Virus record (IMG/VR): IMGVR_UViG_3300035180_001524
Location: 1 to 38,487 of that record
From: a virus
Strand: one strand, 5' to 3'
DNA: 38,487 nt
The stretch's first letter is position 1; every line of letters starts with the position of its first letter. The translations under genes and the position numbers were made by a program. The notes under the pieces are model-generated. The model had not been told where the DNA came from. It saw nothing but the letters and a program-made list of their open reading frames with translations, and did not search any database. Shown here in pieces: positions 1-38,487 of this stretch.

Positions 1-127
1 TGATCACTCTCGCGCGCCGGAGCGGCGAGGTCGAGACCGTGCAGGCGTTCGTGGTCTACGAGGGAGATGATTTCGAGGTCAAACTGGGCACGCGCCCCGA
101 GATCGTCCACAACCCGCGTTACGATGG
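1..127. repeat. Terminal direct repeat, left copy
   Basis: This stretch is identical base for base to 38361-38487. Both copies lie inside recT and read through in frame, so joining the ends restores one intact gene. An exact 127-base overlap equals a common maximal k-mer used by de Bruijn assemblers, which suggests a circular contig rather than a biological terminal repeat. Confidence 0.95.
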
Positions 128-482
128 CGACCGCGACCCGTCCAAGGTGCGCTACGTCTACGCCGTGGCCAAACTGCGCGGCACGGAAACGCCGATGTTC
201 GACGTGATGACCCGGTCGGAGGTCGAGGCGGTCCGGCGGCGGAGCAAGAGCGGCGCGGCTGGGCCCTGGGAGACGGACTGGGCCGAGATGGCCCGCAAGA
301 CGGTAGTGCGCCGCCTGGCTAAATATCTCCCAATGAGCGTCGAGATGGCGAAGGCCGTCTCGCTCGACGCCGGGGAAGGCGAGGTCTACACACCGGCGGT
401 GCTGGAGGGCGACGTCGATCCAGCGACGGGCGAGGTGATCGAGGCCGCGCCGGAGGCTAACGGAAAGGAGGCCGGGCGATGA
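1..482 (+). CDS. recT: RecT-family single-strand annealing protein, C-terminal part
   Basis: This is the 3' part of recT; the 5' part is at 38033-38487. Joined across the circular junction the gene is 810 nt, encoding 269 residues, the usual length for RecT. RecT proteins coat single-stranded DNA made by a partner exonuclease and anneal it to homologous strands. Residues readable here include the conserved family region around TLARRSGEV and a later stretch ending in a predicted helix (TVVRRLAKYLPMS). The final 30 residues are acidic and poorly conserved. The YqaJ exonuclease is directly upstream, the standard pairing. The stop codon overlaps the next start (ATGA). Confidence 0.9.
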   Translation, partial: ITLARRSGEVETVQAFVVYEGDDFEVKLGTRPEIVHNPRYDGDRDPSKVRYVYAVAKLRGTETPMFDVMTRSEVEAVRRRSKSGAAGPWETDWAEMARKTVVRRLAKYLPMSVEMAKAVSLDAGEGEVYTPAVLEGDVDPATGEVIEAAPEANGKEAGR

Positions 483-682
483 CCGACCGGTACCGAGTCG
501 CGGGTCTCTATATGCGGGCGTTGTGCGCCTGCGTGGGGATGATCTGCCTCGCCTGGGTGCTGACTGCGTTCGCGCGCAAGCCGGATGCCGGCCCGCAGGT
601 CGTAACGGTTACGGTGACGCGCCCAGCGGATGTTGGGCCGACACTGAAACAGCTTTTGCCGCCGCTGGAGGTGGCGAGATGA
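479..682 (+). CDS. Small single-pass membrane protein
   Basis: The 67-residue product has a short polar N-terminus, one hydrophobic segment at about residues 13-32 (core ALCACVGMICLAWVLTAF) and a polar C-terminal tail with a VTVTVTRP stretch. No family is recognised. Its ATG overlaps the recT stop by four bases, so it is translationally coupled to the recombination genes. Small single-TM proteins next to phage recombination or lysis genes vary widely in role (superinfection exclusion, spanin or holin-like, host takeover), and nothing here decides between them. The three N-terminal cysteines/methionines in the TM do not form a lipobox that I can recognise. Confidence 0.65.
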   Translation: MTDRYRVAGLYMRALCACVGMICLAWVLTAFARKPDAGPQVVTVTVTRPADVGPTLKQLLPPLEVAR

Positions 683-746
683 CATGCCGCGAATGGAGTC
701 GCGGGGATAGGAGGGGTTGAAACCGACCATCCTAGAGCAGTAGGCA

Positions 747-791
747 CCCGGCGTGGGACCATCATGGGGCTAGTGAGACACCCGCGCCGGG
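747..791 (+). other. Intergenic RNA hairpin ahead of SH3-like gene pair
   Basis: The 190-base gap 683-872 has no convincing gene. It holds two dyads: a 6-bp stem (CCGCGA at 687-692 with TCGCGG at 699-704) and an 11-bp stem (CCCGGCGTGGG at 747-757 with CCCGCGCCGGG at 781-791, one G-U pair). No T-run follows either stem, so a classical intrinsic terminator is unlikely; mRNA processing or stabilisation is possible. Confidence 0.4.
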
Positions 792-872
792 GACGAGGAC
801 AGGGCGCCCATATGCTGACGTACCAACCGACCTCGACGGGGCATTGTGAGGCGCGAGCAGGAGGAGGAGACG

Positions 873-1292
873 ATGAAACCCGGCGATTTGGTGGTCCACA
901 CGCGTCTCGGCCTGCGCGGCAGGGTCGTGGCAGTGCGCACGGAGCCGCGCGTGACGAACACGATCACAATGCAGGTCGAGGACGCGACGATGGTGACCGT
1001 TGGGATGCCCTGGCGCGGAGAATGGGACGTCTGGGCAGATGATCTGGAGGTGGCCGACCCTGATCCGTGGGACGTAGATACAGAGCCGACGACTATACGA
1101 GTAGGCAGTGTGGTCCGACATAATGCGACCGCCCTATTGGGCCGCGTGACAGGCGCGATGCGGACGACGCGCAGGATCGGGGAGAGGAACTTGCCATTTG
1201 AGACGCTCTCGGTGCAACTCCTACCAAACCAGACTACGCTCTGGTGGACGGACGAGGTTGAGGTGGAGGACAAACCGGGAGGCAAAGCATGA
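873..1292 (+). CDS. Small protein with two SH3/KOW-like domains
   Basis: The 139-residue product is two tandem copies of a beta-barrel-like unit of about 60-65 residues. Each begins with a (K)PGDLVVH or RVGSVVRH strand, has a G-R-V turn, and ends with a tryptophan-rich strand (WDVWADDLEVAD; LWWTDEVEVED). This pattern resembles KOW/Tudor/CarD-type SH3 barrels that bind nucleic acid or RNA polymerase, but the assignment is by pattern only. The ATG at 873 is preferred over a GTG at 846 because a strong GGAGGAGGAG site lies just ahead of it. It overlaps the next gene, a paralogue, by four bases. Confidence 0.75.
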   Translation: MKPGDLVVHTRLGLRGRVVAVRTEPRVTNTITMQVEDATMVTVGMPWRGEWDVWADDLEVADPDPWDVDTEPTTIRVGSVVRHNATALLGRVTGAMRTTRRIGERNLPFETLSVQLLPNQTTLWWTDEVEVEDKPGGKA

Positions 1293-1684
1293 AACCGGGC
1301 GATATGGTTCTCTGCGGGCCGGACCGCGTTCGGGCGCGCGTCGTGCGAGTGAGCAGCGCGCCGCGCAGGAGCAGCGACGGTGACCTGATCCCGCGCCCCG
1401 CGACGATCGTCGTCTGTGAGATGCCGCGGGGTGCCCATTGGTCCTACTGGGAGGAACATCTGGAGTTAGTGGAGCCCTATCCCCCAGGAACGAACGACAC
1501 TGGCGGACCGATGCAGGTGGGCGACGTTGTCCGCCACAGAGCGACCGGGCTACGTGGCCGGATTGAGTCTGTTACGCTAAGGTCTCGACAGACTGCTGCA
1601 GGAGCAGAGGAGTATCGGGTGCTGTTCGTCGCGCTCGAACCCGGACAGCACGCCGTCTGGTGGGACAGCGCAATCGACGCGTAG
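1289..1684 (+). CDS. Small protein with two SH3/KOW-like domains, paralogue
   Basis: The 131-residue product starts with MKPGDMVLCGPDRVRARVVRV and has the same two-unit plan as its upstream neighbour: a first barrel ending WSYWEEHLELVEPYP, then a second starting MQVGDVVRHRATGLRGRIESV and ending AVWWDSAIDA. It is evidently a tandem gene duplicate. The function is unknown; a nucleic-acid or polymerase-binding barrel is inferred. The ATG overlaps the preceding stop (ATGA) and the upstream gene ends with a GGAGG sequence that serves as its ribosome site. Single-unit relatives lie at 2591-2821 and 29091-29330. Confidence 0.75.
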   Translation: MKPGDMVLCGPDRVRARVVRVSSAPRRSSDGDLIPRPATIVVCEMPRGAHWSYWEEHLELVEPYPPGTNDTGGPMQVGDVVRHRATGLRGRIESVTLRSRQTAAGAEEYRVLFVALEPGQHAVWWDSAIDA

Positions 1685-1709
1685 GCGGAGGATCAAGGAG
1701 ACGCTTAGG

Positions 1710-2387
1710 ATGGCGCGACGGACGAAGGCGAGTGAGCCGGTTCCGGTGACCGAGGCGATTGCATACCTGCGCGTTTCGACCGCCAAGCAGGCCTCAAGCG
1801 GCCTTGGCCTCGAAGCGCAAAGGACGCGCATTGAGGCCTATTGCAAGGGGCGGGGCTGGAAGCTGGTCGAGACCTACACCGACGCTGGAGTATCGGCGCG
1901 GACGCTGGACAGGCCGGGCCTGGCTGCCGCGATTGCAGCTCTGCGCCCTGGCCGTGCGATCGTGGCTCTGGGATTGGACAGGCTGACCCGCACCGCAAGC
2001 GACTTGGACGAATTGCTCGCCCGCATTCAGGCTACGGGCGGCGAGTGGGCCGTAGTTGAGGGCAACTACGACACCACAACCGCGATGGGCCGTTTCATGG
2101 TGCGGGTAGCGTCGGAGATTTCCAAGATGGCGCGCGATATAGTCGCTGAGTCCGGCGACTGCGGCCTGCCTGGTCTAGTCTGGCACCCCTGCAGCGAATG
2201 CCTGCCAGAGACCCGTGGGCGCGTGCTGGTGACCATTGAGCGCCGCGGGCAGCGGTTCACGGCGATGGCGGCGTACATCAGTGGCCAGTGGTACCTCGAC
2301 GGGTTCGAGCGACTGACCGCGCGCGTGCTGGCGTGGGCGGAGCAGCCGAAGCCGTGGGACGGAGATACGGAGGAGCACGATGCCTGA
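1710..2387 (+). CDS. Serine recombinase catalytic domain fused to DUF551-like domain
   Basis: Residues 16-147 are a resolvase/invertase catalytic domain: AYLRVSTAKQ with the nucleophile Ser23, then LDRLTR at 89-94, whose arginines match the family's active-site residues, and the MGRFMVRVASEI start of the E-helix. The helix-turn-helix of small resolvases and the recombinase plus zinc-ribbon region of large serine integrases are both missing. Instead residues from about 154 onward (WHPCSECLPETRGRVLV ... AYISGQWYLDGF ... VLAWAEQPKPW) match the plan of DUF551 proteins, and the same domain forms the next gene. Without a DNA-binding domain this is unlikely to act as an integrase by itself. The fusion is in one open frame with an AAGGAG site upstream. 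Confidence 0.8.
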   Translation: MARRTKASEPVPVTEAIAYLRVSTAKQASSGLGLEAQRTRIEAYCKGRGWKLVETYTDAGVSARTLDRPGLAAAIAALRPGRAIVALGLDRLTRTASDLDELLARIQATGGEWAVVEGNYDTTTAMGRFMVRVASEISKMARDIVAESGDCGLPGLVWHPCSECLPETRGRVLVTIERRGQRFTAMAAYISGQWYLDGFERLTARVLAWAEQPKPWDGDTEEHDA

Positions 2388-2607
2388 ACTGAAATGGAAC
2401 AGGAGCGCAGATCGGCTACCGGATAGCCCGGGAGTAAAACTCGTGACTGTTCACGGAGACCACTCGGGCCGGTTCGTGATTCACGCGGCCTACATCGACG
2501 GGTTCTGGTACAGCGACGGTTTCGAACCGTATGAGCTACCGATCATTGCATGGGCGGATTGGCCCGAGCCGTGGGACGGAGAGGTCGACGATGGACCCGG
2601 GCGATAA
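2380..2607 (+). CDS. DUF551-like small protein
   Basis: The 75-residue protein is almost wholly one DUF551-like unit: WNRSADRLPDSPGVKLVTV near the N-terminus, AAYIDGFWYSDGF in the middle and IIAWADWPEPWDGE at the end. The last motif corresponds to the W-x-P-x-P-P ending of DUF551 proteins, common phage and prophage products of unknown function. It is clearly homologous to the C-terminal third of the preceding recombinase-like protein, so one probably arose from the other by duplication and fusion. It overlaps the upstream gene by 8 bases and the downstream gene by 17 bases. Confidence 0.75.
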   Translation: MPELKWNRSADRLPDSPGVKLVTVHGDHSGRFVIHAAYIDGFWYSDGFEPYELPIIAWADWPEPWDGEVDDGPGR

Positions 2608-2821
2608 GGTCAAACACAAGAAGATTGGAATCGTTGCACGCGTGGAATCGACCCGGTTTGGGCTACGCGAACCGAGTGACACGCGAGGTGATCCGTCCGA
2701 GCCAGTGGAGTATGTAACTGTACGCCTGCCATGGTGCCGGTGGGTGGAGTGGCCGGCCTCCGAGGTTGAACTGATCCAACCCGCGCCATTCGGCGGACTG
2801 TTCGATGACGATGAGGCGTAG
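2591..2821 (+). CDS. Single-unit SH3/KOW-like small protein
   Basis: The 76-residue product begins MDPGDKVKHKKIGIVARVES and contains VTVRLPWCRWVEWPASEVELIQP, the same opening and tryptophan-rich closing strands as each half of the proteins at 873-1684. The C-terminal tail is acidic (FDDDEA). The start at 2591 has a GGAGAGG sequence upstream and places the family motif at residue 1. The function is unknown. It closes the run of small overlapping genes; the next gene has its own promoter. Confidence 0.7.
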   Translation: MDPGDKVKHKKIGIVARVESTRFGLREPSDTRGDPSEPVEYVTVRLPWCRWVEWPASEVELIQPAPFGGLFDDDEA

Positions 2822-2828
2822 ATCGGCA

Positions 2829-2857
2829 TTGACATTCGGCCCGCCATGCATTACAAT
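2829..2857 (+). promoter_or_regulatory. Sigma70-type promoter for primase-helicase
   Basis: TTGACA at 2829-2834 and TACAAT at 2852-2857 are separated by exactly 17 bases. Both boxes are one or no changes from consensus. The predicted start is near 2864, giving a leader of about 160 nt ahead of the primase gene. Confidence 0.85.
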
Positions 2858-2863
2858 GTGACC

Positions 2864-3012
2864 GACAACCAGAGGCGTTGGCAGCGCTAGGACACACAGG
2901 ATTGCTGGCCCTAGAGAGGGCCTGGATTCGCCGACCTCGACCTGTGCGGGGACTGCCAACCAGGCGTACCAGGTTCTCTCTAGGGTCAGTTTTTGTTTGT
3001 CTGTTTGTTTTC
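2864..3012 (+). promoter_or_regulatory. Structured, attenuator-like leader of primase-helicase mRNA
   Basis: The core CCCTAG at 2909-2914 has three possible partners: CTAGG at 2887-2891 upstream, AGGGCC at 2917-2922 (a compact hairpin with GGCCCT at 2907-2912 and an AGAG loop), and CTAGGG at 2980-2985. The last lies within a perfect 10-bp stem, CCCTAGAGAG (2909-2918) with CTCTCTAGGG (2976-2985), followed by a U-rich run at 2989-3011. An inner GCCTGG/CCAGGC pair (2920-2925 with 2960-2965) can form in the long loop. Mutually exclusive pairings plus a U-run suggest attenuation or a riboswitch-like element; no known riboswitch class was recognised. Confidence 0.5.
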
Positions 3013-3024
3013 AGGGAGGAAGAG

Positions 3025-5223
3025 ATGCCTTCGGTAGTTCAGGTGGACCGTATTCGCGATGCTCTCCGTTGTGACCGGCCAGGTTGCAGTTGCCGATCCC
3101 CCAGCGGGTCCGTTCACTGTCCGGCGCACGATGACGGATCGCCCAGCCTGAGCGTCAGCGAACGCAATGGTACTATACTAGTCCATTGCCATGCAGGATG
3201 CTCACAGGAGGCGGTGGTGGCCGCGCTCAAGGCGCGCGGGCTCTGGCCCGAGAAACCGGCGGAGCGGCCCAGCATGAATGGGCACAAACCGCCCCAGCAC
3301 GACTACGGCCATGACCTTCCCCCGCAGGTCGTCTACGACTACACCGACGCACACGGCCAACTCCTCTACCAGGTCCTCCGATATCCTCCACTCCCCAACG
3401 GAAAGAAGGTTTTCAAACAACGCCGCCCCGCAGCGAACGGCGGATGGACATGGAACCTGACCGGTGTGGAGCGCGTCCCATACCGCCTGCCGGAGGTCGT
3501 GGCGAGGGCGCGCGAGGGTAAAAGCGTCCTGATTGCCGAGGGAGAGAAAGATGTCGATAACCTTCGGCGGATGGGCTGCGTGGCGACCTGCAACTCGGGC
3601 GGTGCCGGCAAGTGGGACGATTCCTACTCGCAATACCTGCGCGGCGCCTCGGTGATCATTCTGCCGGACAACGACGAACCAGGAGAGGAGCACGCGCAGG
3701 AAGTGGCGCGGTCCCTGTACGGCGTGGCGCGAGTGGTGCGCGTCGTGCACCTGCCCAACCTGCTCCCCAAAGGCGACGTCTCGGACTGGATCGAGGCCGG
3801 CGGGACGCTTGCCGATCTCGTTCGGCTGGCTAAGGAATCGCCTGCATGGGTGCCGGTGCAGACGGAGGAGGCCGAGGTACGCCGGGCGACGGACACGGGC
3901 AATGCCGAGCGCCTGGCGGCGTGGCATGGGCATGAGCTACGGTACTCCTACGACCGCCAGGCATGGTACGTTTGGACCGGGACCCATTGGGAGCAGGATG
4001 ATGCGCGGGTCCAGCAGATCGCCAAGGCGACGATCATGGCCATTCATGACGAAGTGTCGGCTTGCAAGACGAAGGCAGAGAGGGAGGAACTGGCCAAACA
4101 CGCGATCGCTTCCGAATCGAATGCCAAGCGAAACGCGATGCTGGCGCTTGCGCAGTCTGAGCCGGGCATACCGATCAGGATGCGCGATTTCGACGTCGAC
4201 CCGTGGCTCCTCAACTGCGCCAACGGCGTGGTGGATCTGCGCACCGGAGAGCTCCTGACGCACAAGCCGGAGCGGCTCCTGACGCGCCTCTGCGGGGTCG
4301 AGTACGACCCCTGCGAGGAGTGCCCGTACTGGGAACAGTTCCTCGCGACGATCCTGCCCGATCCCGAGACCCGCGCCTACGTCCAACGCGCCGTTGGCTA
4401 CTCATTGACGGGCCTGACGGATGAGCGCGTGATGTTCATCCTGCACGGCGTAGGCAGGAACGGCAAGACGACGTTCATCGAAACTATCGCCAACCTTGTG
4501 GGCAGCTACGCAGTCCGTACGCCGACGTCGACGCTGATGATCAAACAGCAGGGCGCGATCCCCAACGACATTGCCCGGCTCGCCGGGGCCCGGTACGTCT
4601 ACGCCGCTGAGGCGGAGGACGGTCAACGCCTATCCGAGAGCATGATCAAAGGGCTCACGGGCGGCGACACGATATCTGCGCGGTTTCTACATGGCGAATG
4701 GTTTGACTTCAAGCCGGTTTTCAAAATCTGGCTGGCGACGAACCACAAACCGCGCGTGCGCGGCACCGACCAGGCGATATGGGACCGCCTGCCGTTGATC
4801 CCGTTCACCGTGCGCATCCCAGACGACGCGTTGATTCCCCGGCGCGAGATCGACCGGCGATTCGAGGTCGAGGCGCGCGGCATTCTGTCATGGGCGGTCG
4901 AGGGGTGCCTACGCTGGCAGCGGGAGGGCCTCGGCGCACCGCCGCAGGTTCGCGAGGCGACGTCCGCCTACCGTGAGGACATGGATCCGCTCAAGGAGTT
5001 CCTCGACGACCGGTGTGTGATCTCGGGCGAGTACACCTGCGGCTCGACGGAGCTTTACGTGGCGTACTCTGAATGGACCCGGATCTGCGGCGAACGCGCG
5101 GTGAACCACAAAGACTTCAGTCGCCGGCTCACCGAGCGCGGTTTTGCCTCCGTGAGGGGTAAACATGGTATGCGGTGGCAAGGGATCGGATTGCTCGACA
5201 AGGACAATCCTAGCCTGGTGTAG
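3025..5223 (+). CDS. Primase-helicase: CHC2-type zinc finger, TOPRIM and D5/SF3 helicase
   Basis: The 732-residue protein combines primer synthesis and DNA unwinding. The N-terminal zinc finger uses Cys32, His35, Cys55 and Cys59 (CPAHDDGSPS ... HCHAGC). A TOPRIM domain follows, with the acidic motif LIAEGEKD at 169-176 and LPDNDEPG at 213-220. The C-terminal half is a D5-N plus SF3-type helicase as in phage P4-like primases: Walker A GVGRNGKTT at 475-483, a Walker-B-like YAAEAED at 526-532, the sensor WLATNH at 569-574 and a candidate arginine finger in WDRLP. The start at 3025 has AGGGAGGAAGAG ahead of it; the frame stays open back to 2878, but that stretch is the structured leader. It is the likely replication initiator or fork helicase. 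Confidence 0.92.
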   Translation: MPSVVQVDRIRDALRCDRPGCSCRSPSGSVHCPAHDDGSPSLSVSERNGTILVHCHAGCSQEAVVAALKARGLWPEKPAERPSMNGHKPPQHDYGHDLPPQVVYDYTDAHGQLLYQVLRYPPLPNGKKVFKQRRPAANGGWTWNLTGVERVPYRLPEVVARAREGKSVLIAEGEKDVDNLRRMGCVATCNSGGAGKWDDSYSQYLRGASVIILPDNDEPGEEHAQEVARSLYGVARVVRVVHLPNLLPKGDVSDWIEAGGTLADLVRLAKESPAWVPVQTEEAEVRRATDTGNAERLAAWHGHELRYSYDRQAWYVWTGTHWEQDDARVQQIAKATIMAIHDEVSACKTKAEREELAKHAIASESNAKRNAMLALAQSEPGIPIRMRDFDVDPWLLNCANGVVDLRTGELLTHKPERLLTRLCGVEYDPCEECPYWEQFLATILPDPETRAYVQRAVGYSLTGLTDERVMFILHGVGRNGKTTFIETIANLVGSYAVRTPTSTLMIKQQGAIPNDIARLAGARYVYAAEAEDGQRLSESMIKGLTGGDTISARFLHGEWFDFKPVFKIWLATNHKPRVRGTDQAIWDRLPLIPFTVRIPDDALIPRREIDRRFEVEARGILSWAVEGCLRWQREGLGAPPQVREATSAYREDMDPLKEFLDDRCVISGEYTCGSTELYVAYSEWTRICGERAVNHKDFSRRLTERGFASVRGKHGMRWQGIGLLDKDNPSLV

Positions 5224-5325
5224 GGTGTAGGAAGGGTGTACCTGTTTTTAGGTTTTTTACTATATGAGTCACAAGCTCAAAATAAAGTGAAAATAGGTGC
5301 ACCCTTCATACACCCTACACCCTAC
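5220..5325. other. Candidate replication origin: AT-rich loop between iteron-bearing arms
   Basis: A 24-bp inverted repeat (left arm 5220-5243, right arm 5295-5318, two mismatches) encloses a 51-base AT-rich segment unlike the rest of the GC-rich genome. The arms are built from a repeated GGGTGTA/GGGTGCA unit, two copies in the left arm and three (reverse) across 5299-5325. Iterons, an AT-rich unwinding region and position immediately after the replicative primase-helicase are typical of phage origins. The same structure could instead be a very large transcription-attenuating hairpin for the primase mRNA. No gene is visible in 5224-5452. Confidence 0.45.
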
Positions 5326-5389
5326 GTTTGAGATCAGCTAGCGCAGATAATCGCCTTCGAGAGGCTTTCGCCGATTCGAGGCGTGGCCG

Positions 5390-5411
5390 AACCTTAAGAT
5401 TTCTTAAGGTT
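5390..5411. repeat. Perfect 9-bp hairpin AACCTTAAG/CTTAAGGTT
   Basis: AACCTTAAG at 5390-5398 is separated from CTTAAGGTT at 5403-5411 by an ATTT loop. It lies between the candidate origin and the next gene, with a weaker CGCCT/AGGCG dyad just upstream. It could be an origin-associated protein site or an mRNA hairpin. Confidence 0.5.
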
Positions 5412-5452
5412 GCTGAGTAGCGCGCGTTGCAAATCATTCGAGGTAGGTAACG

Positions 5453-5665
5453 ATGATAATCACCATCAAGGCCGATTGCCGCGTTTCGGGAGACGTTGAC
5501 CCATTCAAGGTCGCGGTTCGCATCATGGAGCACATTCCGCCTGTGATCTACTCAGGCGAGGCGGAGGACTGGGAGGCGTGGGTGCAGAACGTCGAGACCG
5601 TGAGCATCGAGAACGACGCAGAGACCGAAGTAGCGGGCGAGACTTCAAGCGCGAATGCCCCATAA
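5453..5665 (+). CDS. Hypothetical acidic 70-residue protein
   Basis: The product begins MIITIKADCRVSGDVDPFKV and continues AVRIMEHIPPVIYSGEAEDWEAWVQNVETVSIEND, ending in a low-complexity acidic tail. It alternates beta-like and helical stretches without a recognisable motif. The start is supported by GAGGTAGG seven bases upstream. It is the first gene after the candidate origin, so a role in early or replication functions is possible but unproven. Confidence 0.6.
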   Translation: MIITIKADCRVSGDVDPFKVAVRIMEHIPPVIYSGEAEDWEAWVQNVETVSIENDAETEVAGETSSANAP

Positions 5666-5784
5666 TCGCGCTACGTGACACGGAGAGACGAGACAGGGGC
5701 GAAGGGTAGTATTGGCATAGGGTAGGCGGTTTGCGACGCCCTGCGGGCATTGTGGAGCGATTCTGCTGGAGGAGGAGAGGAACG

Positions 5785-6186
5785 ATGAAGGCGTTCTGGA
5801 AGTGCGAGACGAACGATGAGATCAGGGAGCTGATGGGCAACCCGCGCAGCGTGCGCATTCTGCAGCGGACGGACTCGGGGTTCGCGGCGCAGAAACGCAT
5901 CCTCATGGGCATGACGCCAGAGGTGCTGGGGCTCATCGTCTCATGGGGCAGTAACTGGGACCATGTGAGCGTGAGCCTCCGAGATCGCCCCCCGACCTGG
6001 CTGGAGATGGAGGTCGTGCGGAACGCGATCTGGGAGCCGGACGAAACGGTCCTGCAGTATCACCCATCCCACAATCAGGCGCGGATCAACCCGTACTGCC
6101 TGCATCTATGGCGACCGCAGGATGGCCCGCTGCCGCTGCCGAACTACGAGGCATACGGGCTCGCCCCGATGGAGGATGCGAAATGA
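5785..6186 (+). CDS. DUF7694-like phage protein
   Basis: The 133-residue product contains the signature order WDHVSVSLRDRPPTWLEM, then a WEPDETVLQYHP stretch and CLHLWRPQDGPLPLPN, which I recognise as a common phage and prophage family (annotated as DUF7694). Its biochemical role is unknown. The start at 5785 is chosen over the upstream in-frame start because GGAGGAGGAGAGG directly precedes it. It overlaps the next gene by four bases (ATGA). A 26-base exact copy of its 3' end (6134-6159) reappears at 7424-7449 within a duplication scar. Confidence 0.7.
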   Translation: MKAFWKCETNDEIRELMGNPRSVRILQRTDSGFAAQKRILMGMTPEVLGLIVSWGSNWDHVSVSLRDRPPTWLEMEVVRNAIWEPDETVLQYHPSHNQARINPYCLHLWRPQDGPLPLPNYEAYGLAPMEDAK

Positions 6187-6674
6187 GCGCCGGCGCGCCG
6201 ATGTGCTGCGGAGCCGAGATGCGCCCGCTACGACTGCCCACTGCGGCCCGAACCCGCGTCGGCTGGGTCTGTCTCGCATGCGGTCGCAAGGCGTCGGACG
6301 AACCTGCGCTGATGCGCGGTGGAAAGGCCCGGCGCACGAACCCGGAAGCCGCGGTCGTTTCGGCGACGAAGCAGGCGTTGGGCTACTCCGGGTTCGAATG
6401 CCTGCGCGTCGGCCAGCACCGGGCGGACCTGTCAGGATCAGACCCCGGTATGGTCGATCTGCCCGTTCATGTAGCCGGGCCGCTCTGGTGTTTCGTCGAG
6501 CTAAAAGCCCCAGGCAAGGCAAAACCGAGTGGATGCACGCCCGAACAGAGGCGGATGCTGTCGTTCGGGCATATCGTAGTGTCCGACGACCCGGAGCGCG
6601 TTGTGAGGATCGCCCGGCGGCTGCGCGAGCTGCTGGAGCCGATCAAGGCGGAGATCGAGGAGGCGATGAGATGA
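6183..6674 (+). CDS. Zinc-ribbon plus VRR-NUC/resolvase-like nuclease (putative)
   Basis: The 163-residue protein opens with a zinc-binding region (MCCGAEM ... WVCLACGRK). The rest resembles PD-(D/E)XK Holliday-junction-resolvase or VRR-NUC nucleases: a glutamate in the first helix (NPEAAVVSATK), a D in the DPGMVDLPV segment, the VELKAPGKAKPS motif with the catalytic E-x-K, and EQRRMLS, the usual Q-containing helix after it. VRR-NUC proteins in phages cut branched DNA. The zinc-ribbon fusion is uncommon in my experience. The ATG at 6183 overlaps the previous stop; an upstream in-frame start at 6108 lies inside the previous gene and is rejected. Confidence 0.65.
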   Translation: MSAGAPMCCGAEMRPLRLPTAARTRVGWVCLACGRKASDEPALMRGGKARRTNPEAAVVSATKQALGYSGFECLRVGQHRADLSGSDPGMVDLPVHVAGPLWCFVELKAPGKAKPSGCTPEQRRMLSFGHIVVSDDPERVVRIARRLRELLEPIKAEIEEAMR

Positions 6675-7354
6675 ACGAGGAAAGGGTCTGGGCGAAATGC
6701 CCTTTGGAGATCGCGAACACCGCAGTCTGGGTAGCTCGGGAGTACGGCCTCAGCTTTGGATGGTCACGGCTGATCCCGCGAGACGGCGACGGCTGGATCG
6801 AAGGCGAGGCGCGTCCGAGTCTGCTGGACATTCAGGCGCATGCTCCAAACTGCGACAACGACTCGGACATCGGCGAAATGAAGTTCAGCTACTGCGCGGG
6901 CGATTATACCGTATACTTCGAGACGAAGGGCGGGAACACGGAGATCAGCGTCAGCTCGCTTAGAACGGGCAGACACACGACGCGCGCAGTTACAATCCGA
7001 CGCGACAACGGCGACATCGTGCGCGGAGTATCGCAGGATGGGCGGACGGAGTACGACGTGAACGTCTCGGCGTGGAGGCCACGACACGTTCTCGCCTGGG
7101 AGCGCGCCTGGCGCTCCCTACGCATCAAAGTGCCGCAGTTCCCAGCGATGCTCCGGCAGGAGACGTTTACCTACGGGAAGGACGAATGGCCTGAGGACCC
7201 GTTGAGGCTAGAGTTCGTGAAGGTCATCATCCCGTGCGGAGCGAAACCTACGATGCCGGAGCTGCTCACGATGCTCGGAATGGCCGACAGCGTAACGATC
7301 TACGACGAGGACGGCCTGGATTATCCGGTATGTATCACGGATAAGCGCTGGTAA
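6671..7354 (+). CDS. Hypothetical protein, member A of a three-gene paralogous family
   Basis: The 227-residue product starts MNEERVWAKCPLEIANTAVWV and contains a central beta-rich region, the block WRPRHVLAWERAWRSL, an FPAML stretch and a C-terminal WPEDPLRLEFVKVIIP block. The same blocks occur in the products at 7478-8155 and 33248-33925. No known family is recognised. The ATG at 6671 overlaps the upstream stop and matches the N-termini of both paralogues; the frame is open far upstream but that is a shadow of the previous genes. The regular Trp/His block suggests a conserved enzymatic or ligand-binding core, but that is only inference. Confidence 0.7.
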   Translation: MNEERVWAKCPLEIANTAVWVAREYGLSFGWSRLIPRDGDGWIEGEARPSLLDIQAHAPNCDNDSDIGEMKFSYCAGDYTVYFETKGGNTEISVSSLRTGRHTTRAVTIRRDNGDIVRGVSQDGRTEYDVNVSAWRPRHVLAWERAWRSLRIKVPQFPAMLRQETFTYGKDEWPEDPLRLEFVKVIIPCGAKPTMPELLTMLGMADSVTIYDEDGLDYPVCITDKRW

Positions 7355-7366
7355 ATGGTATGGATT

Positions 7367-7477
7367 GCTATCGTCATATGTCAGGCGTGCGGTCGTCCGC
7401 TGATCGATAGGACCGTCCATTGTCGCTGCCGAACTACGAGGCATACGGGTCAAGATGGGGATCGAGGAGGCGATGGG
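7367..7477 (+). pseudogene. Duplication scar: remnants of three neighbouring genes
   Basis: Three fragments are joined here. Bases about 7367-7411 encode VICQACGRPLID, matching the N-terminus of the zinc-ribbon gene at 8155 (VCPACGRPLIE). Bases 7424-7449 are identical to 6134-6159, the 3' end of the DUF7694-like gene. Bases 7450-7477 match 6643-6670, the 3' end of the nuclease-like gene. The order is that expected from tandem duplication of the block from the DUF7694 end to the zinc gene, followed by a deletion of about 480 bases in the second copy. Confidence 0.8.
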
Positions 7478-8155
7478 ATGAACCAGGAGGACGCCTGGGC
7501 GAACTGCCCGCTGGCAATGGCGAACGCGGCGCTGCGGATCGCGCGCGAGTACTGGGACGTCTGGGAACTGTCCAAGGCGCTGCCACCACGTGGACTACTC
7601 TGGTCCCCTGAGGACCGCCGCCCGACGATCGCCGAGATCGAGGACGCGATACCGGCTGATGAGCTGAGAGCGCGACAGTCCTCCCTGTTCATCGAGCGGC
7701 AGGGGCCGATCTATCGGCTGGCATTTACCGAGCGCCCTCCTTCTCCCTCTATTGTCGTGGCTGGCACCGAGGACGGGCAGAACCTGAGCTACACTGTCCG
7801 GGTATACAGAATGCGCGGGCAGGTTGCGTGGGGACAGCGCGAGGGAGACGACTACCGGTGCTACGCCGACGACACGGCGTGGAAGGCGTGCCATGTTCAG
7901 GTTTGGAACGGTGCCTGGCACACGCTCGGAATCGAGCCGCCGCCATTCCCCGGCAAACTGCAGCCCTGGCGTTTCGACTACGCCGGCCATTGGCCGGAAG
8001 ACCCGGAGAGCCTGAAATATGCGACTGTGATGATCCCGCCGTCCGCGCACCTTGTGGCAAACGATCTATTGCAGGCGATTGGATACGCAGACCGGGTGCT
8101 GATGGTAACCGAGGACGGCTACCACATTCAGGTTGCGTTCGACACGACCTGGTGA
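7478..8155 (+). CDS. Hypothetical protein, member B of the three-gene paralogous family
   Basis: The 225-residue product starts MNQEDAWANCPLAMANAALRI and shares blocks with its upstream neighbour and with the minus-strand gene at 33248: an ANAALRIAREY helix, RRPTIAEIE, VQVWNGAWHTLGI, PPFPGKLQPW and HWPEDPESLKYATVMIPP. The ATG at 7478 has GGAGG upstream, a signal inherited from the duplicated end of the nuclease-like gene. The copies have diverged strongly at protein level, whereas the scar between them still shows exact 26-base identity, so the scar may be younger or repaired by recombination. The function is unknown. Confidence 0.7.
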   Translation: MNQEDAWANCPLAMANAALRIAREYWDVWELSKALPPRGLLWSPEDRRPTIAEIEDAIPADELRARQSSLFIERQGPIYRLAFTERPPSPSIVVAGTEDGQNLSYTVRVYRMRGQVAWGQREGDDYRCYADDTAWKACHVQVWNGAWHTLGIEPPPFPGKLQPWRFDYAGHWPEDPESLKYATVMIPPSAHLVANDLLQAIGYADRVLMVTEDGYHIQVAFDTTW

Positions 8156-8418
8156 TGCACCGGCTTCCGCTCCTCGTCTGCCCGGCCTGCGGTCGCCCGC
8201 TGATCGAGCGGGAGGGTAACGGCATGCTGGCGGTACATGTCCATGATGAGCGGGAGGACCCGTACACAGGCGTCAGGACGGGCCGTTGCCCGGACGGACA
8301 CTGCAACCGGTACGTCCGCTGGGACCATCGGATGCTCGTCTGCGCCATCATTTCGCAAATGCGTCTGATAGATTTGCAGATAGTGCTTGACAAACGCGGC
8401 AGGGTTCGCGTAGAATAG
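8155..8418 (+). CDS. Small zinc-ribbon protein
   Basis: The 87-residue product has CPACGRPLIE near the N-terminus and a second cysteine pair in RCPDGHCNRYVRW, forming a likely treble-clef or zinc-ribbon. The C-terminal third (MLVCAIISQMRLIDLQIVL) is hydrophobic and could be a packed helix. The ATG shares one base with the preceding TGA. The 3' end of the gene contains the late promoter at 8387-8416, and its TAG stop overlaps the promoter's -10 box. A truncated copy of its 5' end lies at 7367-7411. Confidence 0.65.
   Translation: MHRLPLLVCPACGRPLIEREGNGMLAVHVHDEREDPYTGVRTGRCPDGHCNRYVRWDHRMLVCAIISQMRLIDLQIVLDKRGRVRVE
8387..8416 (+). promoter_or_regulatory. Sigma70-type promoter for the structural operon
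   Basis: TTGACA at 8387-8392 and TAGAAT at 8411-8416 are 18 bases apart. The start site would be near 8423. It lies inside the end of the zinc-ribbon gene and drives the terminase, head and tail genes. Confidence 0.85.
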
Positions 8419-8435
8419 CACGACAATCAAACATT

Positions 8436-8491
8436 GGCGGCTTTGCGAAGCCTCGCCGAGGGCCGACGCCCCCGGAGGGGCTTCTGTCGTT
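8436..8491 (+). ncRNA. Promoter-proximal structured RNA, copy 1 (ahead of terS)
   Basis: The element starts about 13 nt after the predicted transcription start. Stem P1 is GGCGGC (8436-8441) with GTCGTT (8486-8491); then an internal loop TTTGC opposite a single T; then stem P2 GAAGCCTC (8447-8454) with GGGGCTTC (8477-8484); then an inner G+C hairpin. A second fold is possible, GGCTT-TGCG-AAGCC, a UNCG-type tetraloop hairpin that competes for the same strand. The homologous element at 27149-27206 keeps both stems with compensatory changes. Confidence 0.7.
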
Positions 8492-8523
8492 TCTGGGTAG
8501 GCTGGAGGTAGGAGAAGTTTAGA

Positions 8524-8928
8524 ATGACGAACTATACCACAGAAAGGCCTTGGTGGGGGCGTTTCTTTCAGGCGCTCGCGGACACAGGCATTGTGACGGA
8601 TGCGGCGGCGGCGGCTGGGATAACCCGCATGACAGTCTATCAATACCGCCATAACAACCCAGAGTTCGCGCGCCGATGGGCGGAGGCTGAACAGCGCGGC
8701 ATAGACATGCTGGAGGACGTGGCCTATAGGCGGGCCCGCGAATCGAGCGACACTCTGCTGATCTTCCTGCTCAAGCACAAGCGCCCGAACGTCTACAACC
8801 CGCCCGTTCGATCACAGGTAGAAATGGATGTCGCTGCCCTATCCGACGACGAGCTTCGACAGCGTATCGCGGAGCTTGAGGGAACAGTACTATCTACGGC
8901 TGCTGGCAAAGAAACTGTCTGCGAGTGA
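8524..8928 (+). CDS. terS: Terminase small subunit
   Basis: The 134-residue protein has an N-terminal helix-turn-helix (GIVTDAAAAAGITRMTVYQYR), a central helical hairpin rich in Glu/Arg (FARRWAEAEQRGIDMLEDVAYRRA), and a C-terminal helix (DDELRQRIAELEGT). This is the usual layout of small terminase subunits that recognise the packaging site and assemble as a ring; the residues DTLLIFLLKHKRPNVYNP are typical of the family. It is the first gene after the late promoter and structured leader, with AGGTAGGAG upstream, and overlaps terL by about 100 bases. Confidence 0.85.
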   Translation: MTNYTTERPWWGRFFQALADTGIVTDAAAAAGITRMTVYQYRHNNPEFARRWAEAEQRGIDMLEDVAYRRARESSDTLLIFLLKHKRPNVYNPPVRSQVEMDVAALSDDELRQRIAELEGTVLSTAAGKETVCE

Positions 8929-10252
8929 TGCGAGTTATGCTGACTGGCTGCTGCAGACGTACCCACATGGCTGGTACCTGCCGCGGCACATTCGGCGAGT
9001 GGCGCGCGACGTGGATGACGTTCTGCAGGGCCGATGCGACCGCCTAGCAGTCAAGATGCCGCCGCGGCACGGGAAAACGGAGAATGTGACCGTCAGGTTG
9101 GCGGTGCGGATGCTTGAGCTGGACCCTGCCGCGAACATGCTGATCAGTGGCTATAACGAGCGGTTCGCGCGGCGGCTGGGGCGCAAGGCGAGGAACCTCG
9201 CACAGGGCCGGATTGCGATTGCGCAGGACAGCACGGCGGCGGACGAGTGGCACACGACCGCAGGCGGCGTGCTGATGACACGTGGGATGGGCAGTCCGCC
9301 TACCGGCACTGGGTTCAGGCTGATCGTAATCGACGACCCGATCAGGAGCCGGGAGGACGCCGAGAGTGACGTCAAACGCGAAGCGGCGTGGGACCATTAC
9401 ACGGACGACCTGCTGACGCGCTTGGAGCCCGGCGGCGCGATCGTGATCGTGATGACGCCCTGGCACGAGGATGGGCTGGACGCGCGGGCGATTGCGAGCG
9501 AGCCGGATAGGTGGCGGGTGCTGAGCCTTCCTGCTCTCGCCAAGCCGGACGATCCGCTGGGGAGGGCCCCCGGCGAGGCGTTGTGGCCGGAGCGTTACGA
9601 TCGTGATGCGTTGCTACGTATCAAGGCGATCATGGACCAGAACGATGGCGAACGATCATTCGAGGCGCTCTACCAGCAGAACCCTCAACCGCGAGACGGG
9701 TCGATCTTCAAGCCGGACCGAGTTCGAATCGTGGACGATCCGCCGGCGGCTCCTGTCGCTTTGTGCAGGGCGTGGGACTTCGCGGCGACTGCAGGCGGAG
9801 GCGACTACACGGTGGGCGTGCTGATGTGTCGGGCGGCGGACGGGTCGTTCGGAGTGCTCGACGTCGTTCGCGGGCGGTGGGCCCCCGACGAGCGAGACGC
9901 GCAGATGCGTCGGGCGGCGGAGGTCGACGGGCGCGCGGCGCTGATCCGCATTCCTCAGGACCCCGGGCAGGCCGGTAAGGACCAGATACTGCACATGGCG
10001 CGAATGCTGGCAGGATGCAACATGCGATCGGCTCCGGTGACAGGCGCGAAGGAGGTCAGGGCCTCCGGGTTCGCCTCGCAGGTCAACGCTGGCAATGTCT
10101 GGGCGATCCGCGGCGCGTGGAACCATGCGTACTTGTCGGAGTTGCGCTCCTTTAGGGAGGGTTGCTTGCACGACGACCAGGTGGACGCGAGCGCGGACGC
10201 ATTCGCGGAGTTGGCCGGGGCGCGCCGGATGCGCGTGTTGGGGGACGACTGA
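8828..10252 (+). CDS. terL: Terminase large subunit
   Basis: The 474-residue packaging motor has an ATPase domain with Walker A MPPRHGKT at 77-84 and Walker B LIVIDD at 165-170, the coupling-type segment VIVMTPWHEDG at 206-216, and a C-terminal RNase H-like nuclease with Asp317 (RAWDFAA), Asp326 (GGGDYTVG) and the HDDQVDASADAF block at 448-459. The start is uncertain: the ATG at 8828 lies about 100 bases inside terS and lacks a clear ribosome site, and a TTG near 8876 in front of REQYYLRLL is an alternative. The family match is clear either way. The next small gene starts right after the stop. Confidence 0.92.
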   Translation: MSLPYPTTSFDSVSRSLREQYYLRLLAKKLSASDASYADWLLQTYPHGWYLPRHIRRVARDVDDVLQGRCDRLAVKMPPRHGKTENVTVRLAVRMLELDPAANMLISGYNERFARRLGRKARNLAQGRIAIAQDSTAADEWHTTAGGVLMTRGMGSPPTGTGFRLIVIDDPIRSREDAESDVKREAAWDHYTDDLLTRLEPGGAIVIVMTPWHEDGLDARAIASEPDRWRVLSLPALAKPDDPLGRAPGEALWPERYDRDALLRIKAIMDQNDGERSFEALYQQNPQPRDGSIFKPDRVRIVDDPPAAPVALCRAWDFAATAGGGDYTVGVLMCRAADGSFGVLDVVRGRWAPDERDAQMRRAAEVDGRAALIRIPQDPGQAGKDQILHMARMLAGCNMRSAPVTGAKEVRASGFASQVNAGNVWAIRGAWNHAYLSELRSFREGCLHDDQVDASADAFAELAGARRMRVLGDD

Positions 10253-10372
10253 ATGCAGGCCCCGATCCTCTGGGCGATGGTGCAGTTCGCAGGCGGTCTC
10301 GTCGTGATCGGCGCAGCCTGCCTGCTCGTGCTCATTGCCGCGATCTGGCTACGCGGATGGATAGGCCGATGA
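10253..10372 (+). CDS. 39-residue single-TM protein between terL and portal
   Basis: This tiny gene begins at the base after the terL stop and its TGA overlaps the portal ATG (ATGA). The product is MQAPILWAMVQF followed by a continuous hydrophobic helix and the basic tail WLRGWIGR, the charge pattern of an inner-membrane protein with the C-terminus in the cytoplasm. Tight packing on both sides supports it being translated. The function is unknown; tiny TM proteins at this position are not a standard head-gene component, so it may be a moron or a translation-coupling peptide. Confidence 0.6.
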   Translation: MQAPILWAMVQFAGGLVVIGAACLLVLIAAIWLRGWIGR

Positions 10373-11790
10373 GCGTGCGCGACACATTGCGAGCCGGATT
10401 GAAGGGGTTCCGCTGGTCGGGTATCGGCGGGCAGGACCAGGCGTCGTACAACGTTCGGCGACGGCAGAATCTCCTTTACTGGTCCCTGCCCGGCACGCAG
10501 CTGGACTACGTCCAGAAGGCCGGAGACCTCTGGAAGAACAGCATTGTCGGCATATGCCTCAACTGGTGGATGCTCTCGTTCCCCGAGGCGCGATGCATGC
10601 CGCAGCGACTGCACCCTGACGGCGAGACGGTCGAGTGGCTACCGATGCACCCGCTGGCGCAGCTCCTGCAGCGGCCCGCGCCGCGGTGGGGCGGGCGTCG
10701 CCTCTGGAAGGCGACCGTGCTCTCGTACCTGTGCGATGGGAACGCTTACTGGCTCAAGGTGCGCGCGAACAATGGCCGCCCGGTCGAGTTGCGATGGGTA
10801 CCCCATTTCCAAATGGAACCGCGATGGCCGTCAGACGGTTCGGCAGAGGTCACCCACTACGAGCAGTACGTCGACGGGTCGTGGATCAAGCACCCGGTCG
10901 AGGACGTGGTCCATTTCAGGTTTGGCGTGGACCCGGATTGTGTGCGCAAAGGCCTGAGCCCGCTCAAACAGCAGTTGAGGCAGGTGTTTTCGGACAACGA
11001 GTACAGCACAGTCATAAGCGCGCTCATCGAGAACTTCATGATGACACCGTTCGTGATCGGTCCAAGGGAAAGCGGCATCTCCGGCCTCGATGATGACGAG
11101 GCGGCGCGGTTCACGCGGGCACTCCGCGCGCGGACGACGGGGGATCGACGCGGTGAGCCTATCTTCATGGCGGAACCGTTTGAGATCGAGAAGCTCGGGT
11201 TCTCGCCGGACCAGATGGCGGTGCAGGTCCTGAACAATCAATGGACGAGCCGGGTCTGCGCGGCGCTCATGCTGGACCCGATGGTGGTCGGCCTGCCGAG
11301 CGAGACGAACACGCATTACGACAACAGGGAGCAGGCGGAATCCGGCGCGTGGTACAACGGTGTCCTCCCAGTGATGGCGGAGCTCTCGGAGGAGCTCGAC
11401 CTTCAGCTATTGCCCGACTTCGAGCGCGACCAGAGCGTGCAGATGTGGTTCGACACGCGGAACGTGCGCGCACTGCAGCCGGATGAGGACGCGCGGGCAA
11501 AACGTCTGGTGCTTGCCGCCGGCGGCCCTATCATAACGCCGAACGAGGCGCGGTTGCACCTGGACCTGGACCCGGTGCCGGACGGCGATGAACTTCGCTC
11601 CAAGGGCCCGGACCTTTCGCAGTTTGCCCAGGGCGTCCCAGACGCGGCCGAGGCGGCGGGCCGGAGCAAGGCGGCTAAGGCGGTTGATTCGTCAGATGAT
11701 GGGTCAGATGATCAGCCCAGCAGGGAGCCGGTGGATTGGGCCGAGCGGGTGATTCGCGAGATCGAGGCGCTCGATGCGGTCGGAGCGTAG
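10369..11790 (+). CDS. Portal protein, HK97/lambda-type phage portal family
   Basis: The 473-residue product forms the dodecameric ring through which DNA enters the capsid. Recognisable portal features are a YWSLPGTQLDY motif near residue 41, an N-terminal domain with PMHPLAQLLQRP, the block GNAYWLKVRANNGRPVELRWVP, the VHFRFGVDP motif, the segment SRVCAALMLDPMVVGLPSETN, and GGPIITPNEARLHLDLDPVP near the C-terminus. The tail is low-complexity and acidic. The start at 10369 is preferred because it overlaps the preceding stop and puts MSVRDTLRAGL at the N-terminus; the longer frame upstream is inside terL. Confidence 0.9.
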   Translation: MSVRDTLRAGLKGFRWSGIGGQDQASYNVRRRQNLLYWSLPGTQLDYVQKAGDLWKNSIVGICLNWWMLSFPEARCMPQRLHPDGETVEWLPMHPLAQLLQRPAPRWGGRRLWKATVLSYLCDGNAYWLKVRANNGRPVELRWVPHFQMEPRWPSDGSAEVTHYEQYVDGSWIKHPVEDVVHFRFGVDPDCVRKGLSPLKQQLRQVFSDNEYSTVISALIENFMMTPFVIGPRESGISGLDDDEAARFTRALRARTTGDRRGEPIFMAEPFEIEKLGFSPDQMAVQVLNNQWTSRVCAALMLDPMVVGLPSETNTHYDNREQAESGAWYNGVLPVMAELSEELDLQLLPDFERDQSVQMWFDTRNVRALQPDEDARAKRLVLAAGGPIITPNEARLHLDLDPVPDGDELRSKGPDLSQFAQGVPDAAEAAGRSKAAKAVDSSDDGSDDQPSREPVDWAERVIREIEALDAVGA

Positions 11791-12820
11791 AGCCGCGCGC
11801 GACTGGACGCCGGAGGAGTACCGCGCGTTGCTCGTGGCGGCCCGGCGGAGGCAACTCGTCCTAACGCGCGATAACCTGCGCCGGCTCATGGGCACGTACG
11901 ACGCCGCGGCCCGCGAGATCGCTCTTCAGATAGAGGTGCTGGGCGAGGGACTGTTCACAGACGAGCAGATGATCAACAACGCGCGGCTACAGGAGCTACT
12001 CGCCGGGATTGATAAGCAGTTGCAGATACTGTCGAGCGACTATGCCGATCTACTCGACGCCGGGATGCTGGAGCTGGCGCAGGCGGCGGCGGACAGGGCG
12101 GAGCAGGTGGCGGAGATGGTATGGAGCCGAGACGTCGACCCGACGTTGATCGCCGAGATGGACCGGACCTGGAAGCTGAGCGACGGAGCGCATGTTACGG
12201 TGCGGTTCGGGAGACTTGCGCAACATACGGTCGAGGGCCTCGCGGCCCGGTACTACTCGGATGGTATCGCATTGAGCACGAGGCTACACAATCTGAGTGA
12301 CCTCGGCTATAAGGCCGTCGAGAACTCGATCCTGCAGAGCGTGGCGGAACAGTTGAGTGCGGCGCAGACGGCGGACAGGGTGCACGACGCCTTGACGGGA
12401 GCGGGCGAGGACTCGCCGTGGTGGGTGGCGATGCGGATCGCGCGAACGGAGCTCATTCAGGCGCACAGGGCAACAACGAACGTTGCCGCGGTGGACCGGC
12501 AGACGGGCGAGCTGAAACCCTACCTGCTTGGGATCGGCTGGGCGTTGTCGGCAGGTCACCCGGAGCCCGACATATGCGACGTCTACGCCGCACACGACAG
12601 CGGCCTCGGGCCGGGGGTCTACCGACCTGATGATGTACCGATCAGTCACCCGAACTGCATCTGCTCGACGTACCAGGTGCTGAAGGCGGCCCCGAACCTA
12701 TACCCGCCGAGGATGGAGCCGCAGGTCGACGAGGTTCCGACGACGCAGCTAGACTACTATGCGCGGCAGGGTGACGGCCCGGCGAGCGCCGCGTTGGACG
12801 CACGACCGGCAGAGCAGTAG
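11774..12820 (+). CDS. MuF-like head morphogenesis (minor capsid) protein
   Basis: The 348-residue protein has a helical N-terminal two thirds and the typical C-terminal Mu-F domain: ARTELIQAHRATT, followed by LGIGWALSAGHPEPDICDVYA, and SHPNCICSTYQVL, whose His292, Cys295 and Cys297 match the conserved HPNCxC block. MuF-domain proteins bind at the portal and are packaged in a few copies per virion; some carry a C-terminal toxin, but no extra domain follows here (about 50 residues remain). It overlaps the portal gene by 17 bases and precedes the protease. Confidence 0.88.
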   Translation: MRSERRAARDWTPEEYRALLVAARRRQLVLTRDNLRRLMGTYDAAAREIALQIEVLGEGLFTDEQMINNARLQELLAGIDKQLQILSSDYADLLDAGMLELAQAAADRAEQVAEMVWSRDVDPTLIAEMDRTWKLSDGAHVTVRFGRLAQHTVEGLAARYYSDGIALSTRLHNLSDLGYKAVENSILQSVAEQLSAAQTADRVHDALTGAGEDSPWWVAMRIARTELIQAHRATTNVAAVDRQTGELKPYLLGIGWALSAGHPEPDICDVYAAHDSGLGPGVYRPDDVPISHPNCICSTYQVLKAAPNLYPPRMEPQVDEVPTTQLDYYARQGDGPASAALDARPAEQ

Positions 12821-12854
12821 TGCGCCGGGTGCTGGCAGATATGAGAGGTGCGGG

Positions 12855-13655
12855 ATGCAACCACTGCCACTGAGTAAGTTCTACGTTCTGAAAGACGTTC
12901 AGATCGACGACAACCAGATCGCGGGAGCCGCGGCGGTCATGGGCAACATGGACCGACAGGGCGACGTGCTCTATCCCGGGTGCTGGCGCGGTGCGTTGAA
13001 GGACTTCCGCGCGTCCGGGTTCGTGGCGGTCGGGCACGACTGGAGCAGCCTCCCGGTGGCCATGCCCGTCGAGGCGGCGGAGCGCGGCGGCGAGCTCCTC
13101 TGCAAGGCGGAGTTTCACTCGACGCCGGAGGGACAGGCGGCCCGACAGGTCTGCGCGGAGCGGATGCAGCGGGGCCTCTCCGTGGGCCTTTCCGTGGGGT
13201 TCATGCCGGATTACGACTCCGGTGTGCACTATTTCGAGAATGGCAAAGCGCTCCTGCAGCACGCCGAGCAGTCCGGCGCGCCGATGGACCTGTTCGACGC
13301 CCCGGGGATCGCGCGATGTAAGGGGCAATGCCGGGGGATCAGCAAGATCGCCGAGTTCTACGAGTTCTCGATCGTTCCCGTTCCGGCCAACCCGAAGGCG
13401 GTGGCCTCGGCGGTCAAGAGCATTGAGACGGTCCGCGAGTTCGAGGAGTTCTTGCGGGACGCAGGATTCTCCCGGAAACAGGCGGTCGCCATAGCACTAC
13501 ACGGGTACCCGCAGCGAGATGCTGGCGAGGAGGACGACCCGGACGACACTGATGCAGCCGCTCTCGCGCTCAAGCGGGAGCAACGACTTCGCGACCTCGT
13601 TCGGCGCGGCAGGATCGCGCTGGCGGTCGCGCGAGGAGCTTACCTAGATGAGTAA
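12855..13655 (+). CDS. HK97-family prohead protease
   Basis: The 266-residue protein belongs to the phage prohead protease (S78) family that cleaves capsid proteins during maturation. Visible features are GNMDRQGDVLYPGCW at about 30-44, the catalytic histidine in VAVGHDWSS (His61), and the catalytic serine in the GLSVGLSVGFM stretch (Ser113 preferred). EFYEFSIVPVPANPKA near residue 180 is the characteristic family block. The C-terminal acidic tail may be the scaffold-like region. The start at 12855 is preceded by GAGAGGTGCGGG. It overlaps the major capsid gene by eight bases. Confidence 0.9.
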   Translation: MQPLPLSKFYVLKDVQIDDNQIAGAAAVMGNMDRQGDVLYPGCWRGALKDFRASGFVAVGHDWSSLPVAMPVEAAERGGELLCKAEFHSTPEGQAARQVCAERMQRGLSVGLSVGFMPDYDSGVHYFENGKALLQHAEQSGAPMDLFDAPGIARCKGQCRGISKIAEFYEFSIVPVPANPKAVASAVKSIETVREFEEFLRDAGFSRKQAVAIALHGYPQRDAGEEDDPDDTDAAALALKREQRLRDLVRRGRIALAVARGAYLDE

Positions 13656-14958
13656 CAAAGCTACGATTGACGCACTGACGGAGCGGTACAACCGCGCCCT
13701 CGCAGGGGTGCAGGAGCTCCAGGCCAAGCATGCCGGCAAGCCAGAGACGTTCACGCCGGATGAGGAGGCCGAGTTCGACAAGCGGATGGCCGACTGCGAC
13801 AGCCTCATCAAGCAGATCGAGCGCTTGCGCAAGGCGGACGAGTTGGAGGCGTGGGGCCAGAAGGTTCCCGAGAACTCGCGGCCCGTGATCGGGAGCGCGC
13901 GGCCTGAGGAGAAGGCCCAGCAGCCGGAGGTCGCGAAGGAACTGAAGCTCGCCTTGTTCCGGCAGCAGGCGCTCGGCACCGGCTACGACGGATCAGCGGC
14001 TCAGCAGGTGGACGCCAAACTGCTGAACAGCCCGGAGGCCAAGGCCTACCAGGCAGACGTACCTACGGGCGGCGGGTTCGCGATTCTGCCGCAGGAGATG
14101 ATCCAAGATTTCCTCCTGCTCATGAAGAACCTAATGTTCGTTCGGCAGTTGGCTACCGTCTACGAGGTGCCGACTGCCGACAGTCTAGGCGTCCCCGCGC
14201 TCGATACCGACCCGTCGGCTACCGACTGGACGGTGGAACTCGGCACCGGCAACGAGGAGACGACCGCAAGCGTCGGCAAGCGCGAGTGGAGGCCTCATCC
14301 GATGGCCAAACTGCTCAAGCTCAGCCGCACGCTCATCCGCAAGGTTCCGAACTTCGAGACGGTGCTGGTGGACCGTCTGGCATACATGGTCGCACTCACC
14401 GAGGAGAACGCGTTCCTGAACGGAAGCGGAGCGAACCAGCCTCTCGGCGTGATGACGCCGTCTGCGCAGGGTATTCCGACGACTCGTGATGTGACCTCCG
14501 CGAGCCCGACTGCGATTGCCGGCGACGACATCATGGGCACCTTCTACAACCTGAAGGCGCAGTATCGCCAGCGGTCGAGCTGGATCATTAGCCGCCCGGT
14601 TGTCGCGTCCGTCCGCAAGCTCAAGGATGCGAACTCCCAGTACATCTGGCAGCCGGGTCTGATGGGGGCCTCGTTCGTGGCGCAGGGCACCGCGCTGACC
14701 GGCGGGACCCCGGACACGCTCATGGGCCGCCCGATCTACGAGTCCGAGCTCATGCCGAGCACGATCGCAGCGAGCCAGTACGTGGCGATCCTTGGCGATT
14801 TCAGCAAATACTGGATCGCCGACGCGCTCACGATGACCCTGCAGGTGCTCTACGAGCTCTACGCGGCCACGAACCAGATTGGCTACGTCTTCCGCAAGGA
14901 GACGGATGGCCTTCCGGTTCTCGGTGAGGCGTTCTCCCGGCTCATCATGCATTCGTAG
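13648..14958 (+). CDS. Major capsid protein, HK97 fold
   Basis: The 436-residue protein has an N-terminal coiled-coil delta domain (about residues 1-75, ALTERYNRALAGVQELQAKHA) likely acting as scaffold, and a mature HK97-fold region starting around residue 130 (GGGFAILPQEM). Conserved blocks are DRLAYMVALTEENAFLNGSG, the NLKAQYRQRSSWIIS segment of the E-loop/P-domain region, and YVAILGDFSKYWIAD at the C-terminus, followed by RKETDGLPVLGEAF. Together with the upstream protease and portal it defines a HK97-like head. The delta domain would be removed by the protease. Two hairpins follow the stop, likely controlling mRNA stability. Confidence 0.92.
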   Translation: MSNKATIDALTERYNRALAGVQELQAKHAGKPETFTPDEEAEFDKRMADCDSLIKQIERLRKADELEAWGQKVPENSRPVIGSARPEEKAQQPEVAKELKLALFRQQALGTGYDGSAAQQVDAKLLNSPEAKAYQADVPTGGGFAILPQEMIQDFLLLMKNLMFVRQLATVYEVPTADSLGVPALDTDPSATDWTVELGTGNEETTASVGKREWRPHPMAKLLKLSRTLIRKVPNFETVLVDRLAYMVALTEENAFLNGSGANQPLGVMTPSAQGIPTTRDVTSASPTAIAGDDIMGTFYNLKAQYRQRSSWIISRPVVASVRKLKDANSQYIWQPGLMGASFVAQGTALTGGTPDTLMGRPIYESELMPSTIAASQYVAILGDFSKYWIADALTMTLQVLYELYAATNQIGYVFRKETDGLPVLGEAFSRLIMHS

Positions 14959-14968
14959 TGCGACTGAC

Positions 14969-14999
14969 GCGGGGCCGTAGACAGGGCGCACGGCCCCGC
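14969..14999 (+). other. Hairpin after major capsid gene
   Basis: GCGGGGCCGT (14969-14978) pairs perfectly with ACGGCCCCGC (14990-14999). No T-run follows, so it probably stabilises the capsid mRNA or attenuates partially rather than terminating. A second, shorter stem (CCCGCC/GGCGGG, about 15025-15041) sits just before the next ribosome site. Confidence 0.55.
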
Positions 15000-15054
15000 C
15001 TCTCAACCAGTTCAGACGACAGACCCGCCACGCAGGCGGGGGAGGGATAGAGCA

Positions 15055-15438
15055 ATGAGTCTGCGAGCAATCAGCCAGGAACTGCCGACGGTGCCCCTAA
15101 TCGGCCCGAAGGCGATCACGGCTACGACGAACGGCACGGCGCTGGACCTGTCTGCCACGGATGCGGACATGATCGTGTTCAACCCGGGCGTGTGGACGGA
15201 CGGCACGCACACGCTGAGTCTGCAGGATTCTCCGGATAACGTCAACTGGACGACCGTCACTGCCGCGAATCAGGTGGGCACGCTGACGCCGATCACCAGC
15301 ACGCCTACCGCGGTCGTGCAGCAAGTGAGCTACATCGGATCGGCCCGCTACCTGCGCCCGGTGGTGACCGTCTCCGGTGCGACGACCGGGGTTGTTCTGG
15401 ACGTGTTCGCCGTTGTGAAGCACAAGAAGCAGCCGTAA
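15055..15438 (+). CDS. Putative capsid decoration or head structural protein
   Basis: The 127-residue protein is beta-rich with repeated Thr/Val strands (ITATTNGTALDLSATDADMIVF, TLSLQDSPDNVNWTTV, SARYLRPVVTVSG) and a short basic end. It lies directly after the major capsid gene, the standard place for a decoration or cement protein. The DSPDNVNWTTV...YLRP pattern is common in phage virion proteins of this position. The assignment rests on position and fold impression; it could instead be a head completion protein. It has GGGGGAGGGATAGAG upstream. Confidence 0.55.
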   Translation: MSLRAISQELPTVPLIGPKAITATTNGTALDLSATDADMIVFNPGVWTDGTHTLSLQDSPDNVNWTTVTAANQVGTLTPITSTPTAVVQQVSYIGSARYLRPVVTVSGATTGVVLDVFAVVKHKKQP

Positions 15439-15449
15439 CGGCGACGAAC

Positions 15450-15487
15450 GCCGGGGCCTCTTCACGTTGAAGTCCAGGGGCCCCGGC
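15450..15487 (+). other. Hairpin between head genes
   Basis: GCCGGGGCC (15450-15458) pairs perfectly with GGCCCCGGC (15479-15487), extended by T-G and C-G. A small internal dyad CTTCA/TTGAAG sits in the loop. No T-run follows. Like the hairpin after the capsid gene, it may set the level of downstream connector transcripts. Confidence 0.5.
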
Positions 15488-15509
15488 ACAACCCGGCAGG
15501 GAGCGTGGA

Positions 15510-15722
15510 ATGGCACGCGTTGGCGACATTGTGAGCGTAACCGGCAAGGTGATCGAAATCCGGTGGGGCGGCGAGGACGACGATGACTACGAGGCGACCC
15601 TGCAGCTCGACGACGCGCGGACGGTGACGGTGCCAGAGCGGTTCGCGCGGGTGCAGGTAGCGGCCAAGGCGATCTGGCCGGGCGAGAACAAGATGGTAAA
15701 GGGCCCAGCAGAGGACAAATGA
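15510..15722 (+). CDS. Small beta-barrel-like protein of head region
   Basis: The 70-residue product starts MARVGDIVSVTGKVIEIRW and contains a GEDDDDYEATLQLDD acidic loop and VTVPERFARVQVAAKAIW. The alternating strand pattern suggests an OB or SH3-like barrel, reminiscent of the single-unit small proteins at 2591 and 29091, but similarity is weak. It lies between the putative decoration protein and the head-tail connector. The function is unknown; a head-associated role is possible by position. AGGGAG precedes the ATG. Confidence 0.55.
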   Translation: MARVGDIVSVTGKVIEIRWGGEDDDDYEATLQLDDARTVTVPERFARVQVAAKAIWPGENKMVKGPAEDK

Positions 15723-15723
15723 C

Positions 15724-16419
15724 ATGCAGACGGCGATGCCGACGGGAGTCGATCTGAGCAGGTTCATCGAGGGGGCAGGCCTCGCGATCCCGAACGGCTA
15801 CCTCGACCTCGATGGAGCGGTCTACTCGGCTATCGAGGAGTGGGAGGAGCGGACGGGCTATATGCCGTTCTTCACGCCTGCGAGCGATCCGACTACGGCG
15901 CGCTACTACTCGCCCGCCGATATCACGATTGCACCCAATGGACAGCCCGTGCTGGAGCTCGGTGCAGGCCTCGTCTCGGTCTCTTACCTGATCGTTGGCG
16001 AGACTCCGGGACACGCTGGAACGAACTTATTGCAGGACACCGACTACGTTCTCTGCCCGGTGAATGCGCCTGCCAAACAGAAACCGTTCACGTACGTAAC
16101 GTTCATCAGTCCGTTCGCCATGTTCGGGAACGTCGGGCCCATGTATCCGAACAGCATTCACATTGCGGCGCGATGGGGGTTCTGGACATCGGTCCCCGAG
16201 GCGGCGTGGCGGGCGATCCTCTGCGGCGCGGCAGCCCGGCTGGCTCCCCAACTGAGCCTCGCGATCCGGGACGGCGTGGCGCGGTGGACTGAGGGTGACG
16301 TCTCGAACGACTATGGCAGCGGAGGGTATCTGCAGTCACAGGTTAGCAGTTGGCGCGAGGAGTTCGATAGGCAGTCTGGGTTTGGCAGCAGGTTCCATAG
16401 ACTGAGGGCAGTAGTGTGA
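15724..16419 (+). CDS. Head-tail connector protein (adaptor)
   Basis: The 231-residue product resembles the head-tail connector family (gp6-type): an N-terminal helical part (LDGAVYSAIEEWEERTGYMPF), beta-rich middle, and a C-terminal helix (VPEAAWRAILCGAAARLAPQLSLAI). These proteins bind below the portal and start the neck. Position, one base after the previous stop and before the head-closure gene, agrees. Similarity to the family is by organisation and length; the middle part is longer than in the shortest connectors. The last residues end with the overlapped GTG start of the next gene. Confidence 0.6.
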   Translation: MQTAMPTGVDLSRFIEGAGLAIPNGYLDLDGAVYSAIEEWEERTGYMPFFTPASDPTTARYYSPADITIAPNGQPVLELGAGLVSVSYLIVGETPGHAGTNLLQDTDYVLCPVNAPAKQKPFTYVTFISPFAMFGNVGPMYPNSIHIAARWGFWTSVPEAAWRAILCGAAARLAPQLSLAIRDGVARWTEGDVSNDYGSGGYLQSQVSSWREEFDRQSGFGSRFHRLRAVV

Positions 16420-16757
16420 GCGATCCCGGGCGAACGACGTTCGATCTCATGTTCAACACCGTCACGCAGGATGCAACGGGCGGGTCGGTGGACAACTGGG
16501 CGACGGTGCAGAGCGGGCTTGTCGGCTACCTGCGCAATCCCAACCCGAGGCCGCTCCGGTTCAACGATGCCGGCGTCTACATTCAGGCTAGGATACCGAA
16601 GGTCGCGGTATTCTACAAGCGCGAGACAACACCGCCAAATATCGACGCAGACTATGAGCGTTACCGACTGGTCGACGAGACGGGCGACCTCTACCGGGTG
16701 ATCGACTGCAATGAGTACGCAGCGACCGTGCAACTGAGCGTGGAGCGGGTGCTATGA
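16416..16757 (+). CDS. Head closure (head-tail adaptor) protein
   Basis: The 113-residue product begins MSDPGRTTFDLMFNTVTQDA from a GTG start that overlaps the previous TGA. Its strands (IPKVAVFYKRETTPPNIDADYERYRLVDETGDLYRVI) match the usual pattern of head closure proteins of the gp16/SPP1 or phage head-tail adaptor family: a small barrel that plugs the connector. Position after the connector and before the gp10-like tail protein agrees. The overlap of four bases with the next gene (ATGA) shows translational coupling. Confidence 0.65.
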   Translation: MSDPGRTTFDLMFNTVTQDATGGSVDNWATVQSGLVGYLRNPNPRPLRFNDAGVYIQARIPKVAVFYKRETTPPNIDADYERYRLVDETGDLYRVIDCNEYAATVQLSVERVL

Positions 16758-17125
16758 GCGTGCGGGGGCTGGAGGAACTGCTCGCGAACATCGAGGCCAA
16801 GAAGCGCCGCCTCCTGCAGGCGAAAATGGACGCCGCGCAGGAGATTGCCGCCTACCTGGAGACCTATGCGAAGGCCAATCATAGGTGGGGCAACCCGTAC
16901 TCCGAGGGATACACGCCGACCGGGATGCTGGAGGCGTCCATCCACGGAGACGTCGTCGAGGTAGCGGAGGAGCTCATCACGATATGCCTACATGCCGACA
17001 TGAACTACGCCGCGCCGCTTGAGCTGGCCTCGAAGTTTCACGGCAAATACGCGTGGATGAGGAAGGCCGTCGAGAACAACCAGCAGACGATCGTTGACAT
17101 TCTTCGGAGGCACCTGGAGCAATGA
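16754..17125 (+). CDS. HK97 gp10-like tail completion protein
   Basis: The 123-residue product has an N-terminal long helix (GLEELLANIEAKKRRLLQAKM), a middle WGNPYSEGYTPTGMLEASIHGDV region and the tail MNYAAPLELASKFHGKYAWMRKAVE. The AAPLELASK-type motif with a downstream helix is the family signature of gp10-like neck/tail proteins that join the tail to the closed head. The order adaptor, head closure, gp10-like and tail terminator is conserved among siphoviruses. The gene overlaps both neighbours by four bases. Confidence 0.75.
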   Translation: MSVRGLEELLANIEAKKRRLLQAKMDAAQEIAAYLETYAKANHRWGNPYSEGYTPTGMLEASIHGDVVEVAEELITICLHADMNYAAPLELASKFHGKYAWMRKAVENNQQTIVDILRRHLEQ

Positions 17126-17541
17126 GCCCGACTGCCGAGGTGGACGCCTGGCTCTATGCGACGCTGACGGGCGACGTTACGCTCATGGCGATGGTGCAAG
17201 GCGTCTGGAGCATGAAGGCGATCCCGGAGGCCCCTGCGCCGCTCATCGTCTACGCGCCGGAGGGACTGCCGAAGGCGGTGCGCGCGATCGACGATGGGTT
17301 GGCGATGATCGAGATGCGCTACAGGGTGACGGTGATCGGCGAGGGAGGGGGCACGGCGGCCCTGCAGCCCGTCATGGACCGCGTGCATACATTGCTCAAC
17401 AAGCAGTCGGTGATCGGGACCGGCTACAGGTTGAACGTGGCTACAGATAGTGTGTTCGAGCAGGCGGACGTCCTGCTGGGCACGACGCGACATTCGGAGT
17501 TGGGCGCGATCTACCGGGTCAGGTACCGCCCGGTCGGGTGA
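17122..17541 (+). CDS. Tail terminator (DUF3168-like) protein
   Basis: The 139-residue protein starts MSPTAEVDAWLYATLTGDVTL and has the DUF3168-like elements: an N-terminal helix, PLIVYAPEGL, a RYRVTVIGEGG strand, MDRVHTLLNKQSV helix and YRVRYRPV at the C-terminus. Tail terminators cap the growing tail tube at its proper length. Position between the gp10-like protein and the tail tube gene agrees. It overlaps the previous gene by four bases. Confidence 0.75.
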   Translation: MSPTAEVDAWLYATLTGDVTLMAMVQGVWSMKAIPEAPAPLIVYAPEGLPKAVRAIDDGLAMIEMRYRVTVIGEGGGTAALQPVMDRVHTLLNKQSVIGTGYRLNVATDSVFEQADVLLGTTRHSELGAIYRVRYRPVG

Positions 17542-17551
17542 GGAGGTCATC

Positions 17552-17983
17552 ATGGCGTACAGATTGATCGGGCAGGACTGCCTCGTAGCGACGAGCCTCG
17601 GCGGGGTCGTCAATGGGCAGACCATTAGTTTCAACGCGGCGCAATCGCAGAAATGGCTCGCGAAGTCGATCGAGCTCGACGAATCGGCGATCGACGGGGA
17701 CGTCACGAGCCTGGGTGACGGCCTGGAGAAGTCGAGATATAAGCGGAGCGCGGCTACCGTGAGGCTCAAACTGCAGGTCAGTGATAGCGGGCCGCAGTTC
17801 GCCTCATGCGCCGGGCTGGCTATCCGGGTCGACGTGCAGGAGGTCAGTTCGATGGTGCAGCACCGCGTTTACGTCGGAATGATCCTGCGATCGAACGAGA
17901 CCATTGAGGACGGCGAGACGATCGAAACCATCGAGGTCAAGATGGGCATTGAGGGATGGGTGTACACGGGGGTCTACTGGTGA
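17552..17983 (+). CDS. Putative major tail (tube) protein
   Basis: The 143-residue protein begins MAYRLIGQDCLVATSLGGVVNG and is beta-rich, with KSIELDESAIDGDVTSLGDGLEK and strands ending VYVGMILRSNETIEDGETIETIEVKMGIEG. Short tail tube proteins with this layout lie between the terminator and the chaperone/tape-measure genes, as here. The start at 17552 follows GAGGAGG. Length and position fit; family-level identity is not proven. The stop shares one base with the next ATG. Confidence 0.65.
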   Translation: MAYRLIGQDCLVATSLGGVVNGQTISFNAAQSQKWLAKSIELDESAIDGDVTSLGDGLEKSRYKRSAATVRLKLQVSDSGPQFASCAGLAIRVDVQEVSSMVQHRVYVGMILRSNETIEDGETIETIEVKMGIEGWVYTGVYW

Positions 17984-18390
17984 TGAGTGACACAATGATG
18001 GCTACGACTACCGGCCTGGGCGCGCTCCTGCAGTCTGCGCAGCCGGATACGCTGGCGACCTGCTCCGTCGACCTGAGCGAGTTCTTCGACGGACAGCCGG
18101 CGGTGTTCGCGTTTCAGGAGCCCGACGTACCGCGGCTCGCGGCAGTGCAGGAGGATGCCAAACGCCTGCGGCGCGCCTACCCGCAAATGCCGAAGGGCGG
18201 ATGCATGGAAGTTGCATTGCTCGCGTTGACATTCACGGGCGATCCTTCGCCTCTGACGGCGGGCGACCTGTTCATGAGGCTCGCCCTGGCCAAACCGCGG
18301 GCCTACCTTCGCCTACGACAGGCATGGAGCGAGGCGTTTCCGTTCCTGGCAGGTGACGAGACCGTGCTGGACGAACGGGTAAACAGCTGA
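17983..18390 (+). CDS. Tail assembly chaperone, G-like
   Basis: The 135-residue product is largely acidic and helical (GLGALLQSAQPDTLATCSVD, EPDVPRLAAVQEDAKRLR) and sits just before the tape measure gene, the standard place for lambda gpG. Chaperones of this type coat the tape measure before the tube forms. Another reading frame is open across its end and continues to 18527, which strongly suggests a programmed -1 frameshift giving a G-T fusion, as in lambda. The start overlaps the previous stop. Confidence 0.65.
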   Translation: MSDTMMATTTGLGALLQSAQPDTLATCSVDLSEFFDGQPAVFAFQEPDVPRLAAVQEDAKRLRRAYPQMPKGGCMEVALLALTFTGDPSPLTAGDLFMRLALAKPRAYLRLRQAWSEAFPFLAGDETVLDERVNS

Positions 18391-18527
18391 GGCACAGTAC
18401 CGACGGGGCCTGGACGATACTGTGCCTGCGATACCTGCACCGCCTGCCGTGCGAGTTGCGGGGCATTCCGGCCCGAGAGTTGATCACGCTCGCCGCCGTG
18501 GCGCGGATCGAGCAACCGGACGAGTGA
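18357..18527 (+). CDS. T-domain extension of tail chaperone by -1 frameshift
   Basis: This frame, -1 relative to the G-like gene, is open from 18357 and ends at the TGA at 18525-18527, five bases before the tape measure ATG. It encodes HSTDGAWTILCLRYLHRLPC and ARELITLAAVARIEQPDE, coding-like and without its own good start. A shift within 18357-18390 would give a G-T fusion of about 181 residues. The candidate slip site is G-GTA-AAC at 18378-18384 (GGT-AAA in the new frame), not a canonical heptamer. Confidence 0.6.
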   Translation, partial: RDRAGRTGKQLRHSTDGAWTILCLRYLHRLPCELRGIPARELITLAAVARIEQPDE

Positions 18528-18531
18528 GAAC

Positions 18532-20097
18532 ATGGCCGACGAACAACTAGGGCGACTGCTCATCAACGTGGCGATACAGGATGAGGGCACGACCAAGGCT
18601 CTCGACGACGTAGCGCAGGCGTCCACTCGCCTCAAGAAACAGGCCGACCCGGCGCAGCAGTCGACGAAGGACCTGGGCGCGTCGATCACGTCGATCAAAC
18701 TGCCCGCCGTGCAGGCAATGGGTGTCGTCAACACGCTCGCGTCCAGCATCGGCATGCTCGGCGCGGCGGCGGCGTCGTTCGCCGGGGTCCGCCTCGCGGC
18801 CCAGTACGAGCGGATCGAGATCGGCTTCAAGTCCATTCTGGGCTCCGCGCAAGCGGCCCACAAGATCATGCGTGAGCTCCGGCAGATGGGCACAGAGACG
18901 CCGTACCGCACCGAGGCGCTCATCGGCTATGCTCGGGGTCTCACCGCGGTCACTCACAACGGTGACGAGGCGGTCAAGATGCTCCGAACATTGGCCGCCG
19001 TCGGCTCGGCGCAGGGTTGGGGCGAGGGTGACATCGGCGAGGTCGTAAAGACGCTGGCGGCCCTGGGTTCGACTCCCAATCCGATGGGGTCGCAGACCAT
19101 CATGTCCCTGTCAAGCAAGGGCATTGACATTGCCCGGGTGGCGAAGGCCGCCGGGCTAGGCGACTTCGGGACTGGCCCTTACGCCACTGCGCGGGCGTCT
19201 ATGGCGTTTGGGGCGTTGCAGGGCCCGAGGGCGATGGAGTTGCTCATCAAGGGCATGGAGAAAATCTACCCGGCGACGATGAGCTTCCTAGGGGTGATCC
19301 AGAACCTGGGAGAATCATTGGCGCAGATCATGCTCCCAACGGGGCAAATGCTGATCCCCGTGCTCGGCGCGATCGCGCGGGCGGTGACGTGGGCCGCGCA
19401 ACGTCTACACGATCTCAACGAATACCTAGGCGGTACAGCCGGTTTCGCGTTCATTGTGAGCGGCCTGGTGCGGTTCGGCCCAGCACTCATTGCCAGTCTG
19501 CAAGGCGCGTTCGTCGGCATCATGCGCCTCACTACGGCCTTGCAGGCGTTGGCAGTGACATCTAATGCAGCAGCAATGTCGGTCGGAGGCGCTGCGGCTA
19601 CGAACACTGGATCCGCAGCAGGCGCGACGCTCACATGGGGCGCACTCGGAAAGGGCGGTCTGAACGCTCTCAAGGGGGCGCTCGGAGGAGGCCTGAGAGG
19701 CCTGCTCATGGGGATAATCCGCACGATACTGCCGATTGGTATGGTGATGGGTGGCGCGGCTCTCGCGTCCGACAGACCCGGGGCAGGTTACAGTGCGTTG
19801 AATGTTCTCGCTCGCGGGCTAGAAGGGGCCGGCTTCGGCCTCCTGGCCAAGAATGGTTGGGCGACAGCGCTTGGAGCTATCGCAGGTATTGCCTACGGCA
19901 TCTGGGAGAACTACCAGCCCAAGCCTGAGGACGACGCGGCCAAACAGACCGCGGAGAATACCAAACGAATGGCGGATGGCATGGACCAGCTACGCATGCA
20001 GGTTATCGGCGGGGGCATTCGAACGCGCCGCGGGGCATCGGACATCGAGGCGCAGATCAACCTAAGCAGGGCAATGGCGACCCTATCGGGGGTCTAG
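18532..20097 (+). CDS. Tape measure protein
   Basis: The 521-residue protein has an N-terminal coiled-coil (TKALDDVAQASTRLKKQADP), a YERIEIGFKSILGSAQAA segment that typifies the tape measure family, and a long helical and Gly/Ala-rich hydrophobic region with several membrane-active stretches. The C-terminal part carries further helices (AAKQTAENTKRMADGMDQLRM). Tape measure length fixes tail length; at about 0.15 nm per residue, 521 residues imply a tail near 80 nm, short for a siphovirus. The start follows GAGTGAGAAC after the chaperone. Confidence 0.85.
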   Translation: MADEQLGRLLINVAIQDEGTTKALDDVAQASTRLKKQADPAQQSTKDLGASITSIKLPAVQAMGVVNTLASSIGMLGAAAASFAGVRLAAQYERIEIGFKSILGSAQAAHKIMRELRQMGTETPYRTEALIGYARGLTAVTHNGDEAVKMLRTLAAVGSAQGWGEGDIGEVVKTLAALGSTPNPMGSQTIMSLSSKGIDIARVAKAAGLGDFGTGPYATARASMAFGALQGPRAMELLIKGMEKIYPATMSFLGVIQNLGESLAQIMLPTGQMLIPVLGAIARAVTWAAQRLHDLNEYLGGTAGFAFIVSGLVRFGPALIASLQGAFVGIMRLTTALQALAVTSNAAAMSVGGAAATNTGSAAGATLTWGALGKGGLNALKGALGGGLRGLLMGIIRTILPIGMVMGGAALASDRPGAGYSALNVLARGLEGAGFGLLAKNGWATALGAIAGIAYGIWENYQPKPEDDAAKQTAENTKRMADGMDQLRMQVIGGGIRTRRGASDIEAQINLSRAMATLSGV

Positions 20098-20107
20098 GAG
20101 GGATACA

Positions 20108-20626
20108 ATGGCTATTCAGAGCGTTACCTACCGTGGCAAACTGGATGTGGTCGAGGTGCCCAGTGGGGCGGCCATCGCGCCGACCTCGGTCGTGAACCAC
20201 ACGTTGTTCTCGGGCGGCGTTACCGTCGGGCGCGACGACGTCTACGGGCCGACCACGACGCCGGCCTGCAATGCCGTGGCCGATTTCCAGCAGGCCCTTT
20301 CGTCCGGGGCAGCGACGATCGACCTGACCGCCCTGCCGTCGTTCGGCGGCGCGACGCAGTCGTTCAACGGGAAGAAGGTTGTCGCGGCTAAGTTCCGCAA
20401 TCCATCAACAAATGCGAACGCGATCACCATCGCGCAGGGCGGTAGCAACCCGTACGGCCTGTTTGGGTCGACGTTCTCGATCACCCTGCAGCCGGGGCAG
20501 GAGATTCTCTTCGGCCCGCAGGCGGCAATCACGGCGAGCACGCCTGCAGTCAGCGCGTCGGTGAAGACCATCGCGCTCACGGGCACGGGCAGCCAGGCGC
20601 TCGACGTGCTGCTGGTCGCCGGCTAG
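20108..20626 (+). CDS. Putative tail structural protein
   Basis: The 172-residue product is beta-rich: MAIQSVTYRGKLDVVEVPSG, then FQQALSSGAATIDLTALPSF, and repeated strands ending KTIALTGTGSQALDVLLVAG. Similar Gly/Thr-rich proteins, with the FRNPSTNANAITIAQGGSN type of pattern, occur in many phage structural regions and are usually unannotated. It follows the tape measure gene, so a tail tip or tail accessory component is likely. Its TAG lies within the palindrome CTAG, whose other strand is the stop of the opposing gene. Confidence 0.55.
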   Translation: MAIQSVTYRGKLDVVEVPSGAAIAPTSVVNHTLFSGGVTVGRDDVYGPTTTPACNAVADFQQALSSGAATIDLTALPSFGGATQSFNGKKVVAAKFRNPSTNANAITIAQGGSNPYGLFGSTFSITLQPGQEILFGPQAAITASTPAVSASVKTIALTGTGSQALDVLLVAG

Positions 20627-20808
20627 GGTCCCTGAGGCGGGTCGGTGTGGTCGCGGTTGAGGCGTCGAATGTATGAGCCTACGATCACGCCGACCGCCGT
20701 GGTGAACATGGACTGCCGGTTGAAGACGTTGAGCAGGATCAGCATCACCCAGAACGCCGCGAGAATGTTCAGGTCGACGAGCAGGTCGGCAGCAGTGTAG
20801 CGTGGCAT
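20623..20808 (-). CDS. Small membrane protein on the minus strand within the tail operon
   Basis: The 61-residue product starts MPRYTAADLLVDLNILAAFW with two likely membrane segments, about residues 13-29 and 38-52, and a basic tail ending RRLNRDHTDPPQGP. Its ATG is eight bases from the divergent tail gene's ribosome region and it reads toward the convergent tail gene, whose stop shares CTAG with its own. No convincing promoter was found on this strand nearby. It is most likely a moron-like insertion, perhaps a holin or exclusion protein; the function is unknown. The AGGAGGCTCCT site is very strong. Confidence 0.6.
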   Translation of the reverse strand: MPRYTAADLLVDLNILAAFWVMLILLNVFNRQSMFTTAVGVIVGSYIRRLNRDHTDPPQGP

Positions 20809-20819
20809 AGGAGCCTCCT
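20809..20819. promoter_or_regulatory. Palindromic ribosome binding site serving both strands
   Basis: AGGAG-C-CTCCT is its own reverse complement. On the plus strand the AGGAG at 20809-20813 precedes the GTG at 20820; on the minus strand the AGGAG from 20819-20815 precedes the ATG at 20808. One 11-base palindrome supplies Shine-Dalgarno sequences for two divergent genes. Confidence 0.7.
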
Positions 20820-23120
20820 GTGTACTGGCGATTGACGCTAGACCAACCGTACATCTGGCCCACTGAGGCGGGTTACCTCGCCTCATTTCACTGTACGGAT
20901 TTCCTGCGTCAGGGCGAAACTACACCAACAGTTTACCAGGACCCGATTACCCATCTCGTCATGCTCCGACCCAACTACGACACGACGGGCGCCTCCTCGG
21001 ACACTCTGCCCATCTCAAGTTACACCTATCAGGAGGGGTACTGGCGGCTGTCGTTCGACTCGGACGGCAGGCCCTCTCTGTCGCCCATATTGCCCGCCGG
21101 TGGAAGTGAGACGCTCATTGAGCTACTGGTGAACATCGCGATATTCGTTATCATCGGCGAAGCGGTGCTACGCGACAAGCTCTTCTGGGCGGTCCACACG
21201 ACACAGACGCTCCGGGCCGATGAGGGGTTCACGTTCTATTTCAAGCCACTATCGGACGAGTTTCAGCGCAAGCAGGACTGGTTCTTCATCCAATGGGACA
21301 ATATCGGTATCCATCTCGGGCAGGGGGGCCGGTGCCGGGTTGTCCTTTATGACCGCAGCGACATGACCAAGGCCCCGACGCTCGTGGAGGAGTTCTCGTT
21401 CGGTCGGCCCGAGGACCTTGTCGAGCACGGGATCATTTCGTTCATCCCGGTGCCCCAAGTTGGGCTTTTATTCCACACGAAACGGGTTGCACCTGGAGCC
21501 CCAGCACGCGCAGCGCGCGCCGAGCTCTGGACGACGAAGGGACACCTGGTCCGGCTCCCGACGACGTTTGACGCTGCAGGGGTGCCTCACATCACGCAGG
21601 AGAGCGCCGTCCACATAGCCGTCAACCCGTGGGCCCCGGCTAGGATAGCACTGGGGCGAGTGAGCTATGGCACGAGCGGCGTCTACGTCGACCAGCCGCG
21701 CGATCTCGGCATACCTGTGCCCACGCAGCCCATCACGATTACGCCGCATTACATCCAGCCGCCGGGCACGCACGTTTCAGCCGCGGCCAACAATGTGGAC
21801 GGAACGCCCTATGACCCCGGCAGTCACCGATATCGGGCGCAACTGACCCTCACGACAGCGAACAACTGGCTCACGCCGTTCGTCACCGGCTACACGGCGT
21901 ATAAACCGTCGGTGCAGACGACCCGGAACACGACTCCGATCGTTCTGGCGAACGTGAGCGACGACGGCACCGCCGACCGCCTCCTGCACCTCGAATGGTC
22001 GCAGGATGAGCGAGATCGGTTCGAGGGCCGGGCGGTAACGCTCCTGCAGACCCCGGCGGCGCGACGCGTTGCCGAGCGGGCCGACACGGTGTTCAAGCTG
22101 GAGCAGAGCGAGGACAACGCGAACTGGAGCACCCTGTTTGGCGGCATTGCGCGCAAGCCGACCATCAAGCCATTCGGCGGCGCGGGGCCGTGGGCCTACA
22201 TCGCCGAGTGGACCCTGCAGGATATCTGGAGCCGGTTCGAGGAGGTGCGCGTCCTGTGGGCACCGCGACAGGACAACATGCCCGTCGGCGACGCCATCAA
22301 CCAGATACTCGCTACGGTGGGTTTCGCACCCATCTCGCCTATGCCGGACGCCGTGAATGCTGTCAGGCTCCCGAAGATCATGGCGCCTGATCTATCATGG
22401 CAGTTCGCACCGAGGGAGGGGGATAGCCTGGAGCAGATGCTGGAAACCCTCCTTCTGTTCCTGCGGGCGCAGTTCGTCGATTGGAAGATGCCGTACAACT
22501 GGGACACGGGGCAATGGTCCATCGTTCAGCGGTCGCGCGACGTCTCCGCCTACTGGACGCTCGACCCGCGTCCCGGCACTGCGAATGCCAACAACCGGGT
22601 CTGGCAATACGGCGACGACACGACGCTGCGCCCGGAGCCGCCGGAGGGCACGACGCTCCTGCTCATCGGGCGCGCGACGGCTATGCCGATCACGAACACG
22701 CCGGGAGTGTCAACGGGCGGCTCGACGACGATCGCCATTACCTCCAAACTGCAGAACCCCGCAGCGGGGAACTCGGCAAGCCTCGACTACGCCGGGCGAA
22801 ACATCCCGGTGATGATCCCCATGTACCCGATTGACGACCAGAAACAGCTCGACGTCATGGCGCGGCGTTTGTTTGATATGATCATGCATAGGATGCTCGT
22901 AGGCACAATCTCGATACCGATCTATCAGCCGCTCCTCACGCCTGGCACGCCCGTCAAACTGCTCGACACGACCGGCACGCCGCTTGCCGTCGACGCGCCG
23001 AACGGCAGGCCCGCCGAGGCGGATATCCTGTGGGTGAAACGCAGGACAGTAACCATCGACCGGAACAACGCCGAGACGGAGGTGCTGGAGCTCAACTCGA
23101 TCTGGGAGGCGTTGCAATGA
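20820..23120 (+). CDS. Large tail tip / baseplate-hub-like protein
   Basis: The 766-residue protein begins MYWRLTLDQPYIWPTEAGYL from a GTG start supported by the shared AGGAG site. It has a beta-rich N-terminal region, and a C-terminal half with a hub-like plan: FKLEQSEDNANWSTLFGG, GDAINQILATVGF, the segment VMARRLFDMIMHRMLVGTIS and PLLTPGTPVKLLDTTG. Blocks of this type occur in tail hub proteins (phage late control D or gp27-like). The exact family is not certain. Position between the distal tail protein and the fibre region agrees. The stop overlaps the next start. Confidence 0.55.
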   Translation: MYWRLTLDQPYIWPTEAGYLASFHCTDFLRQGETTPTVYQDPITHLVMLRPNYDTTGASSDTLPISSYTYQEGYWRLSFDSDGRPSLSPILPAGGSETLIELLVNIAIFVIIGEAVLRDKLFWAVHTTQTLRADEGFTFYFKPLSDEFQRKQDWFFIQWDNIGIHLGQGGRCRVVLYDRSDMTKAPTLVEEFSFGRPEDLVEHGIISFIPVPQVGLLFHTKRVAPGAPARAARAELWTTKGHLVRLPTTFDAAGVPHITQESAVHIAVNPWAPARIALGRVSYGTSGVYVDQPRDLGIPVPTQPITITPHYIQPPGTHVSAAANNVDGTPYDPGSHRYRAQLTLTTANNWLTPFVTGYTAYKPSVQTTRNTTPIVLANVSDDGTADRLLHLEWSQDERDRFEGRAVTLLQTPAARRVAERADTVFKLEQSEDNANWSTLFGGIARKPTIKPFGGAGPWAYIAEWTLQDIWSRFEEVRVLWAPRQDNMPVGDAINQILATVGFAPISPMPDAVNAVRLPKIMAPDLSWQFAPREGDSLEQMLETLLLFLRAQFVDWKMPYNWDTGQWSIVQRSRDVSAYWTLDPRPGTANANNRVWQYGDDTTLRPEPPEGTTLLLIGRATAMPITNTPGVSTGGSTTIAITSKLQNPAAGNSASLDYAGRNIPVMIPMYPIDDQKQLDVMARRLFDMIMHRMLVGTISIPIYQPLLTPGTPVKLLDTTGTPLAVDAPNGRPAEADILWVKRRTVTIDRNNAETEVLELNSIWEALQ

Positions 23121-23362
23121 TTGCTTCAGCAGCCGCGAGGCGGGCAATGCGACGCGCCAACCAGCGGATCATGGAGCGCGCGGCGGGCCGCCTGCCGTCG
23201 GTCATTCACACCGCCGCCGACCAGGTGTTCGAGCGCCAAGCCAGCGGCCTGTCAAGCCTCACCGTCACGCCGGACACGTCAAACCTACAAGACCCGACGA
23301 CCGGGCAGTTCTACTTTCTGGTGGGCTACTCCATGCTCGGTGGACCGGATATCGTGAAATGA
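23117..23362 (+). CDS. Small protein between tail tip genes
   Basis: The 81-residue product starts MIASAAARRAMRRANQRIME, a basic helical stretch, and continues with SVIHTAADQVFERQASGLSS and a strand-rich end (GQFYFLVGYSMLGGPDIVK). The ATG overlaps the preceding stop (ATGA) and the gene overlaps the next ATG by four bases, so it is coupled to both tail genes. Function unknown; a small tail-tip chaperone or linker is possible. Confidence 0.55.
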   Translation: MIASAAARRAMRRANQRIMERAAGRLPSVIHTAADQVFERQASGLSSLTVTPDTSNLQDPTTGQFYFLVGYSMLGGPDIVK

Positions 23363-26355
23363 TCCTGCGAACGGGCCGGACACGGACGCTAACCCTGCGC
23401 GGGGCGATCACGAGCGGCGTTGAATGGCACACGGTGTTCGTGAATGGGACCTACATCCCCACGTGGAGCTATCCGGTGATCTACGCTCAGGCTCCGTGGG
23501 GCGCGTGGGCGCGCCTGTCTGGCTACGTCGTGAACCAGTTTCCGCCCGGGCAGGCTAACCTGACGTTGCAAGCCGGCTACGGCACGGGGAGCAACACGCA
23601 GACCATTTCGACCGCGTTCGGCATGGACGAGGTCATTCCGATCAATGACCCAATCCTGTTCACGGTGCCGGTCGAGGAATGCGCCGAGATCACGCGCGAG
23701 ATATGGGACGACATCAGCAACCGGCCAATCCCGGTTTCCGAATGCGCCGACCCAACGCTACTAACGCGCGACAAATACGTCGGGCACCCACTTTACAAGC
23801 TCAGGTTGTTTGAGCGCATGGTCGTAGGTGGCCAGATGACGACGAGCGTCACTGCGAACGGTACGACAGTCACCTACTCCGTCCCGGTGACAACCGCAGA
23901 CGAGGTCGATTACAGCGTCTATGTGACGCAGGACCTCACGGCGGAGGCCCGCACGGCTTCGACGTCGATTACCTGGACGATAGAAGGTGGCGACAGCACG
24001 GTGCCGGCGTACCTGCCAAACTATTCCTACTTGGACGACTACTGCACCGCCACTGCTTCTGCCGGCGCGACAACAGTGAACCTGCTCCAGTCGACCAACG
24101 TTCATCTGCAGGTAGACGTCGGCTACTACCGCTCCTATTCGATCACCGGGTCGCTCAAGGCGTACGACATCGCCTATCCCGGTTCAGTAGCAATGCTAAT
24201 CGACGAGGATAACCAGCATCTCGGCAAACGGTCGCTCATCTCGGACGGTTGGAGCAACTCGGGCAAGCAAATCTTCCACGGAACGATCGTCGGGAACCGG
24301 GACGGCGTTCAAATGCCGACCGTAGGCATTGAGGACACCCGTTGCGCCCTGTTCGCCTCCTTGTCGCAGGGTCCAGTGGACGGCGACGCCTACACTCTAT
24401 CCGCGCTCGGCGAGGACGTTGACGACATCTACGTGAGGTTCCGTTGCTGGCCAACGTTCAGCGCAGTGCGCGCGAGTAACTACCTGATTAGCTTCGATAA
24501 CTGTTCAACACTCACTCCTACAGGCGATCTCGCGGGTCAGTGGTACGGGCTGGGCGGAGCGGTTCTGTCCATCGAGAACGCGCAGATCAGGATCGACACT
24601 GCGGCGAGCGGGACGCAGGGCCTCCGCAGGACGTTCACAAACAGGTGGGCGAACCTGTCGCAGGGCGTTATGGAGATCGAAATGACGGGCCCCGCCGGGC
24701 CGGGCATAACCGTCACGCTCTACTCGCCGACCGGCGCGACGAAAACGTGGGAACACGATTGGAAGGGCAGGCCGATCGACCTCAGTCTCGGCTACACGAT
24801 CCTCGACCTGTGCAACCCAGACAGCGCGACGGCTGCGGTCGACACCTGGGACACCCGCTGGCCGCTTCCAACCGTGGACTCCGACTACTCGGGCGTCACG
24901 AGCTGCAACCAACTGGAGATCACGGGTCTACAGAACTCGCAAACGTACCATCTCGTCAATCTAGAGGTCACGTGGGCGAGCAAAACGAACGTTTCATGTA
25001 TGGCCTCTCGCGCAAACTGGGTGCTGGAGCAATCGGCGCAGATCAGCGAGGGCGTCACGAGCGAGACCTACATCGTGCGCGGTATCCTGGGCATGTCAGA
25101 CGGCAGGCAGTCCTTCGAGGACGGACACGCGCGCCTAATCGCCGTTACGTCGTCGGCAGGCACAGACTACGAAATGTACGAGGTTCCCATCGGTACACTC
25201 CTGTCCACGACAGGGAACGCGCAACTGGAGCCGTGGCCGCCCTATCCCGGATGGACCATGACGGGCACGATCGTCAGCGACCCTCCGGACGGGACAGGTC
25301 TGCTCAGTGATTGGCTCAACACGAACCGATACCTTGGCTGGCTACGTGGTGGCGGGTGGGCCTACATTCCTGGCACCGGGTGGGCGGCTGGCACGGATAT
25401 CCCGGCGGGCGCGCCATCCCAGACGGCGGACCTATATGCGCAGGTCTGCGTCGACCGGATCGACTGGTATCCCGGATGCGGTGACGCATTCTCATTCAGC
25501 TCAACGAACACGGGGGCATACGGCGATACGCTCTACTGTGCCGCGGCGGCGGTCCTACGCGGCGGTGGGCACGGGCTGGTCTACGGAGGCGACCCGCGCG
25601 TACCCGTCAACGCACAGACGGTGACGAACACGGACATGGTCACGAACGACAGCGCAGGGACGGGCACGAGTAACACGCTCGGATGGTGGGAGAGCGGAAC
25701 GCCGTTCGGACGGGGCGAGCGGTCCGTCAAAACAGCGTCAGGGGCGCAGTTCGCCTACGCGACCTGGCACAATCGCAAGCGACAGCGCATTGTTCTCTCG
25801 GTGGCGACGCCCGCCGCCTACCGCTGCGTCGAGTACGACCATCCGAGAAACTGGCTGCACGCGTCGGATGCGAAGAAGATCAAAACGGCCCATGCGTGGG
25901 ACTTCGCCGCGCTCATGCGGAGCACCGACTACCCGTACACATGGATGAGGCTGCGCGCGAACCCGCATAACGGCTCACTGCTCATGCTGGGGATCATCCC
26001 GGCCTCCGCGCCGCCGTACACCTACTATGTCTGCTACGGCAGAGACGGCGGCCTCACCACTCAGGAGCTATTTAGCATGACTGCAAACTCGGCGTTGATC
26101 GAGCACGACTTGGCGCGTGGCCTGTGGGTGCTCCTCTACGAATCCGGCGGCGCAATCCAGCGGCGCACGTGTAGCGATGCGTCGGATATGAGCTCGTGGA
26201 CGGATGCGACGGCTCTGTCGATCTCTGGCACGCTCCTGGACTGTACCTACGACCGCCGGTACGCGCGAATGGCGCTCGTTACGACATCGGGGAACGTGAC
26301 CAAAGTGCTCTCATCGAGCGACAGCGGCGAAACGTGGACAGAAAGGCTGGTGTGA
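23359..26355 (+). CDS. Large tail fibre/tip protein with sialidase-like Asp box
   Basis: The 998-residue protein is beta-rich throughout, with many Thr/Ser/Gly strands and few helices. Its last residues, SSSDSGETWTERLV (985-998), contain an Asp-box motif S-x-D-x-G-x-T-W of sialidase-type and other beta-propeller proteins. This suggests a partial propeller or a receptor-binding end. No catalytic residues are claimed. It overlaps the previous gene by four bases and is followed at once by another fibre-like gene. Role in host recognition is inferred from place and composition. Confidence 0.55.
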   Translation: MILRTGRTRTLTLRGAITSGVEWHTVFVNGTYIPTWSYPVIYAQAPWGAWARLSGYVVNQFPPGQANLTLQAGYGTGSNTQTISTAFGMDEVIPINDPILFTVPVEECAEITREIWDDISNRPIPVSECADPTLLTRDKYVGHPLYKLRLFERMVVGGQMTTSVTANGTTVTYSVPVTTADEVDYSVYVTQDLTAEARTASTSITWTIEGGDSTVPAYLPNYSYLDDYCTATASAGATTVNLLQSTNVHLQVDVGYYRSYSITGSLKAYDIAYPGSVAMLIDEDNQHLGKRSLISDGWSNSGKQIFHGTIVGNRDGVQMPTVGIEDTRCALFASLSQGPVDGDAYTLSALGEDVDDIYVRFRCWPTFSAVRASNYLISFDNCSTLTPTGDLAGQWYGLGGAVLSIENAQIRIDTAASGTQGLRRTFTNRWANLSQGVMEIEMTGPAGPGITVTLYSPTGATKTWEHDWKGRPIDLSLGYTILDLCNPDSATAAVDTWDTRWPLPTVDSDYSGVTSCNQLEITGLQNSQTYHLVNLEVTWASKTNVSCMASRANWVLEQSAQISEGVTSETYIVRGILGMSDGRQSFEDGHARLIAVTSSAGTDYEMYEVPIGTLLSTTGNAQLEPWPPYPGWTMTGTIVSDPPDGTGLLSDWLNTNRYLGWLRGGGWAYIPGTGWAAGTDIPAGAPSQTADLYAQVCVDRIDWYPGCGDAFSFSSTNTGAYGDTLYCAAAAVLRGGGHGLVYGGDPRVPVNAQTVTNTDMVTNDSAGTGTSNTLGWWESGTPFGRGERSVKTASGAQFAYATWHNRKRQRIVLSVATPAAYRCVEYDHPRNWLHASDAKKIKTAHAWDFAALMRSTDYPYTWMRLRANPHNGSLLMLGIIPASAPPYTYYVCYGRDGGLTTQELFSMTANSALIEHDLARGLWVLLYESGGAIQRRTCSDASDMSSWTDATALSISGTLLDCTYDRRYARMALVTTSGNVTKVLSSSDSGETWTERLV

Positions 26356-26358
26356 TAG

Positions 26359-27111
26359 ATGGCAATAACTACCATTAGCGGCACATTACCGACCTCCGTA
26401 ACCGCGGCGGGCGTGCGGAACTACACGACTGGCGACGCGGTCTCAGCGGCGGGGCTGCAGGCCGACCTCGGCGACGCGTACGCTCCGGCAATGTACTGCC
26501 TCCCGGCGGGCGTAGTGCTCGGGTTCGCCTGCACCACCTCTGGCCTCGGCGTAACGATCCCGGCGGGGTCTGTCTGGTACGCGCGGCAGGTCTGGCTCGT
26601 GACGACGGATACCGTGGTAACGGTGCCGGACAATGCGACGACGTACCTCTGGGGTTGCTCGGACGGCGTGATCAGACAGACGTCAACGACCACTCCGCCG
26701 ACGGGATACTCGGCCTACACGGCGGCGATTGTCGCGCAGGTATCAGCCTCGGGCGGAATGGCTACCGTTGCGTCCTACAAACAATGGGCCATGGGGAGCT
26801 CGATCGTTGCCGTCCCGGGCGGACTGACGTCGATCACCGGGTCCCTGCCGAACGCCGACTACACGGTCCTGCCGGCGCAATACGCCGGAGAGGTGATCCT
26901 GGTGGCACACACGGGCTGGACAGCGACGCACAACCTCGTCATGCCGCTCGCCGCGGGTATGCGCCGGTGGATCGTCAACACGTGCGGGCAGTCGGTCGTC
27001 GTCAAAGGCGCGACAGGAACCGGCCCGACGATCGCGATGGCGCGTGCGGCCGCGGTGGTGTGCGATGGCACGAACTGGCTCCGGCTTAGCGCAGATTCGG
27101 TCTTGACATAG
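26359..27111 (+). CDS. Tail fibre-like protein
   Basis: The 250-residue product begins MAITTISGTLPTSVTAAGVRN and contains AGLQADLGDAYAPAMYCLPAG and a WYARQVWLVTTDTVVTVPDNAT strand series typical of phage fibre or adhesin stems. The C-terminal half repeats such strands (AGEVILVAHTGWTATHNLVM). A host-binding fibre is likely. The last codons before its stop form the -35 box of the next promoter (TTGACA at 27103-27108), so the gene end and the promoter overlap. Confidence 0.6.
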   Translation: MAITTISGTLPTSVTAAGVRNYTTGDAVSAAGLQADLGDAYAPAMYCLPAGVVLGFACTTSGLGVTIPAGSVWYARQVWLVTTDTVVTVPDNATTYLWGCSDGVIRQTSTTTPPTGYSAYTAAIVAQVSASGGMATVASYKQWAMGSSIVAVPGGLTSITGSLPNADYTVLPAQYAGEVILVAHTGWTATHNLVMPLAAGMRRWIVNTCGQSVVVKGATGTGPTIAMARAAAVVCDGTNWLRLSADSVLT

Positions 27112-27131
27112 ACGCGCGTAAGGCGTACAAT
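27103..27131 (+). promoter_or_regulatory. Sigma70-type promoter for lysis and tailspike genes
   Basis: TTGACA at 27103-27108 and TACAAT at 27126-27131 are exactly 17 bases apart. The predicted start is near 27138. It shares box sequences with the primase promoter and drives the operon 27288-32701. Confidence 0.87.
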
Positions 27132-27148
27132 GACTGCAACAGCATACA

Positions 27149-27206
27149 GGCGGCTTTGCGAAGCCCGTTTCCGGACTCAGACGATCCGGTGCGGGCTTCT
27201 GTCGCC
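27149..27206 (+). ncRNA. Promoter-proximal structured RNA, copy 2 (ahead of lysis genes)
   Basis: It starts about 11 nt after the predicted transcription start. P1 is GGCGGC (27149-27154) with GTCGCC (27201-27206); the internal loop TTTGC faces a single T; P2 is GAAGCCCG (27160-27167) with CGGGCTTC (27192-27199); an inner CCGGA/TCCGG hairpin caps it. Compared with 8436-8491 the UUUGC loop and flanking strand are invariant while P1 and P2 change compatibly (G-C for G-U, C-G for U-G). The GGCTT-TGCG-AAGCC alternative hairpin is kept too. Confidence 0.75.
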
Positions 27207-27287
27207 TTTGATACCCGCCGTGAGTGCACCGGCGTTTGGACCTGACAGCGCGAACGTCCAGAACTCCCGCGACGGGGGAGGCGCAGG

Positions 27288-27638
27288 ATGACCATTGGAG
27301 GAATGTGTCCATTGGCCGACAATAAAGAACTTTGCGACCAAGTAATAACACTCGGCAAGGCAGTGCCGAGCCTCATCGAGACGGTCAACGCAAACGGCGT
27401 GACTCTGGCGCGGATCGAGGAGAAGGTGTCGGCGTTGCCGGAGATCGCGCGCGGGCAGCACGAGGCGGCGCAGCGTCTGGCCGCGCTAGAGGAGCACCTG
27501 CGCGGGGCCGAGGCGCGCATCAGCTCGCTGGAGAAACAACAGGATGACTCGCGCCGGTTCCTCATCTCGGCCATGTTCGCCGCCGTCATGGGTTTCGTGA
27601 CGGGTATACTCGGTCTGGCATTGCGCGGTAGCCGCTAG
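27288..27638 (+). CDS. Coiled-coil/transmembrane protein, XhlA/holin-like
   Basis: The 116-residue protein has a long coiled-coil (EEKVSALPEIARGQHEAAQRL to SSLEKQQ) and a C-terminal membrane segment FLISAMFAAVMGFVTGILGL followed by a short basic tail. This is the layout of hemolysin XhlA-type proteins that accompany holins and amidases in lysis cassettes. The amidase lies two genes downstream. The first start at 27288 (GGGAGG upstream) is preferred over the internal ATG at 27303. It could also be a virion-associated protein with a membrane anchor. Confidence 0.7.
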   Translation: MTIGGMCPLADNKELCDQVITLGKAVPSLIETVNANGVTLARIEEKVSALPEIARGQHEAAQRLAALEEHLRGAEARISSLEKQQDDSRRFLISAMFAAVMGFVTGILGLALRGSR

Positions 27639-27658
27639 ATCGCGGCAGGAGGAGGCAA

Positions 27659-28093
27659 ATGATGGGCACCACTCAGCTCGACATCACTCAGCTCGCGGCG
27701 AAGGTCGATCAGCTCGTAAAGCAGCTCGCGGCCATTGCACCGCGGCACTGGAAGGGCAACTGTCCGCCCGACCCGCATCATTTCGACGCCGGCAGCATTC
27801 AGGCCGACGCGTCGCTCGACGCAGTCGCGAAGACCGTGACCCTCCGTTTCCGGTTCACGGACGGCGGAGCGCCCCACGAGGTGGCGGCGACCATGCGCTG
27901 GGATCAGATCGGCATTCGAGGCGGCGCGGACGTCGTGACCGTTGACGGTGTGCAGCTCTCTGGCGCGGACTGCGTGATCGGGCACCGGGAGGGGTTGGAG
28001 GGTCTGCACTGGTACGCGCGCATCGTCTGCGAGTTCCGCGGCACATTGCCGACAGGCGCGCCGGTGCGCTACCGATTCGACGGAGACCTCTGA
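27659..28093 (+). CDS. Hypothetical protein of lysis cassette
   Basis: The 144-residue product has an amphipathic N-terminal helix (LDITQLAAKVDQLVKQLAAIA), then a beta-rich domain with CPPDPHHFDAGSIQADASLDA, ATMRWDQIGIRG, a short TVDGVQLSGADCVIG segment and a C-terminal strand. It resembles an Ig- or carbohydrate-binding-like fold of unknown type. AGGAGG precedes the start ATGATGG. Position between the holin-like and amidase genes suggests a lysis or cell-wall-related role, unproven. Confidence 0.6.
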   Translation: MMGTTQLDITQLAAKVDQLVKQLAAIAPRHWKGNCPPDPHHFDAGSIQADASLDAVAKTVTLRFRFTDGGAPHEVAATMRWDQIGIRGGADVVTVDGVQLSGADCVIGHREGLEGLHWYARIVCEFRGTLPTGAPVRYRFDGDL

Positions 28094-28593
28094 TGCCGGA
28101 CCTTCCATGCATTTGGCGGGGTGCCGGGGCATTCAAACCGGGGCGCACAGGGCCGATTAGCGCGATCATCCTGCATTCGTCCGATGGACATGAGCAGGGT
28201 GACATCGAAACGCTCACCGGGCCAGAGGTCTCGGCGCACTACTACGTTACGCGTACCGGTACGCTTTACCATCTGGTCCTAGATCGGGATACTGCGTTCC
28301 ACGTCGGGAAAGCGGATCGGCCCGAGCACAGCAATGGCCGGACGATCGGGATCGAGCAGGAACACATCGACGGGCAGGACGATTGGCCAGAGGCTCAGCT
28401 TACGACCGTTGCCCGACTTGTCTGTGCGTTGCGGGAACAGTACGGGTTTTTGCCTGTTCTCTCACACGCCGCGGTGGCCGTACCGCCCGGTCGCAAGGTT
28501 GACCCTCAAGGCTATCCGTGGGACAAGCTCAGCGCGGCAGTGGCGGCGGAGGCAGGTAAATGGTGGAAGCTCCTACCTAAACGGGAGGAATAA
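28093..28593 (+). CDS. N-acetylmuramoyl-L-alanine amidase endolysin
   Basis: The 166-residue protein is an Amidase_2/PGRP-type zinc amidase cutting the bond between N-acetylmuramic acid and L-alanine. The zinc ligands read as His28 (AIILHSS), His125 (VLSHAAV) and Asp137 (GRKVDPQG); other family blocks are VSAHYYVTRTGTLYHLV, AFHVGKA and TIGIEQEH with Glu88. There is no added cell-wall-binding domain. The gene shares bases with the preceding stop. As the terminal lytic enzyme it is released by holin-like proteins upstream or downstream. Confidence 0.93.
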   Translation: MPDLPCIWRGAGAFKPGRTGPISAIILHSSDGHEQGDIETLTGPEVSAHYYVTRTGTLYHLVLDRDTAFHVGKADRPEHSNGRTIGIEQEHIDGQDDWPEAQLTTVARLVCALREQYGFLPVLSHAAVAVPPGRKVDPQGYPWDKLSAAVAAEAGKWWKLLPKREE

Positions 28594-28596
28594 CGG

Positions 28597-28773
28597 ATGG
28601 TAGCGAAAGTAGCCATACTCACAATCTGCTACGGTATCCTCGCGGCGGGGGCGACGTGGGCCGTGACGCCGAACTGGCGGACCGCCCTCTGGGGCGGCGT
28701 TCTCGGAGCCGCGACGTACCTCAAGGGCAAGCTCGAAGAGAAACCGAGTTCGCTCGGCAAAGGGGAGGACTAA
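28597..28773 (+). CDS. Small two-TM protein, holin-like
   Basis: The 58-residue product starts MVAKVAILTICYGILAAGAT with two hydrophobic helices split by a VTPNWRTALW turn and ends with a basic-acidic tail (KLEEKPSSLGKGED). Class-II holins have this plan: two TM helices and a charged C-terminus. It follows the amidase by three bases and starts after GGAGGAATAACGG; the next gene begins right after its TAA. It is too short for common gene-calling limits but well supported by spacing and membrane character. Confidence 0.65.
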   Translation: MVAKVAILTICYGILAAGATWAVTPNWRTALWGGVLGAATYLKGKLEEKPSSLGKGED

Positions 28774-29085
28774 ATGGCCGCGACAGACAGGCAGATGCAG
28801 GACTATTGCGACCAGCGCATTCGCGTTCGAGCCGAGCAGGTTCGCGCGCTCCTGGCCGCGATGCAGGACGACAAGGCCGCGATCGACGACGTCTATGCCC
28901 GCGCGAGTGACGCTAACTCGCCATGGGCAGACGCGCGCACTGATGGGCCGCCGCATCTGCTGGTGAGCAGTGACATCTTGTCTTACAATACATTCATCAT
29001 GGACCTAATCGCGGCGATTCAGAACGACGCGCAGTGGCCTGTGGTGTACAAAGCATGCGTGAGGCCAGTCGGGTTCGGAACCTAG
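28774..29085 (+). CDS. Hypothetical protein after holin-like gene
   Basis: The 103-residue product has a helical N-terminus (RQMQDYCDQRIRVRAEQVRA) followed by DDVYARASDANSPWADART and an SYNTFIMDLIAAIQNDAQW helix. No family is recognised. The ATG follows the preceding TAA directly and AAAGGGGAGG in the previous gene serves as its ribosome site. It might be a small virion or lysis accessory protein. Confidence 0.55.
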   Translation: MAATDRQMQDYCDQRIRVRAEQVRALLAAMQDDKAAIDDVYARASDANSPWADARTDGPPHLLVSSDILSYNTFIMDLIAAIQNDAQWPVVYKACVRPVGFGT

Positions 29086-29090
29086 GCGAG

Positions 29091-29330
29091 ATGGAAACCG
29101 AGCCGCAGATACCGCCGGAACCGCCGGACAGCTTTCCGAACGCGGAGCCCACGTATGCGCCCGGCGATAGGGTAGTTGTGGCGAGCGGCGGCGTCTACTG
29201 TGGCGGGGAGGTTGTGCCGATGGAGCCGTATTGGTCGGACAGGACCGCGCGGCGATGGGTGCGCGTGCATTTGGACGACGGGCGGCGATTGCGGGTTCAT
29301 CGCGTGGAGATTGTACAGAGGACAGACTAA
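29091..29330 (+). CDS. Single-unit SH3/KOW-like small protein
   Basis: The 79-residue product has a proline-rich start (PQIPPEPPDSFPNAEP) and then YAPGDRVVVASGGVYCGGEVV with a second half WVRVHLDDGRRLRVHRVEIVQ. The APGDRVVV opening and charged closing strand match the barrel units at 873-1684 and 2591-2821, making a fourth gene of this group, far from the others. The ATG at 29091 is chosen over 29034 and 29055 because those lie inside the previous gene. The function is unknown. Confidence 0.6.
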   Translation: METEPQIPPEPPDSFPNAEPTYAPGDRVVVASGGVYCGGEVVPMEPYWSDRTARRWVRVHLDDGRRLRVHRVEIVQRTD

Positions 29331-31052
29331 ATGGGATTGCCTGCTTATTCCGTTCTTGAGGTGCACCCGACAGGGTCGGATACCAACGGCGGAGGGTTCT
29401 CCATCGACCGAACAATGGCGACCGACGGCGCGATTTCGAACGCCAACACCTCCGCCCCGGTGATCTCGTCTGCCTCCTACTCGTTCCAATCGAGCGACGT
29501 CGGTGCGTGGTTATTCATATCGGCAGGCACGAATACTGTCAAGGGCTGGTATAAGATCGCGTCTGTCGCAAGCGGAGCGGCTACGCTTGATGCTGCTATC
29601 GGGCATGCCGTGGTGTTCGCGGGTGTGCCTAGCACTGCGGTCGGCTGCGGGAATGCCGCAACGCTAACCGGCGTTACGTGGACGGTGGACTACTCGCAGG
29701 GAGACGCGGGCATTGCGCTCTCCTCTCTCGCGACTGTCAGCCCGTGGACGACGATTACGTGCGCCGCCGCGACAAAGGCGTGGGTCGGAAACTTCATACA
29801 CCTAGACGCCGTGGGCAGTTTCACGTCCGGATGGTACTGCATCATGTCTGTGATGGCGGGGACCTCATTCGTAGTCGATCGCGCCTGTGCTACGGCCGAT
29901 TCGAGTGGGGGAACGGGAGCGCTGGGCGGCGCGCTCGCGACGCCGAATCAAGCGGCTACCGTCGTCACGTTCTCGAACTCGCGCGTATTCATGACGGGGG
30001 CATACACCATTTCGGCGAATGCGTCGTTCACGTCATATACCACGAACATCATTGGATATGGCACCATTCGCGGTGATGGAACGCGCGCTACTGTGAATGC
30101 CGGAGCCGATTCGCTAACATTGCTATACACACACGACGCGTATTACTCGACCATCACGCATATTGTGATGAATGGCAATGGGCACGCATCCATCAACGGC
30201 TACTCGGGAACATACCTGCAGGTTACCAACTGCATTGCTATCTCCTGCGACACTGGGATAAGCGGATATGGAGCCTACAAATGCCGTGCCGAGACATGTG
30301 CGACCGGTTTCAGTTGCAATGCAGATCGCTGCGTCGCCTATAACTGCACGACTGGATTTGGAGGCCAGATTTGTTCTGATTGCATCGCTATCGGCGGAAC
30401 GTCTGGCTTTGCTGCTAACGCATTCTATATCGCCTATCGTTGTACAGCATATGGACAATCTGGCAATGGGTTCGCCGCTAGTGGGACGAACCTGCGCTGC
30501 GTAGGATGCATAGCCGCTGGTTGCGGAGGCGTAGGGTTCGCGCAGTCCTATAATACTATTGCCACGTTGCAGTATATCAACTGCTTCGCCTACGCCTGCA
30601 CGGGAGGCTCTGTGCCATCTGGGACCGTCATGTACGGGGGATCGACGGTAACGACACTCTCCGCGTCCCCGTTCATCGACGCGCCTGGCGGAAACTTTGG
30701 ACTGAATAACGACCCTAACGGCGGCGCGCTTTGTCGGGCTGCGCTGACCGATCAGTTCCAGAGCCTGCCTAACACCCACCCGTACTCCGACGCGGGCGCG
30801 GTCCAGCACGCAGACCCGGCAGTAGTGTTCCCTGCCGCGGGATCGATCTACGCGGGCAAAATTGGCACGATCGACGGCGTCACGCAGGTCACTGGCATAC
30901 TCCACGCGTCGAACATCTCCGGCCCCGACGCCGCGAATGGCGGGGAGAACCTCTCCGCGTCGATCCTCGGCTCCGGGCACGTCGTGGACGACGTTACTGG
31001 TAGCCTCACCGGCGGTGGCATGGGCGGTATATTCGAATCGATTGTGAGGTAG
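29331..31052 (+). CDS. Tailspike with Cys-rich right-handed beta-helix
   Basis: The 573-residue product has an N-terminal cap region and a central right-handed parallel beta-helix. Residues about 300-425 contain roughly fifteen cysteines in short-period rungs: CIAISCDTGISGY, KCRAETCATGFSC, RCVAYNCTTGFGG, CIAIGGTSGF and RCVGCIAAGCGG. Such C-x-A-x-x-C rungs repeat with a period near 20 residues. Tailspikes of this fold usually bind or cleave surface polysaccharide; no catalytic residues were identified. The ATG follows the previous TAA. The C-terminal 150 residues form a Gly-rich, fibre-like end. Confidence 0.7.
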   Translation: MGLPAYSVLEVHPTGSDTNGGGFSIDRTMATDGAISNANTSAPVISSASYSFQSSDVGAWLFISAGTNTVKGWYKIASVASGAATLDAAIGHAVVFAGVPSTAVGCGNAATLTGVTWTVDYSQGDAGIALSSLATVSPWTTITCAAATKAWVGNFIHLDAVGSFTSGWYCIMSVMAGTSFVVDRACATADSSGGTGALGGALATPNQAATVVTFSNSRVFMTGAYTISANASFTSYTTNIIGYGTIRGDGTRATVNAGADSLTLLYTHDAYYSTITHIVMNGNGHASINGYSGTYLQVTNCIAISCDTGISGYGAYKCRAETCATGFSCNADRCVAYNCTTGFGGQICSDCIAIGGTSGFAANAFYIAYRCTAYGQSGNGFAASGTNLRCVGCIAAGCGGVGFAQSYNTIATLQYINCFAYACTGGSVPSGTVMYGGSTVTTLSASPFIDAPGGNFGLNNDPNGGALCRAALTDQFQSLPNTHPYSDAGAVQHADPAVVFPAAGSIYAGKIGTIDGVTQVTGILHASNISGPDAANGGENLSASILGSGHVVDDVTGSLTGGGMGGIFESIVR

Positions 31053-31056
31053 GGCC

Positions 31057-32166
31057 ATGTACCTCGGCTCATGGGCTATCAACGACGTTCTCACATTCAG
31101 CGTAAACACGCACTCGTTCTCAACTGGCGTCGCCGCGAACGCCGACAGCGTTCCTACGTATCGCGTTTACGAGGACAATACGCAGACACCGCTCCTGACT
31201 GGGTCGATGAGTGCGTTCGACCCTGGCAATGCCGTCGGCCAGTACGTCGCACAGATGACATTGAGCGCGGCGAACGGATTCGAGGTCGGGAAAACGTACA
31301 CGATCCGGATCGCTGCGACTGTCAATGGCGTAACCGGCGCTTGCGTCCGAACGTTCCAGGTCGGGGCGAAGGTCAACACGACGCTGGTAGCCGGTACGGC
31401 GCAGACCGCGCGCGACATCGGGAATGCTCTCCCTGCCGCGGCTCCTGGGGCAAGTGGAGGGTTGCCCACCACTGACGGTACCAAACTCAACCAGACTGCG
31501 GTCCTTACATCCGCCGAGCACTCGTTGATCTCTGGCACAGACGTTCCTGCCGGGCTAACTGCGCAGGGGTACACAACGACGCGGGCGGGCTATCTCGACA
31601 CGCTCAATGGGATTGTCGCCGCGATCTGGAATGCCCTGACGTCCGGCATGGCCACGGTGGGGAGCGTGGGCAAGCGCATCGCGGACTACATCGACGTCGC
31701 AGTAAGCTCACGTGGGACCGGTACGGCGCTTGATGCCGCCGGTGTGCGTTCTGCAGTAGGCCTCGCCTCGGCGAACCTCGATACGCAGTTGGCTGCCCTG
31801 CCGACGACCACCGTGCTCAACAGCCGCACGCTCCCGAGCGCGAGTTATGCCCTGCAATCCAGCCTTGACGCCCATCTGCCGATGGCGGTCAAGCGCAATC
31901 AGTCGCTCCCGGCGTTCACGTTCGTCATGCTCGACTCGGCGGACCACGTCACGCCCAAGTCCGGCCTGACGGTCACCGCGCGGCGCAAGCTCGACACAGG
32001 GGCGTGGGCACTGTGCACGAATGCGGTCTACGTCGATGCTGCGGCTCCGGTTCCGACATATATGATCGACCTCGCAGCGGCGGACCTCAACGGCGCAGTT
32101 GTGACGCTCTCGTTCACCGCGAGCGGGGCAGATCCGCTGCAGATTACGCTCATGACGCAGGCGTAG
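31057..32166 (+). CDS. Tail fibre/baseplate-like protein
   Basis: The 369-residue product starts MYLGSWAINDVLTFSVNTHS with an Ig-like N-terminal domain (TFQVGAKVNTT), then a helical linker with IWNALTSGMATVGSVGKRIAD, common in phage structural proteins that carry W-x-A-L-x-x-G repeats, and a C-terminal beta domain (MLDSADHVTPKSGLTVTARRK). It is probably a virion protein near the tailspike. The ATG has GAGGTAGGG upstream, four bases after the tailspike stop. Confidence 0.6.
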   Translation: MYLGSWAINDVLTFSVNTHSFSTGVAANADSVPTYRVYEDNTQTPLLTGSMSAFDPGNAVGQYVAQMTLSAANGFEVGKTYTIRIAATVNGVTGACVRTFQVGAKVNTTLVAGTAQTARDIGNALPAAAPGASGGLPTTDGTKLNQTAVLTSAEHSLISGTDVPAGLTAQGYTTTRAGYLDTLNGIVAAIWNALTSGMATVGSVGKRIADYIDVAVSSRGTGTALDAAGVRSAVGLASANLDTQLAALPTTTVLNSRTLPSASYALQSSLDAHLPMAVKRNQSLPAFTFVMLDSADHVTPKSGLTVTARRKLDTGAWALCTNAVYVDAAAPVPTYMIDLAAADLNGAVVTLSFTASGADPLQITLMTQA

Positions 32167-32170
32167 GGAC

Positions 32171-32359
32171 ATGATACTGACCTGGGGAAGGCGAACGCAG
32201 GCGTACGTTGACACGGGGCTGGGTCGAGTCGTCTATGGCACCGAGGGGGCCATCATTGTGCCCAAGACGCCAATCCCGGTAGTTTCGCACATTGCCCGAG
32301 ATGTTGTCCGTTCCAGCACGTCCGCGAGCGTGAAGTCGGGCACTGTGCGCGTTGAGTAG
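32171..32359 (+). CDS. Small hypothetical protein
   Basis: The 62-residue product starts MILTWGRRTQAYVDTGLGRV and contains VVYGTEGAIIVPKTPIPVV. It looks like a small beta-rich structural peptide. It lies four bases after the previous stop and thirteen before the next start, so it belongs to the tail operon. Function unknown. Confidence 0.5.
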   Translation: MILTWGRRTQAYVDTGLGRVVYGTEGAIIVPKTPIPVVSHIARDVVRSSTSASVKSGTVRVE

Positions 32360-32371
32360 GAGGGGCAAAAC

Positions 32372-32701
32372 GTGGACCGTTACGAGTATGAGCAGGGGAC
32401 TGTCGCCATCATCGGTTTCACGGTCCAAACGACGACCGGGAACACGCTCCAGATCATGCAGGCCCCGCTCTGGACATTGACCAGCCGAGACGGACTGTTG
32501 GCCGCGTATGGCACCTGCACGAGCTACGACGTCGCCGCGAGACAGAACCCGACCGCCTACGTTTCCGTCGACACGACGGCGATCCCGGCGGGGCAGTATG
32601 ACCTCACGGCGACCATCCATCTCCTCGGCTCCGACAACCTGACGCGCACCGAGACGCAGACCTGCCGCGTGCAGATATCCGACCGTCCGCCGTGGCCGTA
32701 G
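32372..32701 (+). CDS. Ig-like domain tail accessory protein
   Basis: The 109-residue product begins MDRYEYEQGTVAIIGFTVQT from a GTG with TAGGAGGGG upstream, and is a run of beta strands (TLQIMQAPLWTLTSRDGLL; QYDLTATIHLLGSDNLTRTE) consistent with an Ig or BppU-N-type fold. Proteins of this sort serve as baseplate or fibre accessories. It is the last plus-strand gene before a large convergent hairpin and the minus-strand island. Confidence 0.55.
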   Translation: MDRYEYEQGTVAIIGFTVQTTTGNTLQIMQAPLWTLTSRDGLLAAYGTCTSYDVAARQNPTAYVSVDTTAIPAGQYDLTATIHLLGSDNLTRTETQTCRVQISDRPPWP

Positions 32702-32733
32702 GGCTGGGCATGGGGACGCCATTGAGCGGCGGA

Positions 32734-32770
32734 GGAGGCCCCGGCGGCGTGAGTGGCTACCGGGGCCTCC
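32734..32770. terminator. Convergent-junction hairpin, likely bidirectional terminator
   Basis: GGAGGCCCCGG (32734-32744) and CCGGGGCCTCC (32760-32770) form a perfect 11-bp stem with a 15-base loop. It lies between the end of the tail operon (32701) and the end of the minus-strand operon (32777). Neither side has a T-run, so termination would be Rho-assisted or pausing-based. Confidence 0.55.
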
Positions 32771-32776
32771 GAATGC

Positions 32777-33196
32777 TCAGCGGTTGACGCACTTCCTGAT
32801 GAACTGGCTCATAGTCAAACACTCCTCCTCCGCCCTGCGCCGAATGTGGGCCAACTCCGCCTCCGACAGACGGAACCTGATCACGCGATCCCGGGGCTCC
32901 TGAATGTCGACGATCCCTAGCACCTCGGCGAACTCTTCTAGCGCATTGTCGTGCCTGCCCTCCTCCAGCAACTGCCGCGCACGTGCCGGAGTGATGGGTA
33001 TGATGCGCCCACCCGCGAACTCCGTCTGTGGGCCTCCCTCGCCTGACAGGAACCATCTGCCGCCGTTGGGGGCGTAGTATAGCGTCGCTAGCCAACCTGC
33101 GTCTTGGTCGAGCGGGTTGTGGTAGACCGGCGCAACCGGTATCGCGTGCTTGGTATCGTAGGTCACCCCGTCGATCGTTTGCCGCATTGCCATCAT
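32777..33196 (-). CDS. RHH-type DNA-binding protein with phage N-terminal domain
   Basis: The 139-residue protein has a C-terminal ribbon-helix-helix: strand RVIRFRLSE, helices EAELAHIRRRAEEE and TMSQFIRKCVNR. The N-terminal part (VTYDTKHAIPVAPVYHN, then WLATLYYAPNGGRWFLSGEG and IPITPARARQLLEEG) resembles a widespread small domain with an LY-x-x-x-x-G-x-WFL-x-GEGG motif found in phages and mobile elements. A fusion with RHH suggests an autoregulatory repressor. It is the last gene of the minus-strand operon. Two tandem ATGs (33196 and 33193) follow AGGAG; the second has better spacing. Confidence 0.65.
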   Translation of the reverse strand: MMAMRQTIDGVTYDTKHAIPVAPVYHNPLDQDAGWLATLYYAPNGGRWFLSGEGGPQTEFAGGRIIPITPARARQLLEEGRHDNALEEFAEVLGIVDIQEPRDRVIRFRLSEAELAHIRRRAEEECLTMSQFIRKCVNR

Positions 33197-33247
33197 CTTC
33201 TCCTATGCGTGAGCGGGGCGGGAACGGCTCCGCCCAATCGCCAGTGT

Positions 33248-33925
33248 TTAGTACTGTTCAGTGATCTTGATCGTGGCCCCCGAAGAGCAGCGAACGTGAA
33301 CGCTGTCGGCGATCCTGACCAAGTCGTAGAGGTTATCGCCGGTGAGCTCCGCATCCGGCCAGATCGTCACCGCCGCGTATCGGAGTTCCCCGTTGATGTC
33401 GACGCTGTCGCCCTTGCGGATATCGAGCTCCCAGCCACGCACCAAGCCCGGGAACAGCGGCCCGACGATCCAGAGCGCTTCCCACGCCCGGTTCCATGCC
33501 AGCACGTGCCGCATATCCCAGGCAGTGTCCATTGAGCCGCATTCGACCTCTTTGCCGTCCTCAATGACAGAGTATGCCTTCGTCCCGTTCGGGCGGGAAA
33601 CGGTCACGGCGTACCGAACGTGCTCATCGCCCGGTGCCCAAGAGACGTCGATCGAGGTCCGACCGGTCAACGTCCTGTGGCATACGTGGAACCTTCCATC
33701 GGTGAAGATGATGGCTGGGCCAGTGATCCCCTTGCCCATGGCACCTTCGGGGGTGCCTTCCGCGATCTCCTCCAGAGTGGGACGTAAGTCGTCGGCCTCC
33801 CAGAACTCCTCGCCCTGCGGAACGACGGACGATCTCGCCCACCCGTGCTCGTAGGCACGGGCGATCCGCAATGCTGCATTCGCGAGATCAATCGGGAGCT
33901 CCTGCCAGACCTGCTCAGTGTTCAT
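33248..33925 (-). CDS. Hypothetical protein, member C of the three-gene paralogous family
   Basis: The 225-residue product starts MNTEQVWQELPIDLANAALR and shares with the genes at 6671 and 7478 the N-terminal ANAALRIAR helix, the LRPTLEEI segment, the block DMRHVLAWNRAWEALWIVGP followed by LFPGLVRGWEL, and a C-terminal LRYAAVTIWPDAE block. It lies on the minus strand 25 kb away from its relatives. This dispersed third copy rules out a mere local duplication. Upstream of its ATG lies hammerhead element A, and AGCGGAGGAGTAGG serves as ribosome site. Confidence 0.68.
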   Translation of the reverse strand: MNTEQVWQELPIDLANAALRIARAYEHGWARSSVVPQGEEFWEADDLRPTLEEIAEGTPEGAMGKGITGPAIIFTDGRFHVCHRTLTGRTSIDVSWAPGDEHVRYAVTVSRPNGTKAYSVIEDGKEVECGSMDTAWDMRHVLAWNRAWEALWIVGPLFPGLVRGWELDIRKGDSVDINGELRYAAVTIWPDAELTGDNLYDLVRIADSVHVRCSSGATIKITEQY

Positions 33926-33976
33926 CGTCCTACTCCTCCGCTGCGTCCCGAAAATGGTAACGGCTTACGCGGGTTT

Positions 33977-34035
33977 GCCTCATCAGCACGGGGGGAACCG
34001 CCTCCCCGTGGACCGGCCCGGAGGCCGGTTTCGGC
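33977..34035 (-). ncRNA. Type II hammerhead ribozyme A
   Basis: Reading the minus strand from 34035 to 33977: GCC (stem II 3' strand), GAAA (34032-34029), stem III CCGGCC/GGCCGG with a TCCG loop, U (34012), C (34011), stem I CACGGGG/CCCCGTG, CUGAUGA (33986-33980), GGC (stem II 5' strand). The A of GAAA pairs with the U as the family requires and the cleavage triplet is GUC. Predicted cut is between 34011 and 34010. It lies in the 120-base gap between the minus-strand genes at 34046 and 33248. Confidence 0.85.
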
Positions 34036-34045
34036 CTGCCACCGT

Positions 34046-34333
34046 TCATTTGCAAGTGGCGAGCAGCTCCGCAAAGTCGAGCAGCTCGGCGGACCGCCTC
34101 CGGAGCATTGCCGCCTGCTTGTAGTACTTGCCGGCCTGCAAGGCGCAAGACCGGCGCTCGCGCTCGTCAAGATTCTCATCCTCGCGGTCGATATCGTATC
34201 CTTCCGCAAGATGCTCAACGCGATCGGCGTCCTCCGCGTACGCGCGGGCGACGCGGGTCATGGTGTCGAGCAGGTCGGAGAGCCTCTGCTCCTTCGAGGT
34301 GGAAGCGATCCAGGCGAGATCATGATTGTTCAT
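34046..34333 (-). CDS. Hypothetical helical protein of accessory operon
   Basis: The 95-residue product starts MNNHDLAWIASTSKEQRLSD and is almost all helix (LLDTMTRVARAYAEDADRVE, ERRSCALQAGKYYKQAAMLR, SAELLDFAELLATCK) with strong charge. Such helical proteins are often small DNA- or protein-binding accessory factors, but no family is recognised. The start at 34333 is favoured because CAGGGCAGGAG lies upstream; longer frames run into the ribozyme. It is flanked by hammerheads on both sides: B upstream of its start, A just after its stop. Confidence 0.6.
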   Translation of the reverse strand: MNNHDLAWIASTSKEQRLSDLLDTMTRVARAYAEDADRVEHLAEGYDIDREDENLDERERRSCALQAGKYYKQAAMLRRRSAELLDFAELLATCK

Positions 34334-34389
34334 CGTACTGCTCCTGCCCTGCGCCCCTAGTGGGTGGCGGATTATGGGCCGTTTGGCTT

Positions 34390-34448
34390 GCCTCATCAGT
34401 GCGTGGGGAGCCACCCCATCGCAGACCGGCCCTAGGGCCGGTTTCGGC
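34390..34448 (-). ncRNA. Type II hammerhead ribozyme B
   Basis: Reading from 34448 to 34390: GCC, GAAA (34445-34442), stem III CCGGCC/GGCCGG with a CUAG loop, U (34425), C (34424), stem I UGCG-A-UGGGG/CCCCA-CGCA with one bulge, CUGAUGA (34399-34393), GGC. It begins right after the TAA of the gene at 34449. Stem I differs from element A in sequence but both pair, a compensatory pattern. Predicted cut is between 34424 and 34423. Confidence 0.87.
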
Positions 34449-34664
34449 TTAGTGCAGGTAGAAACATAAGTTCATGGCGAGGTCCCGGAGGTCCCTGGCC
34501 GTGGCCGGGTCCTCGTAGTCGAAGTCGAGGGCATGGGACAAGAGCATCTTGATGGTCTCGGGCAGGGTCTGCCCTTGGGCGTCCTCCTCAAGGAGGTGGT
34601 AGAGGTCGAAACGATTGTAGAGCGCGAGGGTCCCGAGGGTGGACTGCGCGGACGTTGCGGGCAT
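34449..34664 (-). CDS. Hypothetical small helical protein
   Basis: The 71-residue product starts MPATSAQSTLGTLALYNRFD and contains LYHLLEEDAQGQTLPETIKM, followed by a helical end (ATARDLRDLAMNLCFYLH). No family is recognised. It is the first gene after the minus-strand promoter at 34729-34757 and its stop touches ribozyme B. The leader before it (34665-34728) repeats a motif shared with the leaders of the next two genes, without a ribozyme core of its own. Confidence 0.6.
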   Translation of the reverse strand: MPATSAQSTLGTLALYNRFDLYHLLEEDAQGQTLPETIKMLLSHALDFDYEDPATARDLRDLAMNLCFYLH

Positions 34665-34728
34665 TGTGGTCTCCAGAACCCTGCGCCCCCTCTGGGTTAG
34701 CGGCTTACGGGTTTGTTCTTACACCTAT

Positions 34729-34757
34729 ACTATACCACGCCGTAGCCACGCTGTCAA
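34729..34757 (-). promoter_or_regulatory. Sigma70-type promoter of the accessory operon, minus strand
   Basis: On the minus strand TTGACA (34757-34752) and TATAGT (34734-34729) are 17 bases apart. The start site would be near 34722, giving a leader of about 58 nt for the gene at 34664. The upstream methyltransferase has a separate promoter. Confidence 0.87.
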
Positions 34758-34765
34758 TAGGGAGC

Positions 34766-34793
34766 GGCAAAAAATCCCAAGTTTTTTTCGGCC
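34766..34793 (-). terminator. Possible weak terminator after the methyltransferase gene
   Basis: Read on the minus strand, GGC-CG-AAAAAA... pairs with TTTTTT-GCC around an ACTTGGGA loop (34793-34766). The stem is mostly A-U with a G+C base. It stands just after the methyltransferase stop and just before the next promoter, fitting a weak terminator, but the stem is poor. Confidence 0.3.
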
Positions 34794-34796
34794 TGG

Positions 34797-36023
34797 CTAG
34801 AGCGCGAGGGCGGTCTGGTCCCGCGCGTCTGTCTCCGGCTGCAGGCAATGCGGCGATAGCCAGAGACGCTCGCGGTGCTGCTGATGTCCGGGGCCGTCGC
34901 CCTTGTTCCGCTTTTGCTTGCCCATGCCGCCCTTGAAGAGACCGTCTCGAAACCATTCGACCTCGCGCCAACCCGCGGCGACCAGCGCCGATCCCTCCTG
35001 GTCGAACCCGGCGTAGACGATGCGATAGCGGGGGTCGTCACCGTGCTCCAGGCACCACTCGCGTACGCGCGCGGCCACCTGTAGACTGTCGTTGTCGCCA
35101 TAAAGCGAGGTATCCCGATCATCTACCCCATAGGGCGGGTCGAGGAATACTCCACAGGGCCCTTTCCCCTGCCGCACGGAAAGCGTGAGTGTCGCGCCGG
35201 AGGTCAGGACGCGCTCGTAGCTTCCGTTGATTGCGCCGGTCCAATCACCATTGATAATGCGGACGTGGCGGAGGCGTGCCGACAGGTACGCAAACCAGCG
35301 GCGCACCTCTGGCATTGTCATCGGATGGTAGCCACCAGTTTCCTCATAGTCGCTGGCGATTGCGGACTCTACGTCATCCTGCGGATTAGGGGGGCTGCCA
35401 ACCATCCCCGGTTCGCGCACCTGAGCACTATTGACACCGCCATGCTTGTTCAAGTCGGGGATATCGCCTTTCACTCCCGGTTCGCGCGTGGTCTGGCGAT
35501 TGACGCCCCGTCCGTTGTCGCCGAGATGCGGCAGACTGGCTTTTGCGCCGGGTTCGCGATTTCTCTTGCGCAGTATGCCGTTTTCGTCTGGCCACCACGG
35601 GCCACCGGTGCCCCATGCGCCTATCGAGCAACTCACGCACCACGCCCACCATCCGGCAACTACCGGGTCGCAGAACGTAGGATCGCCCGCCAGATGCGCC
35701 GTCGCCTCGCTCTTCCGCCATTTCAGGAGGAAGCACCCACGCGCGTGCTTGTCGAGCTCCGAGACGGGGTAACTCGCCGCCTCTGCCGCCTCCTGGGGTT
35801 TGAGCTGAACCGACCGCCAGAAGTTGGTCACCAGCGCGTCGATATCGGCCACGGTCTCGGAGCAGTACGGACGGTTGGCCGGATGCGGGCGGCGCAGTAG
35901 CACGGCGAGGGACCCGGCGAACGGTTCGACGTAGTGCGGGACGTCGCCGAGCGCGGCCCAAACCGCGGGCGCTGCGTCGGCCTTCCCGCCGAACCATGGA
36001 AATGGAGCTTTCTGGTAGTTCAC
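34797..36023 (-). CDS. D12-class DNA N6-adenine methyltransferase with repeat insert
   Basis: The 408-residue protein has the D12-class (Dam-type) motifs: FPWFGGK at 8-14, YVEPFAGSLAVLL at 31-43 (AdoMet-binding) and DPPY at 295-298 (catalytic). It methylates adenine N6, which would protect phage DNA or alter regulation. Between these motifs, about 155-215, lies an unusual repetitive insert with REPG at 156, 180 and 203 and GVN/GGVN before two of the repeats, probably part of the target-recognition region. The C-terminus is KGDGPGHQQHRERLWLSPHC. It starts with MNYQKAPFPW after AGGAGGGTTGC. Confidence 0.85.
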   Translation of the reverse strand: MNYQKAPFPWFGGKADAAPAVWAALGDVPHYVEPFAGSLAVLLRRPHPANRPYCSETVADIDALVTNFWRSVQLKPQEAAEAASYPVSELDKHARGCFLLKWRKSEATAHLAGDPTFCDPVVAGWWAWCVSCSIGAWGTGGPWWPDENGILRKRNREPGAKASLPHLGDNGRGVNRQTTREPGVKGDIPDLNKHGGVNSAQVREPGMVGSPPNPQDDVESAIASDYEETGGYHPMTMPEVRRWFAYLSARLRHVRIINGDWTGAINGSYERVLTSGATLTLSVRQGKGPCGVFLDPPYGVDDRDTSLYGDNDSLQVAARVREWCLEHGDDPRYRIVYAGFDQEGSALVAAGWREVEWFRDGLFKGGMGKQKRNKGDGPGHQQHRERLWLSPHCLQPETDARDQTALAL

Positions 36024-36055
36024 GTCGCAACCCTCCTATCGAGCATGTTGGAGGC

Positions 36056-36084
36056 AGTGTATCAGATTCCCCAAAAAATGTCAA
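36056..36084 (-). promoter_or_regulatory. Sigma70-type promoter of the methyltransferase gene, minus strand
   Basis: On the minus strand TTGACA (36084-36079) and TACACT (36061-36056) are 17 bases apart. The -35 box faces the plus-strand -35 box at 36093-36098 across eight bases, so both promoters share one short control region. Confidence 0.83.
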
Positions 36085-36092
36085 GGAACCTA

Positions 36093-36121
36093 TTGACAAC
36101 TGCGCGTCTATCCGATATGAT
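36093..36121 (+). promoter_or_regulatory. Sigma70-type promoter of the XRE regulator operon
   Basis: TTGACA at 36093-36098 and TATGAT at 36116-36121 are 17 bases apart. The start is near 36128, giving a leader of about 14 nt before the ATG at 36142. It is the probable main early promoter; the HTH product may repress here and at the divergent promoter. Confidence 0.88.
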
Positions 36122-36141
36122 GGGCGTGGAGGTGATGAACC

Positions 36142-36378
36142 ATGACCGGACGGGAGCTGAGGGCGAGGCGGCGGGCCCTGGAGGTGACGCAAGCCGAGTT
36201 GTGCCGACGCGCAGGCGTTCGATGGTCGCTCTTGTCGGCGATTGAGAGGGAAGCGGTCATACCGGAGGCCCCATCATGCGACGCATTGGCTAGAATGTGC
36301 AAGGAGATCGCACTGGACAAACTGGGTAGGACGCTGGCTAAGATCGACGAGCAGGAAGCAGTCGCTGCTGCCCAATGA
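36142..36378 (+). CDS. XRE-family HTH regulator (Cro-like)
   Basis: The 78-residue protein is a small XRE helix-turn-helix: MTGRELRARRRALEVTQAELCRRAGVRWSLLSAIEREA, with recognition helix around WSLLSAIE, and a C-terminal helix (LDKLGRTLAKIDEQEAVAA). The single-domain size is like Cro or a small repressor. It is transcribed divergently from the methyltransferase, and the two promoters share an operator-sized spacer, so it likely controls both. The start has GGAGGTGATG upstream. Confidence 0.8.
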   Translation: MTGRELRARRRALEVTQAELCRRAGVRWSLLSAIEREAVIPEAPSCDALARMCKEIALDKLGRTLAKIDEQEAVAAAQ

Positions 36379-36427
36379 GAGGAGGGCCCGCCCGGATCGA
36401 GCCGAGCGAGCCCCGGAGGAGATGAGG

Positions 36428-36871
36428 ATGGACAAGCATAGTGTACCACAGGACGTGAAGCCCTACAAGTGCGTCGCTTGCGGGTTCGAAACGGCGTTGG
36501 AGGCAGATGGTATCTGCTACAACTGCCGCCTAATTGCAGAGGCCGATGCGGCATGCGCGACGCCGGAGCAAATCGCGCGAAACGCTGAATTGTTGGGAGG
36601 GGGCCCTACCTGCGCGATATGCAATGGCAGGGGCGTCGACCGCGCGTGGGGTGACCCGGTTCCCTGCCCCAACTGCCGACCGGAGGAGTGGCGGACGTTC
36701 AACGCGCTCACCACACGGCCCCGTCGCCCTAACGAGATGAGACTCCTCGACAATCTGGACCCCGAGGCGCGCAGGTTGGCGCGGGAGCAGGCCGAGCGGC
36801 TGGGCGTGAGTGTCGCCGAGGCCGTGCTTCTGGCCCTGCGCGAGGCCGCGGAGCGGGAGGGGCTGGTATGA
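36428..36871 (+). CDS. Zinc-finger protein with C-terminal ribbon-helix-like helices
   Basis: The 147-residue product has two zinc-binding motifs: CVACGFETALEADGICYNC and CAICNGRG with a later CPNC. A C-terminal helical part (NLDPEARRLAREQAERLGVS) resembles RHH- or other short DNA-binding helices. It is thus a likely DNA-binding regulator or nuclease partner. The ATG at 36428 with GGAGG eight bases before it is preferred over the ATG at 36422. It overlaps the next gene by four bases. Confidence 0.65.
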   Translation: MDKHSVPQDVKPYKCVACGFETALEADGICYNCRLIAEADAACATPEQIARNAELLGGGPTCAICNGRGVDRAWGDPVPCPNCRPEEWRTFNALTTRPRRPNEMRLLDNLDPEARRLAREQAERLGVSVAEAVLLALREAAEREGLV

Positions 36872-37101
36872 GCGCTCCAGATGCTGCATTGCTGCCTGAA
36901 CCGCCGCGCGAGGTGCAGTGCCCGCTTCGGCCCGACGTACCCGGCAAACTGTGCCGCTACGTCGAGACATTCGCGGACCGCGGGTTCTACGAATACCGCT
37001 GCACGCATTGCCGCCGCGGCGTGCATGTTCTCTCCCCGGCTGAGGCCATGCGGCTGCATACGATCGCCGAGATGCACGCGCGAGATAGAGGCGAGCGATG
37101 A
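36868..37101 (+). CDS. Small zinc-binding protein
   Basis: The 77-residue product has Cys18, Cys29, Cys45 and Cys48 (YRCTHCRRGVHVL), consistent with a small zinc finger, after a proline-rich start (LLPEPPREVQCPLRPDVPG). It lies between the zinc-finger regulator and the YqaJ exonuclease and overlaps both by four bases. An exonuclease or replication accessory role is possible. Function unknown. Confidence 0.55.
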   Translation: MSAPDAALLPEPPREVQCPLRPDVPGKLCRYVETFADRGFYEYRCTHCRRGVHVLSPAEAMRLHTIAEMHARDRGER

Positions 37102-38036
37102 CCGATGAACAGCGCGCCGAATGGCTACGCGAGCGCCGCACCTACCTGGGCGCTACGGATGTCCTGGCCATCATGGGCGCAAGCCCCTGGAAGACGCCTT
37201 TGGCGGTTTTCCTCGAAAAGACCGGATGGATCGAGCCTGAACCGCCAAACGCTCAAATGCTGCGCGGTCTGCGGATGGAGCCCTATGTCGCCCGCATCTA
37301 CACCGACGAGACCGGCGAGGTGCTGCGCAAGGCGTCTTTCTGCCGCTGGCCGGAGCCGGCCCGGTTCATTGCCGCCTCGCCCGACTACGAGCGCATTCGC
37401 GACCATCGACTGGTAGAGATCAAAACGCACTCGCCGTACATTGCGAACGAGTACGGCCCGTCTGGCAGTGACGTTATCCCGCTCCATGAGCGGTTGCAGG
37501 TTCTCTGGCAGATGCACGTGACCGGCAGGACCGATGGCGCGGACCTGATCGCGTTGTTCGGCGTCGACGACGTTCGAATCTACGAGGTCGGATACGACAT
37601 TCGCGTCGCCCGGAAAATGGAAGCGGCTGCCCGCGAGTTCTGGGCCTACCACATTCAGGAGGGGTACGCGCCCGAGCCGACCGAGAACGACGGGGATCTG
37701 CTGGCGAGTCTGTACCCACAGCACACGGCGCGCACGGTCGACGCCGATGACGAGCTAGAGGAGATCGTGGCCCGGCTAGATGCCGCGCGGGCGGCGCGAG
37801 AGGGCGCAGAACAGGCCGAGGAGCAGTGTATCGCCCGTCTGAAGGCCGCGATGGGCGACGCGGAAGCGCTGCGAACCTCTCGCGGAGTGTTCACCTGGAG
37901 GAACCGCAAAGGCGCGCCTGCATGGAAGACCATTGCCATGGAGCTGGGCCCGAGCGAGGAGCTCATTCGCAGGCATACGCCGGAGCATGGCCCGAGAGTG
38001 TTTCTGATGCCATTCAAAACGGAGAGGAGAGGATGA
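37098..38036 (+). CDS. YqaJ-family viral recombinase exonuclease
   Basis: The 312-residue protein is a lambda-exonuclease-like 5'-3' exonuclease: GATDVLAIMGASPWKTPLAV at 18-37, RGLRMEPYVARIYTD with Glu61, SPDY with Asp96, and LVEIKT with Glu107 and Lys109 forming the PD-(D/E)XK site, followed by RLQVLWQMH with the glutamine-bearing helix. The C-terminal coiled region (LDAARAAREGAEQAEEQC) is an addition to the core. It makes the 3' single-stranded tails that RecT, the next gene, coats and anneals. It overlaps the recT start (ATGATGA). Confidence 0.9.
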   Translation: MTDEQRAEWLRERRTYLGATDVLAIMGASPWKTPLAVFLEKTGWIEPEPPNAQMLRGLRMEPYVARIYTDETGEVLRKASFCRWPEPARFIAASPDYERIRDHRLVEIKTHSPYIANEYGPSGSDVIPLHERLQVLWQMHVTGRTDGADLIALFGVDDVRIYEVGYDIRVARKMEAAAREFWAYHIQEGYAPEPTENDGDLLASLYPQHTARTVDADDELEEIVARLDAARAAREGAEQAEEQCIARLKAAMGDAEALRTSRGVFTWRNRKGAPAWKTIAMELGPSEELIRRHTPEHGPRVFLMPFKTERRG

Positions 38037-38487
38037 TGACGATGACGAACACTACAATGATGACCGTCAATGTGAACAAGCCGGTCGGAAACGACCTGCG
38101 GACCCTCGCGCAATATCTGGAGGCGCGCAAGGCGGACATCGCGCAGGCGGCGGCCCGACACGTCTCTGCGGACCGATTGGCGCGCGTGGTGCTCAACTGC
38201 GTGGCGCGGACGCCGGCCCTGCGCAACTGTACGATGGTCTCGATCTACAGGTCGGCAATGATGGCCGCCGAGCTGGGCCTGGACCCCGGGAGCGCCCTGG
38301 GCGAATGCTATCTGCTGCCCTATAAGGATCAGTGTCAGCTCATCGTCGGCTACCGTGGGCTGATCACTCTCGCGCGCCGGAGCGGCGAGGTCGAGACCGT
38401 GCAGGCGTTCGTGGTCTACGAGGGAGATGATTTCGAGGTCAAACTGGGCACGCGCCCCGAGATCGTCCACAACCCGCGTTACGATGG
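38033..38487 (+). CDS. recT: RecT-family single-strand annealing protein, N-terminal part
   Basis: The gene runs off the right end and continues at base 1 of the window. The N-terminus reads MMTMTNTTMMTVNVNKPVG, and the ATG at 38033 overlaps the YqaJ stop; the ATG at 38036 is a second candidate. The family block LRNCTMVSIYRSAMMAAELG, then PYKDQCQLIVGYRGLITLAR, is typical of RecT. With the left part it makes a 269-residue protein. The 3' 127 bases repeat the left end of the window exactly. Confidence 0.9.
   Translation, partial: MMTMTNTTMMTVNVNKPVGNDLRTLAQYLEARKADIAQAAARHVSADRLARVVLNCVARTPALRNCTMVSIYRSAMMAAELGLDPGSALGECYLLPYKDQCQLIVGYRGLITLARRSGEVETVQAFVVYEGDDFEVKLGTRPEIVHNPRYD
38361..38487. 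repeat. Terminal direct repeat, right copy
   Basis: Identical to 1-127. See the left copy for the interpretation: the genome is circular or circularly permuted and 38,360 bp long, or has terminal redundancy of the same length, which is less likely because the repeat interrupts recT. Confidence 0.95.

Follow-up and report, generated by a model that had tools for sequence, protein, structure and literature searches.

Two type II hammerhead ribozymes between small accessory genes of a tailed phage and their likely role in cutting the operon message

In this study we analysed a stretch of 38,487 nucleotides (IMG/VR virus record IMGVR_UViG_3300035180_001524, positions 1 to 38,487; hereafter the window), whose genes for terminase, portal, major head and primase are those of a tailed phage. 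On its minus strand we found an accessory operon with the order promoter, 71-aa gene, HHR B, 95-aa gene, HHR A, 225-aa gene and 139-aa gene, where HHR A and HHR B are hammerhead ribozymes (Table 1). A gene for a D12-type DNA methyltransferase (36023-34797) is located upstream of the operon. The 71-, 95- and 225-aa proteins had no match in Pfam or PHROG, and a pattern scan for the 95-aa protein revealed no close relatives; a diverged one is present in the related record G001. A megablast search of the window from 28 to 38.5 kb against 50,697 phage records gave no match, and the terminase is less than 60% identical to the terminases of all these records. Among cellular records the closest is L170, a prophage-like region of a Chthonomonas MAG, whose terminase is 52% identical to that of the window. 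This might be a weak hint at the host lineage, too distant to name a host.

Table 1. Features of the accessory operon in transcription order, with positions in the window
Feature	Positions	Strand	Basis and remarks
Sigma70 promoter TTGACA-17-TATAGT	34729..34757	minus	Consensus scan, 11/12 matches; same promoter in relatives
Shared leader behind promoter	34662..34708	minus	R1 model 50.3 bits; hairpin CGYYA..RRCG and ribosome-binding site
71-aa gene	34449..34664	minus	Stop codon directly adjoins HHR B; L124 has a homologue with 85% identity
HHR B core	34390..34448	minus	RF02276 48.1 bits, MFE fold, direct reading
HHR B predicted cleavage site	34423..34424	minus	Hammerhead consensus position: after C34424 (GUC), new 5'-OH at U34423
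HHR B loop I UGGCU, pseudoknot partner	34409..34413	minus	
HHR B pseudoknot strand AGCCA	34384..34388	minus	Direct reading; complementarity over the full 5 nt of loop I
Shared leader behind HHR B	34331..34375	minus	R1 model 56.6 bits; covariation
95-aa gene, between the ribozymes	34046..34333	minus	Homologue in G001
HHR A, second type II hammerhead	33972..34035	minus	RF02276 49.7 bits; repeat of HHR B
Shared leader behind HHR A	33923..33968	minus	R1 model 56.2 bits
225-aa gene, behind HHR A	33248..33925	minus	
139-aa gene, last in operon	32777..33196	minus	C-terminal ribbon-helix-helix-like (NikA-like) DNA-binding domain, Pfam PF21983 5.7e-8

Direct reading of the minus strand from 34448 to 34384 gives GCC-GAAA-CCGGCC-CUAG-GGCCGG-UC/UGCG-A-UGGGG-UGGCU-CCCCA-CGCA-CUGAUGA-GGC-A-AGCCA. 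The elements of HHR B thus follow each other as stem II, GAAA, stem III, GUC, stem I, CUGAUGA and stem II, with GCC at 34448-34446, GAAA at 34445-34442, a GUC ending at C34424, CUGAUGA at 34399-34393 and GGC at 34392-34390. Stem III consists of 6 bp and an A34442-U34425 pair and is closed by a CUAG loop, stem I is composed of 4 bp, the bulged A34419 and 5 bp, and all core bases are those of a canonical hammerhead. Stems I and III are capped and stem II is open, which is the type II permutation, and the MFE fold of this stretch is exactly a type II hammerhead (-31.8 kcal/mol, z -2.24). An earlier sequence-only reading had named the type II elements on the minus strand and described them correctly base by base; what it overlooked was the pseudoknot strand at 34388-34384, which pairs over 5 bp with the fully complementary loop I (34413-34409). 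Pairing between loop I and the tail is critical for fast cleavage (Perreault et al., PMC3088659). The same reading had placed the start of the ribozyme right behind the stop codon of the gene at 34449, and indeed the UAA at 34451-34449 lies directly next to the first stem II base (offset 0).

The covariance-model search that had been proposed as a check was run with Rfam cmscan and matched Hammerhead_II (RF02276) at 34449-34381 with 48.1 bits, the gathering score being 37 bits (E 5.1e-7 in the window). No Rfam family other than RF02276 matched in the window, and a search of 14 control genomes with RF02276 gave no match. A chance origin of HHR B, to which a small probability had been assigned beforehand, is ruled out by the RF02276 scores, the clean control genomes, the copies in relatives and the compensatory changes. 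By covariance model, fold and the compensatory changes of its relatives the minus strand from 34448 to 34390 is a complete type II hammerhead. Its catalysis we infer from the family, and the cut would fall between C34424 and U34423, the site given by the sequence-only reading and predicted here from the hammerhead consensus position.

RF02276 also matched HHR A (34036-33969, 49.7 bits). Searches of the window and of the whole record returned the same two sites, and no third ribozyme was found in the window. HHR A and HHR B are direct repeats with 78% identity, and both contain CUGAUGA, GAAA and GUC, in agreement with CUGANGA, GAAA and UH at the cut site. In HHR A, loop I (34000-33996, CGGUU) and the tail (33975-33972, AACC) form a pseudoknot of GGUU with AACC; at 4 bp in HHR A and 5 bp in HHR B, both copies show the pseudoknot of at least 4 bp that is a feature of most Hammerhead_II members. 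The cut in HHR A is predicted after C34011. HHR B, the 95-aa gene and HHR A lie on one strand and form a clustered array, that is, at least two hammerheads flanking single genes or short blocks.

A scan for the terminase of this phage gave 23 related loci, and RF02276 was then searched over 24 records. Five related records contain hammerheads, two each in G001 and G016 and one each in G004, G012 and G021; six of these seven further members score above gathering and one G016 copy lies below it (32.1 bits). The eight distinct hammerhead sequences align without gaps, stems II and III being nearly invariant. Changes on both sides with pairing kept were found in five of the nine stem I pairs and in one pseudoknot pair (39-62, C-G to U-A between copies and relatives). 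The share of paired cells is 92.7% in the named structure versus 29-47% with partners slid by 1-3 columns, and the covariation score of the named structure beats 500 of 500 shuffles. By itself the covariation among eight sequences gives good, not overwhelming, support; combined with the RF02276 model there is little room for doubt. The orthologue of HHR B in G001 (L003 4582-4640) has its stems and pseudoknot intact and carries the core change U4C (CCGAUGA), which reduces activity in vitro while viroid infectivity is still possible (Perreault et al., PMC3088659). Because of this activity-lowering change in the orthologue, HHR B activity may not be strictly maintained. In G016 a hammerhead is situated immediately 5' of a terminator-like A-tract hairpin, followed by the next promoter. 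As a side observation, a third hammerhead variant with a UAUG/CAUA stem I and a CUGACGA core was seen on the minus strand of L168 (425-494), where a terminator-like hairpin with an A-tract follows directly, and then the next promoter.

The promoter and both ribozymes are each followed by the same leader of about 46 nt, made up of GUAAGCCG, a small hairpin CGYYA...RRCG and then a ribosome-binding site; two pairs of this hairpin changed on both sides among 13 leaders. With the leader covariance model we found exactly three copies in the window and two to five per hammerhead-bearing relative, all of them within the accessory operon. In the relatives the leader is preceded by a promoter or a hammerhead, apart from one extra copy behind neither in G001, G012 and G021. 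The 95-aa gene is found behind HHR B in the window and behind a promoter in G001. In this phage group, a promoter and a ribozyme serve as interchangeable parts of a gene boundary, 5' of one common leader hairpin. The genes around HHR A differ as well: upstream, the window and G001 have the 95-aa gene, whereas G004, G012, G016 and G021 have a 69-aa gene; downstream, the window and G004 share the 225-aa gene, with an 83-aa gene at this place in G001, G012 and G021. Each of the four possible combinations occurs, and therefore HHR A stays in place while its neighbouring genes on both sides undergo exchange or insertion. It may either promote this exchange or merely survive it, and we prefer neither of the two. 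The varying flanking genes and the similarity of the two repeats would also suit sequences that are passive or selfish, duplicated together with the leader or kept to supply homology for the recombination of cassettes, and whose cleavage has no effect. However, pairing is preserved by double changes both in stem I and in the pseudoknot, and the fact that loop/tail pairing is widespread (see below) points to selection for an active fold, and we regard an inconsequential ribozyme as quite improbable.

In two pattern scans of viral contigs we obtained at least 139 unique ribozymes with a GCC/GGC stem II and at least 163 with a GGC/GCC stem II. Identical ribozymes were removed from these sets, the contigs are not phylogenetically independent and the gene calls are crude. 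Among the matches listed, a stop codon ends within -7 to +1 nt of the first ribozyme base in 126/139 and 130/163 cases (80-91%), whereas about 33 and 40 (about 24%) are expected from windows of equal width further upstream. Frames of at least 60 codons end at the 5' end of the ribozyme in 68% of the matches listed, compared with 3.5% at random positions. The helix between loop I and tail has a mean length of 2.98 and 2.95 bp in the matches listed, versus 2.08 and 2.21 bp with tails swapped among ribozymes. Opposite-strand stops at the ribozyme 3' end are mildly enriched (12% among the matches listed), probably as a result of convergent genes. The order stop codon, ribozyme, ribosome-binding site on one strand is the rule in viral type II hammerheads among the matches listed. 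Several viral contigs carry 4-8 type II hammerheads; in L014, L024, L080, L243 and L191 there are 5-8 on one strand, about 200-2500 bases apart.

The close contact with the stop codon might mean that cleavage is gated by translation and takes place only when ribosomes are sparse or gone, since in a ribozyme starting at the stop codon a terminating ribosome would cover stem II and GAAA. Both the stop codon counts among the matches listed and the offset of 0 in HHR B fit such gating. However, compact phage genomes and the need to cut only past the stop codon would favour the same placement, and HHR A begins 10 nt past its upstream stop, just beyond the range counted. Gated cleavage thus seems unlikely to us.

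We favour the reading that HHR B is a type II hammerhead cutting the accessory-operon RNA at C34424/U34423 and, together with HHR A, splitting one transcript into three messages, most likely in order to set message ends, stability and dosage per gene; we would give this a probability of roughly 0.82. Sequence, fold, conservation, covariation and placement were observed directly, and cleavage and its effect on expression would be expected from the family. Transcription from 34757 would read through the operon, with each hammerhead folding during synthesis and cutting after its GUC. The first message would comprise the 71-aa gene with its stop codon and about 25 nt more, and would terminate in a 2',3'-cyclic phosphate at the stable stem III hairpin; a second one of 413 nt would encode the 95-aa protein and a third one the 225- and 139-aa proteins. 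Both downstream messages would begin with a 5'-OH and the stem I/pseudoknot fold, followed by the conserved leader hairpin and the ribosome-binding site. As the cut site is placed just past the stop codon, no coding sequence would be cut and no non-stop message would arise. Message ends, hence stability and dosage, could most likely be set in this way for each gene without a separate promoter and terminator.

The excised 413-nt piece could have another fate: HHR A and HHR B agree fully in their stem II arms (GCC/GGC) and core, and therefore this piece bears compatible halves at its ends, the 3' half from HHR A and the 5' half from HHR B, which might re-pair via stem II and ligate to a circular mRNA or RNA. 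Perreault et al. (PMC3088659), however, looked for spliced or circular products of comparable arrays and detected none, and the two ribozymes do not always occur as a pair, for G004, G012 and G021 hold a single one. We consider circularisation very improbable. Intergenic cutting of the message remains the most likely role; it matches published precedent and agrees with the sequence-only reading, which had seen in HHR B a ribozyme that would separate the messages of two genes. It is also conceivable, though on the whole doubtful, that phage type II hammerheads are more generally stop-codon-coupled gene-boundary devices that generate both new ends, 3' for the preceding message and 5' for the following one, perhaps with the terminating ribosome in control. 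As such they might serve as a plug-in alternative to terminator plus promoter before a common leader and let accessory genes swap around them.

Type II hammerheads, their pseudoknot and hammerhead clusters around small phage genes were all published in 2011 (Perreault et al., PMC3088659), and because both the class and the gene arrangement were reported then, the locus belongs to a known kind. With Hammerhead_II (RF02276; PMC3088659) it shares the open and short stem II, the core, GUC, the loop I/3'-tail pseudoknot and the phage setting without an essential difference, both window copies being above gathering. The clustered prophage hammerheads (the triple array at ardA in Agrobacterium, Azorhizobium and Clostridium scindens; PMC3088659) likewise place several ribozymes among small phage genes whose identity varies, but the window adds a shared leader hairpin behind each ribozyme and behind the promoter, and its genes (71, 95 and 225 aa) are without known family. 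HHphage of the haloviruses HF1/HF2 (PMC3088659) is likewise a hammerhead carried by phages in a gene's 5' UTR; it is, however, a structural variant with an altered core, whereas the window has two type II copies with a canonical core. In the 2011 assays three tandem hammerhead arrays were cleaved in vitro, and cleavage of the A. tumefaciens array was seen within E. coli cells as well; 4/18 consensus hammerheads were inactive under the conditions used (PMC3088659). A 2017 review (PMC6155905) repeats the hammerhead-cluster pattern and still counts the function of hammerheads in prokaryotes among the open questions. To the picture of 2011 we add numbers for stop-codon abutment, the interchange of promoter and ribozyme before a shared leader, and the swapping of genes on both sides. 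Neither the stop-codon rule in numbers nor the promoter/ribozyme interchange was found in the literature accessible to us, a search that lay mostly outside subscription papers.

In conclusion, the locus is a clean case with one strong promoter, two well-formed ribozymes and three small genes. Between phages, the same gene can be preceded by a promoter or by a ribozyme, and this provides natural matched pairs for measuring the effect of a ribozyme on expression. With the abutment of stop codon and ribozyme, measured in about 300 listed viral type II hammerheads, there is also a simple rule which can be tested directly.
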